Positions 1 through 49,407 of a stretch of DNA of 49,407 nucleotides are shown in pieces. The notes under the pieces were generated by a model, which worked only from the letters and a program-made list of their open reading frames with translations, had not been told where the DNA came from and searched no databases. A program made the translations under genes and the position numbers. Positions within the stretch are counted from its first letter, which is position 1; every line of letters begins with the position of its first letter. Origin of the DNA: Caulobacter sp. 32-67-35 (GTDB lineage: Bacteria > Pseudomonadota > Alphaproteobacteria > Caulobacterales > Caulobacteraceae); contig NCEV01000016.1 in the NCBI GenBank assembly GCA_002280875.1, forward strand, positions 1-49,407, read 5' to 3'.

Positions 1-1915
1 CGGCCTCGCGCCAGCCGATGCCCAGCTCCAGCACCAGGCGGTTGAAGCCGTCGCTCTCGGCGCGGCCCGTCCAGATGGCGACGAAGGCGGCCTCGAAGGC
101 CAGTTTCACGTCGGCGAAGGATAGATGCTCGCCCTGCTCGTCGACGAGCATGAACTCGTGCACCCAGACAGCTGTTGACTGGCCCTCTGCGCTGGTTGGC
201 GAGACCTTGTGGCCGTCCTCGATCATGGCCTTCAGGCCCATATGCTCGAGGATCGGCAGGACGTCAGCCAGGGGCGCGGCCGCGCCCGGTCGATAAAGCT
301 TGAAGCGGAAGGTCGTCGCGGTGTCGCCGGGGCGGCGGAAGGCGCGCACACGCACCGCCTCGTCCTCGGCCAGGGCGTCGACCACCTCGATATCGGCCAG
401 GGCCTCGGCGGCGTCGTATTGGTCGCGATAGCCGGGCGGAAAGGCGCCGGCGTATCGGGCCAGGGTCTGGGCCACGCGTCCCGGGGCGCCGCCCTCGCGG
501 ATCGCCGCCTCGAAGCGGTCTTCCCAGGTGCGGGCGGTCTCGGCGATGGCGTCCTCAAGGGCGGCCATGTCCGGCTCGCGATGGTCGCCTGGCGTGACGC
601 CAATGATGAAGTGGACGCGCGCCAGGGGGGCGTCGGAGAAGCTGGGATAATAGGCCGAGACGCGGCCGCCAAAGGCCTCGGCCAGCAGCTTGCCGGCCCG
701 CTCGCGCACGCCGGAATCATAGCGCTCGCGCGGCACGAATAGCAGGGCCGAGATGAAGCGGTCGAAAGGATCGCGGCGGGTGAACAGCCGGACGCGCGGG
801 CGGTCATAGAGGTGCAGGACACCCAGCGCCATGGCCAGCAGCACTGCCTCGTCGGCGTGGAACAGCTCGTCGCGCGGCCAGGTCTCAAGGATGTTGCGGA
901 GACGCTTGCCGTTGTGGCTGTCGGGATCCTTGCCAGCGCTGGCCAGCACATGCGCCACCTTGCGGCGGATCAGCGGAACGTCGTGAGCGGGGGTCTCATA
1001 GGCTTCGGCGGTGAACAGGCCCACGAACCGGACTTCGCCCGAGGGCTTGCCGTCGGCGCCGTACCGGCGCACCCCGACATAGTCCATGTAGCCGCGACGG
1101 TGGACCCGCGAACGCAGGTTCGACTTGGCCACCACCACCGGCTCGCGGCCCTGATCGCGCAGAACCCCCAGGCTGCCCTCTGGCTGGTACAGCGGCTCCT
1201 CGGCCGCATAGCCGCCGTCCGCCGTTCGCGGATATTCATAGACCCGGGCGCCCAGGAACACGAAGTGATCTGAGGCCAGCCATTCGAGGAAATCCATGTC
1301 CTCGGCGCGGGCCTCGGCCGGAATGGCGACCCTGGCGTCGCGCAGATCGGCGACCGTGCGACGCATCAGGGCGCGCATGGCTTCGAAGTCCTGTACGGCC
1401 AGGCGGACATCGGCCAGGGCCTCCCTGACTGCGGCGATCAGCGCCGCTTCGCGGTCCTCGCCAACCGGAGCGAGATAGATCTGGATCATCGAGCGCCGGT
1501 GGCCGCCAACCTCGACGATCGGGTGGAACATGGCCCGAACCTGAAAGCCGGCTTCTGCGACCGCCCCCATGATGCTGTCGACCAGGAAGGGCCGGTCGGG
1601 CTGGACGATCTCGAGGAGATCGCCGCGCAGGCTGGTTCCGTCGGGCTTACGCGCCTGGCGCAGACGGATGGCGGGGTCCGTCGCCTCGGAGACCTCCTGA
1701 CCGAAACGCCAGAAATCGGCCAGGGCGTGCGCGGTGTCTCCGGCGTCGAAGCCGGGCAGTTCATCGGCCGACCAGTCGTCCTGGGCCTGGGCGAGGAAAT
1801 GGCCGGCTGGCGCAGGCAATGCCTCGACCGAGTAGCCTAGAGCCTGTGCGAAAACCGCGACCAGCCGACCGGCCGCCGCCTCCGCAGCGTGGAGGTCATT
1901 TTTTGCACCAGCCAT
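1..1915 (-). CDS. gdhZ: NAD-specific glutamate dehydrogenase, large GDH180 type (N-terminal part)
   Basis: The minus-strand frame is open from the ATG at 1915 to the left edge of the window, about 638 codons, and starts MAGAKNDLHAAEAAAGRL. The family oxidatively deaminates glutamate to 2-oxoglutarate with NAD and is about 1,600 residues long, so only the N-terminal, ACT-like regulatory portion is here; the catalytic Rossmann domain would lie past the edge. Recognisable stretches include FLVDSIMGAVAEAGFQVRAM and the segment around FVFLGARVYEYPRT, which are typical of this group. In Caulobacter the orthologue GdhZ is known to stimulate FtsZ GTPase activity and to link nutrition with division; that role is carried over by homology. 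The upstream neighbour on the same strand is an AI-2E-type permease, 267 bases away with a hairpin between them, so the two are probably transcribed separately. Confidence 0.9.
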   Translation of the reverse strand, partial: MAGAKNDLHAAEAAAGRLVAVFAQALGYSVEALPAPAGHFLAQAQDDWSADELPGFDAGDTAHALADFWRFGQEVSEATDPAIRLRQARKPDGTSLRGDLLEIVQPDRPFLVDSIMGAVAEAGFQVRAMFHPIVEVGGHRRSMIQIYLAPVGEDREAALIAAVREALADVRLAVQDFEAMRALMRRTVADLRDARVAIPAEARAEDMDFLEWLASDHFVFLGARVYEYPRTADGGYAAEEPLYQPEGSLGVLRDQGREPVVVAKSNLRSRVHRRGYMDYVGVRRYGADGKPSGEVRFVGLFTAEAYETPAHDVPLIRRKVAHVLASAGKDPDSHNGKRLRNILETWPRDELFHADEAVLLAMALGVLHLYDRPRVRLFTRRDPFDRFISALLFVPRERYDSGVRERAGKLLAEAFGGRVSAYYPSFSDAPLARVHFIIGVTPGDHREPDMAALEDAIAETARTWEDRFEAAIREGGAPGRVAQTLARYAGAFPPGYRDQYDAAEALADIEVVDALAEDEAVRVRAFRRPGDTATTFRFKLYRPGAAAPLADVLPILEHMGLKAMIEDGHKVSPTSAEGQSTAVWVHEFMLVDEQGEHLSFADVKLAFEAAFVAIWTGRAESDGFNRLVLELGIGWREA

Positions 1916-2039
1916 GGGATTTCCTCGCGAATTTTTGGCGACAACCTAGACTTTTCGGGCTGCGTTTCAACAGGCCTTCGAGAATCTGCCAACGATCTTG
2001 CCGATTTCGGAAGGACCTGAATGTCGGGGAGAAACGGAA

Positions 2040-2068
2040 GCGCCGCCGGTGGGGGGAACCGGCGGCGC
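2040..2068 (-). terminator. 11-bp perfect hairpin, likely terminator of the AI-2E permease gene
   Basis: Arms 2040-2050 and 2058-2068 are perfectly complementary (GCGCCGCCGGT with ACCGGCGGCGC) around a 7-base loop. It sits just after the stop of the minus-strand permease gene. Read on the minus strand it is followed by TTCCGTTTCTC, so the T-tract is imperfect and termination efficiency is uncertain. Confidence 0.6.
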
Positions 2069-2182
2069 AGACCCGCCGGGGGGAGGCGGGCATTTTCCGC
2101 TTCGGACGCGCCGGAGAACCAGGCTGCGTCGCGCGGGGTCCGACTTGGGGGGCGCCGGACGATTCAGAAATAGGCGCTGCTT

Positions 2183-3313
2183 TCAGGATTTTAAGTCCCC
2201 CTTGGCCACTTTCTGTCGGGCGGGCGACTTTGGCTTTTCCGCCTCCGACGGTTCACGGCTGGGCGGCGAGCCCGCGCCCTGAGGATCGCCGTCCTCCGAT
2301 AGCAGGATGGCGATCCAGCGCGTTCCGTCGAACTGGGCCAGGATGACCATGAAGGCCACCGTCAAGGGCGTCGACAGGAACATGCCCGGCACGCCCCAAA
2401 GGGCGCCCCAGACGGCCAGGGACAGCAGCACCACGGTCGGATCCATGTTCAGGCTGTCGCTCTGCATGCGCGGCAGGACGATGTTGCCGACCACGAAGTA
2501 GATCGCCTGCAAAGCCACGAACAGGATGATGGCCGGCAGAAAACTGTCGGGAAACTGCACGATGGCGAACAGCGGCGGCAGGAAACATCCAATGGCGCCG
2601 CCCAGGATCGGGATGTAGCTGGCCAGGAAAATCAGGAAGGCCCAGAAGAACGCGTTGTCCAGTCCCAACAAAGCCATGACCAGCCAGGCCCCGATGGCGA
2701 TGATCAGGCCGGTGACCGTCTGGATCCACAGATACTGTTCGACGCCGTCACGGATGCGATGGAACAGGACCATCGCCTTGTCGCGCTCGCCATGATGCGG
2801 AAACATGGCCACGATCTTGCGGCCAAACCCGCGACGCGAGGCGATGATGAATCCCAGATAGATCAAAACCAGAATCGCGCTTGAGGCGAAGTTCTGCAAA
2901 CTCTGGGCGGCGGCGCCGATATAGCGCTGCGGGTTGAGCTGGGTGATCAGGTCGGCGACCGTCGGCGCCACCTGAATGCCCAGCGCGTGGGCCAGCCTGG
3001 CGATGACGTCATTCAGCCTTGGCGCATAGTCCTTGAGCTGGTCGACGAAGCTGGCGCTGTTCTCCGCCACGACCCAGACCGACAGGCCAAACAGCGAGAT
3101 CGACAGCACGATGGCCGTGGGCAGGGCGAGGCGTTTGGCAAAGCGGGCCTTGGCCATCAGCACGCGGGCGAAGCCGTCGATCATCACCGCCAGGAACACG
3201 GCCAGGGCGAGCGGCGTGAGGATGTCGCGCATCCACAGCAGCGCCGCGCCGCCCGCGATGACCGCCAGGAACACAACGGCGTTGCGCGTGGCGGCGGACG
3301 ACGAAACGGTCAT
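2183..3313 (-). CDS. AI-2E family transporter (PF01594-type permease)
   Basis: This 376-residue inner-membrane protein has about eight hydrophobic segments. It starts with a pair of helices (residues about 12-50), then a soluble stretch with FVDQLKDYAPRLNDVIARL, then the conserved membrane core with GVEQYLWIQTVTGLIIAIGA and ASYIPILGGAIGCFLPP. The PILGG and VVGNIVLPRM stretches are hallmarks of the AI-2E/YdiK/PerM family. The family takes its name from TqsA, an autoinducer-2 exporter, but many members do other things, including Na/H antiport, so no substrate can be assigned. The C-terminal tail (about residue 345 onward) is charged and Lys/Pro-rich. The ATG at 3313 faces the HerA-like gene across a 97-base divergent spacer. 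Confidence 0.9.
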   Translation of the reverse strand: MTVSSSAATRNAVVFLAVIAGGAALLWMRDILTPLALAVFLAVMIDGFARVLMAKARFAKRLALPTAIVLSISLFGLSVWVVAENSASFVDQLKDYAPRLNDVIARLAHALGIQVAPTVADLITQLNPQRYIGAAAQSLQNFASSAILVLIYLGFIIASRRGFGRKIVAMFPHHGERDKAMVLFHRIRDGVEQYLWIQTVTGLIIAIGAWLVMALLGLDNAFFWAFLIFLASYIPILGGAIGCFLPPLFAIVQFPDSFLPAIILFVALQAIYFVVGNIVLPRMQSDSLNMDPTVVLLSLAVWGALWGVPGMFLSTPLTVAFMVILAQFDGTRWIAILLSEDGDPQGAGSPPSREPSEAEKPKSPARQKVAKGDLKS

Positions 3314-3410
3314 TCAAGAACTCCTGCAGATCACAACACTTTGCCTACCGCGATTGGCGCGGCGCAAGGGCGCGGTTAGGGTCAGTGCTTCAGTTTGAAG
3401 GATGTTGCAC

Positions 3411-4940
3411 ATGACGCTGTTGGTTGGTGAAGGCGAGATCCTGATCGGACTGGGCGAAGGTCCCGTGACGCAAAGGCTGGATCGCTCCAACCGACACGGC
3501 GTCGTGGCCGGCGCGACCGGCACCGGCAAGACCGTTACCCTGCAGATCATGGCTCAAGCTTTCTCCGACGCTGGCGTGCCCGTGTTCGCCGCCGACGTGA
3601 AGGGCGATCTTTCCGGCATCGCCATCGCCGGAACGCCCAACGAGAAGATGCTGGCCCGCGCCGCCTCGATGGACCTGACCCTGACCCCGGCCGCGCCGCC
3701 GACCGTGTTCTGGGACCTTTTCGGCCAGAAGGGTCATCCGATCCGCACCACCATCTCGGAGATGGGCCCGCTGCTGCTCGCGCGGCTTCTGGAGCTCAAC
3801 GACGTTCAGGAAGGCGTTCTGACCATCGTCTTCCATGTCGCCGACAAGGATGGCTTGCTGCTTCTGGACCTCAAGGACCTGCAGGCCTGCCTGAAATATG
3901 TCGCCGACCACGCCTCCGAGATCGGCACGCTCTACGGCAATGTCTCGCCCGCCACGGTGGGGTCGATCCAGCGCAAGCTGCTGACCCTCCAGAGTCAGGG
4001 CGCCGACAACTTCTTTGGCGAGCCGGCCCTGAGGCTGGCCGACATCATGCGCACCGACGTCGCCGGTCGCGGCTATGTGAACCTGCTGGCCGCCGACAAG
4101 CTGATCCATTCGCCCAAGCTCTATTCGACCTTCCTGCTGTGGCTGCTGTCGGAGCTGTTCGAGGAACTGCCCGAGCTGGGCGATCCGGAAAAGCCCCGCC
4201 TGGTGTTCTTCTTCGACGAGGCACACCTGCTGTTCAATGACGCGCCCAAGCCGCTCTTGGAAAAGATCGAGCAGGTCGTGCGCCTGATCCGGTCCAAGGG
4301 CGTGGGCGTCTATTTCGTCACCCAGAACCCGGCCGACATTCCCGACGCGGTGCTGGGCCAGCTGGGCGCGCGCATCCAGCACGCCCTGCGCGCCTATACG
4401 CCTGCCGACCAGAAAGGCCTGAAAGCCGCCGCCCAGTCGTTCCGGGTCAACCCGTCGTTCGACACCGCCGAAACCATCCAGGGCCTGGGCGTCGGCGAGG
4501 CCCTGGTCTCGACGCTGGACCTCAAGGGCGCGCCCTGCGTCGTCCAGAAGACCCTGATCCGTCCGCCCGCTTCGCGTCTGGGTCCGCTGACGCCGGAGGA
4601 GCGCGTCGCCCTGATCGCCAAGAGCCCCGTAGCGGGTCTCTATGACACGGCCCAGGATCGCGATTCAGCCTATGAAGTCCTTCAGGGTCGCGCCCAGGAA
4701 GCTCTGCGCCAGACCGAAGCCGCGCAGGATGCGGCCGAGGCCGAAAAGCTCCGGGCCGCCGAGGAAAAGGTTCGTGCGCGCGAAGAGGCTCGTGAAACCC
4801 GCGCCGCCCCCCGCGCCCGCGCCTCGAGCCGTCAGGGCATGGCCGAGACCTTCGCCAAGTCGCTCTTGCGCACGGTCGCCAGCCAGGCAGGACGCGAGAT
4901 CATGCGTGGCCTGCTCGGGGGATTGAAACGCGGTCGCTGA
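3411..4940 (+). CDS. HerA/YjgR-like helicase-type ATPase (DUF853)
   Basis: The protein has 509 residues if the ATG at 3411 is used. That start has GAAGGA seven bases upstream, while the in-frame ATG at 3402 abuts the same Shine-Dalgarno sequence, so 3411 is preferred. The Walker A motif GATGTGKT is at residues 34-41, and Walker B with LVFFFDEAHLLF is near residues 263-274. The architecture is the HerA/FtsK-like RecA fold seen in YjgR of E. coli. The C-terminal 90 residues are a charged Ala/Glu/Arg-rich stretch that is probably helical and is followed by a basic tail ending GLKRGR. The cellular role of this family is not established; some relatives act in DNA processing or defence, but nothing around this gene points to defence. 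It is convergent with the c-di-GMP gene, 24 bases apart. Confidence 0.88.
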   Translation: MTLLVGEGEILIGLGEGPVTQRLDRSNRHGVVAGATGTGKTVTLQIMAQAFSDAGVPVFAADVKGDLSGIAIAGTPNEKMLARAASMDLTLTPAAPPTVFWDLFGQKGHPIRTTISEMGPLLLARLLELNDVQEGVLTIVFHVADKDGLLLLDLKDLQACLKYVADHASEIGTLYGNVSPATVGSIQRKLLTLQSQGADNFFGEPALRLADIMRTDVAGRGYVNLLAADKLIHSPKLYSTFLLWLLSELFEELPELGDPEKPRLVFFFDEAHLLFNDAPKPLLEKIEQVVRLIRSKGVGVYFVTQNPADIPDAVLGQLGARIQHALRAYTPADQKGLKAAAQSFRVNPSFDTAETIQGLGVGEALVSTLDLKGAPCVVQKTLIRPPASRLGPLTPEERVALIAKSPVAGLYDTAQDRDSAYEVLQGRAQEALRQTEAAQDAAEAEKLRAAEEKVRAREEARETRAAPRARASSRQGMAETFAKSLLRTVASQAGREIMRGLLGGLKRGR

Positions 4941-4964
4941 CGAGGGTGGCCGCCCCGGCGCGCG

Positions 4965-7379
4965 TCAGGCGGCGGAGCGTTTGATCCGCTTGGCCGGCTC
5001 TGGAACCACGGGCGCCGGAGCGGCCACGGTCCAGACGTCGAGGGTGTCGAGCGGGCCAGGCCGGCCGATGGCGTAGCCCTGCAACTCGGCGCAATCCTCG
5101 CCGCGCAGGAAGTTGATCTGCTCCTGGGTTTCCACGCCCTCTGCGACGACCGGAATGTCCAGGCTGCGGCCAAGACCGAGCACGGCGCGAACGATGGCCG
5201 TGGCGCGGTCGTGGCGGTGGATATTCTCCACGAAGCTCTTGTCGATCTTGATCTTGTCGAACGGGAAAGATTGCAGCGTCGACAGCGACGAGAAGCCGGT
5301 GCCGAAATCGTCCATGGCGATCCGGACGCCCAGCGCCTTCAGGCGGCGCAGATTGTCCAGCGCGCGCTGATAGTCCTTGAATAGCGCGCTCTCGGTGATC
5401 TCCAGCTCGAGCCGGTGCGGCGACAGGCCTGTCGCGATCAGCACCTCATGCACCAGAGCAGGCAGGGCGGGGTTGTTCAGCTGCAGCGGCGACAGGTTCA
5501 CCGCGATCCGCAACGGCTTCTCCCAGGCGGCGGCGTCGGCGCAGGCGCGGCGCAGGACCCACTCGCCCAGCGGCGCGATCAGACCGTTTTCCTCGGCCAC
5601 CGGAATGAAATCGAGCGGCGGGATCATGCCGCGCGTGGGATGCCGCCAGCGCACCAGGGCTTCGAATCCGCAGACTTCGCCGTCAGAGGCGCGGGCGAGG
5701 GGCTGGTAGTAGACCACCAGCTCGCCATCGGCGATGCCCTGCTTGAGGTCGCGGGCCAGGGCGCGACGCTCGCGGATCGAGTCGTCCATCTCGCGCTTGA
5801 AGAAGCGATAGATCCCGCGGCCGCCCTCCTTGGCGCGATACAGCGCCATGTCGGCATTGGCCATCAGCGACTCGGCGGTGCGGCCGTCGTCGGGGAAGAG
5901 GCTGACGCCCAGGCTGGCGCCCATGGCCAGGTCCTGGCCTTCGAACATCACGGGATTGGCCAGGGCGTCGAGCAGTCGGCCCGACAGCTCGGCGGCGGCT
6001 GTCGGCTGGTCGCCGCCGCTCACCTGCACAACGATGAACTCGTCGCCGCCCAGGCGCGCGACGAAGGACGGCGCCGAAATGGCATCCTGCAGACGGCGCG
6101 CGGTCTCGACCAGCAGGGCGTCGCCCGCAAGGTGGCCATGCTGGTCGTTGGCTTCCTTGAAGTGGTCCAGATCAATACAGATCACCGACAGGGTCTCGCC
6201 CGAGGCCTCGACGCGCTCTATGGCGGCCGTCAGGCGCGCCTGCAGCGAGTTGCGATTGAGCAGACCGGTCAGACCATCATGCTCGGCCAGATAGCGGATC
6301 TTTTCCTCGGCTGAGCGACGCTCGCGCAGGTCGCGAACCGCCAGTACGGTGAGGCCAGATGTCTCCGTGCGGGCGCCGTCGTCCATCAGGCGCGAAAAGA
6401 CCTCGACCGGGATCTCGCGGCCGCCCTCGACTGGTTGCAGCACGCCTTCGCGGCGCATGCCGTCGGGCGAGGCCTCACCCCCGTTGAAGTTCAGAATGCC
6501 GCCAAGCAGGGGCTTGCCCGTGAGTTCGTGGAGCGGCGCGCCGACCAGTTCGCAGAAGGCGGCGTTGGCGTCGTTGATCCGGCCGTCCTGAACAACGACG
6601 ATGCCCTCATAGGCGGCGTTGGCCAGGCGGCGAATGCGTTCAAGGGCCGAGCGCGTCGTCTGGGACTCGATCGTCACGGCGCCGAGACCGCCCAGGATGA
6701 TCAGCGCGGTGATGCTGGTGACGGCCAGGGTCAGGACGCCGCCCGACAGGAGTTGATCTGGCACCATGACCGAGGCGTCGGGCGCGATGGTGATCGCGCC
6801 CATGCCGGTGAAATGCAGGGCGCAGACGGCCAGGGTCAGGATGCCGCCACCCAGGAGCTGCCGGCTCAGGCTGCGGGCGCGGCCCGCAATGACAAGGGCC
6901 GCCGTGGCGCCGACCACGCCAAACAACACCGAAGCCCCGACCGTGGCATGCTCCCAGACCAGTTGGCCCTGGGTCACGAAGGCGGTCATACCGGTATAGT
7001 GCATGGAGGCGATGCCCATGCCCAGGATCAGGCCGCCGGCAACGTCGTTGGTGCGCGTGCGCTGGGCCGAGGCCACGACGAAGCCCGAGCCCATGAACAG
7101 GACGGCGATCATCAGGGACAGAAGGGTGCCGCTGGGGCTGTAACCGGTTTTCAGGCCCGGGTCGTAGGCGACCATGCCAATGAAGTGGGTCGCCCACACA
7201 CCTGATCCGCAGACCAGACCTGTGAGCAGCAGCCAGGCGGCCCTGACCAGGCCCTTGGCGCCGCGCATCCGCGAGTAAAGTCTGAACGCGGTGAAGCACG
7301 CGGCGAAACAAACGACTGCCGCCACGCCGACCAACCGATAGTCATGCTCGGTCGTCAGACAGGTCAAAACCTTCAACAC
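4965..7379 (-). CDS. MHYT-PAS-GGDEF-EAL c-di-GMP signalling protein
   Basis: This 804-residue membrane sensor has an N-terminal MHYT domain (about 12-235) carrying the three motif copies HFIGM (65-69), MHYTGM (126-131) and LHFTGM (188-193), which are thought to bind copper and sense O2, CO or NO. A PAS domain follows (about 243-350), then GGDEF (about 358-525) and EAL (about 540-785). The cyclase signature GGDEF is intact at 444-448, but I see no RxxD inhibitory site nine residues upstream. EAL motifs also look intact: EALVRW (573-578), NLSPLQL, LEITES, DDFGTG (690-695), KIDKSFV and AEGVET (746-751), so phosphodiesterase activity is likely. The start is a GTG with GGGGGAAC upstream. Its neighbours are sugar-nucleotide genes and an hfsJ-like transferase, which fits control of surface polysaccharide, though that link is inferred from position. 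Confidence 0.93.
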   Translation of the reverse strand: MLKVLTCLTTEHDYRLVGVAAVVCFAACFTAFRLYSRMRGAKGLVRAAWLLLTGLVCGSGVWATHFIGMVAYDPGLKTGYSPSGTLLSLMIAVLFMGSGFVVASAQRTRTNDVAGGLILGMGIASMHYTGMTAFVTQGQLVWEHATVGASVLFGVVGATAALVIAGRARSLSRQLLGGGILTLAVCALHFTGMGAITIAPDASVMVPDQLLSGGVLTLAVTSITALIILGGLGAVTIESQTTRSALERIRRLANAAYEGIVVVQDGRINDANAAFCELVGAPLHELTGKPLLGGILNFNGGEASPDGMRREGVLQPVEGGREIPVEVFSRLMDDGARTETSGLTVLAVRDLRERRSAEEKIRYLAEHDGLTGLLNRNSLQARLTAAIERVEASGETLSVICIDLDHFKEANDQHGHLAGDALLVETARRLQDAISAPSFVARLGGDEFIVVQVSGGDQPTAAAELSGRLLDALANPVMFEGQDLAMGASLGVSLFPDDGRTAESLMANADMALYRAKEGGRGIYRFFKREMDDSIRERRALARDLKQGIADGELVVYYQPLARASDGEVCGFEALVRWRHPTRGMIPPLDFIPVAEENGLIAPLGEWVLRRACADAAAWEKPLRIAVNLSPLQLNNPALPALVHEVLIATGLSPHRLELEITESALFKDYQRALDNLRRLKALGVRIAMDDFGTGFSSLSTLQSFPFDKIKIDKSFVENIHRHDRATAIVRAVLGLGRSLDIPVVAEGVETQEQINFLRGEDCAELQGYAIGRPGPLDTLDVWTVAAPAPVVPEPAKRIKRSAA

Positions 7380-7507
7380 ACGCGGTTCCCCCGGTCACAT
7401 CCTCAAACGATACGGGGAGAGTTACAAATAAACCGTTTCAACGCGGGGTCGTGCGACAATTGGCTTTGATCGCGCAGATCGAGGGCCCGATTATCCCTGA
7501 TGGATCG

Positions 7508-8491
7508 TCACCGACCTGCGTCGGCCTGGGCCTGATGCCAGCGCCAGGCGCTTCCCAGGATGACGTCGAGATCACGCGACGGGGTCCAGCCCAGTTCAGC
7601 CCGGGCCTTGGCGTTGTCGCCGACCAGGATCGGGGCGTCGCCGGGGCGGCGGGCGGCCATCTGTACGGGCAGAGGCCTGCCTGTGGCCCGCTCGACGCCG
7701 GCGATCAGCTCTTTCACCGTTGTGCCGTGGCCGGTGCCGAGGTTGTAGCTGGCGCTCTGGGCGCCGCCGAGAAGCCGGCGCAGGGCCGCGACATGGGCGT
7801 CGGCCAGATCGAGCACGTGGACGTAGTCGCGCACGGCCGTGCCATCGCGGGTGTCGTAGTCGTCGCCAAAGATCGTGAAGTGCGACCGCTGGCCCAGGGC
7901 GACCTGAATGGCCAGGGGAATGGCGTGGGTCTCCGGCTCGTGCCACTCGCCGATGCGGCCTTCGGGATCGGCGCCGGCGGCGTTGAAATAGCGCAGCACC
8001 GTAGAGCGGAAGCCGACATAGCGGCCATAGTCGGCCAGGGCCTGCTCGACCATCAGCTTGGTGCGGCCATAGGGATTGAGCGGCGCCTGCGGATGACTCT
8101 CGTCCATCGGCAGTTTCACCGGATCGCCGAAAGTGGCGCAGGTCGAGGAGAAGACCATCGCTTCCACGCCAGCCCGGCGGGCGGCCTCGATCAGGTTGAT
8201 CGTGCCAGCGACGTTGTTGTCGAAAAAGGCGCCGGGATCCCTAACCGACTCGCCGACCTCGATGCGGGCGGCGAAGTGCAGCACGGCGACGGGCTTGTGG
8301 ACGGCGAACACGGCATCGAGCCTCGCCTTGTCGCGGATGTCGCCCATTTCCAGCGGTCCCCACTGGACGTGCTCGCTGTGGCCGTTTGAAAGATCATCGA
8401 ACACCACAGGCTTGAACCCGGCCGCCGCCAGGGCAAGGCAGGTATGAGAGCCGACATAGCCGGCGCCGCCGGCCACCAGAACGGTCTGCAT
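7508..8491 (-). CDS. galE: UDP-glucose 4-epimerase
   Basis: This 327-residue extended short-chain dehydrogenase interconverts UDP-glucose and UDP-galactose with bound NAD. The Rossmann motif GGAGYVG is at residues 8-14, the substrate-binding/catalytic Ser-Thr in FSSTCATFG at about 116-117, and the catalytic pair Tyr141/Lys145 in YGRTK. The segments LRYFNAAGADPEGRIGEWHEPETH and VRDYVHVLDLADAH are typical of GalE. Length and motifs match active enzymes. It is divergent from ugd across a 199-base spacer, so UDP-glucose can be routed to UDP-galactose or UDP-glucuronate from adjacent promoters. The c-di-GMP gene lies downstream on the same strand, 128 bases away. Confidence 0.93.
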   Translation of the reverse strand: MQTVLVAGGAGYVGSHTCLALAAAGFKPVVFDDLSNGHSEHVQWGPLEMGDIRDKARLDAVFAVHKPVAVLHFAARIEVGESVRDPGAFFDNNVAGTINLIEAARRAGVEAMVFSSTCATFGDPVKLPMDESHPQAPLNPYGRTKLMVEQALADYGRYVGFRSTVLRYFNAAGADPEGRIGEWHEPETHAIPLAIQVALGQRSHFTIFGDDYDTRDGTAVRDYVHVLDLADAHVAALRRLLGGAQSASYNLGTGHGTTVKELIAGVERATGRPLPVQMAARRPGDAPILVGDNAKARAELGWTPSRDLDVILGSAWRWHQAQADAGR

Positions 8492-8690
8492 GAAATCCCT
8501 TTCAGCGCTACGAGTCCTGGCTATCGGCTTTACCTTAACGTTGAAAGACTGGCGTCATGCATCATGACCTCGTCGCAAGAGGTCCGGGCGCTGGATGTCA
8601 TCGTCTGGTGGCTTGCCTCGGCGCTGCGATTGCTCGATTAGGCACAAGCGTCGCTCGCTGGGCGATGATTGACCTGATCAGGATGTCTCG

Positions 8691-9998
8691 ATGCGCGTAG
8701 CGATGATTGGCACGGGTTATGTGGGCCTGGTGTCTGGAGCGTGCTTTGCCGATTTCGGTCACGTGGTGACGTGCATCGACAAGGACCCCAGAAAGATCGA
8801 GCGGCTGGAAAAGGGCGAGATCCCGATCTTCGAGCCCGGTTTGGATGATCTGGTCGCCCGCAATGTCCGCGAAGGCCGACTGTTCTTCACCCTCGAAGGT
8901 GCGGACGCTATCAAGAACGCCGACGCGGTGTTCATCGCCGTGGGTACGCCCACCCGTCGCGGCGACGGCCATGCAGACCTGTCCTATGTCTACGCCGCCG
9001 CCGAAGAGATCGCCGGCCTGATCGACGGCTTTACGGTGATCGTCACCAAGTCGACCGTACCGGTGGGCACTGGCGATGAGGTTGAGGCGATCATCAAGCG
9101 CGTGCGCCCCGACGCCCAGTTCGCGGTAGTCTCCAACCCCGAGTTCCTTCGCGAAGGCGCGGCGATCGAAGACTTCAAGCGTCCTGACCGCGTGGTGGTT
9201 GGCACCGAGGACGAGCGCGCCCAGGCGGTGATGCGCGAGCTTTATCGCCCGCTGTCGCTAAACGAGACGCCCATCGTCTTCACCGGCCGGCGGACCAGCG
9301 AGCTGATCAAGTACGCGGCCAACGCCTTCCTGGCGATGAAGATCACCTTCATCAACGAGATGGCCGACCTCTGCGAAAAGGTCGGGGCCGACGTGCAGCA
9401 GGTGGCCAAGGGCATCGGCCTGGACAAGCGGATCGGCGGCAAGTTCCTCAATGCCGGTCCCGGCTATGGCGGATCGTGTTTCCCGAAGGACACCATCGCC
9501 CTGGTCCGCACGGCCCAGCAGTATGGCGCGCCGGTCAAGCTGATCGAGACCACGGTGGCCGTGAACGACGCCCGCAAGAAGGCCATGGCGACCAAGGTCG
9601 CCGACGCCATCGGTTTGAGCGATCTGACCGGCAAGACCATTGGTGTTCTGGGCGTGACCTTCAAGCCCAACACCGACGATATGCGCGACGCCCCCAGCCT
9701 CGACATCCTGCCGGCCCTGCAGGCGATGGGCGCGACGGTGCAGGCCTATGACCCCGAAGGCGCCAAGGAAGCGGCTCACATGCTGCCGGGCGTCGACTTC
9801 AAGGCCGGCGCGTATGAGGCCGCCGAGGGCGCCGACGCCCTGGTGATCCTGACCGAATGGGACCAGTTCCGGGCTCTGGACCTCGATCGCCTGAAGCTGT
9901 TGATGAACAGCCCGGTCGTGGTCGATCTGCGCAATGTCTACAAGCCCGGCGAGATGGTCCGCCATGGCTTCACCTACGCCTCGATCGGGCGTGGTTGA
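8691..9998 (+). CDS. ugd: UDP-glucose 6-dehydrogenase
   Basis: The 435-residue enzyme oxidises UDP-glucose to UDP-glucuronate with two NAD. The N-terminal Rossmann motif GTGYVG is at residues 7-12. The catalytic cysteine is Cys263 in GYGGSCFPKD, and the C-terminal UDP-binding domain begins near GVLGVTFKPNTDDMRDAPS. Length is normal. The ATG at 8691 has CAGGA upstream. It is followed after only three bases by an epimerase that would act on its product, so the two form a tight operon making UDP-glucuronate and probably UDP-galacturonate for surface polysaccharide. Confidence 0.94.
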   Translation: MRVAMIGTGYVGLVSGACFADFGHVVTCIDKDPRKIERLEKGEIPIFEPGLDDLVARNVREGRLFFTLEGADAIKNADAVFIAVGTPTRRGDGHADLSYVYAAAEEIAGLIDGFTVIVTKSTVPVGTGDEVEAIIKRVRPDAQFAVVSNPEFLREGAAIEDFKRPDRVVVGTEDERAQAVMRELYRPLSLNETPIVFTGRRTSELIKYAANAFLAMKITFINEMADLCEKVGADVQQVAKGIGLDKRIGGKFLNAGPGYGGSCFPKDTIALVRTAQQYGAPVKLIETTVAVNDARKKAMATKVADAIGLSDLTGKTIGVLGVTFKPNTDDMRDAPSLDILPALQAMGATVQAYDPEGAKEAAHMLPGVDFKAGAYEAAEGADALVILTEWDQFRALDLDRLKLLMNSPVVVDLRNVYKPGEMVRHGFTYASIGRG

Positions 9999-10001
9999 AC
10001 C

Positions 10002-10991
10002 ATGCCGACGCCGATCATCGTCCCTCCTGTCATTGTAACGGGCGCGGCCGGTTTCATCGGCATGCATGTGGCCGAGCGCCTGCTTGATCGCGGCGAGACG
10101 GTCATCGGCGTCGACAATTTCAACGCCTATTACGACCCGGCCCTGAAAGACGCCCGGGCTGCCCGGCTGCACAGCCGGCCTGGCTTCACGATGATCCGGA
10201 TGGACATCGCCGAGCACGAGGCCCTGCTGGAGCTGGTGAAGTCGTCGGGCGCCAAGCGTATCGTGCATTTGGCCGCCCAGGCCGGGGTCCGCTACTCGAT
10301 CGACAATCCGTTCGCCTATGAGCGCTCCAATCTGGCCGGCCATATGGCGGTGCTGGAGGCCTGCCGCCATGCTGGCGTCGAGCATCTGGTCTATGCCTCG
10401 TCCAGCAGCGTCTATGGCGACCGGCCGCTGAACGGCTCAGGCTTCAAGGAAACCGACCCGGCCGAGACGCCGGTATCGCTCTATGCCGCCACCAAGCGCT
10501 CCTGCGAGCTGATCAGCCAGAGCTACGCCAAGCTCTACGGCTTTCCGCAGTCTGGCCTGCGCTTCTTCACCGTCTATGGCCCCTGGGGCCGGCCCGATAT
10601 GGCCTATTACGGCTTCACCCAGAAGATCCTCGCGGGCGAGCCCATCGAGGTCTACGGCGAGGGCAAGATGGCCCGCGACTTCACCTACATCGATGACATC
10701 GTCGACGGGGTCGTCGGGGTTCTGGATCACCCTCCTGCCCGTGGCGGGCACGAAATCTACAATATCGGCGACAACGACCCGGTTGGGCTGATGGAGATGA
10801 TCTCGACCCTTGAAGCCACGCTCGGCGCCCAGGCTACCAAGATCATGCGGTCCATGCAGCCCGGCGATGTCACCGCCACCTTCGCCAATATCGACAAGCT
10901 TCACGCCCTCACCGGTTACAAGCCCAAGGTCAGGCTAGCCGAGGGGCTTCGAAGGTTCGTCGAATGGCAGCGGGCCTATTCTGGCGTCTGA
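10002..10991 (+). CDS. NAD-dependent sugar epimerase, UDP-glucuronate 4-epimerase type
   Basis: The 329-residue protein belongs to the extended SDR family. The NAD-binding motif GAAGFIG is at residues 14-20, followed by VIGVDNFNAYYDPALK, a stretch typical of UDP-glucuronate 4-epimerases. The Ser-rich YASSSSVYG segment and the catalytic YAATK (Tyr161, Lys165) follow. GLRFFTVYGPWGRPDMA also fits the GalE6/LpsL/Cap1J group. The likely reaction is UDP-glucuronate to UDP-galacturonate. It starts three bases after ugd and is surely co-transcribed. Its last 16 bases overlap the 3' end of the convergent exporter gene. The exact sugar specificity is inferred, so no gene symbol is given. Confidence 0.88.
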   Translation: MPTPIIVPPVIVTGAAGFIGMHVAERLLDRGETVIGVDNFNAYYDPALKDARAARLHSRPGFTMIRMDIAEHEALLELVKSSGAKRIVHLAAQAGVRYSIDNPFAYERSNLAGHMAVLEACRHAGVEHLVYASSSSVYGDRPLNGSGFKETDPAETPVSLYAATKRSCELISQSYAKLYGFPQSGLRFFTVYGPWGRPDMAYYGFTQKILAGEPIEVYGEGKMARDFTYIDDIVDGVVGVLDHPPARGGHEIYNIGDNDPVGLMEMISTLEATLGAQATKIMRSMQPGDVTATFANIDKLHALTGYKPKVRLAEGLRRFVEWQRAYSGV

Positions 10992-11890
10992 ACTTTCACG
11001 GTCGCCGCGCGCTTCGACACCTGATGCTCGCGCCATGAGATGAACAGGGTCGAGCCCACCACGATAACCGCCCCGATCAGGGTCACCGTCTTCGGGACTT
11101 CGTGGAACAGCAGGAAACCGACCAGCACCGCGAAGACCAGCCGCGTATAGTCGATCGGCGCCATCACCGCCGCCTCACCCAGTTGCATCCCCTTGATATA
11201 GGCGCCTTGCGTCAGGGTGCCGATCACGCCCATCGCCGCCAGCAGGCCAAGATCGGGCCAGCTGGGCCAGCGCCAGACGAACAGAGCCGGCGGGATCGAG
11301 AACGCCAGGCCCAGCACCGCCGCATAGACCAGCAGGGTGAAGGGGCTGTGGTCGCGGGTCATCACCTTCATCCCGGTGATGGTCAGGGCAAAGAGCAGGG
11401 CCGCCGCCAGAGCCGCGGCCTGGGGCCAGCCTACCCAGCCCCCGGAGCCGTCAGCCCCTGGTTGCAGCATGATCAGCACCCCCAGAAATCCGATCACCGC
11501 CGCGCTGATCCGCAAGGGTCCGATCGGCTCGCGCAGGATCAGGCCGGCGAACGGCACCAGCCATAGGGTCCGTGTGAACGACAGCGCATTGGCGTCGGCC
11601 AGCGGCAGTTCCTGATAGGCGTAAAAGCTGAGGATCAGGGCCAGGACCCCGGCGCTGGACCGGAAGATCAGGATGCCCGGCCGGGTGGTGTGAAACGTCC
11701 CGCGCCAGTCGCGGGCCATCAGCGGCAACAGAATCAGCACGCCCGCCAGTTGGCGATAGAAGGTCTGAAGGGCGGCCGGATAGCCCGGGCCCAGATACTT
11801 GATCAGCGTGGTCATCGCCGTGAAGCCGACCGCCGAGGCTAGCATCCACAGCGCGCCACGCAGGTTGGGCGTTAGGACGATGGCCGTCAC
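10976..11890 (-). CDS. DMT superfamily permease (EamA, two repeats)
   Basis: This 304-residue inner-membrane protein has ten predicted helices arranged as two EamA repeats of five (about residues 8-140 and 155-285). The second repeat contains MGVIGTLTQGAYIKGMQLGEAAVMAPIDYTRLVFA, a typical DMT exporter stretch. Substrates in this family are diverse small metabolites and cannot be called from sequence. The start is GTG at 11890, overlapping the stop of the upstream SDR gene by four bases (GTGA), so the two are translationally coupled. Its 3' end overlaps the epimerase gene by 16 bases on the other strand. Confidence 0.88.
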   Translation of the reverse strand: MTAIVLTPNLRGALWMLASAVGFTAMTTLIKYLGPGYPAALQTFYRQLAGVLILLPLMARDWRGTFHTTRPGILIFRSSAGVLALILSFYAYQELPLADANALSFTRTLWLVPFAGLILREPIGPLRISAAVIGFLGVLIMLQPGADGSGGWVGWPQAAALAAALLFALTITGMKVMTRDHSPFTLLVYAAVLGLAFSIPPALFVWRWPSWPDLGLLAAMGVIGTLTQGAYIKGMQLGEAAVMAPIDYTRLVFAVLVGFLLFHEVPKTVTLIGAVIVVGSTLFISWREHQVSKRAATVKVQTPE

Positions 11891-12789
11891 CCGGCCCCGC
11901 CGCCCTGGTTTCCTTGGGGGGCCATGGCAGCCCGCATCTGCTCGGCCTGTTCGGGGGTGATGCCCATGGCCGAAAGGATCGGCGACGGCGCGCTCTTGTC
12001 CCAGCTGCTGCGGCCGCCCACCGTAATGCCGCCGTCGACCACGATATGGGTGCCGGTCACGAATTCGGAGTCGTCACTGGCCAGGTACAGCGCGGCGCGG
12101 GCGATGTCCTCGGGCAGGCCGGCCTTAGGGATCGGCTGGATCTTGGGACCCACCTCGGCGACGCGGGCGGCCATCTGGTCGGCGACCTCGCGCGGCAAAC
12201 CCATCGAGGCGCCGAAGATCGAGGTGGCGATCAGGCCGGGGCAGATGGCGTTGACCCGGATCCGGTCGGGCGAGAGCTCGGCCGCCGCGCAGCGGCTCAT
12301 ATGGATCACGGCGCACTTGGCGGTCGAATAGGCCAGGGGGCCAAAGCCTGCCTGCAGGCCGGCGATCGAGGCGGTGTTGATGATCGAGCCGCCGCCGCGC
12401 TCCAGCATCAGCGGCACGGCGTATTTCATGCCCAGGGCCGGGCCGCGCACGAGCAGGGCGAAGGTTTGGTCCCAACCTTCGGCGGTCATGTCGGCCACGC
12501 CAAGCGGCGTGCCCCCGTGACCGGCATTGTTGAACAGGATGTCGAGCCCGCCGAAAGCGTCCTTGGCCATGTTCACGGCCCTGGCGATGTCGGCCTCGAC
12601 GGTGACGTCGCAGCGGGCGAAGCGGACGTGATCAGGGAAGCGCTTTTCCAGCATTGCGCCCTTGTCGTCCTGCAGGTCGGCGGCGATGACGCTGGCGCCC
12701 TCGGCGACGAACAGTTCGACCGCGCCCAGGCCGATGCCCGAGCAAGCTCCAGTGATCACGGCGACCTTGCCGTTCAGACGTCCAGCCAT
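11887..12789 (-). CDS. Short-chain dehydrogenase/reductase, classical SDR
   Basis: The 300-residue protein has the classical SDR layout: TGACSGIG (residues 13-20) for NAD(P) binding, ADLQDDKG after beta-2, FNNAGHGG, the catalytic Ser in NTASIAG and the catalytic YSTAK. The C-terminal VTGTHIVVDGGITVGGRSSWD is the usual final strand region, followed by a longer tail of about 40 residues (ending EQMRAAMAPQGNQGGGAG) that typical 250-residue SDRs lack. The substrate is unknown. It is translationally coupled to the EamA exporter downstream, hinting that the exporter may handle a product of this enzyme, which is inference only. Confidence 0.87.
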   Translation of the reverse strand: MAGRLNGKVAVITGACSGIGLGAVELFVAEGASVIAADLQDDKGAMLEKRFPDHVRFARCDVTVEADIARAVNMAKDAFGGLDILFNNAGHGGTPLGVADMTAEGWDQTFALLVRGPALGMKYAVPLMLERGGGSIINTASIAGLQAGFGPLAYSTAKCAVIHMSRCAAAELSPDRIRVNAICPGLIATSIFGASMGLPREVADQMAARVAEVGPKIQPIPKAGLPEDIARAALYLASDDSEFVTGTHIVVDGGITVGGRSSWDKSAPSPILSAMGITPEQAEQMRAAMAPQGNQGGGAG

Positions 12790-12869
12790 TGTAGAGTTCC
12801 TCTCGCTCCCGCCCGATCTCTGCTGGATCGGTGATCAGCGATCATACTCGCGGAGGACAGAGGCCTTGG

Positions 12870-13745
12870 CTAGCCTGGAAAGGCGGTCGCGCCGTCGATC
12901 TGGGTCGCCGGCCGGGTCAGGAAGGCCTGGCGTAGATCAGCCATCGCCGGCCCGACCAGGAACCAGGGCTCGACGCAATAGCGCGAGAACAGCCGGCGCG
13001 GATCGGCCAGCAGCCGGAACAGCCATTCGACGCCCATCTGGCCCATCCAGCGCGGGGCCGCCTTCTGGACGCCGGCCTCGTAGTCAAAGGCCCCGCCGAC
13101 CGTGAAGTGGGCGCAGGGGCTGGTGATGGCCTTGTGGTTTTCCAGCACCCAGATCTCCTGGCGCGGCATGCCCATGCCGACCAGCAGGATGTGAGGCTTG
13201 AAGGCGTTGATCGCCTCGACCACCGCCGTGTTTTCCGCCGAACCGGGGCTGGCGTCGAAATAGCCGTGATGGGTGGCCAGCTCGACGCCCGGATGGTCGG
13301 CCAGGATTGTCTCGCTCGCCGCCTCGGCCACGCCAGGGGCGCCGCCCACGAAGAAGACCCGCCAGTTTTCAGCGCTGGCCTTGGCCCAGAAGAAGTCGCG
13401 CCAGTCCAGATAGGTGCAACGATGGAATTGCCGGCTGGAGCGGCCGATCACCCGAGCCCAGGCCAGCAGCGGCGTCGAATCCACCTCGACCAGGTCGGCG
13501 GCGGTGAAGAAGTCCCGCACCCTGGCGCTCTTGCGGGCCAGGTACAGGCTGTGGAGATTGTGGTTGGCGATAATCGAGGAGACGCCCCGGTTCAGCCGCG
13601 CGGCGACGAAATGGAAGACCTCTTCATGGCGCACCAGATCCATGGTCTCGCCCAGCAGCTTGACCCGCTCATTGGCGCGCCGCTTGAGGCGGAACGGTCG
13701 GGCGCCTCCCTGCGGGGCCGGAACGGATGGAGCAGTCTGAGACAT
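12870..13745 (-). CDS. hfsJ: WecG/TagA/CpsF glycosyltransferase, HfsJ-like
   Basis: This 291-residue GT26 enzyme would transfer a sugar onto a lipid-linked acceptor at the inner membrane. Recognisable family segments are VDSTPLLAWARVIG, WRVFFVGGAPG, the signature LLVGMGMPRQEIW, GGAFDYEAG and a C-terminal basic/aromatic membrane-docking stretch with WLFRLLADPRRLFSRY. In Caulobacter a transferase of this family (HfsJ) makes holdfast polysaccharide and is inhibited by HfiA. I assign the name from family plus position near galE and the MHYT-GGDEF-EAL gene, so the orthology is likely but not proven here. Its first base follows 123 bases of spacer after the quinone-reductase stop. Confidence 0.75.
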   Translation of the reverse strand: MSQTAPSVPAPQGGARPFRLKRRANERVKLLGETMDLVRHEEVFHFVAARLNRGVSSIIANHNLHSLYLARKSARVRDFFTAADLVEVDSTPLLAWARVIGRSSRQFHRCTYLDWRDFFWAKASAENWRVFFVGGAPGVAEAASETILADHPGVELATHHGYFDASPGSAENTAVVEAINAFKPHILLVGMGMPRQEIWVLENHKAITSPCAHFTVGGAFDYEAGVQKAAPRWMGQMGVEWLFRLLADPRRLFSRYCVEPWFLVGPAMADLRQAFLTRPATQIDGATAFPG

Positions 13746-13827
13746 CAGCGGCTTTCGTGAGAACCGCGTTCAGTCTTGGGGATGGCCCGTAAGCATCCCG
13801 ATAAATTTCGTCCTTAGCGAGGGTTAA

Positions 13828-13856
13828 CCCTGACGACGAGCGGCTCGCCGTCAGGG
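13828..13856 (-). terminator. Imperfect palindrome after the quinone-reductase gene
   Basis: CCCTGACG (13828-13835) pairs with CGTCAGGG (13849-13856), and the interior CGAG/CTCG can extend the stem. It begins 12 bases beyond the minus-strand stop at 13869. There is no T-run after it, so it may be a weak or Rho-assisted terminator. Confidence 0.45.
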
Positions 13857-13868
13857 CCAGGAACGGCC

Positions 13869-14867
13869 TTAGTCGTTGGTCACGACCACCTTGCCCATGG
13901 CCTTGCGGCTGGCGAGGTGAGCGATGGCGTCGCCGGCCTTGGCCAGCGGGAAGCGCTCGGAAACGTGCGGCTTGATCTTGCCCTCGGCATAGAGGGCCAT
14001 CAGTTCCTTGACGTTCTGGGCATGGCCGGCCGGATCGCGAGCCACCGAGGCGCCCCAGAACACGCCGACGATGTCGCAGGACTTGAGCAGGGTGAGGTTC
14101 AGCGGAATCTTGGGAATGCCCGAGGGGAAGCCGATCACCAGGAAGCGGCCGTTCCAGCCGGCGGCGCGGATGGTGGCTTCCGAATAGTCGCCGCCGACCG
14201 CGTCATAGGCCACGTCCCAGCCATTGGGGCCGCAGGCTTCCTTGATCAGATTGGCCAGCGCCTTCTGGCCGTCCTTGTCGAATGGACCGCGCGGATAGAC
14301 GACGCCGCTGTCGGCGCCGTGGGCGATGGCCAGATCGACCTTCTCCTGGCTGGAGGCCGCTGCGATGACTCGCGCCCCTGCTGCCTTGCCCAGCTCAACG
14401 GCCGCCAGGCCAACGCCGCCGGCCGCGCCCAGCACCAGCAGGGTCTCGCCAGCCTTCAGGCTGCCGCGATCCTTCAGGGCGTAATAGGAGGTGCCGTAGG
14501 TCAAGATAAACGCCGCCGCTTCATCGAAGGGCATGTTGTCGGGAATCTTGGTGCAGCGGCCCTCTTCCAGGGCCAGCTTCTCGGCCATGCCGCCCCAGCC
14601 GGTCGAGGCCAGCACCCGGTCGCCGACCTTGAACTTCGTCACGCCCTCGCCGACGGCGGCGATCAGGCCCGAGACCTCGCCGCCCGGGGCGAAGGGGCGG
14701 GTTGGCTTGAACTGGTACTTGTCCTCGATGATCAGCACGTCGGGATAGTTGACCCCGCAGGCCTTGACGTCGATCAGCACCTGGCCGGGACCGGCCACGG
14801 GATCGGGCAGTTCCGACAATTCCAGGGTTTCGGGGCCGCCGACCACCGTGCTGAGAACCGCCTTCAT
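13869..14867 (-). CDS. NADPH:quinone oxidoreductase family protein (MDR, zinc-independent)
   Basis: The 332-residue protein is a medium-chain dehydrogenase/reductase of the quinone reductase branch. The start is the ATG at 14867 (MKAVLSTVVGGPETLELSEL) with GGGAGAA upstream; a longer in-frame extension to 14999 would run through palindromic repeats and is rejected. The catalytic GroES-like domain contains ACGVNYPDVLIIEDKYQ, and the nucleotide-binding motif is LGAAGGVGLAAVELGKAAGARVIAAA. It lacks the Cys cluster for structural zinc. The substrate is not identifiable; close relatives reduce quinones or enoyl thioesters. It is divergent from the isoaspartyl peptidase gene across 166 bases that hold two hairpin elements. 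Confidence 0.88.
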   Translation of the reverse strand: MKAVLSTVVGGPETLELSELPDPVAGPGQVLIDVKACGVNYPDVLIIEDKYQFKPTRPFAPGGEVSGLIAAVGEGVTKFKVGDRVLASTGWGGMAEKLALEEGRCTKIPDNMPFDEAAAFILTYGTSYYALKDRGSLKAGETLLVLGAAGGVGLAAVELGKAAGARVIAAASSQEKVDLAIAHGADSGVVYPRGPFDKDGQKALANLIKEACGPNGWDVAYDAVGGDYSEATIRAAGWNGRFLVIGFPSGIPKIPLNLTLLKSCDIVGVFWGASVARDPAGHAQNVKELMALYAEGKIKPHVSERFPLAKAGDAIAHLASRKAMGKVVVTND

Positions 14868-14903
14868 CTGTCTTCTCCCGTCGTTATTCGCTAAGAGGCC
14901 GGC

Positions 14904-14946
14904 GGAGCCTGCCCGTTTCTTGAAACGGGCTAAGCAGGCTCCTTTT
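14904..14946. repeat. Long hairpin with U-rich end, in a divergent promoter region
   Basis: GGAGCCTGC (14904-14912) pairs with GCAGGCTCC (14934-14942), and the inner CCGTTT/AAACGG extends the stem, leaving a five-base bulge on one side. TTTT follows at 14943-14946 on the plus strand, giving a terminator shape. It lies upstream of both divergent genes, an odd place for a terminator. It could be part of a mosaic intergenic repeat with the next palindrome or a fold in one of the leaders. Confidence 0.6.
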
Positions 14947-14953
14947 GAATATG

Positions 14954-15005
14954 TAGAGCATGGCAAACGCCGAAACCGGCATCCACTTTCGGCTGCCATG
15001 CTCTA
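14954..15005. repeat. RIME-like palindromic intergenic repeat
   Basis: The ends TAGAGCATGGC (14954-14964) and GCCATGCTCTA (14995-15005) are perfect 11-base inverted repeats. An inner pair GCCGAAA (14969-14975) and TTTCGGC (14987-14993) makes a second stem. The core with CGAAACCGG...CCACTTTCGG and the GAGCATG ends resemble the mosaic intergenic palindromes repeated many times in Rhizobium and Caulobacter-group genomes. Copies elsewhere in this genome are expected but cannot be seen in this window. Confidence 0.75.
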
Positions 15006-15033
15006 ACGCAGGGCGCGCGGCCAAGGAAGCGGA

Positions 15034-15909
15034 ATGTCAAACAAACGTTTTAGTCTCGCCCTGCACGGCGGCGCGGGTTCTGCCCCGGGTCATGACTACA
15101 GCACCGAGATCGCCCACATGCGCGGTCTGGTCGGGGTGGCGCGCGACCGTCTGGCCGCTGGAGCCAGCGCCCTGGACGTCGCCGTCGAAACCGTCGTCGC
15201 CCTGGAAGCCAGCGGCCTCTACATCGCCGGCAAGGGCGCCTCGCCCAATGCGGCGGGGGCCTATGAGCTGGACGCCTGTCTGATGGACGGAGCCACCGGC
15301 CGGGCGGGCTCGATCGCCGCGCTACAGGGTTTCGAGAGCCCGATCCTGGCGGCCCGGGCGGTGATGGAAAAGACCCCGCACGTGATGCTGGCCGGTGAGG
15401 GCGCCATGGCCTTCGCACGGTCGCAGGGCCTGAAGGAAATCGCCGATCCGGAGCGCTGGTTCACCCAGGCGGGAGCGTTCGAGAGCAATCATCCGCCCGA
15501 CCACCCCGCCGGAACTGTGGGCTGCGTTGTCCGAGACGCCGAGGGTCGCTTGGCGGCCGCCACCTCGACGGCCGGGGTGTTCGGCAAGATGCCGGGGCGC
15601 ATCGGCGACAGCCCGCTGATCGGGGCCGGCGCCTGGGCCGACGACACCGTCGCCGTCTCCTGCACCGGCCAGGGCGAATACTTCATCCGCACGGCGGTGG
15701 CGGTGCAGATCGCCCACCGCATGAGGTTCGGCGGCGAGAGCCTGGAGCAGGCCGCGGCCGCCGCCATCGCCGGGGTCGCGGCCCTGGGCGGCGACGGCGG
15801 ACTGATCAGCATCGACCGGGACGGTAGTGTCGCCATGCCGTTCGCCTCGGACGGCGTCAAACGCGCCGCCCTGCTGCCGGACGGAACAATCTTCAGCGCG
15901 GCGTTCTAA
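15034..15909 (+). CDS. iaaA: Isoaspartyl peptidase / plant-type L-asparaginase (Ntn hydrolase)
   Basis: This 291-residue enzyme is made as a precursor that cleaves itself to expose a threonine nucleophile, Thr161 in HPAGTVGCV. It then hydrolyses isoaspartyl dipeptides and L-asparagine. The N-terminal LALHGGAGS and [21 protein letters not shown] are conserved in the alpha subunit, while [14 protein letters not shown] and [11 protein letters not shown] are the beta-subunit substrate-binding segments. The length is normal. The start ATG at 15034 is preceded by AAGGAAGCGG. It is followed 50 bases later by pgm and may be co-transcribed with it. Confidence 0.9.
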
Positions 15910-15959
15910 AGGCTCGTCGCCGAATTGAACGCGCAACCTTGGATCGATAGGCTTCTCAC

Positions 15960-17630
15960 ATGCACGACCGCGCTGGCCAGTTGGCCCACCCCGAAGACCT
16001 GATCGATCTGGCCGCCCTGACCGGCGCCTATTTCGAGCGCCAGCCCGACATGGCCAATCCCGCCCAGCGCGTGGCCTTCGGCACCTCCGGCCACCGGGGC
16101 TCCAGCCTCGACGGGGCGTTCAACGAGGCCCACATCCTGGCGATCACCCAGTCGATCGTCGAATACCGCGCCGCCCAGGGGATCACCGGCCCGATCTTCG
16201 TTGGCCGCGACACCCACGGCCTGTCCGAGCCCGCCTGGCGCACGGTGGTCGAGGTGCTGGTCGCCAATGGCGTCGAAACCCTGATCGATGACCGCGACGG
16301 CTTCACCCCCACGCCGGCGGTGTCGCACGCCATCCTGGCCTTCAATCGCGGAAAGACCACGGGCCTGGCCGACGGCATCCTGATCACCCCGTCGCACAAC
16401 CCGCCCCGCGACGGCGGCATCAAGTACAATCCCCCGTCCGGTGGGCCAGCCGATAGTTCGGCCACCTCGGCGATCGCCAACCGCGCCAACCAGTTGATCG
16501 AGGGCGGGCTGGCGGATGTGCGCCGCATCCCGTTCGAGCGGGCCATCAGTGAAGCGAAGCGCTTCGACTTCGTGGGCCGCTATGTCGATGACCTGCCCAG
16601 CGTGCTGGATCTCGACATCATCCGCGAGGCCGGCGTGAAGATCGGCGCCGACCCGCTGGGCGGGGCCAGCGTCGGCTATTGGGGTCAGATCGCCGACCGA
16701 CACCGTCTGGACCTGACCGTGGTAAACCCCGCCGTTGATCCGCGCTGGGCCTTCATGCCGCTGGATACCGACGGCAAGATCCGCATGGACTGCTCGTCGC
16801 CCTCGGCCATGGCCAATCTGATCAAGGCGATGGCCAGCGGGGCGGCCTATGACGTCGCCACTGGCAATGACGCCGACGCTGACCGGCATGGCATCGTCAC
16901 CCCCGACGGCGGGCTGATGAACCCCAACCACTTTCTGGCCGCCTCGATCGCGTACCTGTTCAGCCATCGCGACAGCTGGGGCGCGAACGTGGCCGTGGGC
17001 AAGACACTGGTCTCGTCCTCGATGATCGACCGCGTGGTGGCCGGCCTTGGCCGGACGCTTCTGGAGGTGCCTGTCGGGTTCAAGCATTTCGTGCCGGGCC
17101 TGCTGGACGGCAGCGTCGGTTTCGGTGGCGAGGAATCAGCCGGGGCTGCGTTTCTGCGCCGGGACGGGACTGTCTGGACGACCGACAAGGACGGAATCCT
17201 GCTGGCCCTGCTGGCCGCCGAGATCCAGGGTCGCACCGGACGCAGCGCCAGCCAGCTCTATGATGATCTCGCGGGCCAATACGGCCGTCCGTCCTATGCC
17301 CGCCTCGACGCGCCGGCCAGTCGGGCCGAGAAGGCGCGCCTCGCCGCGCTGAGCCCGTCCGATGTCACCGCCACCACTCTGGCCGGTGAGCCGATCATCG
17401 CGACCCTGACCAGCGCTCCTGGCAACGGCGAGGCCATCGGTGGCCTGAAGGTGGTGACCCAGAACGCCTGGTTCGCGGCGCGGCCGTCAGGCACCGAGGA
17501 CGTCTACAAGATCTATGCAGAGTCATTCCTGGGGGATGAGCATCTGAAGCAGGTACAGGATGAGGCCCGGGAGGTGGTGGCCGGCGCCTTGACAGGCGAG
17601 GGGGTGTCCCTGTCGTCATCGCGCGCCTAG
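15960..17630 (+). CDS. pgm: Phosphoglucomutase (alpha-D-glucose phosphate specific)
   Basis: The 556-residue enzyme interconverts glucose-6-phosphate and glucose-1-phosphate, the precursor of UDP-glucose used by galE and ugd in the same window. The phosphoserine is Ser145 in [11 protein letters not shown]. The metal-binding loop [10 protein letters not shown] puts aspartates at 304, 306 and 308. The sugar-binding GGEESAG and the phosphate-binding [15 protein letters not shown] near the C terminus are intact. The N-terminal [11 protein letters not shown] is also typical of the bacterial Pgm group. Length matches the family (about 546). Confidence 0.94.
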
Positions 17631-17644
17631 ACCTGCCAGGCTCT

Positions 17645-18415
17645 ATGCTGACCGATCCCTTCTTCTACGCCGTCGCCATCCCGGCCGTGATCCTGCTGGG
17701 CCTGGCCAAGGGTGGGTTTGCGGGGATCGGTGTGGTGGCGGCGCCCATGCTGTCGCTGGCGGTCTCACCGCTGCTGGCGGCGGCCATCCTCCTGCCGATC
17801 CTGATCGTTCAGGACGTCGTTAGCGTCTGGGCGTTTCGCCGGACTTGGGACAAGGGCGTGCTGAGGCTGATGCTGCCGGCCGCCGCGTTCGGCATCTTTC
17901 TGGGCTGGGCCCTGGCGGCCTTCGTGTCGGCGGCGGCGGTGGAGCTGGCGGTGGGGCTGATCTCGATCGTGTTTGCCCTGCAGCGTCTGTGGGCCGAGCG
18001 GGCGGTCAAGGCCGCCGAGCAGGTGGGGCAGACGGCCGGTCGACCCTGGCTCGGCGCGCTCTGCGGCCTCGCGGCCGGCTTCACCAGCCAGATCGCCCAT
18101 GCCGGCGGTCCGCCCTTCCAGATCTATGTGCTGCCGCGGGGCCTGCCCCGCGATACGTTCATCGGCACCAGCGCCATCTTCTTCGCCGTGGTCAACTGGA
18201 TGAAGGTTCCGGCCTATATCAACCTGGGCCAGTTCACCCCCGGGGTGCTGGCCACGGCCGGCGTACTGCTGCCTCTCGCGATCGCCTCGACCTGGACCGG
18301 CGTATGGCTGGTGCGGCGCGTTCCTGCCGAGGGCTTTTACCGCGTGATCTATGTCCTTTTGGTCGCGGTCGGCGGAAAGCTCGTCTTTGACGGCGTTCAG
18401 GGCCTGGTTTCCTGA
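17645..18415 (+). CDS. TauE/SafE family permease
   Basis: The 256-residue inner-membrane protein has about eight helices in two halves. The first half starts with the family motif GLAKGGFAGIGVVAAPMLSLAVSP and the second repeats it around ALCGLAAGFTSQIAHAGGPPFQIYVLPR. Such permeases export sulfite, sulfoacetate or other organosulfur or carboxylate anions. Nothing nearby is a sulfur gene, so the substrate is open. It starts 14 bases after the pgm stop, which suggests read-through from pgm. Confidence 0.9.
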   Translation: MLTDPFFYAVAIPAVILLGLAKGGFAGIGVVAAPMLSLAVSPLLAAAILLPILIVQDVVSVWAFRRTWDKGVLRLMLPAAAFGIFLGWALAAFVSAAAVELAVGLISIVFALQRLWAERAVKAAEQVGQTAGRPWLGALCGLAAGFTSQIAHAGGPPFQIYVLPRGLPRDTFIGTSAIFFAVVNWMKVPAYINLGQFTPGVLATAGVLLPLAIASTWTGVWLVRRVPAEGFYRVIYVLLVAVGGKLVFDGVQGLVS

Positions 18416-18486
18416 CGACCGGCCGCCCTTTCGGCGCCATGATGATCGTCGTTCATACGTCACTTTCTGAGACTAGCGTGGCCGCC

Positions 18487-19146
18487 ATGACCGATATCAC
18501 GACCCATTACCCGACTCCTGCGGCCAAATGCGCTGACCTCGTGGTCCATCTGGCAGGTCTGGCCTGCGCCCTTCTCGGCGGGGGCATCCTGCTGGGCCTG
18601 GCTTTCGGCATGGGCGACCTGAAGCAGGTCGCGGCGGTTTCGGTCTACACGGTTGGCCTGATCCTGATGCTGTCGCTGTCCACCGCCTACAACTTCGCCA
18701 AGGCGCGCTGGCGTCCGCTCCTGCGTCGTTTTGACCATGCCGGCATCTTCATCATGATCGCGGCGTCCTATACCCCCTTCACCACCCAGAACCTGACCGG
18801 CTGGTGGGCCATCGGCATGACCACAGCGGTGTGGAGCGTGGCCACGATCGGCGTGCTGGCCAAGCTGTTCCTGCCGGGCCTGGACAAGCGGTTCTGGGTC
18901 GGCCTCTACCTGGCCCTGGGCTGGCTGGTTCTGGTGGCCATCAAGCCGATGATCGAGGGGCTGTCCTGGCCTGCGCTGCTACTGCTGGCCATCGGCGGCA
19001 TCGTCTATTCGACCGGCACGGTCTTCTACCTGATGCGCCGCCTGAAGTTCCGCCGCGCCATCTGGCATGGCCATGTGGTCGGCGGCGCCGGCCTGCACTA
19101 TGCCGCCGTCCTGGTGGGCGTGGTCCTGGCGGGTTCGCACGGATGA
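18487..19146 (+). CDS. Hemolysin III / PAQR family membrane protein
   Basis: With the ATG at 18487 this is a 219-residue protein with seven predicted helices. A longer in-frame start at 18439 adds 16 residues with no better ribosome site. The family fingerprint appears as YNFAKARWRPLLRRFDHAGIFIMIAASYTPF, then GLYLALGWLVLVAIKP, and finally HGHVVGGAGLHYAAV with the last pair of metal-binding histidines. Relatives include YqfA of E. coli and eukaryotic progestin/adipoQ receptors, and the family may act as a zinc-dependent hydrolase. The physiological role here is unknown. Confidence 0.88.
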   Translation: MTDITTHYPTPAAKCADLVVHLAGLACALLGGGILLGLAFGMGDLKQVAAVSVYTVGLILMLSLSTAYNFAKARWRPLLRRFDHAGIFIMIAASYTPFTTQNLTGWWAIGMTTAVWSVATIGVLAKLFLPGLDKRFWVGLYLALGWLVLVAIKPMIEGLSWPALLLLAIGGIVYSTGTVFYLMRRLKFRRAIWHGHVVGGAGLHYAAVLVGVVLAGSHG

Positions 19147-19153
19147 GGCGGGC

Positions 19154-20386
19154 TTGAGCCGGGGACCCGATAGCAAGACCACCGGGCAGGGCCTGTTTGG
19201 CGACTGGTGGACGGGCGATCCGTTGCGGGGCAAGCGCCTGGCGACCCCGCCAGCCGAGGTGCTAGCCGAGATCGTCGACTTTCCGGGTGTGCGCCTGACG
19301 GCGGATCAGGCCGATCAGGCCCTAAACGCCGTCGCCGACCGCCTGACCCCGACCCGTTCGCTGCTGGATCGCACCGATTTCAACATCCTGGCCCTGTCAG
19401 GCGGCGCCTCTGGCGGCGCCTATGGGGCCGGCGTCCTGACGGGACTGTCCAAGGCGGGCGCGCGACCTGAATTTGCCATTGTCACCGGGGTCAGCACCGG
19501 CGCCCTGATCGCGCCTCTGGCCTTTCTGGGCTCGGCCTGGGACGAGCGTCTGACCGACTCCTATGTTGGCGGCCACGCGGCCGATCTGCTCAGCATCAAG
19601 GGTTTCGCCGGGGGGCTGGGGGCCGGACTGTTCAAGGGCGAGGGTCTGGAAGCGCTGGTCTGGCCGGTCATTGACGAGGTGGTGGTCGAAGCCGTGGCCC
19701 GCGAGCATGCCCGGGGCCGGCGGCTGCTGATCGCCACCACCAATCTCGACAACCAGAAGGCCGTCATCTGGGACATGGGCGCGATCGCCAGCCGCGGCGG
19801 CGAGGCCGCCCTGCAGCTGTTTCGCGACGTCATGCTGGCTTCGGCCTCAGTGCCGGGGCTGTTCCCGGCCAAGCTGTTCACGGTCGAGGCGGGCGGTGAG
19901 CGCTATCAGGAAATGCACGTCGATGGCGGCGTCGCCGCGCCGTTGTTCCTGATGCCCGACGCCCTGCTGCACTGGCGCAGTCTGGGCCAGCGCCTGAGGC
20001 GTGGCCGGGTCTATGTGATCGTCAACACGGTGCTGGACCCTTCGCCGCGCTCGACCCCGGCTGGCGTGGCCTCGATCATGGTGCGCGGCTTCGAGACCAT
20101 GCTGCGGTTTTCCTATCGGCAGGCGCTCAGCCTGGCGGCCGGCTTCTGCGCGCGCCACAATCTGCCGCTCAGCGTCGCCTCGATCCCGACGAGCTTTGAC
20201 TACCTGAACATGCTGAAATTCGACACCGCGACCATGCGCGCCATCTTCGACGAGGCCGAGCGCCAGGCCATGGCGGGCAATGTCTGGGCGAGCCCCTCGC
20301 CCGAGCCGACCGGTTGGCGGGGTCTGTTCCGGCGTCAGCCTGCCCGGGCAGACATCGACCCCGGCCCAACCGACGTTCTCGAATAG
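19154..20386 (+). CDS. Patatin-like phospholipase
   Basis: This cytoplasmic or membrane-associated serine hydrolase has 410 residues from a TTG at 19154, the best in-frame start: AGGCGGGC lies just upstream, and the only ATG in frame lies well inside the preceding gene. The oxyanion loop LSGGASGGAYGAG precedes the nucleophile elbow GVSTG with Ser114. The catalytic Asp257 sits in HVDGGVAAP, completing the Ser-Asp dyad. A C-terminal stretch of about 30 residues is Pro/Arg-rich. It follows the hemolysin III gene by only seven bases, so the two are probably co-transcribed. The lipid substrate is unknown. Confidence 0.87.
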   Translation: MSRGPDSKTTGQGLFGDWWTGDPLRGKRLATPPAEVLAEIVDFPGVRLTADQADQALNAVADRLTPTRSLLDRTDFNILALSGGASGGAYGAGVLTGLSKAGARPEFAIVTGVSTGALIAPLAFLGSAWDERLTDSYVGGHAADLLSIKGFAGGLGAGLFKGEGLEALVWPVIDEVVVEAVAREHARGRRLLIATTNLDNQKAVIWDMGAIASRGGEAALQLFRDVMLASASVPGLFPAKLFTVEAGGERYQEMHVDGGVAAPLFLMPDALLHWRSLGQRLRRGRVYVIVNTVLDPSPRSTPAGVASIMVRGFETMLRFSYRQALSLAAGFCARHNLPLSVASIPTSFDYLNMLKFDTATMRAIFDEAERQAMAGNVWASPSPEPTGWRGLFRRQPARADIDPGPTDVLE

Positions 20387-20413
20387 CTAACCGGCTAAAA
20401 AAGGCGGGCGGCC

Positions 20414-20559
20414 TTAGGCCTTCTTCAGGTGACGGGCGCGCAGCTTTTCCACGTTGGGCGGATCGGCCCGGAAATCGGACGCCAGGCCCAGACGCGCATT
20501 GCAGGACGGACAGCGAACGGAGTCAGGATCTTGCGGCGCGGGGGCTCGCTATCGCTCAT
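20414..20559 (-). pseudogene. Frameshifted small gene with a CPSC motif
   Basis: On the minus strand an ATG at 20559 opens MSDSEPPRRKILTP, then the frame goes Trp-rich. One base over, the sequence continues as VRCPSCNARLGLASDF and RADPPNVEKLRARHLKKA to a stop at 20414. The second frame has no start codon after its upstream stop. A single missing base near 20518 would join the two frames into a 48-residue protein with a CxxC and a basic tail. The 146-base span confirms a one-base loss from 147. It could be a true frameshift or a sequencing error. I do not recognise the family; a single CxxC is too little to call a zinc ribbon. Confidence 0.6.
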
Positions 20560-20642
20560 GACGTCGGACAGTTCGTGGACAGGACCGGCGCTAGCTGCAT
20601 GATCGCGGCGCGAAACTCAAGCGCTCGCGCGATATTGCCGGC

Positions 20643-21617
20643 CTACCAGTTCGGTTTCAGGCTGAACGACAGGGCAACCATTGAGTCTTTCTGGGTCGCC
20701 ATACCCATGATGACGTCCTTGGCTTTCATCTCGCGATGGATGTAGCCAACCGAGGCCTGCATCGGACCCTTGCGCCACGCCACCCCGGCCTGGGCGTCAC
20801 CGATCAGCTTGCTGTTGACGTCCGAGCTCATGCCAGCCCGGCTCCAGTCGCCATTCTGACTGCGCAGCATGTTCAGGCCCACGGCCCGGCCGCTGGCGGC
20901 GGCGAACACGTACCAGCGCCCGCGTTGACCGAAGGCCTCGTCGCCGTCGCGCAGGCCCAGGGCGTCGCTGACCCGGTCCTCGACATTCTTGCCCAGGCGC
21001 ACCGTGGCGCCGGCCTCCGCCGAACCGCCGGCGTCGCCGAAGCCAAAGCCGGCATGGGGCGAGAAATCCAGGGCGTACTTGCCGGCTTCCAGCTTGACCG
21101 CCGAAGGCCAGCCGCGCGTGAGGGTGACATCGATATTCTCGGCGTCAAACGCCTGAGCGTCCGGGCGGAAAAGGCTCAATGGCGACACGGCGGCGTTGCG
21201 CGCGACGGCGGCGACCGAAACCCGCACCGAGTCGACGGCGCCGCTGGCATGGCCAACCACAAAGGCGTTCGAGCGCCAGCTTACCGGCCCGCGGTCGTCA
21301 TAATAACGGTCTGAGTCCAGAAGGCGCGCATCGCCGAACGTGGCGGCGGGCGAAAGGGCGAATGCGCCTTCGACCTTGGCCTGAGCCGAGTCGACTTCGC
21401 GCGGCGCGAAGCCGGCGGCGTCAACCGGACGCGCGTCGCGCATATCCAGGCTCATCGGCTTGGCGGCGACAGGGTCAAGTTTGAAACTGGTCGGAGAGGT
21501 CTTGGCGGGCGTGTCAGTCTTGGGAGCGGCGACAGAGGCGGATATCGGCGCGCCCGTCATGACCATGGTCACGATCGCCAGGCAAATCGCAGACTGTCCC
21601 TTTTCCCTGATCAGCAC
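20643..21617 (-). CDS. Outer-membrane barrel protein, LpxR (DUF2219)-like C-terminal half
   Basis: The 324-residue exported protein starts at GTG 21617 with a hydrophobic segment (ICLAIVTMVMTGAPISASVAA) as signal peptide. A low-complexity Ala/Pro/Asp stretch follows to about residue 90. The rest alternates polar and hydrophobic residues as in a beta-barrel, ending in VALSFSLKPNW with a C-terminal aromatic residue typical of BAM substrates. The segment WYVFAAASGRAVGLNMLRSQ with AQAGVAWRKGPMQASVGYIHREM resembles the last strands of lipid A deacylase LpxR. The catalytic residues of LpxR are not evident to me, so a deacylase activity is not claimed. Confidence 0.65.
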   Translation of the reverse strand: MLIREKGQSAICLAIVTMVMTGAPISASVAAPKTDTPAKTSPTSFKLDPVAAKPMSLDMRDARPVDAAGFAPREVDSAQAKVEGAFALSPAATFGDARLLDSDRYYDDRGPVSWRSNAFVVGHASGAVDSVRVSVAAVARNAAVSPLSLFRPDAQAFDAENIDVTLTRGWPSAVKLEAGKYALDFSPHAGFGFGDAGGSAEAGATVRLGKNVEDRVSDALGLRDGDEAFGQRGRWYVFAAASGRAVGLNMLRSQNGDWSRAGMSSDVNSKLIGDAQAGVAWRKGPMQASVGYIHREMKAKDVIMGMATQKDSMVALSFSLKPNW

Positions 21618-21721
21618 GTGGATTCCCCAATCCCGATTAGCGGTAGCCTACCCCTTTCATCGCGACTGTCTACCGCGACCAAAGCCCGCATGGTGAACAC
21701 TCTGACCTCCGTAAGGTTCCC

Positions 21722-21760
21722 GAAACGCAAACGGCGGCGGGAGTTTTGCTCCCGCCGCCG
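21722..21760 (-). terminator. nrdA terminator, perfect 12-bp stem
   Basis: CGGCGGCGGGAG (21732-21743) pairs perfectly with CTCCCGCCGCCG (21749-21760) around a five-base loop. On the minus strand it is followed by TTTGCGTTTC, an interrupted T-tract. It lies 28 bases past the nrdA stop. Confidence 0.8.
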
Positions 21761-21788
21761 CTTTAACCTTGATGATCTTTTCGGCCGC

Positions 21789-23663
21789 CTACTGGCAGGC
21801 GAGGCATTCCTCGTAGTCGGTCTTCTCGGCGATATCGAAGCCGCCTGTTGGTTCAACCGCGAACTCGGCGCCGGCATAGGAAGCCCGCTGAACGGACTTG
21901 GAGCGCAGATAGTACAGTGATTTGACGCCGCGCTCCCAAGCCTGCCAGTGCAGCATGTGCAGGTCCCACTTATCGACATCGCCCGGCAGGAAAATGTTGA
22001 CCGACTGGCTCTGGCAGATTTCCGGCGTGCGGTCGGCGGCCAGTTCGACCACCCAGCGCTGATCCAGCTCGAAGGCGGTCTTGTAGACGTCCTTGTCGTC
22101 CTGGCTGAGGAAGTCCAGGTGCTGGACCGAGCCCTCGTTCTCCAAAATCGAGCCCCAGATGGCGTCGGTGTTGTGGCCCTTCTCCTCGAGAAGCTTCTCC
22201 AGATAGGGGTTCTTGACGGCGAACGATCCCGACAGGGTCTTGTGGGTATAGATGTTGGCCGGGATCGGCTCGATACCGGCGCTGGTGCCGCCGCAGATGA
22301 TCGAGATCGAGGCGGTCGGCGCGATCGCCAGCTTGTGCGAGAAGCGTTCCATCGAACCGCGATCGGCGGCGTCGGGGCATGGACCCTTTTCCTGGCCGAT
22401 GGTGATCGAGGCCTTGTCGGCCTCGCGGCGCAGGTGCTTGAACATCCGCATGTTCCAGCTCTTGGCCAGGGCGCTCTCGAACGGCACGTTCTGGCTTTGC
22501 AGGAAGCTGTGGAAGCCCATCAGGCCCAGGCCCACCGAACGCTCGCGCATGGCGGCATAGGCGGCGGTGGCGGCAGCGTCGGGGGCGCGATCGATGAAGT
22601 CCTGCAGGACGTTGTCGAGGAAGCGCATGATGTCCTCGATGAACATCGGCTCGTCGCGCCATTCCATGAAGGTCTCGGCGTTGACGCTCGACAGGCAGCA
22701 GACGGCCGTGCGGTCATTGCCCAGGTGGTCGACACCGGTGTGCAGCATGATCTCGCTGCACAGATTGGACTGGCGCACCGTCAGGCCCAGCTCGCGCTGG
22801 TGCTGCGGCATGGCGCGGTTTACGGTGTCGGAGAAGATCAGATAGGGCTCGCCGGTCTGCAGGCGCAGCTCCAGCACCTTCTGCCACAGGGCGCGGGCGT
22901 CGACCTCGCGCAGCACTTCGTTGGTCTTCGGCGAGCGCAGGCCAAACTTCAGGCCGTCGCGGACGGCGTGCATGAACTCGTCGCTGATCGAAATGCCGTG
23001 GTGCAGGTTCAGGGACTTGCGGTTGAAGTCGCCTGACGCCTTGCGGATTTCCAGGAACTCTTCGATTTCCGGGTGGTGGATGTCCAGATAGACGGCGGCC
23101 GATCCGCGACGCAGGCTGCCCTGCGAGATGGCCAGGGTCAGGCTGTCCATCACGCGGATGAAGGGGATGATGCCGCTGGTCTGGCCCTGGCCCTTGACCT
23201 TCTCGCCGATCGACCGGACGCCGCCCCAATAGGTGCCGATGCCGCCGCCATTGGCCGCCAGCCAGACGTTCTCGTTCCAGACGCTGAGGATGCCGTCCAG
23301 GCTGTCGGAGACCGAGTTCAGGAAGCAGCTGATCGGCAGACCGCGCTCGGCGCCGCCGTTGCTGAGCACCGGCGTCGACGGCATGAACCACAGCTTGCTC
23401 ATGTAGTCATAGACGCGCTGGGCGTGGTCGGCGTCGTCGGCGAAGGCCGTCGACACGCGGGCGAACATGTCCTGGTAGGACTCGCCCGGCAGCAGATAGC
23501 GGTCTTCCAGCGTGGTCTTGCCGAAATCGGTCAGCAGGGCGTCGCGCGAGCGATCCACCTGCACCTTGCGCACCAAGGCCAGCTTGGGACGCTCGGTCAC
23601 CTTCATCCCCTCGGTACGCGCCTTGGATACGGGCTGAATCTTCGCCGCTTCACTGCCGTTCAT
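21789..23663 (-). CDS. nrdA: Ribonucleoside-diphosphate reductase, large (alpha) subunit
   Basis: The 624-residue class I enzyme reduces ribonucleotides to deoxyribonucleotides with a separate radical-generating beta subunit, not in this window. The start chosen is ATG 23663 (MNGSEAAK); a TTG two codons upstream is possible. Redox-active cysteines are Cys113 (PISCFLNS) and Cys322 or 323 (TAVCC), and the active-site loop NLCSE gives Asn300, Cys302 and Glu304. The tail CLAC carries the Cys620/Cys623 shuttle pair. There is no ATP-cone at the N terminus, so allosteric on/off control by ATP/dATP at that site is absent or different. The length matches the short alphaproteobacterial (Rickettsia-like) NrdA. 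Possible NrdR boxes lie upstream. Confidence 0.94.
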   Translation of the reverse strand: MNGSEAAKIQPVSKARTEGMKVTERPKLALVRKVQVDRSRDALLTDFGKTTLEDRYLLPGESYQDMFARVSTAFADDADHAQRVYDYMSKLWFMPSTPVLSNGGAERGLPISCFLNSVSDSLDGILSVWNENVWLAANGGGIGTYWGGVRSIGEKVKGQGQTSGIIPFIRVMDSLTLAISQGSLRRGSAAVYLDIHHPEIEEFLEIRKASGDFNRKSLNLHHGISISDEFMHAVRDGLKFGLRSPKTNEVLREVDARALWQKVLELRLQTGEPYLIFSDTVNRAMPQHQRELGLTVRQSNLCSEIMLHTGVDHLGNDRTAVCCLSSVNAETFMEWRDEPMFIEDIMRFLDNVLQDFIDRAPDAAATAAYAAMRERSVGLGLMGFHSFLQSQNVPFESALAKSWNMRMFKHLRREADKASITIGQEKGPCPDAADRGSMERFSHKLAIAPTASISIICGGTSAGIEPIPANIYTHKTLSGSFAVKNPYLEKLLEEKGHNTDAIWGSILENEGSVQHLDFLSQDDKDVYKTAFELDQRWVVELAADRTPEICQSQSVNIFLPGDVDKWDLHMLHWQAWERGVKSLYYLRSKSVQRASYAGAEFAVEPTGGFDIAEKTDYEECLACQ

Positions 23664-24062
23664 GATCAAAATCCATAATCAATCAGCGTGTTCCGGTGAA
23701 GGGAACGCCCCGCCCAGCCGCTACATCTTGTGGCCGAGGAGCCCCCTCAGCCCACATATGGGGCCACAGTGGCTAATGACTCGTCAACGCCCCGAGCGCG
23801 AGTTTTTCGTTAACAAGCTGTGAACGGCGTGAACTTACCGGGCAGGATCAAGGGGTTGCCCATACCAACTTTTTTCACCTGCGACAGACCGTCACAAGGT
23901 GCGCCAACCAATCCGCCCCCGGACTTCGACAAGCACCCACAGCCGCGTCTGCATGAGCTTCTGCGGGGCCGCCTGGCGCATCGGAAAGTGTCTGCGCGCG
24001 CCTCAAGCGCAGGGCGGGACTTAAGACCCCTTGCCGCCGCTGTCTGCGTTGGCTCACGATCC
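23664..24062. other. Intergenic region upstream of nrdA
   Basis: About 400 bases with no convincing gene; the open frames inside it are Arg/Cys-rich and look non-coding. It contains the candidate NrdR boxes, a GACTC (GANTC, CcrM-type) site near 23778 and a GAAC-N5-GAAC direct repeat at 23822-23834. The nrdA promoter is expected here, but I cannot fix its -35 and -10. Confidence 0.6.
23718..23764 (-). promoter_or_regulatory. Candidate tandem NrdR boxes
   Basis: Two 16-base sites, 23718-23733 (core CTACATCTTG) and 23749-23764 (core CCACATATGG), resemble the NrdR box acaCwAtATaTwGtgt. The cores match 8 and 7 of 10 positions. Their spacing is exactly 31 bases, three helical turns, which is the arrangement known for NrdR box pairs. 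They lie 55-101 bases upstream of the nrdA start. The second box is degenerate, so this is a moderate-confidence call. Confidence 0.5.
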
Positions 24063-24095
24063 AAAAGAAAAGGGCCTGGCGTCGCCGCCAGGCCC
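24063..24095 (-). terminator. Rho-independent terminator of the OmpA gene
   Basis: GGGCCTGGCG (24072-24081) and CGCCAGGCCC (24086-24095) make a perfect 10-bp stem with a four-base loop. On the minus strand TTTTCTTTT follows directly. It is one of the two clearest terminators in the window. Confidence 0.92.
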
Positions 24096-24120
24096 CCCTC
24101 AGATCGCGTTGATCCAGATC

Positions 24121-25323
24121 TTAGAAGTTGATCGAGATCGTAGAGCGGCGGTTCAGCGGTTCCTTCACACCATCGCCCGTGGCGACGGCCGGAGCGCTTT
24201 CGCCCTTCCAGTCAACAGCCACGGTCGAGGTTGCAACACCCATGCCGACCAGCGCGTCAGCAACGGCCTTTGCACGACGCTCCGACAGGCGGGCGTTGTA
24301 CTTGGGCGAGCCCGACGTGTCGGTGTGACCGACGATGACCAGCTTGGTCGCCTTGCCAGCGTTGGCGTAGTTCGCGGCTTCCGAAACCACCGACTGGGCT
24401 TCCGGCGTCAGCACGTACTGATCGAACGGGAAGTAGACGATGAACTCGCGAGCCTCATACGCCGGCGGAGGCGGCGGGGGAGGCGGCGGGGGCGGAGGCG
24501 GCGGCGGGGGCGGCGGCGGGGGCGGCGGGGGCGGCGGAGGCGGCGGGGGAGCGGCGAAGGAGTAGCGGAGACCCACGGTCACCGATTGGTCCTTGTATTC
24601 GCCGCCGAACGCGCCGGGCTGCAGAGCGCCCGAACCTTGCGACTGCCACTTGTGATCGTTGGCGGCGCCCAGGTAGCGGTAGGTCAGATCGATGTTCAGC
24701 TTGTCGGTCGCCTTGATCGAGGCGCCGGCGATCGCTTGCCACGAGAGCGACAGATCATCGTCGTCAACGGTCAGGTTCTGGATGGCGACGTTGCCAGCCG
24801 TAACCGTACCGACGCCGCTGAACTGGCCCAGGGTCTTGACGTCCAAGCGGTTCAAGCCAACGCCTGCGCCGATGAAGGGGTTGATCCAGGCGTCCGGCGC
24901 GAAGTCGTACAGGACGTTCGCCATCAGGGTCCAGGAATCGATCGAGCCGTCCGGCGAGCCGCAATTGGCGGCGGCCGCGGTGCGGATCACGCCGGGGGTG
25001 CAGAGACCGCGGGGCTGTTGACGCACGGCGTTGCCGCGAACCGAGGTCAGGTCGCCGGGGCGATAGCCGCCTTCGAGTTCAGCGCGCCAGTTCGGGGTGA
25101 ACTGGTAGCCGAGACGAACGAAGCCGGTCCAGTCGCTGTCAGCCGACCACTCGTAGTGGTAGGTAGAGCCGTCCGGAGCGAACGCGTCGGACTCGGTCTT
25201 CAGACCGGCCGGCCAGTGATAGCCAAGGTCGACCGCGCCATACCAGCCGGTCTCTTGAGCGGAGACGCCCGACGCGGCGCAAACCGCAGCCAGAGCGACT
25301 CCCGCCAGGAGTTTGAATTTCAT
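24121..25323 (-). CDS. OmpA-family outer-membrane protein with long polyproline linker
   Basis: The 400-residue protein has a signal peptide (MKFKLLAGVALAAVCAASG, cleaved near SAQ), an eight-stranded barrel (about 23-255), a run of 29 prolines (residues 259-287) and a C-terminal OmpA domain that binds peptidoglycan. The OmpA domain carries VIVGHTDTSGSPKYNARLSE and then RRAKAVADAL, the conserved NxxLSxxRAxxV pattern. The barrel includes the N-terminal ETGWYGAVDLGYHW and a late LRYSFAA strand typical of the OmpA_membrane group. It anchors the outer membrane to the wall and is likely abundant, as the strong terminator suggests. A TATAAC element (minus strand, near 25373) may be its -10. The polyproline run would need EF-P for translation. 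Confidence 0.92.
   Translation of the reverse strand: MKFKLLAGVALAAVCAASGVSAQETGWYGAVDLGYHWPAGLKTESDAFAPDGSTYHYEWSADSDWTGFVRLGYQFTPNWRAELEGGYRPGDLTSVRGNAVRQQPRGLCTPGVIRTAAAANCGSPDGSIDSWTLMANVLYDFAPDAWINPFIGAGVGLNRLDVKTLGQFSGVGTVTAGNVAIQNLTVDDDDLSLSWQAIAGASIKATDKLNIDLTYRYLGAANDHKWQSQGSGALQPGAFGGEYKDQSVTVGLRYSFAAPPPPPPPPPPPPPPPPPPPPPPPPPPPPPAYEAREFIVYFPFDQYVLTPEAQSVVSEAANYANAGKATKLVIVGHTDTSGSPKYNARLSERRAKAVADALVGMGVATSTVAVDWKGESAPAVATGDGVKEPLNRRSTISINF
24463..24549 (-). repeat. Imperfect CCN trinucleotide repeat coding 29 prolines
   Basis: Twenty-nine consecutive proline codons, mostly CCG and CCC with a few CCT (read on the minus strand), fill 87 bases of the OmpA gene. The run is in frame and the codons are mixed, so slippage would be slower than in a pure repeat, but changes in copy number by multiples of three would keep the frame. 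Confidence 0.9.
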
Positions 25324-25700
25324 ATCAAGAGCCCTCTATTGCCCTGCTCCGGCCGAAAACGACCGAGCATCGTTATACCAAGGCGAACGTCCCGGGAAAG
25401 TGTCAGCAAAGCCACACTCGGCAGGTTTCGCTGACCTGGATATCTGCTCCAGGATGCCAAACTAGACCGCCCCACAAAATCAACTTCCGAGCGTATCGGC
25501 TGAAATCTTCCGCTGAGAGCGCCAGCTTGTTGGTTCGCACGTGAAACTCGGTCGCGCAAGGGCTTGCTGCATGAAAAGGCGGCGCTTTGTCGCAGCTCGG
25601 CCACATCCGGGCCGTTCTTCGCGCGTCAGGGGAAGATTACCCGCTGAATCCAGCGCCGACGGATGATCCGTATCCGGCCGTCGGCAGAGCTGAGCGCCGG
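25324..25700. other. Intergenic region upstream of the OmpA gene
   Basis: About 377 bases between the antiporter stop and the OmpA start, both on the minus strand. I see no supported gene. The part next to the OmpA start holds a TATAAC element and AGAGGG upstream of its ATG; the rest shows no clear signal. Confidence 0.6.
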
Positions 25701-27488
25701 TTAGCGCAACGACGCGTCCCGCAGCCGCCGCCGCTTGCCGCCGAGGGCGTCTGGCCGGTTCAGGATCTTGCGATACTCGTCGCGGCGCTCGTGGATGGAG
25801 GCGATCACCAGGCCCATCGGCACTCCGATATCTACCAGCACGGCCTCGGACAGCTGCAGGCTGGCCTCGATGGTTTCAGGGACGGCGTCGGTGGCGCCCA
25901 GTTCGTACAGTCGCGCGGCGTGGCGAGCATCGCGGGCTCGCACCACAATCGAGATGTCCGGCCGCGCGCCTCGTACGGCCGCCACAACCGCTTCAGCGGC
26001 TTCCGGTGCGTCCATCGTGATGACCACGGCGCGGGCGGTGGCCAGGCCGCACCGTTCAAGCAACTCTAGCCGCGAGGCGTCGCCATAATAGATGCGGCTG
26101 CCGTCGCGGCGGCCCTGCTCGACCAGACGCGCGTCGCGCTCGACGGCGGTCCAGGGCAGGTCGTGGCGATTGAGCATGTCGGCCACCAGCTTGCCGACCC
26201 GACCGTAGCCGACCACCAGAACCTGACCCTCCGGTTCGGGGTCCAGACGTTCGACCGCGGGTTTCGGGGCCTCGGAGATCTGGGTGTTGGATGTTCGGCC
26301 AAACCGCGCGCCCAGCCCCGCCAGGGCCGGAATCAGGAACATGGTCAGGGTCGCCGAAACCAGTACTGCCTGGCCGATGTCGCGCGGCACCACCTGCGCG
26401 CCCATGGCGTTGTCGAGAATGACGAAGGCGAACTCGCCGCCGGCCGCCAGGATCAGCGCCGCCTCGGTCGAGGCCTTGACGCCCAGCTTCATGGCCATCC
26501 CGCCCAGGAAGACGATCACGCCCTTCACCAGCAGCAGGCCAAGACCGACGCCCAGGATCAGCACCGGATTGGCAAATAGCAGAGACAGGTCCAGGCGTAT
26601 GCCCAGCGACACGAAGAACAGGCTCAGCAGCAGGCCCTTGAAGGGCTCGATCTTGACCTCGACCTCGTGGCGATACTCGGTCTCGGCCAGCAGCACTCCG
26701 GCTACAAACGCGCCCAGGGCCATCGACAGGCCCGACAGGGCGGCCACCATGCCGGCGCCGATGATCACCAGCAGGCAGGCCGCCATGAACATCTCTTCGC
26801 TCTTGGCCTTGGCGACGGATTTCAGCATCGGCCGCAGCACCAGTCGACCGATCAAGACCAGGCCGGCCAAACCGAGGGCGGCAGGCGCCAGGGCGGCCAG
26901 GTCTTTCAGGGCGAACGCTCCGTCGCCTCTCCCCAGGATCGTCAGGGTGATCAGGATCGGGGCCACCGCCAGGTCCTGGAACAGCAGCACCGAAAAGGTG
27001 GCCCTGCCGCCGTCCGAGTGCAGCCGGCGCCGCTCGGCCAGCACCGGTACGGCGATGGCGGTCGAAGACAGGGTCAGGGCCGCGCCAATGGCCAGGGCCG
27101 CGACAGGCGGCTGGCCCAGGGCCATGGCGCCAAGGCCCAGGGCGATGGAGCAGCCGATGACCTGGGCGGCGCCGAGGCCGAAGACCAGCTTGCGCATCAG
27201 GCGCAGACGCTCCCACGACAGCTCCAGCCCGATCATGAACAGCAGGAAGACGACGCCGAACTCGGCCAGCTGGGCGATTTCATCGGGGTTGTCGACGGTG
27301 ACATAGTCGAGCCAGGGCGCGACGGGGATAAACCGGCCCAGGCCAAATGGCCCCAGGATCACGCCCGCCAGCAGGAAGCCGAGGATGGGATTGAGCTTGA
27401 GGCGCTTGAACAGCGGCGCGACGATACCGGCGGTCGCCAGGAACAGGACAAGGTCCTTGTAGCTCTCCGGTGAAACCTCGTGCGGCAC
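25701..27488 (-). CDS. CPA2 monovalent cation:proton antiporter, KefB/KefC type
   Basis: The 595-residue protein has a 12-13 helix Na_H_Exchanger domain (about 1-380) followed by a cytoplasmic RCK/TrkA-N domain (about 405-520). Membrane motifs include LNPILGFLLAGVILGPFGLG, GVVFLLFMIGLELSWERLR and LSSTAIAVPVLAERR. The regulatory domain starts with VLVVGYGRVGKLVADML, a Rossmann NAD-binding site. A C-terminal helical tail follows. Kef-type systems extrude K+ in exchange for H+, often gated by glutathione adducts or nucleotide. The start is GTG at 27488. I cannot tell K+ from Na+ specificity. A second antiporter of the same superfamily lies 340 bases away on the other strand. Confidence 0.9.
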   Translation of the reverse strand: MPHEVSPESYKDLVLFLATAGIVAPLFKRLKLNPILGFLLAGVILGPFGLGRFIPVAPWLDYVTVDNPDEIAQLAEFGVVFLLFMIGLELSWERLRLMRKLVFGLGAAQVIGCSIALGLGAMALGQPPVAALAIGAALTLSSTAIAVPVLAERRRLHSDGGRATFSVLLFQDLAVAPILITLTILGRGDGAFALKDLAALAPAALGLAGLVLIGRLVLRPMLKSVAKAKSEEMFMAACLLVIIGAGMVAALSGLSMALGAFVAGVLLAETEYRHEVEVKIEPFKGLLLSLFFVSLGIRLDLSLLFANPVLILGVGLGLLLVKGVIVFLGGMAMKLGVKASTEAALILAAGGEFAFVILDNAMGAQVVPRDIGQAVLVSATLTMFLIPALAGLGARFGRTSNTQISEAPKPAVERLDPEPEGQVLVVGYGRVGKLVADMLNRHDLPWTAVERDARLVEQGRRDGSRIYYGDASRLELLERCGLATARAVVITMDAPEAAEAVVAAVRGARPDISIVVRARDARHAARLYELGATDAVPETIEASLQLSEAVLVDIGVPMGLVIASIHERRDEYRKILNRPDALGGKRRRLRDASLR

Positions 27489-27507
27489 GCCCCGTCCTTC
27501 GCTCTCT

Positions 27508-27756
27508 CTAGCTCGCCATTTTCAGTCTGACGCCCGCGCCGGCCTCGTCCGCCGGGATCAACGCCACGCCACCGGCTTCCAGCGCCTCGATCAGGAGACG
27601 TTCGGTGCTATGGTGCAACGCATGGCGCTCGGTCTCGAAATCCTTGACCGTACTGCGTGACACGCCCGCCCGATCGGCGAGCTCGCCCTGCGACCAACTG
27701 AGCAGGCCGCGAGCGCCCCGGCATTGCGCTGGGAGGAGGATTTTTGCGTGTGGCAT
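27508..27756 (-). CDS. XRE-family transcriptional regulator (small HTH)
   Basis: This 82-residue protein from the ATG at 27756 (an alternative in-frame ATG at 27783 adds nine residues) is little more than a Cro/CI helix-turn-helix. The HTH is GLLSWSQGELADRAGVSRST followed by VKDFETERH, and the C-terminal ALEAGGVALIPADEAGAGVRL is the usual tail of this subfamily. It lies between two antiporter genes: 19 bases after (in map terms) the KefB-like gene, reading in the same direction and upstream of it, and divergent from the YbaL-like gene. Being co-directional with one and divergent from the other, it may control one or both. Confidence 0.85.
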   Translation of the reverse strand: MPHAKILLPAQCRGARGLLSWSQGELADRAGVSRSTVKDFETERHALHHSTERLLIEALEAGGVALIPADEAGAGVRLKMAS

Positions 27757-27827
27757 CTGGCAAATCCGGATGAAATCACCCATATTGGTTGAGTACGCCC
27801 GAAAACGTTGACGGTCAAGGAGAGCCT

Positions 27828-29492
27828 TTGCACCACACCTCGCTGATCGCCACCATTGTTGCGGGCTTGGGGCTGGCCTTCGTGTTTGGCGCCCTCGCCA
27901 ACCGCCTGAAGCTGCCCGTTCTGGTCGGCTATCTGCTGGCCGGGGTGATGGTCGGGCCGTTCACGCCCGGCTATGTGGCCGATCAGGAACTGGCGCCGCA
28001 GCTGGCCGAGATCGGCGTGATCCTGCTGATGTTCGGGGTCGGGCTGCATTTCTCGCTGAAAGACCTGATGGCGGTGCGCAAGATCGCCATACCCGGCGCC
28101 GTGGTGCAGATCACCGCCGCCACCCTGATGGGCCTGGGTCTGGCGCTGGCGCTGGGCTGGACTGTTGGGGCGGGCATCGTCTTTGGCCTGGCCCTGTCGG
28201 TGGCCTCCACCGTGGTGTTGCTGCGCGCCCTGCAGGAGCGGCGGCTGGTCGAGACCGGGCGCGGCAAGATCGCCGTCGGCTGGCTGATCGTCGAGGACCT
28301 GGCCATGGTCCTGGCGCTGGTCCTGCTGCCCGCCCTGTCGGGGATGCTGGGCGGAGAGGCCGCCGCGCCCGGGCCGGGCGGCGTCGCCGGCGCCTTCGCG
28401 ATCACCATCGGCAAGGTCGTGGCCTTCGTCGCCTTCATGCTGATCGTCGGTCGCCGGGTGATCCCCTGGATCCTGCACCGCATCGCCCATACCGGCTCGC
28501 GCGAGCTGTTCCGCCTGGGCGTGCTGGCCATCGCCCTGGGCGTGGCCTTCGGCTCGGCGGCGCTGTTCGGCGTCTCCTTCGCCCTGGGCGCCTTCTTCGC
28601 CGGCATGATCATGGCCGAAAGCGAGCTCAGCCAGCAGGCCGCCAACGAGACCCTGCCCCTGCGCGACGCCTTCGCGGTGCTGTTCTTCGTCTCGATCGGC
28701 ATGCTGTTCGACCCGATGGTGCTGCTGCGCGAGCCGCTGGCGGTGCTGGCGACCGTGGCGATCATCGTGGTCGGCAAGTCGATCGCCGCCTTGATCATCG
28801 TGCTGGCCTTCCGCCGCCCGATGAGCACGGCCCTGACCATCTCGGCCAGTCTGGCCCAGATCGGCGAGTTCTCGTTCATTCTGGCCGGCCTGGGCGTGAG
28901 CCTGAAGCTGCTGCCGGAAGCCGGCCGCGATTTGGTGCTGGCCGGCGCCATCCTGTCGATCCTGGTCAACCCGCTCCTGTTCGTGATCCTCGACAGGGTC
29001 CTGCCCAGGATGATGGCCGACGAACGCGAAGCCGCCGGCGAGCCGCCCCTGATCGCCGCCGCCCAGCCCCACGCCCTGCTGGTCGGCTATGGCCGGGTCG
29101 GCAAGCGGGTGGCCGAGGGGCTGAAGGGCCGCACGCCCCTGGTGGTGATCGAGGATGATCCCGAACGCGCCGCCGAACTGCGCGCCGCCGGCTACGAGAC
29201 GGTCAACGGCAATGCGGTGCTCCCCGAGGTGCTGCTGAAGGCTGGCCTGGACAAGGCCACCCACCTGTTCGTCGCCGTGCCCAGCCCCTTCGAGGCGGCA
29301 CGGATCATCGAGCAGGCCCGGGCCGCCAATCCCAAGGCCGAAATCATCGCCCGGGCCTATACCGACGCCGATGTCGAACTGCTCAAAAGCATGGGCGCCA
29401 CCCACGCCCTGGTCGGCGAGGACGAGATCGCCAAGGGCATGCTGGCGCGGGCGCCGAAGAAGAAGCTGGCGGCGGCGGCGGGCGGGCACTAG
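27828..29492 (+). CDS. CPA2 cation:proton antiporter, YbaL-like
   Basis: The 554-residue protein starts at TTG 27828, where AAGGAG sits five bases upstream; the next in-frame start (TTG 27789) lacks a site. It has a Na_H_Exchanger core (about 1-385) with KLPVLVGYLLAGVMVGPFTPG, EIGVILLMFGVGLHFSLKDL and SVASTVVLLRALQER. A TrkA-N domain (about 405-520) follows with ALLVGYGRVGKRVAEGL. The segment FAVLFFVSIGMLFDPMVL is a signature of the YbaL/RosB branch. It probably expels K+ under stress, with NAD(H) sensed by the C-terminal domain. No partner KefF/KefG flavoprotein is adjacent. Confidence 0.9.
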   Translation: MHHTSLIATIVAGLGLAFVFGALANRLKLPVLVGYLLAGVMVGPFTPGYVADQELAPQLAEIGVILLMFGVGLHFSLKDLMAVRKIAIPGAVVQITAATLMGLGLALALGWTVGAGIVFGLALSVASTVVLLRALQERRLVETGRGKIAVGWLIVEDLAMVLALVLLPALSGMLGGEAAAPGPGGVAGAFAITIGKVVAFVAFMLIVGRRVIPWILHRIAHTGSRELFRLGVLAIALGVAFGSAALFGVSFALGAFFAGMIMAESELSQQAANETLPLRDAFAVLFFVSIGMLFDPMVLLREPLAVLATVAIIVVGKSIAALIIVLAFRRPMSTALTISASLAQIGEFSFILAGLGVSLKLLPEAGRDLVLAGAILSILVNPLLFVILDRVLPRMMADEREAAGEPPLIAAAQPHALLVGYGRVGKRVAEGLKGRTPLVVIEDDPERAAELRAAGYETVNGNAVLPEVLLKAGLDKATHLFVAVPSPFEAARIIEQARAANPKAEIIARAYTDADVELLKSMGATHALVGEDEIAKGMLARAPKKKLAAAAGGH

Positions 29493-29644
29493 GCGCGAAT
29501 GTCAAAGATCCTTCCTTCGCGCGGGGGGAAGGAAAGCGGATGACAGTCTGCTTTGTCTTCTGAAGGCCCTTAAGTAGCCATCCCAGCGCGCGCGACACCG
29601 GCGCTGATTGACCAGCCCGTCGCCACGCCCTAGTCAGCCAAGCC

Positions 29645-30040
29645 ATGATCCCCCGTCGCGCCAGATCTGGTCCCACCCTGCTCGTCGCCCTGTTGGCGGC
29701 GCTGGCGGTGCTGGCCCAGACCCTGGTTCCGGCGGTCGCCATGGCCCGCTCGACCAGCGCGGGCGAGGCGATCATCATCTGTACCGCCGAGGGCGCCAAG
29801 CTGGTCAAGGTGGGCGGCGAGGAGCCGTCGCCCAGCAAGATCTTTGGCGGCTTCAAGTGCGGCCAGTGCCTGGTCGCCAGCCTGGCGGCCATCACGCCTG
29901 ATCCGGCCGCCACCATCGTTCCCGTGCGCTACGCCGTCCGTCTTGAGGTCGCCATCGTGCGCACCCTGGGCGTTCGCGGCCATGCCCGCGCGCCGCCGCG
30001 TCCGCCCGGACAGGGACCACCGCTCCTCCTGAACGCCTGA
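29645..30040 (+). CDS. DUF2946 family protein, copper-linked
   Basis: The 131-residue protein has one N-terminal membrane segment or signal anchor (about 11-33) and a short exported region with Cys46 (IIICTAEG) and a CxxC pair Cys72/Cys75 in KCGQC. This pattern is that of DUF2946, a family often found beside TonB receptors and copper proteins. The cysteines may bind metal in the periplasm, which is not shown directly. The C-terminal tail is Pro/Arg-rich. It is the first gene of a four-gene plus-strand cluster with a TonB receptor, YcnI and PCu(A)C. Confidence 0.75.
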   Translation: MIPRRARSGPTLLVALLAALAVLAQTLVPAVAMARSTSAGEAIIICTAEGAKLVKVGGEEPSPSKIFGGFKCGQCLVASLAAITPDPAATIVPVRYAVRLEVAIVRTLGVRGHARAPPRPPGQGPPLLLNA

Positions 30041-30107
30041 CCTAAAAAGCCCGCGCCACGGCCCTGCCGCCCGCGCGTCTCGTCACGTTTTCAGGACTTC
30101 CCTTTCC

Positions 30108-32180
30108 ATGACCGTCACCTTCCGCCGCGCCCTCATGCTGGGCGCCGCAGCCCTTTGCCTGTCTTCCGCCGCTCAAGCCGCCGAAGCCGACCAGACCCAC
30201 CTCGACTCCGTGCTGGTCACCGCCCGTCCCGATCCCGAAGACCCGCCCGCCGTGGCCCAGGCCCGCAAGCGCCTGTCGGAAACCCCCGGGGCCGTGGCGG
30301 TGATCTCGTCGGAAGCCTATGCCCGCCGCTTCGCCCTGGGCCTGAACGACACCGTCCGCGATGTGCCCGGCGTGTTCGCCCAGAAGAAGTTCGGCGAGGA
30401 TACCCGCCTGTCGATCCGGGGTTCGGGCATCGGCAACGCCAACCACAATCGCGGAACCCTTCTGGCCCAGGACGGCGTGCCGCTGAACGAGGCCGACGGC
30501 TATGGCGACTATCAGCTGATCGACCCGCTGCTGGCCCGCTATACCGAGGTTTACAAGGGCGGCAACGCCCTGCGCTTTGGCGGCGCCCTGCTGGGCGGGG
30601 CGATCAATTTCGTCACCCCCACGGGCAAGACCGCCGGGGCCGACACCCTGTTGCGCGTCGAGGGCGGCTCGTTCGGCACGGCCCGTCTGCATGGCGAGGT
30701 GGCGCGGCGCTCCGGCGACACTGACGTCTTCGTCGGCGCCACCCTGATGAACGCCGACGGCTGGCGCCAGCAGAGCAACAGCTCGGCCGCGCGCCTGTCG
30801 GCCAATATCGGCCATAGCTTTGGCGAGGACCGCGAGGTGCGGCTCTATGTCAGCGGAGCGGACCTGCGCCAGCAGATCGCCGGTTCGGTCACTCTGTCCC
30901 AGGCGCTGAACAGCCCGCAGAAGGCCGCCGCCGGCAACTTGACCAACAACTACGGCCGCAACATGCGCAATGCCCGGGCCAGCGTGCAGACGACCTGGCG
31001 GCTGTCCGACACCACCGTGTTTGAAGGCGGCGTCCATGCCGCCTGGCGCGACCTGGACCATCCGATTTTTCAGGTCATCGATCAGGAAAGTCGCAACTTC
31101 GGGGCGTTTGGACGGCTGGACTGGACCGGCCAGATCGCCGGCCATGCGGCCGACCTGTTTGCTGGCGCGTCCTACCGGATCGGCGATCTGGACGCCCGCC
31201 AGTGGCTGAACCTGCGCGGCTCCAAAGGCGCGGCCCAGGCCTTTTCACGGCAGAACGCGGAGGCTCTGGACGTGTTCGCCGAGGGCCGGTTCTTCGTCAC
31301 GCCGCGCGTCGCCCTGGTGGCCGGCGCCACCTACGGAACCGCCAAGCGCGACTACCGCGCCTACAAGCTGGCCGGCGTCGCCAGCAGCTTCGACCTGACC
31401 GCCAGCCGCGACTATGACTGGCTGGCGCCGCGCGTCGGTTTGCTGTTCCAGGTCGACCAGGACAGCCAGGTGTTCGCCAATCTGACCCGCTCGGTCGAGC
31501 CGCCCAATTTCGGAGCCTATTCGCCATCCGCCGCCGCTGGATTCGCCCCCGTGGTTCCGCAAAAGGCCTGGACCGGCGAGATCGGCGCTCGCGGCCGCAG
31601 GGGCGCCTTTGCCTGGGACATCGCCGCCTATCGCGCCGAGCTGAAGGACGAGCTGCTGACCTTCGTGGTCGATCCCGCCCACCCGGCCGCCACCTTCAAC
31701 GCCGACGAAACGGTCCACCAGGGCCTCGAAGCTGGACTCGACTGGCGTTTCAACAAACGCGTTCGCCTGCGCCAGACCTATGCGTGGTCGGACTTCCACT
31801 TCGAGGGCGACGCCCAGTATGGCGACAACAGCCTGCCGATCGTACCTGAGCACCTGTATCGCGCCGAGCTGAAATACGAGCACCCGGCCGGCTGGTTCGT
31901 GGCCCCGGCGGTGGAATGGTCGCCGCGCGGCCCGTTCGTGGACTATCGCAACAAGGTCCGCGCGCCCGACTACGCGATTGCATCCTTAGGGGCGGGCTAT
32001 ACCCGCGACGGGGTGACGGTGTTCCTGGATGCGCGCAATCTGCTGGACAAGCGCTATGTCGCCACCGTCAATCCGCTGGCCAATTCGGCCTCGGTGACAG
32101 CGGCGACCATCGAGAACACGGCCGCCTTCTGGCCGGGCGAGGGACGCGGCGTCTTCGTCGGCGTCTCGGGCAAGTTCTAG
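30108..32180 (+). CDS. TonB-dependent receptor, probably copper-related
   Basis: The 690-residue outer-membrane receptor has a signal peptide (MTVTFRRALMLGAAALCLSS, cleaved near AQAA), a TonB-box-like segment at DSVLVTARPDP, a plug domain (about 45-170) with VPGVFAQKKFGEDTRLSIRG and VYKGGNALRFGGALLGGAIN, and a beta-barrel ending in GVFVGVSGKF with C-terminal Phe. It is close in form to FecA-like receptors. Because it is followed directly by YcnI and PCu(A)C genes, a copper or copper-chelate substrate is more likely than iron. The nearest comparison is the pcu copper-starvation operon of Bradyrhizobium. It begins 67 bases after the DUF2946 stop. Confidence 0.88.
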   Translation: MTVTFRRALMLGAAALCLSSAAQAAEADQTHLDSVLVTARPDPEDPPAVAQARKRLSETPGAVAVISSEAYARRFALGLNDTVRDVPGVFAQKKFGEDTRLSIRGSGIGNANHNRGTLLAQDGVPLNEADGYGDYQLIDPLLARYTEVYKGGNALRFGGALLGGAINFVTPTGKTAGADTLLRVEGGSFGTARLHGEVARRSGDTDVFVGATLMNADGWRQQSNSSAARLSANIGHSFGEDREVRLYVSGADLRQQIAGSVTLSQALNSPQKAAAGNLTNNYGRNMRNARASVQTTWRLSDTTVFEGGVHAAWRDLDHPIFQVIDQESRNFGAFGRLDWTGQIAGHAADLFAGASYRIGDLDARQWLNLRGSKGAAQAFSRQNAEALDVFAEGRFFVTPRVALVAGATYGTAKRDYRAYKLAGVASSFDLTASRDYDWLAPRVGLLFQVDQDSQVFANLTRSVEPPNFGAYSPSAAAGFAPVVPQKAWTGEIGARGRRGAFAWDIAAYRAELKDELLTFVVDPAHPAATFNADETVHQGLEAGLDWRFNKRVRLRQTYAWSDFHFEGDAQYGDNSLPIVPEHLYRAELKYEHPAGWFVAPAVEWSPRGPFVDYRNKVRAPDYAIASLGAGYTRDGVTVFLDARNLLDKRYVATVNPLANSASVTAATIENTAAFWPGEGRGVFVGVSGKF

Positions 32181-32189
32181 GAGGCCCTG

Positions 32190-32693
32190 ATGCGCAAGAT
32201 CGTCCTCACCCTGCTGGCCCTGGCCGCTCCCCTGCCCGCTGCCGCTCATGTCGTGGCCGCGCCGGACACCGCCCGCGCCGGCTCCTACGCCGCCGTCGCC
32301 TTCCGGGTGGGCCATGCCTGCTCGGCGGGCGACGTCACTCTGAAGGTCCGGATCGAGATCCCGCCCGGCGTGGTCTCGGCCAGGCCCCAGCCCAAGCCCG
32401 GCTGGACCTATGAGATCGAGCGCGAGGCCGGCGCCGATCCCAAGGCCGCGCCCTCGGCGGTCACCTTCACCGGCCGTCTGCCCGACGAGGCGTTCGACGA
32501 CTTCCCGCTGCTGATGAAGCTGCCCACCGCCGCCGACACCCTGGTCTTTCCGGTCATCCAGACCTGCGAGAAGGGTGAAAGTCAGTGGGCGGAGGTTCCC
32601 TCGACCGGCGCGCCCGGCGAGAAACTGTCGCGCCCCGCCGCCACCCTTCGCCTGATACCCGCCGACGCTGCGTCGGCGGGCCACAAACATTGA
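32190..32693 (+). CDS. YcnI/DUF1775 periplasmic copper-binding protein
   Basis: The 167-residue exported protein has a signal peptide (MRKIVLTLLALAAPLPAAA), giving a mature N terminus at His20 (AHVVAAP), as in YcnI proteins whose first histidine and a tryptophan make a copper brace. The conserved DUF1775 stretches YAAVAFRVGHAC, RIEIPPGVVSARPQPKPGWT, LPDEAFDDFPLLMKLP and ESQWAEVP are all present, and a HKH tail may add metal ligands. It follows the receptor by nine bases and precedes PCu(A)C by 14. The likely role is copper handling between the outer-membrane receptor and the inner membrane. Confidence 0.9.
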   Translation: MRKIVLTLLALAAPLPAAAHVVAAPDTARAGSYAAVAFRVGHACSAGDVTLKVRIEIPPGVVSARPQPKPGWTYEIEREAGADPKAAPSAVTFTGRLPDEAFDDFPLLMKLPTAADTLVFPVIQTCEKGESQWAEVPSTGAPGEKLSRPAATLRLIPADAASAGHKH

Positions 32694-32707
32694 TCCTGGA
32701 GAGCCCC

Positions 32708-33193
32708 ATGCGCACTGCACGCTTCCTGGCCCTCGCGGCCGTCCTGGCCTTCACCGCCCCTGCCATGGCCGGCGACTACAAGGTCGGCGCCCTGACGATC
32801 AAAAGCCCATGGAGCCGCCCGGCCATGGCCGGCATGAACGGCGTCGGCTTCATGACCATCGTCAACACCGGGGCCAAGCCGGTGAAGCTGGTCAGCGCCG
32901 AAAGCCCGCTGGCCGGCAAGGTTGAGATCCACCGCTCGGCCATGGCCAATGGCGTGATGACCATGCGCCGCCAGGACGACGGCGTGATCATCCCGGCCGG
33001 CGGGGCCACATCCTTCGCCCCGGGCGGCTATCACCTGATGCTGATGGGCCTGAAGAAGCCCCTGACCCAAGGGCAAAAAGCTCCCGTAACACTGGTCTTC
33101 GACAATGGCCGCCGTGCGGCCGTGGAGCTGACGGTCCAGATCGCCGCGCCCCAGGCCACGCAAGGATCGGCGGGCGGGCACGCCCATCACTGA
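32708..33193 (+). CDS. PCu(A)C-family periplasmic copper chaperone
   Basis: The 161-residue protein starts at ATG 32708 with GGAG six bases upstream; a longer frame starting at 32585 lies inside the YcnI gene and is rejected. It has a signal peptide (MRTARFLALAAVLAFTAPAM). The Cu(I) site is seen as His75 and Met86 (ten residues between) plus His109-X-Met111, close to the HX10MX21HXM motif. The tail GGHAHH adds further His ligands. These chaperones bring copper to the CuA or CuB centre of cytochrome oxidase with Sco. It ends the copper operon. Confidence 0.92.
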   Translation: MRTARFLALAAVLAFTAPAMAGDYKVGALTIKSPWSRPAMAGMNGVGFMTIVNTGAKPVKLVSAESPLAGKVEIHRSAMANGVMTMRRQDDGVIIPAGGATSFAPGGYHLMLMGLKKPLTQGQKAPVTLVFDNGRRAAVELTVQIAAPQATQGSAGGHAHH

Positions 33194-33289
33194 CCGCCGG
33201 CCTCAGCCACACATGACAAATTTGTAAGGGAGCAAAATTTTCACGGCGAGGCAGATTGCGGCCAGCTCACACCAACGGATACGACTTCC

Positions 33290-35407
33290 ATGAAACGTGT
33301 TTGGTTCGGCGCCGCCGCCTTGGCCGCCCTCTCCCTCTCGGCCTTCAGCGCCCAGGCCAGCGAAGACCATCTGTGCCTTGATGACGCCTGCACGACCCAG
33401 GCGCTGTTTGCCCCCGCCATTGAAGGCGCGGCGGCCGACCTGACCTCGCTGGAGTCGCCGCGCTACGGCGCCTGGGGCTTCGACACCTCGGGCATCGACA
33501 GCAGCGTCAAGCCGGGCGACGACTTCTACAAGTGGGCCAATGGCGCCTGGGACGCCCGCACCGAGATCCCGTCGGACCGCACCCGCTATGGCAATTTCGA
33601 CAAGCTGTCGGAACTGTCGGAAGCTCGCACCAAGGCGATCATCGAGGCCGCCGCAGCAAACACGGCCGCGACCGGCGACACCGCCAAGGTCGGCGCCGCC
33701 TATCGCGCCTTCATGGCCGAGGCAGCCATCGAGGCGCTGGACGCCAAGCCGATCGCGCCCTGGTTGGCCCAGGTCAAGGCCGTGAAGACCAAGGACGACT
33801 TCACCGCCCTGATGGGCAAGAGCAGCGTCACGCCGTTCACCAGCCTGCTGGGCATCGGCATCCAGACCGACGCCAAGAACCCCAAGGCCTACGCCGTCTA
33901 TGCCGGCTCAGGCGGCCTGTCGCTGCCCAACCGCGACTACTATCTGGAAGCCAGGTTCGCCGCCCAGAAGGCCGCCTACCAGGTCTATGTCGAGAAGATC
34001 CTGACCATGGCCGGCTGGGACAAACCCGCCGCCAACGCCAAGGCCATCGTCGATTTCGAGACCAAGCTGGCCGAAGTCACCTGGACCCGCGCCGAGCTCC
34101 GCGATCGCGACAAGACCTATAATCCCGCCACGCTCGCCGAGCTTCAGGCCATGACGCCGGGCTATGACTGGAACCGCTATCTGGCCGGCTCGGAGCTGCC
34201 CAAGGTCGACCGCTTCATCGTCACCACCAACACGACCTTCCCGAAGTACGCCAAGATCTATGCCGAAACCCCGCTGGACACCCTGAAGGCCTGGCAGGCG
34301 TTCAAGGTCGCTGACGGCGCGGCGCCCATGCTCTCCAAGCGGTTCGTCGACGCCAGCTTTGAGTTCCGCAACAAGACCCTGTCGGGCCAGCCCGAGCAGC
34401 GCCCGCGCTGGAAGCGTGGCGTGGCCCAGGTCAACGGCATGTTGGGTGAGGCGGTCGGCAAGGACTATGTCGCCGCCTATTTCCCGCCGGAGTCCAAGGC
34501 CAAGATGCTGGAGCTGGTGGCCAATGTCCGCTCGGCCATGAAGGTGCGGATCGACAACCTCGACTGGATGAGCGCCGAGACCAAGGTCAAGGCCCAGGAC
34601 AAGCTGGCCAAGTTCACCGTCAAGATCGGCTACCCCGAGGTCTGGGAAGACTATTCCAAGCTCGAGATCAAGGATGACGACGCCTTCGGCAACGCCCAGC
34701 GCGCGGGCGTCTGGGCCTGGCGCAAGGACGTCGAGCGCCTGTTCAAGCCGGTCGACAAGACCGAGTGGGGCATGACCCCGCAGACGGTCAACGCCTACTA
34801 CAACTCGGTCAATAACGAGATCGTCTTCCCCGCCGCCATCCTGCAGGCGCCGTTCTTCCACCCGGACGCCGACCCGGCCATCAACTATGGCGGCATCGGC
34901 GGCGTGATCGGTCACGAGATCGGCCACGGCTTCGATGACCAGGGCCGCAAGTCCGACGGCGACGGCGTGCTGCGCGACTGGTGGACCGCCGAGGACGCGG
35001 CCAAGTTCAAGGCCCAGGCCGACCGCCTGGGCGCCCAGTACGGGGCCTTCGAGCCGCTGCCGGGCCTGAAGCTGAACGGTCCGCTGACCATGGGCGAGAA
35101 CATCGGCGACATGGGCGGCCTGGCGTTCGGTCTCGACGCCTATCACGCCTCGCTGGGCGGCAAGCCGGCGCCGATCCTGGACGGCCTGACCGGCGACCAG
35201 CGCGTCTATCTGGGCTGGGCCCAGGTGTGGCGCCAGAAGCAGCGCGAGGAGGCCCTCAAGCAGCAGGTCACCACCGGCCCGCACTCGCCGGCCTATTACC
35301 GCGTCAACGGCACGATCCGGAACCAGGACGGCTGGTACAAGGCCTTCGACATCAAGCCGGGCGACAAGCTGTACATCGCCCCGGAAGATCGCGTGAGGAT
35401 CTGGTGA
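33290..35407 (+). CDS. M13-family zinc metallopeptidase (neprilysin-like), exported
   Basis: The 705-residue protein has a signal peptide (residues 1-23, ending SAQAS) and the M13 N-terminal domain starting with GIDSSVKPGDDFYKWANGAW. Zinc binding is by His542 and His546 in VIGHEIGHGFDDQG with catalytic Glu543, and the third ligand Glu603 is in ENIGDMGG. The substrate-binding NAYYNS and the C-terminal CxxW-like variant (ending in DRVRIW) are also in place. The Pro-specific hydrophobic substrate pocket makes it an oligopeptidase in the periplasm. It lies after a 96-base spacer from the copper operon and has its own terminator, so it is a separate unit. Confidence 0.93.
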   Translation: MKRVWFGAAALAALSLSAFSAQASEDHLCLDDACTTQALFAPAIEGAAADLTSLESPRYGAWGFDTSGIDSSVKPGDDFYKWANGAWDARTEIPSDRTRYGNFDKLSELSEARTKAIIEAAAANTAATGDTAKVGAAYRAFMAEAAIEALDAKPIAPWLAQVKAVKTKDDFTALMGKSSVTPFTSLLGIGIQTDAKNPKAYAVYAGSGGLSLPNRDYYLEARFAAQKAAYQVYVEKILTMAGWDKPAANAKAIVDFETKLAEVTWTRAELRDRDKTYNPATLAELQAMTPGYDWNRYLAGSELPKVDRFIVTTNTTFPKYAKIYAETPLDTLKAWQAFKVADGAAPMLSKRFVDASFEFRNKTLSGQPEQRPRWKRGVAQVNGMLGEAVGKDYVAAYFPPESKAKMLELVANVRSAMKVRIDNLDWMSAETKVKAQDKLAKFTVKIGYPEVWEDYSKLEIKDDDAFGNAQRAGVWAWRKDVERLFKPVDKTEWGMTPQTVNAYYNSVNNEIVFPAAILQAPFFHPDADPAINYGGIGGVIGHEIGHGFDDQGRKSDGDGVLRDWWTAEDAAKFKAQADRLGAQYGAFEPLPGLKLNGPLTMGENIGDMGGLAFGLDAYHASLGGKPAPILDGLTGDQRVYLGWAQVWRQKQREEALKQQVTTGPHSPAYYRVNGTIRNQDGWYKAFDIKPGDKLYIAPEDRVRIW

Positions 35408-35436
35408 TCGACTGATCGTCAGGCGGCAACGACGAG

Positions 35437-35470
35437 GGGGCTGGCGCTCAGGCGCCAGCCCCTTTTTCTT
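35437..35470 (+). terminator. Rho-independent terminator of the M13 peptidase gene
   Basis: GGGGCTGGCGC (35437-35447) pairs with GCGCCAGCCCC (35452-35462) around TCAG, with TTTTTCTT after it on the plus strand. It sits 29 bases past the stop and touches the 3' end of the convergent HTTM gene. Confidence 0.93.
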
Positions 35471-36169
35471 TCACACCAGCCGCGCCTGTAGCCACAGGAT
35501 CGCCGGGTAAACCGACAGCCAGGTCCAGAAAAAGCGGTTCAGGCCAAACAGGCAGGCATTGGCCAGGTGGAACGTCCCGGCCACGATCAGTCCGACGATC
35601 AGGCTCTCGCGCGACAGCAGGGTCAGCGGAAAGGCCAGCTCGAACAGCATGACCGCCCAGGACAGGGCCAGTAACAGGCGCGGTCGATCGGCCAGGCGGC
35701 GCAGGTCCTCGCTGACGGGATAGGCCGAGAACCGGAACACATCGGCCAGGGCCCGCCCGCTGCGCCAGTCGGGGTTCACAATCTTCACCCCACCGGAAAT
35801 AAAGTAGGACAACATCAGTTGCAGGCCCAGATAGCCCAAGGCCAACTCGGCCAAGGCCGGTGTGGGCGCCAGGCGCGACAGGGTCAGACACCACAGGGCC
35901 AGCAGGCCCATCCTGTCGCTTCCGCCATTATAAGGGCCCTGGAAGCGCCTGAGGATCAGCAGCGACAGCCCGGCCAGACCCACCAGGCCGATCAGGCCGA
36001 CCCACGGCCAGGTGAAGGCCGCGCCCAACAGCACGAGGCCGCACAGCGCCATTCGCGCAACAAACAGCGTCCGCTCGGGGCGGCTGCCACGGAGATGCTC
36101 CAGGCTCTGCTGGAGGAGGGCCAGGGCCAGCAGGGCCTCGGTCAGCCGGGCGGCGCTCTCCAGGCTCAT
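35471..36169 (-). CDS. HTTM-like membrane protein
   Basis: This 232-residue protein starts at ATG 36169, whose first bases overlap the stop of the upstream gene (ATGA, four bases). It has about six helices. LMLSYFISGGVKIVNPDWRS, then LRRLADRPRLLLALSWAVMLFELAFP and FWTWLSVYPAILWLQARLV, resembles the HTTM (vitamin K-dependent carboxylase-like transmembrane) group of bacteria. Many such proteins are paired with small soluble partners, as here. No enzymatic residue set can be recognised, so the function is open. Confidence 0.7.
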   Translation of the reverse strand: MSLESAARLTEALLALALLQQSLEHLRGSRPERTLFVARMALCGLVLLGAAFTWPWVGLIGLVGLAGLSLLILRRFQGPYNGGSDRMGLLALWCLTLSRLAPTPALAELALGYLGLQLMLSYFISGGVKIVNPDWRSGRALADVFRFSAYPVSEDLRRLADRPRLLLALSWAVMLFELAFPLTLLSRESLIVGLIVAGTFHLANACLFGLNRFFWTWLSVYPAILWLQARLV

Positions 36170-36606
36170 CGCACGGTGATGTCCGCCAGCCGGCGCGGGG
36201 CCGACTGGAACAGCACCTCGCGCTGGATCGCCTCGTCCTCGCGACTGACGAAGACCAGCCGGAAACTGAGCCAGGAGGCCGCATCCGCGCCGTCCGGCGC
36301 ACCCCGGAGTTCTGCGGCCAGACGCGAGAAGATCTCGTCCTGACTGTGGTCGGTCGGCGTATTGACCAGCCGCTCGGCGCAGCTGACCAGGAAAAGGGTC
36401 TCGTTCCAGCGCGGATTCCACAGCAGCCGGCCCAGCATGGCCCAGGCCGGTACGCGCTCGGGCCTGGGCCGAAACTCCCGCCAGCCGTCCTTCGGGGGCT
36501 TCGACGAGGGGGGCAGGGCGTATTCGATGCGCGGCGAAGGCGCGATCACGTCAAAGAAGTTCCAGGACGGGATCAGCGCCGGCAGCAGCAGAGTGAGGGG
36601 CTTCAA
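36166..36606 (-). CDS. Small protein coupled to the HTTM membrane gene
   Basis: The 146-residue protein starts at TTG 36606 with GGAGG six bases upstream; an ORF extension to 36735 has no ribosome site. Early residues LTLLLPALIPSWNFFDVIAP are hydrophobic, so it may be anchored or exported, and SPRIEYALPPSSKPP follows. The rest (about 55-146) is rich in Arg and Trp and may fold outside the membrane. It is coupled by overlap to the HTTM gene and is likely its partner. I do not recognise a named family. Confidence 0.7.
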   Translation of the reverse strand: MKPLTLLLPALIPSWNFFDVIAPSPRIEYALPPSSKPPKDGWREFRPRPERVPAWAMLGRLLWNPRWNETLFLVSCAERLVNTPTDHSQDEIFSRLAAELRGAPDGADAASWLSFRLVFVSREDEAIQREVLFQSAPRRLADITVR

Positions 36607-36718
36607 CGGGATCCTCCCCGGCTGGAGCGCGCGAATCGAACAGCGCCCGCGATCATCTCCGCCCATGGCAGGGGTCCGCAAGCACCCGAGCGCCAGCGCA
36701 GGAGGGCAACTTGTTGTT

Positions 36719-36736
36719 TTTGACTCTTTCGTCAAA
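36719..36736. promoter_or_regulatory. Inverted repeat TTTGAC-N6-GTCAAA, copy A
   Basis: TTTGAC (36719-36724) and GTCAAA (36731-36736) are perfect inverted repeats around a six-base spacer. Within a 24-base frame (36717-36740) it matches copy B at every position outside the spacer. It overlaps a GACTC (GANTC) methylation-type site at 36722-36726. Confidence 0.7.
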
Positions 36737-36978
36737 TATTGAAGCTGGAGCCCAGATACACCAAACCCGCCGCGGGGGATAATCGCGACGGGCTGGCTAT
36801 TTCTCGATCATTCGATCTAGGCGGGCGTTTCCTCCCCGAAACGCCGAAGGAAGGGAGCTCTCTGATGGGCTCTGTTCTTCCTTGCAAGCGTTAGAAACGT
36901 CATAATTGAGGCGGTGTCAACGCACCAAAACCCGTTTCTGTAACGGTTTGAGCGATTTTTTGACGAAACCGACGTAGT

Positions 36979-36996
36979 TTGGACGCGGCGGTCAAA
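36979..36996. promoter_or_regulatory. Inverted repeat, imperfect copy C of the TTTGAC-N6-GTCAAA site
   Basis: TTGGAC (36979-36984) and GTCAAA (36991-36996), six bases apart, differ from the consensus at one position of the left half. It does not contain GANTC. It lies 43 bases from copy B, measured between matching ends. Confidence 0.5.
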
Positions 36997-37021
36997 CTTA
37001 TCACCGTTCTCTTTGATTATT

Positions 37022-37039
37022 TTTGACGATAGAGTCAAA
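37022..37039. promoter_or_regulatory. Inverted repeat TTTGAC-N6-GTCAAA, copy B, across the hisG stop
   Basis: TTTGAC (37022-37027) and GTCAAA (37034-37039) around GATAGA. The hisG stop codon (37035-37037) lies inside the right half. It overlaps GAGTC, a GANTC site, at 37032-37036. Its 24-base frame 37020-37043 matches copy A outside the spacer, 303 bases away. Confidence 0.7.
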
Positions 37040-37997
37040 TATTACCTTTGAGGCGGTGCTCAAGGGTGTCCAGTACCCTGGAGCGCGACTCGAAGACGTA
37101 GTCGGGACGCGAAACAGTGACCGGCTCCACCCCCGCCCCGGCCAAGGCCGCGGCGGCGTCGAACAGATCCGAGGTCGCCAGCAGGGCGCCATTGGCCCGG
37201 CGCGAGCCGCCCTTGGCGACAAAGCTGGCGACAGCGGCCTGGGCCGTATCGTCCTGTTCGGCGGGCCAGACCAGGGTCGCCAGCCTGGCCGCCCGCCCCT
37301 TGGCCTCGACCACCGACAGCATCCGCCGCAGGGCGTTCAACTGCTCGGGCGACCAGTCGGCGATCAGCGAGGCGGTCAGCTGGGCCTGGCTCTTCAGGAT
37401 CACGCCGTCGGTCAGGATCTTCAGGCCGTTGGCCGCCAGGGTGGCGCCGGTGGTGGTGATGTCGACCACCAGTTCCGCCGCCCCGGCCGCCGGAGCGCCC
37501 TCGGTGGCGCCGCTGCTCTCGACGATGCGGTAGTCGGCCACGCCGTGACGAGCGAAGAAGGCCCGGGTCTGGGTCACATATTTGGTCGCCACCCGCAGCC
37601 GGCGGCCGGTGCGGGCCAGATGGGCGTGCCCGACCTCGTCGATATCGGCCATGGTGTCGACGTCCAGCCAGCTCTTGGGCGCCGTGACCACCAGATCCGC
37701 CCGGCCAAAACCCAGGGCGCGCAGCAGCATCACCCGGCTGTCCATGTCGTCGCCACGTTCGCGCAGCAGGTCCTCGCCGGTGACGCCCAGGTGCAGCTCG
37801 CCGGCGTCGAGGCCGGCGGCGATGTCGCCGGCCGACAGCAGGCGCACCGAGACGCCGGGCAGGCCCGAAAGTTCAGCGCTATAGCCGCGTGAGCCGCCGG
37901 TCATTTCCAGCTTGAAGCCGCATTCGGCCAGCCAGGCCTCGACCTGCTCTTTCAGGCGGCCCTTGGAGGGGATGGCGAAGATCATGGGCGCGCTCAT
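37035..37997 (-). CDS. hisG: ATP phosphoribosyltransferase, catalytic subunit
   Basis: The 320-residue protein makes phosphoribosyl-ATP, the first step of histidine synthesis. It starts with IFAIPSKGRLKEQVEAWL and carries LHLGVTGEDLLRERG. The phosphate-binding region is seen as ELVVDITTTGATLAANGLKI. It resembles the HisG type that works with the HisZ regulatory subunit, which is encoded right upstream with a four-base overlap. The C terminus ends inside copy B of the inverted repeat. The gene is the third of a hisS-hisZ-hisG operon on the minus strand. Confidence 0.93.
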   Translation of the reverse strand: MSAPMIFAIPSKGRLKEQVEAWLAECGFKLEMTGGSRGYSAELSGLPGVSVRLLSAGDIAAGLDAGELHLGVTGEDLLRERGDDMDSRVMLLRALGFGRADLVVTAPKSWLDVDTMADIDEVGHAHLARTGRRLRVATKYVTQTRAFFARHGVADYRIVESSGATEGAPAAGAAELVVDITTTGATLAANGLKILTDGVILKSQAQLTASLIADWSPEQLNALRRMLSVVEAKGRAARLATLVWPAEQDDTAQAAVASFVAKGGSRRANGALLATSDLFDAAAALAGAGVEPVTVSRPDYVFESRSRVLDTLEHRLKGNI

Positions 37998-39121
37998 TCG
38001 CCGCCTCCCGCATAGGCTCGCGCCGGACGGACCATGCAGCCCACCGCGCCTGTCTTTCGTTCAGCCCCCAACCGGGCCGGCAGCCCGTCATAGCGACCGC
38101 CGGCCGCCACGGGCCGCTCGTCGCCGAGGGCGGCGCTGCGCACTTCAAAGAGATAGCCGTCGTAATAGCCAAACGCCCGGCCAAACGAGGCGGTCAGCAC
38201 CATGCGATCCTCGGGCGCGCCGCGCTGGGCCATGCCGGAAAGGCGCGAGCGCCAGCCGTCCAGGGCCGCGTCCAGGGCCGCGCGCTGCGGGCCGGCGAGA
38301 GCCGAGATGGCGTCCAGCGCCGCGCCCGGACGGTCGCTGACCGCCAGGAAGGCGCGGACCTTGTCGGCCTGTTCGACGGACAAACGACCAGCCTTGGCGG
38401 CTTCGGCGCGTTCGACCAGGCGGTGGGCGATCTCGGCGGGACGGCGACCACCGACCGGCTCGATGCCGGCCAGGGACCACAGCTCCTGCAGCACCGCCGA
38501 AGCCTCGCCCTCGGGCAGGCCGGCCAGCAGCGCGGCGATGCGGCTCTGCTCGGCGCTGGCCTCGACACCGCCGTCCAGCTCGATCTTCAGCTGGCGCGGC
38601 CGGGTGAAGGCGCGCTTCAGGCGCACGGCCAAAGGCGGCGCCAGGCCCAGCGTATCCACGAACGCCCCGAACAGCCCCACATCGCCCAGCACCAGAGAAA
38701 GGTCCGAGCGGCCGCCGGCGGCTGACGAGGTCCAGGCCAAAGCGGCGATCTCGGCGTCGGCGGCGACGGGGTCGCCGGCCTCGAAGGCCTCGACGCCGAT
38801 CTGCAGGAACTCTTCGGCCCGGTCGCTGCCGCGCGGCGCCACCCGGAAGGCCTTGCCGTCATAGAGATAGCGCCCCGAAGCCGCCCCCGCCTCCAGGTGC
38901 GCGCGGGCGATGGCCACGGTGAAATCGGGCCGCAGGCACGCCTCCTCCCCCCCGTCGCCGGACACCACGAACAATCGCGACCGCATGGCCTCGCCGGCCA
39001 GGTCCAGCAGCAGGCCAAGCGGCTGCAGAACCGGCGCGTCGGTCAGCACGGCGCCGGCCGCCAGCAGCGGGGCGCGGATAGCGTCCAGCGCGTCGGCCGG
39101 AATGGAACGCTCGAGCCTCAT
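37994..39121 (-). CDS. hisZ: ATP phosphoribosyltransferase regulatory subunit (HisS-like)
   Basis: The 375-residue protein starts at ATG 39121 (MRLERSIPADALDAI); a longer ORF to 39265 reaches into hisS and is rejected. It is a catalytically dead paralogue of histidyl-tRNA synthetase class II core. DKVRAFLAVSDRPG and the motif-3-like AAGGRYDGLPARLGAERKTGAVG are recognisable. It binds histidine and controls HisG in the hetero-octamer. It sits four bases after hisS and overlaps hisG by four. Its place directly between hisS and hisG fits a common origin and a common regulation. Confidence 0.93.
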   Translation of the reverse strand: MRLERSIPADALDAIRAPLLAAGAVLTDAPVLQPLGLLLDLAGEAMRSRLFVVSGDGGEEACLRPDFTVAIARAHLEAGAASGRYLYDGKAFRVAPRGSDRAEEFLQIGVEAFEAGDPVAADAEIAALAWTSSAAGGRSDLSLVLGDVGLFGAFVDTLGLAPPLAVRLKRAFTRPRQLKIELDGGVEASAEQSRIAALLAGLPEGEASAVLQELWSLAGIEPVGGRRPAEIAHRLVERAEAAKAGRLSVEQADKVRAFLAVSDRPGAALDAISALAGPQRAALDAALDGWRSRLSGMAQRGAPEDRMVLTASFGRAFGYYDGYLFEVRSAALGDERPVAAGGRYDGLPARLGAERKTGAVGCMVRPARAYAGGGE

Positions 39122-39125
39122 GCCC

Positions 39126-40616
39126 TTAACCCTCAACGCTACCAGAGATGATCTTGCGGACAGCGGACACCAGCTCGCCGCGCGGGATCGTCTGCTGGCC
39201 GGGACGCTCGGCCTTCCAGGCGGCGTTGTCGGCCACGCCCGAGGCCAGCTCGCGACCCAGGTCAAGGTCCTTGATCGTCACCGTGCCGGCCGCGATCTCG
39301 TCGCCGCCCAGCATGATGGCGGCCGGTGCCATCCGGCGATCAGCATATTTCATCTGTGGCCGCATTCCCGAGGTTCCGAGATAGACCTCGGCCGGAATGC
39401 CTGCATTGCGCAGGTCGGCGGCCACCGAGAAGTACTCGCCCATATGGGCCTGATCGAAATTGATGATCACCACCGGACCGCGCGCCGTCCCGCCAGGCTC
39501 TCGCCCCGCCGCCCGCAGGGCCGAGGCCAGACGCGAGACGCCGAACGAGAAGCCGGTGGCCGGCACCGGCTGGCCGGTGAACCGCGCGATCAGGTCGTCA
39601 TAGCGCCCGCCGCCGCCGATCGAGCCGAACGAGACCTTGGCGCCCTTCTCGTCGGTGGTGGACAGCAGCAGCTCGGCCTCGAACACCGCGCCCGTATAGT
39701 ACTCCAGCCCGCGCACGATCGACGGCTCGAACATCGCCTGGTCGTCGGCGACACCCAGGCTCTTCAGGGCCGCGTCGATCAGGGCCAGCTCATTGAGCCC
39801 TTCGTCGCCCTCGGCCGAACCGCCGATGACATTGGCGATCTTGCTCAAGGTCTCCGATCGTCCGCCGGAACCGGCCTGGACGAAGTCGACCACCGCGTCG
39901 ATGGCCTTGCCCACCAGGCCCGCGCCCTTGGTGAAGGCGCCGCTCTCGTCCAGCCGGCCCTCGCCCAGCAGCAGGCGCACGCCCTCGACGCCCAGGCGGT
40001 CCAGCTTGTCGACGGCGCGCAGCACGGCCAGCTTCTGGCCGCCGGTCTCGACCCCGGCCGAGGTCAGAAGGCCGTTCAGCAGCTTGCGATTATTGATCCG
40101 CAGCACGGCCGAGCCGCGCGGCAGGCCGGCGGCTTCCAGACCCGCTACGGCCATGGCGATGATCTCGGCGTCGGCCTCGGGCCGGGCCGAGCCGACGGTG
40201 TCGGCGTCGCACTGGATGAATTCGCGGAAACGGCCGGGGCCGGGCTTCTCGTTGCGCCACACAGGGCCATAAGCATAGCGGCGGAACGGCTTGGGCAGGG
40301 TCTCCCAGTTCTGGGCCGCAAACCGGGCCAGGGGCGCGGTCAAATCGTAGCGCAACGCCATCCACTGATCATCGTCGTCCTGCAGGGCGAAGACGCCCTC
40401 GTTGGGACGGTCGCTGTCGGGCAGGAACTTGCCCAGCGCGTCGGCATATTCGAAGGCCCCGGTGTCCAGCGCCTCGAAGCCGTGCCGCTCATAGACCTTC
40501 GACACCGCCTCCAGGATGGCGCGCTCGGCCCGCAGGTTGCGGGCGCGCTTGTCGGCGAAGCCGCGCGGGGCGCGAGCTTCGGGGCGGAAGGCTTCGGTTT
40601 TGGTGTCGTCGGGCAT
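39126..40616 (-). CDS. hisS: Histidyl-tRNA synthetase
   Basis: The 496-residue class II synthetase charges tRNA-His. The start is ATG 40616 (MPDDTKTEAF) with AAGGA seven bases upstream. A longer frame to 40673 reaches into the attenuator and is rejected. Motif 2 is seen as YGPVWRNEKPGPGRFREFIQCDAD, and the His-specific stretches GLEYYTGAVFEAEL and GGGGRYDDLIARFTG are intact. A C-terminal anticodon domain follows (about 400-490). It is the first gene of the operon after a His-codon-rich leader, so charged tRNA-His level probably feeds back on its own synthesis and on HisZ-HisG. Confidence 0.95.
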   Translation of the reverse strand: MPDDTKTEAFRPEARAPRGFADKRARNLRAERAILEAVSKVYERHGFEALDTGAFEYADALGKFLPDSDRPNEGVFALQDDDDQWMALRYDLTAPLARFAAQNWETLPKPFRRYAYGPVWRNEKPGPGRFREFIQCDADTVGSARPEADAEIIAMAVAGLEAAGLPRGSAVLRINNRKLLNGLLTSAGVETGGQKLAVLRAVDKLDRLGVEGVRLLLGEGRLDESGAFTKGAGLVGKAIDAVVDFVQAGSGGRSETLSKIANVIGGSAEGDEGLNELALIDAALKSLGVADDQAMFEPSIVRGLEYYTGAVFEAELLLSTTDEKGAKVSFGSIGGGGRYDDLIARFTGQPVPATGFSFGVSRLASALRAAGREPGGTARGPVVIINFDQAHMGEYFSVAADLRNAGIPAEVYLGTSGMRPQMKYADRRMAPAAIMLGGDEIAAGTVTIKDLDLGRELASGVADNAAWKAERPGQQTIPRGELVSAVRKIISGSVEG

Positions 40617-40660
40617 CGTCGGTCCTTGGATACTCAAAGGCTTCGACGGATGGCGCTTGC

Positions 40661-40705
40661 AGCAAAGCCCCATCCGCTAGGCGGGGCTCGGGCAGGGGGC
40701 TTGCT
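40661..40705 (-). promoter_or_regulatory. Attenuator hairpins between the his leader peptide and hisS
   Basis: Two alternative stems share one arm. A: AGCAAAGCCCC (40661-40671) with GGGGCTTGCT (40696-40705), ten pairs with one bulged A. B: AGCCCC (40666-40671) with GGGGCT (40683-40688), helped by CGC/GCG inside. They cannot form together because both use 40666-40671. The far arm of stem A ends one base from the leader stop at 40707, so a ribosome at the stop would block A and favour B. Neither is followed by a clean T-run, so whether the control is transcriptional or translational is open. Confidence 0.65.
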
Positions 40706-40706
40706 G

Positions 40707-40787
40707 TTAAAGCGAGCGGACCCGGCCGATCCCGCGAGGCGAGGTCGGATGGTGGTGGCGGCCGTGATGGTGCGGCGTGCGGATCAT
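40707..40787 (-). CDS. hisL: Histidine leader peptide of the hisS-hisZ-hisG operon
   Basis: A 26-codon minus-strand ORF runs from ATG 40787 to TAA 40707. It begins MIRTP, then HHHGRHHH (residues 6-13), then a PTSPRG tail and ends RSL. Six of eight successive codons are His (CAC or CAT), as in the his operon leader of enteric bacteria with seven. It lies between a TATAGC element and hisS, and the attenuator hairpins follow its stop. Six His in eight codons is not expected by chance. It is too short for standard gene calling. No clear Shine-Dalgarno is seen, and the TATAGC spacing would allow a leaderless start. The name is by analogy with enteric hisL. Confidence 0.85.
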   Translation of the reverse strand: MIRTPHHHGRHHHPTSPRGIGRVRSL

Positions 40788-40795
40788 CGGCGCGG

Positions 40796-40803
40796 GCTAT
40801 AGC
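40796..40803 (-). promoter_or_regulatory. Possible -10 element for the his leader RNA
   Basis: GCTATAGC, a palindrome, resembles the Caulobacter housekeeping -10 (GCTANAWC) with one mismatch. Transcription starting 7-8 bases downstream on the minus strand would begin at or next to the leader ATG at 40787. The -35 is unclear (a TTCCCC 17 bases upstream is weak). Confidence 0.4.
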
Positions 40804-40960
40804 GCAGCGGGCGGCGGGGGGGAAGGGGGCGTACGGAGCCTTGGTCTGGCCAACCACGCGCACCCGCCTGTGAGGGCCCGCGCCCTCCTGCGGCGATATG
40901 GCCCAGCCAGGCTTGGCCGTATCGCCGAAACGTTAACCTTGTCGTGGCATAGCTCGTCTC

Positions 40961-41341
40961 ATGCGAGCAACCGCCCGACAAACCGCCTCCTTCGCCGACC
41001 AGCGCGCCTATGCGCGGCGGCCGACGTCCCGGAAGGTCTATCTGGTCAGCGGACGCGATACGTTACGCTGCGCCCTGATCGATCTGGCCGAGGGCGGGGC
41101 GCGTATCCGGCTGATGGGGACGGCCCTGCCCGAAGGCGATCTCTATCTGGTCGACACCCGCGTGCGGCGCATCCACCTGGCCCGCTCGGTGTGGCAGTCG
41201 GAGCGGGAAGCCGGCCTGCAGTTTGTCGAGAGCGACACCCTGGATCGTCCCGGCGGCGGCGTCGAAGGCGCTGCCGAAGCCGCCCTGTTGTTTGCTAGGC
41301 GTCGGGCCCGCGAGGCGGCCGCTCTGGAAGCCGACCTGTAG
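40961..41341 (+). CDS. PilZ-domain protein, likely c-di-GMP responsive
   Basis: The 126-residue protein is a small PilZ domain. The RxxxR motif is RPTSR (residues 20-24). The second motif, usually D/NxSxxG, is DLAEGG (41-46), with Ala in place of the Ser, so c-di-GMP binding may be weakened or absent. A short helical tail rich in Ala/Arg/Glu follows. It ends in a 47-base antisense overlap with the 3' end of the amidohydrolase gene. Together with the MHYT-GGDEF-EAL protein this makes two possible c-di-GMP elements in the window, but 34 kb apart. Confidence 0.75.
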   Translation: MRATARQTASFADQRAYARRPTSRKVYLVSGRDTLRCALIDLAEGGARIRLMGTALPEGDLYLVDTRVRRIHLARSVWQSEREAGLQFVESDTLDRPGGGVEGAAEAALLFARRRAREAAALEADL

Positions 41342-42119
41342 TCTCCAGGGCCTCGACCAGTCGCGGCGCCAGCCAGGCCGCCATCTGGGCCTGCGCTTCG
41401 GCGTCGACCAGCAGATCCTGGCGCACTTCCAGTTCAAGATAGTCCAGCCCGCCCGCATCGGCGTGGAGCGGGATGGTATTGTCTGTTTCGTCCATGGCGT
41501 AGGGCGCGTTATCGCCGACGGCCTCTCCCAGATCCGCCCGCAGCCGCGTCAGCACCGCCGTCGAAAAGGGCGAGTCGTGACGATGCAGCACACCAAGACG
41601 CCAGGGCCGCTCGATCCCCTGCATCGAGGGTGTGAAGCTGTGAAGCGCGATCAGAATTGTCGGCCGGTCCGCTCTCTCATTCAGCGCCCTGGCGATGGCG
41701 TCCTGGTAGGGCGCGTAGATCTCGGCCATTCGGGCCGCTGCGGCTTGCGGCGAAAGGTCTCGATTGCCCGGGATCGACTCACCGTCGCTGACTGGCGGCA
41801 TGGCCCCATCAGCGCCTGGGCGGCGATTACAGTCGACGACCAGCCGCGAATAGACCTGCGCGATGAAGGTCGCGTCCAGCAGGCCTGAAAGCAGCGTTCC
41901 CAGGCCCGCTATGCCGATATCCCAGGCGATATGACGGTCCAATGCCGCATCGCCCAGGCCCAGGCGGTTCAGACGCCGGGGAATCTCCCGCCCCGCATGG
42001 TCCCCCAGAAGCAGAAATGGCGATGGGGCGCCCGGATTGAGCACAATGACCGGGTCCGGATCACCTGCGACAAGAAGGCGGCTCGACCCCGCGCCCGAAT
42101 CCCAGCCACTAGTGATCAA
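41295..42119 (-). CDS. N-formylglutamate amidohydrolase family protein
   Basis: This protein has 274 residues from a TTG at 42119; the nearest later start is a GTG at about codon 26. It has the family segments PFLLLGDHAGREIPRRLNRLGL, YSRLVVDCNRRPGADGAMPPV, LIALHSFTPSMQG and the C-terminal LEVRQDLL. The His and Asp/Glu of DHAGRE and LHSFTP are the likely metal ligands. The family hydrolyses N-formyl-glutamate in histidine breakdown or other N-acylated amino acids. No hut genes are present here, so the substrate is uncertain. It overlaps the PilZ gene by 47 bases at its 3' end and shares one base with the divergent transglutaminase start. Confidence 0.85.
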   Translation of the reverse strand: MITSGWDSGAGSSRLLVAGDPDPVIVLNPGAPSPFLLLGDHAGREIPRRLNRLGLGDAALDRHIAWDIGIAGLGTLLSGLLDATFIAQVYSRLVVDCNRRPGADGAMPPVSDGESIPGNRDLSPQAAAARMAEIYAPYQDAIARALNERADRPTILIALHSFTPSMQGIERPWRLGVLHRHDSPFSTAVLTRLRADLGEAVGDNAPYAMDETDNTIPLHADAGGLDYLELEVRQDLLVDAEAQAQMAAWLAPRLVEALETTGRLPERPPRGPDA

Positions 42120-43045
42120 TGCCTGTGCTCTCGGTTCGCCATCTGACGCGCTACCGGTATCGCAATCCCGTGGCGTTCGGCGATCATCGCATGATGTTGC
42201 GCCCGCGCGAAGGTTGCGATCAGCGACTGCTGTCGTCCAGTCTGCTGATCACGCCCAATCCCGTTCAACTGCGCTACGTTCAGGACGTCTTGGGCAACTG
42301 GGTCGGCGTCGCTCACTTCCAGGGCCGCTCCAGCGAACTGAGCTTTGAAAGCCAGTTCACCCTGGACCATACGCCCCTGCCGGCCTTTGGCGACGTGCCC
42401 GGCCATATCGACGTCTACGAGGCTGGCAGGCCTTTCGCCTATTCCAGCGAGGACTTGCCTGACCTGTTTCAGTCCATCGCGCCCCAGCATGACGATCCCG
42501 ACGGCGTCCTGACCCGCTGGGCGCTGGGCTTCGTCAAGCCTGCGGGCGAGACCAGCCTGCAGCACATGCTGGCCGAGATGACCCAGGCGATCTATGCCGA
42601 CTTCAGATACGGCAAGCGCTTCGAGAAGGGGGTCCAGACGCCCCTGACCACCCTGGAAAACCGGGGCGGCACCTGTCGCGACTTCGCGGTGCTGATGATC
42701 GAGGCCGTGCGGCGCCTGGGCCTCGCCGCCCAGTTCGTGTCGGGCTACATCCACAGCCCCTCGCGCAAACAGGTGGCGGTCGAGCGGACTGGAGGCGGCC
42801 ACACCCATGCCTGGTTGCGGGTCTATCTGCCCTCATGCGGCTGGGTGGAGTTTGATCCCACCAATGGCATCGTCGGCAACACCGACCTGATCCGCGTCGC
42901 CGTGGTCCGCGATCCGCGCCAGGCGCCACCCGTCCATGGCACCTGGGCAGGCTTTCCGACCGACTATCTGGGCATGGATGTCGAGGTCGACGTCACCAGC
43001 ATCGAAGATCATCTGGCGCCGTCCCTGGCCACGGCCTTCGGCTGA
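42119..43045 (+). CDS. Transglutaminase-like cysteine protein (Bact_transglu_N)
   Basis: The 308-residue cytoplasmic protein begins with the bacterial transglutaminase N-terminal domain (SVRHLTRYRYRNPVAFGDHR, about 1-90). The transglutaminase core follows, with catalytic Cys186 (GGTCRDFA), His230 (GHTHAWL) and Asp246 (FDPTNG). These suggest a functional protease or acyl-transferase fold. Substrates of the family are unknown; partner genes are often of the alpha-E/ATP-grasp type, none here. Its ATG shares its A with the TTG of the divergent amidohydrolase gene. A second transglutaminase gene follows after 94 bases. Confidence 0.9.
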   Translation: MPVLSVRHLTRYRYRNPVAFGDHRMMLRPREGCDQRLLSSSLLITPNPVQLRYVQDVLGNWVGVAHFQGRSSELSFESQFTLDHTPLPAFGDVPGHIDVYEAGRPFAYSSEDLPDLFQSIAPQHDDPDGVLTRWALGFVKPAGETSLQHMLAEMTQAIYADFRYGKRFEKGVQTPLTTLENRGGTCRDFAVLMIEAVRRLGLAAQFVSGYIHSPSRKQVAVERTGGGHTHAWLRVYLPSCGWVEFDPTNGIVGNTDLIRVAVVRDPRQAPPVHGTWAGFPTDYLGMDVEVDVTSIEDHLAPSLATAFG

Positions 43046-43139
43046 CGCATCTTTCGATCGCGTCGCGCGTTGGCGTTGAACTTCTACTTAAATCCCGGAT
43101 TCGCCACCCCTGGTGCGCCGGCTCCTGCGTGAGACGACG

Positions 43140-44018
43140 ATGCTGATCCGCTATGGCTACGAGATCACGGTCTACTGTCAGCAACCCACGGCGATGGTGA
43201 CGCTGCTGGGCCTGAGGGACGGACGCGAGGCCGACGTACGCATCCCCGAGTCGTTCTTCACGACACCCGAGGTCGCGACCTCGACCTATCGCGACATGTT
43301 CGGCAATCCTTGCCGCCGCCTGGTCGCCCCGGCAGGCCTGCTGACCCTCTGGAGCGACAGCGTCATGGAAGATAGCGGCGCGGTCGATCCCGCGGCGCCA
43401 GACGCCGAGCAACACGACGTCGCCGACCTGCCCGACGACTGTCTCGTCTATCTGATGGGCAGCCGCTATTGCGAGACGGACCGTCTCAGCCAGCTGGCTT
43501 GGGACAGGTTCGGCCCTATCCAGGGGGGCTGGGCGCGGGCCCAGGCGATCTGCGACTTCGTCCACAGCCACATCAGTTTTGACTACAAGACCGCCTGCTC
43601 GACACGCACGGCCTATGAGGTGCATGAGGGCCGCATCGGCGTATGTCGCGACTATGCCCATCTGGCTGTTGCGCTCTGTCGTTGCCTGAACATCCCGGCG
43701 CGCTATGTGAACGGTTATCTGGGCGACATCGGCGTGCCGCGCGTCGACCCGATGGACTTCAGCGCCTGGATGGAAGTTTATCTGGGCGGCAAATGGTGGG
43801 CCTTCGACCCGCGCAACAACATCCCACGTATCGGCCGCATCGTGGTGGCCCATGGCCGTGACGCCGCCGACGTGGCCATGCTGACCTCGTTCGGGCCGCA
43901 TCAGCTGAACGGCTTCCGGGTCTGGGCCTATGAAACCGAGGCTGGCGCCCTGCCGGGTTCAGTGATCGACACGACCGGAGCGGCCGGGCGTGAAGTCCGC
44001 GCCCGCTCGCCGCTGTAG
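43140..44018 (+). CDS. Second transglutaminase-like protein, catalytic His replaced
   Basis: The 292-residue protein starts at ATG 43140 (MLIRYGYEITVYCQQPT); a GTG at 43113 is less likely. The core has Cys169 (GVCRDYAHLA) and Asp223 (AFDPRNN), but the position of the catalytic His is Ser208 (DFSAWMEVYL), where its neighbour has THAWLRVY. I recall relatives that also carry DFSAWFE, so this may be a subfamily trait. It follows the first transglutaminase by 94 bases on the same strand. Its activity is doubtful; it could be a binding partner. Confidence 0.85.
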   Translation: MLIRYGYEITVYCQQPTAMVTLLGLRDGREADVRIPESFFTTPEVATSTYRDMFGNPCRRLVAPAGLLTLWSDSVMEDSGAVDPAAPDAEQHDVADLPDDCLVYLMGSRYCETDRLSQLAWDRFGPIQGGWARAQAICDFVHSHISFDYKTACSTRTAYEVHEGRIGVCRDYAHLAVALCRCLNIPARYVNGYLGDIGVPRVDPMDFSAWMEVYLGGKWWAFDPRNNIPRIGRIVVAHGRDAADVAMLTSFGPHQLNGFRVWAYETEAGALPGSVIDTTGAAGREVRARSPL

Positions 44019-44143
44019 GCGATTAAAGCCCGCGGGTGCTCTGTCCGTGCCACACTGCTCTCTCGCCGTGTCGTGAGTGACCGGCGGCGGTCAAGATCGA
44101 CGGCGAGTCGCCAAGCCGATCGCGACCAAAGGAAAGACGCATC

Positions 44144-44248
44144 ATGAAAGAGACCAAGGGCAAGGCGAAGAAGCCGGCTCCGCCGAAAGCCAACGCGTCA
44201 AACCCCAGCGTGAAGGGCGATATGGCGACCCTGTTCAAGAAGAAATAG
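44144..44248 (+). CDS. Small basic protein, 34 residues
   Basis: ATG 44144 to TAG 44248 encodes 34 residues beginning MKETKGKAKKPAPPKANAS and ending MATLFKKK, with ten lysines. AAAGGAAAG sits seven bases upstream, one of the better ribosome sites in the window. It is too short for routine gene calling. There is no recognisable domain; the net charge is strongly positive, so it may bind nucleic acid or an acidic partner. It lies 125 bases after the transglutaminase and is followed by a hairpin. Confidence 0.65.
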   Translation: MKETKGKAKKPAPPKANASNPSVKGDMATLFKKK

Positions 44249-44260
44249 ATCTCCGCCTGA

Positions 44261-44289
44261 ACGCCGCCGGCCCCCTGGACTGGCGGCGT
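44261..44289. terminator. Hairpin between the small basic gene and the PBP gene
   Basis: ACGCCGCC (44261-44268) and GGCGGCGT (44282-44289) make an 8-bp perfect stem with a 13-base loop. It lies between two convergent genes and may serve both, but no T-run follows on either strand. Confidence 0.45.
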
Positions 44290-44295
44290 GGCGCC

Positions 44296-46182
44296 TCAAA
44301 GACCCAGGATGCGCCTGAGCCATCTGGGGACGCGCCGCTCCGGGTCGAATTCCTCTTCCGCCTCACGTTCAGGTCCTGGCTCGAACCGCGGTCTGGGCGC
44401 GCGGTCCTTGGCAATCAGTCCCGCCTTCAGTCCGCCTGTCATGACGTCACGCCAGATCAGGGCTGGCAGACCGCCGCCAACGACCCGGTTCATCGGCGTC
44501 TGGTCGTCGTTGCCGATCCAGACCCCCACGACCAGGTCGCCAGTGAAGCCAACGAACAGGGCGTCGCGATGGTCCTGGGTGGTGCCGGTCTTGCCATACG
44601 CCCGCTGGGACAGGCGGGCGGCGCGACCCGTGCCCTCCTGAACCACCGCGGCCAGCAGATCGAGCAACGCCTCGCGCTGGCCGGGGTCGAGCTTGGCCTG
44701 CGGCGGCGGAGACTTGAACGGACGACCGTGGGGGAAAGACGGGCCTTTTCCCGCCGCCACAGCAGCGTAGGCGGAGGTCAGTTCCAGCAAGTTGGTCTCT
44801 GCCGTGCCCAGGGATAGTGTCGCATCATCGGCCTTGAGGGGTGAGTCGATCCCCAGGTCGTGAGCCGCCTGAACGACAGCCGGCCCTCCAGCCGTCTGCC
44901 AGACCCGCGCTGCGGCCGTGTTGCTCGACTGGGCGAAAGCGTCGCGCAGGGTCAGGTCGTATCCCTCGCCGCCCTCGTAGTTTGCGGGGGTCCAGCCGCC
45001 GATGGTGATGCGGCCAGCGTCGATCAGGTCGTCAGGCGAGGCGCCGTCGCGGAGGGCCGCCAGATAGACGAAGAGCTTGAAAGCGCTGCCCGGCTGGCGC
45101 TGGGCCTGGACGGCGCGGTTGAATGGGCTTTGGCGATAGTTCTGGCCGCCGACCATGGCCACGACCTGACCGTCGGGTCGCATGGCGACCAACGCGACCT
45201 GGCCGGCCTTGACCTTGGCCGCGCCCTTCATCCGATTGGCGACCGCCCGTTCGGCGATGCGCTGCAGGCGGCTGTCGAGGGTGGTGGTCACCCGCACCTC
45301 GCCATAGCCCGGACCGTCGAAGGCCGACTTCACCTGAGGCGAAATCCAGTCGGCGAAATAACCGCCCACCGGCAGGTCGGCGCGGGTGGTGCGGACGACG
45401 ACCTTGCCGGACGTGTCGGCCTGTTGACGGGTGATGGCCTTTGTCGCGACCATGGCCTCCAGCACCAGCCGTGCGCGAGCTCCGGCGGCTTTTGGATGGT
45501 CCACCGGATTGAGGTTGACGGGGGCCTTGACCATGCCGGCCAGCATCGCCGCCTCGCCGATCGACAGGGCCTCCGGCGCCTTGCCGAAATAGTGCCGGGC
45601 CGCCGCGCCCAGGCCATAGACCCCGTCGCCGAAATAGATGCTGGAGAGATAGCGGGCCAGGATCTCGTCCTTGGACAGCCGTAGTTCCAGATAGACGGCG
45701 ATCACCGCCTCCTGGGCCTTTCGGCGCCAGGACCGTTCAGGCTCCAAAAAGGCGTTCTTGGCCAGTTGCTGGGTGATGGTGCTGCCGCCTTCGACCGTGC
45801 GGCCGGCGCGGGAATTGGCCCGCATGGCGCGCGCGATGCCGCGAAAGTCCACGCCGATGTGGCTGTAGAAGCGTCGGTCCTCAGTGGACAGGAAAGCGGC
45901 CGGCACATGCTGGGGCAGGGCGCCAATGACGACTGGCGCTTCCTTGTAGGCGCCTCGCCGGGCGAAGGGCTTGCCCTGGTTGTCGAGCAGGATGATCGCG
46001 CGGTTGGGTAGGGGCTCCAACGCTTGCGAGATCGGCAGGCGGTCGGCCAGCCAGACGAACAGAAGGACCAGGACCGCCAGCACGCCCGCCGATACGCCGA
46101 CGGCGATGCGATGGCGCGACACGAAGGCTCGCGAGGCGACCCATGTGGTCGCCAGCCTGGCCTTCGCTTCGTCAGGAGTCAT
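44296..46182 (-). CDS. Bifunctional penicillin-binding protein (class A)
   Basis: The 628-residue inner-membrane enzyme has one N-terminal helix (about 27-46). The glycosyltransferase domain (about 75-240) has catalytic Glu101 in STEDRRFYSHIGVD and GGSTITQQLAKN. The transpeptidase domain (about 320-590) has Ser366-x-x-Lys369 in PGSAFKLF, SSN at 419-421 and Lys531 in KTGT. A charged C-terminal tail follows. It polymerises and cross-links peptidoglycan. It belongs to the shorter class A type near PBP1A/1C of alphaproteobacteria, and which paralogue it is cannot be fixed here. Confidence 0.93.
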   Translation of the reverse strand: MTPDEAKARLATTWVASRAFVSRHRIAVGVSAGVLAVLVLLFVWLADRLPISQALEPLPNRAIILLDNQGKPFARRGAYKEAPVVIGALPQHVPAAFLSTEDRRFYSHIGVDFRGIARAMRANSRAGRTVEGGSTITQQLAKNAFLEPERSWRRKAQEAVIAVYLELRLSKDEILARYLSSIYFGDGVYGLGAAARHYFGKAPEALSIGEAAMLAGMVKAPVNLNPVDHPKAAGARARLVLEAMVATKAITRQQADTSGKVVVRTTRADLPVGGYFADWISPQVKSAFDGPGYGEVRVTTTLDSRLQRIAERAVANRMKGAAKVKAGQVALVAMRPDGQVVAMVGGQNYRQSPFNRAVQAQRQPGSAFKLFVYLAALRDGASPDDLIDAGRITIGGWTPANYEGGEGYDLTLRDAFAQSSNTAAARVWQTAGGPAVVQAAHDLGIDSPLKADDATLSLGTAETNLLELTSAYAAVAAGKGPSFPHGRPFKSPPPQAKLDPGQREALLDLLAAVVQEGTGRAARLSQRAYGKTGTTQDHRDALFVGFTGDLVVGVWIGNDDQTPMNRVVGGGLPALIWRDVMTGGLKAGLIAKDRAPRPRFEPGPEREAEEEFDPERRVPRWLRRILGL

Positions 46183-46235
46183 GCCCGACCTTTCCGCCGC
46201 TCAAGCTGCCTGGAACGGGTGGGGAGGGCGCTGGT

Positions 46236-46460
46236 TCAGTCGTCGCTGTCGGGCGGGCCGGATTCGAAGCACAGCAGGTCGCCGGGCTGGCAGTCCAGCT
46301 CGCGGCACAGGGCGTCCAGGGTCGAGAACCGCACGGCCCGGGCCTTGCCGGTCTTCAGGATTGACAGGTTGGCGATGGTAACGCCCACCCGGTCGGACAG
46401 TTCGGTCAGGGACATGCGTCGGTCGAGCAGGACGCGATCGAGGTTCACGCGGACGGGCAT
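46236..46460 (-). CDS. XRE-family regulator paired with DUF2975 (YozG-like)
   Basis: The 74-residue protein starts at ATG 46460. The helix-turn-helix is RRMSLTELSDRVGVTIANLS followed by ILKTGKARAVRFSTLDALC, then a small tail RELDCQPGDLLCFE. This is the YozG/HTH_26 subfamily, typically encoded next to a DUF2975 membrane protein, as here. It probably autoregulates the operon; a palindrome is found upstream of the first gene at 47300-47314. Confidence 0.9.
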   Translation of the reverse strand: MPVRVNLDRVLLDRRMSLTELSDRVGVTIANLSILKTGKARAVRFSTLDALCRELDCQPGDLLCFESGPPDSDD

Positions 46461-46480
46461 GGGGCGAAATCTCTCCGCGA

Positions 46481-47014
46481 TCAGATGGTGAGTTCGGCTT
46501 CGCGACGAAGGCGGGCGCCCTCGCGGAAGACCTCGGCCAGGACGAATACGACCAGCACGGAGAACCAGGCGGTCAGGGTGAAGCTGTCGTCGATCACCTT
46601 GGTCTTGGGGGCCAGCCAGCGGGCCAGACCCGAGAAGACGTAGCGTCCGACCTCCAGGCTGGCCAGGATCAGACCCACAACCCGCAGGCGCAGGACATTG
46701 TCGGGATGGAAGGGATCGCCGGCGGTCAGGGTGGCGAAGATCCGGCGCAGCCGCTCGACGATCACCATCCAGCCGCCCAGCAGCAAAGCCCAGGCGGCCA
46801 GGGCGCCGGCGAACAGCGGACCGTCGCGGCTCACGGCCTCGACCGCGTCGCTGATCGGCAACATCTGGGCCAGAAGTTCGGGATTGAAGCTGAAGAGCAG
46901 GGCCACCAGGGTGAACAGCGACAGCAGGCTGACGAAAATCCAAAGGCCGACATAGATGACGTCGAGGATGATCTTAAGAAAGCTCGATACCGAGCCTGGC
47001 CCCAAAGCGCGCAT
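46481..47014 (-). CDS. DUF2975 membrane protein
   Basis: The 177-residue protein starts at ATG 47014 and has four predicted helices (about 12-40, 60-85, 105-130, 145-165). TLTAGDPFHPDNVLRLRVVGL is a typical DUF2975 core segment and GEL-like charged ends are missing. It is coupled to a YozG-type HTH gene 20 bases downstream. DUF2975/HTH pairs are common in bacteria, and no function is known for them. It follows the small membrane gene at 47087-47257 by 72 bases that include a hairpin. Confidence 0.85.
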   Translation of the reverse strand: MRALGPGSVSSFLKIILDVIYVGLWIFVSLLSLFTLVALLFSFNPELLAQMLPISDAVEAVSRDGPLFAGALAAWALLLGGWMVIVERLRRIFATLTAGDPFHPDNVLRLRVVGLILASLEVGRYVFSGLARWLAPKTKVIDDSFTLTAWFSVLVVFVLAEVFREGARLRREAELTI

Positions 47015-47054
47015 TGGCTGTCTTTCCCTCGCCCTCCCCAGGGCTCCCAAGCCT

Positions 47055-47074
47055 GCCCCGCGTTACAGCGGGGC
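47055..47074. terminator. Hairpin between the small membrane gene and the DUF2975 gene
   Basis: GCCCCGC (47055-47061) and GCGGGGC (47068-47074) make a 7-bp perfect stem with a six-base loop. It could be a weak terminator or processing site inside the operon. Confidence 0.4.
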
Positions 47075-47086
47075 CTCAAACAACCC

Positions 47087-47257
47087 CTAGAGCGATTGCG
47101 CCAAGAAGGTGATCGCCGAGACCGGGACGCCCACGATCAGGGCGGCGGTGATCAGGGTCATCATGACCTTGTCGGCGATGCGGAACAGTCGGACGGCGGG
47201 CATTTGGGGGTGGATCCATCGAGGTGGCGGACACTTGCCAAGGCCGGCGGCGTCCAT
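47087..47257 (-). CDS. Small single-pass membrane protein
   Basis: From ATG 47257 this encodes 56 residues with the segment VMMTLITAALIVGVPVSAITFL as one helix, preceded by RLFRIADK. A GTG at 47284 and an ATG at 47203 are alternatives, and no start has a clear Shine-Dalgarno. It lies between the palindromic operator and DUF2975 on the same strand, so it is probably the first gene of that operon. It has no named family known to me. Confidence 0.5.
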   Translation of the reverse strand: MDAAGLGKCPPPRWIHPQMPAVRLFRIADKVMMTLITAALIVGVPVSAITFLAQSL

Positions 47258-47299
47258 GACCCAGTGATAGGCCCCGATTTGCACGTCAACAATGCTGAG

Positions 47300-47314
47300 T
47301 ATCGATAAACGATA
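47300..47314 (-). promoter_or_regulatory. Candidate operator TATCG-N5-CGATA
   Basis: TATCG (47300-47304) and CGATA (47310-47314) are a perfect 5-base inverted repeat, in an AT-rich stretch upstream of the small membrane gene. Similar TATCGAT-rich palindromes are known for small repressor systems. The partner regulator here would be the YozG-like protein at 46236-46460. Confidence 0.5.
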
Positions 47315-47344
47315 TTAAACTTTGGCAATGATGGTTGATGGGCA

Positions 47345-47938
47345 TCAGGTCAGTGGCGCGGATGTCACAACCATAGCTTCGCGCCGGCTCGCGGCTTCAA
47401 ACCAAGCGCTCAGGGCAGGTCGGCCGTCGCGCCAGCCGAGGACCTTGCGGGCGTCGAAATAGGCCAGTTGCGCGGCCACGGCGATTTCCGCGATCGCCCA
47501 TCGATCGTTGGCGAGCCCCTCGGATTCCAGCAGGTCGAGGCCCGCGACGATCGCGGCCGTTTGGCGCGCGATCAGTTCGGGGCGCTGGTCGTCTTCCGGC
47601 CGCATCCGCTCACGGACCACGGCGACGGCGGCCGAACCCATACCGTCGGCGAGGGCCTGCAGCGTCAAGGCGCGGAGACGATCCCTGCCGCCCGCCGGGA
47701 TCAGCCCCGCGCCGCCTTCGGCGTCAAGGTGATCGCAGATGACTGAGGAGTCGAACAGGATCTCGCCGTCGTCGAGGATCAGGGTCGGCACCTGGCTAAG
47801 CGGGTTGGTCGCGCGGAGGCTCTCGTCGGTGAAGGGGGCCACGGTCTCAAGCATGATCGCGTCGGTGAAGCCGTTTTCGTGGGCCACGATGCGAACCTTG
47901 CGCGCAAACGGCGACAAGGCGGAGTAAAGGAGCCGCAT
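47345..47938 (-). CDS. Glutathione S-transferase
   Basis: The 197-residue protein starts at ATG 47938, with GAGGA upstream (rejecting a longer frame to 48127). The thioredoxin-like N domain has [15 protein letters not shown] with the Ser near the active site, the cis-Pro segment [20 protein letters not shown] with glutathione contacts, and then an all-helical C domain to about 190. The class is not definable here. It is divergent from rdgB over 25 bases. Confidence 0.9.
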
Positions 47939-47963
47939 TGGTGTTTTCCTCAAGGAGCCGATC

Positions 47964-48566
47964 ATGGCGCTGAGACTGGAGCCTGGGCTTAAGCTCGTAG
48001 TGGCCACGCACAATCCCGGCAAGGTCCCCGAGATCGCCGCCCTGCTGGATGGGCGGTTTGAGCTGGTCTCGGCCGGGGCCCTGGGCCTGCCTGAGCCGGA
48101 AGAGACCGAGACCACCTTTGTCGGCAACGCGCTGCTGAAGGCGCGCCACGCCGCCGACCTGTCGGGGATGATCGCCCTGGCCGACGACTCGGGGCTGTCG
48201 GTGGCGGCGCTGGACGGCTCGCCCGGTGTCTATTCAGCGCGCTGGGCTGGCCCGGGCAAGGATTTTGCCCAGGCCATGGCCAAGGTCGAGGAACGTCTCG
48301 AGGAGACCGGCTCGGATGATCGCGCCGCCTGGTTCACATCGGCCCTGGCGATCGCCTGGCCGGGTGGCCCATCCGTGGTGGTGCAGGGCGAGGTCCACGG
48401 AACCCTGGCCTTCCCGCCGCGCGGAACCCGGGGCTTTGGCTATGACCCGATCTTCGTCCCCGAGGGCCACGAGACGACCTTCGGCGAGATGGAGCCGGCG
48501 GCGAAAGACGCCATGAGCCACCGGGCCCGGGCGTTCGACAAGCTGAAGGCGGCGCTGTTTGAGTGA
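47964..48566 (+). CDS. rdgB: Non-canonical purine NTP pyrophosphatase (Ham1 family)
   Basis: The 200-residue enzyme removes ITP, dITP and XTP from the pool by hydrolysis to monophosphates. The conserved signature THNPGK (15-20) binds the triphosphate. The catalytic ADDSGLSV with Asp residues, GFGYDPIF and [10 protein letters not shown] complete the site. CAAGGAG precedes the ATG at 47964. Its 3' end overlaps hemW by eight bases, a common arrangement in alphaproteobacteria. Confidence 0.95.
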
Positions 48567-49407
48567 TCATCCCCCCCTGGGGGTCTATGTCCACTGGCCC
48601 TACTGCGCGCGCATCTGCCCCTATTGCGACTTCAACGTCGTGCGCGACCGGGGGCGGACCGCCGAGCAGGCGCAGCTGGCCGACGCCATCGTCGCCGACC
48701 TGATCGCCCAGCGCGCCCTGACCGGGCCACGCCGCCTGCTGTCGATCTTCTTCGGCGGCGGCACGCCGTCCCTGATGGACCCGGCCCAGGTGGCGCGAGT
48801 GATCGAGACGGCCCGGCGCCTGTGGTCGCCGGTCGAGGATCTGGAAATCAGCCTGGAAGCCAATCCCACCGACGCCGAGGCCGGCCGCTTCCCGGCCCTG
48901 GCCCTGGAAGACGTGCTGGCCATGGGTCCCGAGCACGTCTCGCCGTATCAGCTGACCATCGAGGCCGGCACGGCCTTCGACCGCGCGGTGGGGCGCGGCC
49001 AGTTGATCGTCCCCGACGAGGACCGGGCTCACGACCTATTCGAGACCACCCAGACCGTCCTCGAGGCCGCCGGCTTCGACGCCTATGAGGTGTCCAACCA
49101 CGCGAAAGGCGAAGCGGCGCGGTCGCGGCACAATCTCGTTTACTGGCGCGGCCAGGATTATGTGGGCGTCGGGCCCGGGGCCCATGGCCGGCTGAGCCTT
49201 GCCGAGGGCCGCGTGGCGACCACCGCCCACCGCAAAATCGTCGACTACATCGCCGCCGTGCGCGACGCTGGCGTCGGCTTCGAACGAGAGACTCTCAATT
49301 CTAAAGAAGCCGCCGAGGAGCGCCTGTTGCTGGGCCTGCGGATCGACGACGGCGTGCCCTTCCACGAGGTCGCGGTGCTGGGCCTCTCTGCCGACGCCGC
49401 CAAGGTG
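48559..49407 (+). CDS. hemW: HemW-like radical SAM heme chaperone, partial and with an internal gap
   Basis: The frame starts at TTG 48559 ([20 protein letters not shown]), overlapping rdgB, and stays open to the right edge. The SAM-cluster motif is CARICPYC, followed by FFGGGTPSL and EISLEANP. After AEAGRF (about residue 112) the sequence passes directly to [20 protein letters not shown], a segment normally about 70 residues further on. The missing part contains GVNRISIGVQSF, the conserved LGR...H segment and the LP(D/G)Q loop of E. coli HemW, that is the middle of the radical SAM barrel. The rest ([19 protein letters not shown]) is normal and the deletion is in frame. It could be a true mutant, a divergent branch or an assembly error. 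Confidence 0.8.

Follow-up and report, generated by a model that had tools for sequence, protein, structure and literature searches.

What does the short histidine-rich reading frame ahead of hisS do in Caulobacter, and does it control the genes behind it? The question arises in the window, the whole stretch of 49,407 nucleotides of Caulobacter sp. 32-67-35 DNA analysed here (contig NCEV01000016.1). An original prediction, made from the letters alone, had described a 26-codon minus-strand ORF with HHHGRHHH at residues 6-13 and had read it as a histidine leader with attenuation by alternative RNA folds. The ORF lies in the sequence exactly as described, with its ATG at 40787-40785 and a TAA stop at 40709-40707 on the minus strand (Table 1), and its peptide matched no family in NCBIfam. 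The predicted order of the genes on the strand of the leader, hisS-hisZ-hisG, is right by family matches, and the genes found downstream are, as proposed, those of the synthetase and HisZ-HisG rather than a full his operon. We place the hisZ start at the ATG where the NF008949 match begins, which is residue 49 of a longer ORF; hisZ and hisG overlap by four bases. A short way behind hisG lies a match to CrfA, a Caulobacter sRNA (Rfam RF01527, 36751-36885, minus strand, 152.6 bits). As is general for leader peptide attenuators, a run of cognate codons precedes genes of the same metabolism, and comparisons across related genomes give good support to control of hisS-hisZ-hisG by a His leader peptide through alternative RNA folds.

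Table 1. Coordinates of the leader, its RNA segments and the neighbouring features in the window; segment pairings are predicted.
Feature	Position	Strand	Evidence	Remarks
RF01528 (sRNA CC3513) match	40672..40840	+	96.8 bits, gathering score 40	opposite to leader
-10-like element TATAGC	40796..40801	-	sequence	ends 8 bases before leader ATG
Leader ORF	40707..40787	-	sequence and ORF list	26 codons plus stop; peptide MIRTPHHHGRHHHPTSPRGIGRVRSL
His codon region	40749..40772	-	sequence	codons 6-13 (HHHGRHHH); CAC and CAT mixed in relatives
Segment A, CCGACCUCGC	40739..40748	-	predicted fold	pairs with B if free of ribosome
Segment B	40720..40735	-	predicted folds; B:C against shuffles	pairs with A or C
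Segment C	40680..40694	-	C:D cells paired	3' of leader stop; pairs with B or D
Segment D, GCGGAUGGGGCUU	40665..40677	-	D:E cells paired and double change	pairs with C or E
Segment E, CAAGCGCCAUCCGUCG	40644..40659	-	pairing counts	pairs with D or F
Segment F, AAGGACCGACGAUG	40614..40627	-	E:F cells paired	AAGGA and hisS start codon
hisS, histidine--tRNA ligase	39126..40616	-	TIGR00442, 377.4 bits, cut-off 286.75	
hisZ, ATP phosphoribosyltransferase regulatory subunit	37994..39121	-	NF008949, 698 bits	
hisG, ATP phosphoribosyltransferase	37035..37997	-	TIGR00070, 164.8 bits, cut-off 75.75	

The leader is widely conserved before hisS. A similarity search with HisS in species genomes gave 312 loci, and the best 80 were taken, their titles mostly naming Caulobacter, Phenylobacterium or Caulobacteraceae/Caulobacterales assemblies. 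Two of them (L089 and L098), with only 15 and 22 bases upstream, are left out of the leader count; the other 78 have at least 199. A His-rich leader ORF precedes hisS in 71 of these 78 loci, which answers in the affirmative whether the His codons are kept in relatives, and the same filter gave no leader in seven (L058, L073, L084, L102, L103, L107 and L108). Among the best 80, 72 loci extend 2200 bases or more beyond hisS, and every one of them carries hisS-hisZ-hisG on the same strand, 65 with the leader and seven without; since the gene order is kept in those seven, the operon does not depend on the leader. A leader is also seen in 29 of 30 loci derived from RF01528, the window (L025) among them, and in the exception (L029) the script chose an unrelated ORF.

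For folding, 71 sequences were used (the window and 70 loci, with L061 removed for an insertion). Because leaders were picked by an ORF length of 22-27 codons and at least three His, their lengths of 22 codons (1 sequence), 24 (15), 25 (33) and 26 (22), like the range of His numbers, are partly a matter of choice. They contain 279 CAC and 155 CAT codons, start with ATG in 68 cases and GTG in three, and use all three stop codons. The 22-codon length and one of the GTG starts come from L101, where a longer ATG form is also present. The start ATG is doubtful in L094, L095, L106, L110 and perhaps L062, all of which are kept in the folding, shuffle and footprint sets. Gaps within the aligned leader ORF are three bases long.

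Searches with RNA models extend this distribution. RF01528 matches 52 of 199 genomes of the family at E ≤ 0.001, 37 of them above the cut-off, and model R1, built from 57 leaders, matches 92 of the 199, in 11 of 22 genera. Twelve weaker or second places of model R1 were opened and lie before hisS (L233, L234, L235, L237), before asd (L230, L231, L232) or before other genes (L226-L229, L236). Among the last, the leader-like elements of genus g7 precede genes for GNAT acetyltransferases (L226, L229) and for methyltransferases (L227, L228), and that of genus g9 (L236) precedes a cut-off gene without a Pfam match. In genus g3, a filter of at least four His found no His leader before hisS in any of eight genomes (L142-L145, L152, L176-L178). 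In another family of the order, hisS is also preceded by short ORFs with four to six adjacent His (L159, L162 and L163: MNTQQHHHHHS, MKTRLHHHHQQT and MNTKPHHHHHHA), with a tRNA-Gln gene between ORF and hisS in L159 and L162. Their layout differs, and we do not count them as the same leader.

Behind the leader stop, both stems of the original prediction are present in the window. In one, 40705-40696 (AGCAAGCCCC) pairs with 40671-40661 (GGGGCTTTGCT) around a one-base bulge; in the other, AGCCCC at 40688-40683 pairs with GGGGCT at 40671-40666. Since they share one arm, they are mutually exclusive. As to their conservation in relatives, the inner AGCCCC/GGGGCU helix is kept (95.0% of cells paired in 57 sequences), but the outer part of the other stem is confined to near relatives, and the longer stem is rejected as a conserved element, its arm GGGGCTTTGCT being found only in the window and L010 among 30 loci. 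Two helices absent from that prediction are CGGAUGG/CCAUCCG just downstream and one over the hisS start codon. The idea of a switch between competing helices survives, but with five helices in a chain (A:B, B:C, C:D, D:E and E:F) instead of two. We propose this chain from a reading of the alignment: A:B falls within the latter half of the ORF, B:C spans the stop codon and E:F covers the start of hisS. A search of the window's own genome for the C:D hairpin pattern gave three matches, the two others being unlike leaders by eye.

The helices were assessed in an alignment of 57 rows (A1), from which eight of 65 sequences (L062, L065, L076, L082, L094, L095, L101 and L110) had been removed by hand for doubtful start choice or near identity. 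D:E, CGGAUGG/CCAUCCG, has the best evidence among the predicted helices: 92.5% of its cells are paired, against 31.6-57.4% in slid versions, and one covarying pair is U-A in 39 of the 57 sequences and C-G in 15. C:D is paired in 95.0% of its outer and 90.4% of its inner cells. The two parts of E:F reach 100% and 85.7%, the first figure being partly trivial because the start codon side hardly varies; in E, opposite the U of AUG, G replaces A in 16 sequences and a G-U pair is kept. A:B is paired in 72.3% of cells in an imperfect alignment. Taken jointly, A:B, C:D and E:F show double changes at six pairs and in 16 cells, which is not above slid versions (4-10 pairs, 9-21 cells). That the ORF and stems arose by chance can practically be dismissed: short ORFs are common in GC-rich DNA (86 of at least 20 amino acids over 36000-44000), but neither a leader in 71 of 78 loci nor the covariation in D:E fits such an origin.

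Two further tests concern stability. Against dinucleotide shuffles, mean z values are -2.3 for B:C, -1.4 for C:D, -4.9 for D:E and -2.2 for E:F in 23 Caulobacter sequences, and -1.4, -2.2, -3.7 and -1.6 in 47 others (70 used, L083 removed), with a segment misplaced by the script in a few, such as L080. A:B is no better than shuffles. When each segment's own partner was compared with swapped partners in 37 sequences (chosen by similarity from 66 after removal of L094, L095, L106 and L110), the values are -2.9 for A:B, -3.7 for B:C, -7.4 for C:D, -6.0 for D:E and -2.6 for E:F. The test favours all five helices, but with its four control pairs spanning -2.0 to +4.35 it is poorly calibrated, and only C:D and D:E stand clear. 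These two share segment D, so mutually exclusive helices have been kept in evolution. The control at +4.35 is A:D, which should not interact; we had considered that CCAUCCG, found where the His codons end, imitates E and pairs with D, and this is rejected because A:D is weaker with its own partner than with swapped ones and because D becomes CGGACGG in Phenylobacterium-type loci where the leader stays CCATCCG.

The surroundings of segment F vary somewhat. In many Phenylobacterium-type loci, F lies over an ATG upstream of hisS and not over the hisS start itself. In L063, L099, L104 and similar loci, a second ATG after F either extends hisS at its N-terminus or opens a short ORF ending shortly before that gene, and TTGA...CTAAGC stretches between leader and hisS could, by eye, be a second promoter. 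L085 and L111 show an AUCCC/GGGAU pairing over the ribosome site in the predicted ribosome-free fold, and L072 has matching letters.

Which strand carries the folding RNA is a question of its own, since the RF01528 match makes the region an already known one, but with a model on the opposite strand from the leader. The founding paper of CC3513 is reportedly Landt 2008, which PMC4117421 cites, and the family is said to go back to an experimental screen. Within D:E, C:D and E:F, the minus strand shows 52 G-U against 10 A-C cells (29 against 8 without E:F); a G-U pair is an A-C mismatch on the other strand, and the counts thus suggest that the folding RNA is that of the minus strand. A:B (34 and 36), being poorly aligned, does not enter these totals. 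An independent sRNA or antisense RNA on the plus strand, as the family is filed, with the ORF secondary to it, would account for the strong RF01528 match (Table 1), but it would leave the ORF, the His codons and the frame kept on the minus strand, as well as the G-U excess, to be explained otherwise, and we consider it very unlikely. An additional plus-strand RNA is possible. The leader reading gives an Rfam 'sRNA' a testable function and suggests that the strand of RF01528 needs checking. Divergent from the leader, a PilZ-domain gene lies at 40961-41341 on the plus strand, about 120 bases beyond the end of the RF01528 match.

We think it fairly probable, from the conserved sequences and predicted folds, that the leader is a cis-acting His peptide switch on the minus strand that acts on the translation start of hisS. 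Its mRNA would begin at the leader ATG or within 1-2 bases of it. With ample charged tRNA-His, the ribosome would pass the His codons and leave, A:B, C:D and E:F would form, and E:F would hide the hisS start codon, leaving HisS, HisZ and HisG poorly made. When charged tRNA-His is short, the ribosome would wait on the second His group and cover A; B could then pair with C, leaving D to pair with E, which would uncover the start of hisS. If so, tRNA charging would be tied both to histidine use (HisS) and to the first step of synthesis (HisZ-HisG) in a model genus.

The upstream sequence is compatible with such a transcript. CTANA stands 14-17 bases before the leader start (counted to the start of the motif) in 59 of 71 loci, or 66 when weaker forms are counted, and a consensus promoter scan found no site. 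The positions of CTANA and of TATAGC in the window agree, plausibly, with a leaderless or nearly leaderless leader mRNA. Leaderless mRNAs are common in Caulobacter, with 375 cases given in the portion of PMC4117421 that deals with them.

Equilibrium fold predictions back the switch across species, and more modestly in the window itself. Over the 71 sequences, the mean predicted access of the start codon is 0.27 for the free RNA, 0.53 when the leader is masked from its start as far as the leading edge of a ribosome that sits at the last His codon, and 0.24 with a ribosome on the stop codon. Masking raises access in 52 sequences and not in the other 19; the rise averages 0.26, compared with 0.08 in shuffles, with none of the sets of 20 above 0.16, and a rise above 0.2 occurs in 37 sequences, while none shows a fall of that size. 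Masking the first 30 bases alone has no effect on predicted access. When only the ribosome footprint is applied, access in 48 non-Caulobacter-type sequences is highest with the A site at codons 9-12 (0.40-0.49 against 0.28 free). The 23 Caulobacter-type sequences reach 0.40-0.44 at these codons against 0.25 free, but also 0.41 at codon 3 and their highest mean, 0.50, at codon 4, and the model leaves this unexplained. In 36 less similar sequences (L101 removed), access is 0.30 free, 0.42 at the last three His codons, 0.31 at the first three and 0.29 further on; the last three exceed the positions further on in 26 of 36 (p = 0.0001), the other 10 showing no such rise, and the free RNA in 27 of 36. 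The window itself gives 0.26 free, 0.43 at the last three His codons, 0.32 at the first three and a mean of 0.17 further on, and reaches 0.35 with the large mask and at best 0.49 with the footprint.

The same sensor could instead act on transcription, with C:D as the terminator, as originally supposed, or with Rho ending transcription when hisS is untranslated, which requires no U-tract. C:D is a conserved GC-rich hairpin, and in five of 11 loci counted that have Thr-rich leaders of comparable layout ahead of thrS or asd, 5-7 of the eight bases after the matching hairpin are T. Several features nevertheless speak against this reading. A terminator scan of the minus strand found no terminator-like site, the eight bases after C:D hold a mean of only 2.4 T in 67 hisS leaders, and a terminating C:D would leave no need for E:F over the start. 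Together, these favour control of translation start over classic termination, and we regard transcription control as unlikely. What stands of the attenuation first proposed is the leader and its conserved alternative helices, but not the terminator; control is probably exerted at translation start.

The closest known design is the his operon attenuator of E. coli and Salmonella (Rfam RF00514), in which a His codon run is followed by alternative pairings in six segments and a stalled ribosome selects the active fold. The order of pairing in E. coli is the one proposed here, and its last hairpin ends transcription. The Caulobacter leader would share the His codon run, the six-segment chain and the choice of fold by a stalled ribosome; unlike the enterobacterial leader, it precedes hisS-hisZ-hisG and not a full his operon, lacks an intrinsic terminator with a U-tract, and would place its last hairpin on the start codon. 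RF00514 had no match at its gathering score in the window, nor at E ≤ 1 in 40400-41000, and the T-box model (presumably RF00230) had no Rfam match in either. Vitreschak and co-workers are said to have made a comparative study of proteobacterial attenuators. In B. subtilis rtpLP, of the anti-TRAP operon, a Trp leader peptide likewise acts through cognate codons on translation of the next gene; there the ribosome directly blocks or exposes the next ribosome site, with no helix chain, and here a helix chain would take that part.

Other leaders share single features with this one. In the actinobacterial ileS T-box, as set out in the sections of PMC1262725 on its mechanism, a hairpin that sequesters the Shine-Dalgarno sequence controls translation start of a synthetase gene according to tRNA charging, but the T-box senses tRNA directly, with no leader peptide. 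For Bacillus, parts of PMC2965389 describe leader peptides that carry a run of His codons and precede hisZ or a paralogue of hisS (hisS*); these are from Firmicutes and were found through premature terminators, and the same parts see no similarity to proteobacterial leaders. In C. crescentus, the leader CDS entries of PMC4117421 include short translated ORFs before the synthetase genes trpS and ileS, in the same genus but for other amino acids and with no fold model in those entries. In the window's own genome, short ORFs seen by eye before trpS and ileS (L244, MALIGPFAPRWRGSR, and L245, MTFVRKTPRIIRPA) contain one Trp and two Ile codons, are their likely counterparts, and are perhaps those known from C. 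crescentus ribosome profiling. Among the open-licence matches listed, no paper describes a leader before hisS in Caulobacter.

The rnTrpL/peTrpL system of Sinorhizobium, as presented in excerpts of PMC10117765, is also a leaderless attenuator ORF in an alphaproteobacterium; it differs in sensing Trp ahead of trpE and in the trans roles of its sRNA. Since a related member of the class has a leaderless RNA and a peptide, both from an attenuator, that act in trans, the His peptide or a short leader RNA might also act in trans, and a peptide tail nearly invariant within Caulobacter would suit this. The tail varies between clades, however, while the RNA segments are kept, and a trans role would add to cis control, not replace it; as the explanation of the locus, we hold it to be highly improbable.

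The preferred reading, a cis-acting switch on translation start, may apply beyond histidine. A search of 385 genomes of the class with the leader model gave matches in 15 at E ≤ 0.01, including the window's own. Ten of the 14 others are long matches, seven of them before thrS (L212, L213, L215, L216, L218, L219 and L224; TIGR00418 above cut-off) and two before asd (L214 and L217; NF011456 above cut-off), the tenth being L220; the four short ones (L221, L222, L223 and L225) look like chance by eye, some lying in His-rich coding sequence. The ORFs at the long thrS and asd matches are Thr-rich or Thr/Lys-rich leaders, and the family search with model R1 adds three asd leaders (L230, L231 and L232). 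Their C, D, E and F have a layout similar to that of the hisS leader, and none of the ten thrS/asd loci compared with Rfam (of 12, all but L218 and L231) matched a family. When 11 of these loci were folded (all but L218), predicted access of the ribosome site rises clearly at or near the Thr codons in L212, L214, L215 and L230, slightly in L231, and little or not at all in six.

We tentatively suggest, as a possibility somewhat short of probable, that Alphaproteobacteria share a modular RNA layout of leader ORF, segments A-F and a final hairpin over the ribosome site, whose sensor codons differ from gene to gene: His codons ahead of hisS in Caulobacteraceae and, in other members of the class, Thr codons ahead of thrS and Thr/Lys codons ahead of asd. 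Such a layout could act on translation start, would be absent from Rfam in its right form and would explain CC3513. If the thrS and asd leaders do share it, one design would serve several amino acids across the class. For thrS of the window's own genome, the stretch examined holds no Thr leader, and the ORF directly upstream reads by eye like what we take to be yidD. In S. meliloti, SEP5, which contains Thr and Lys codons and precedes a gene for an 'aspartate dehydrogenase', is given as a possible leader peptide in the part of PMC10117765 that concerns it.
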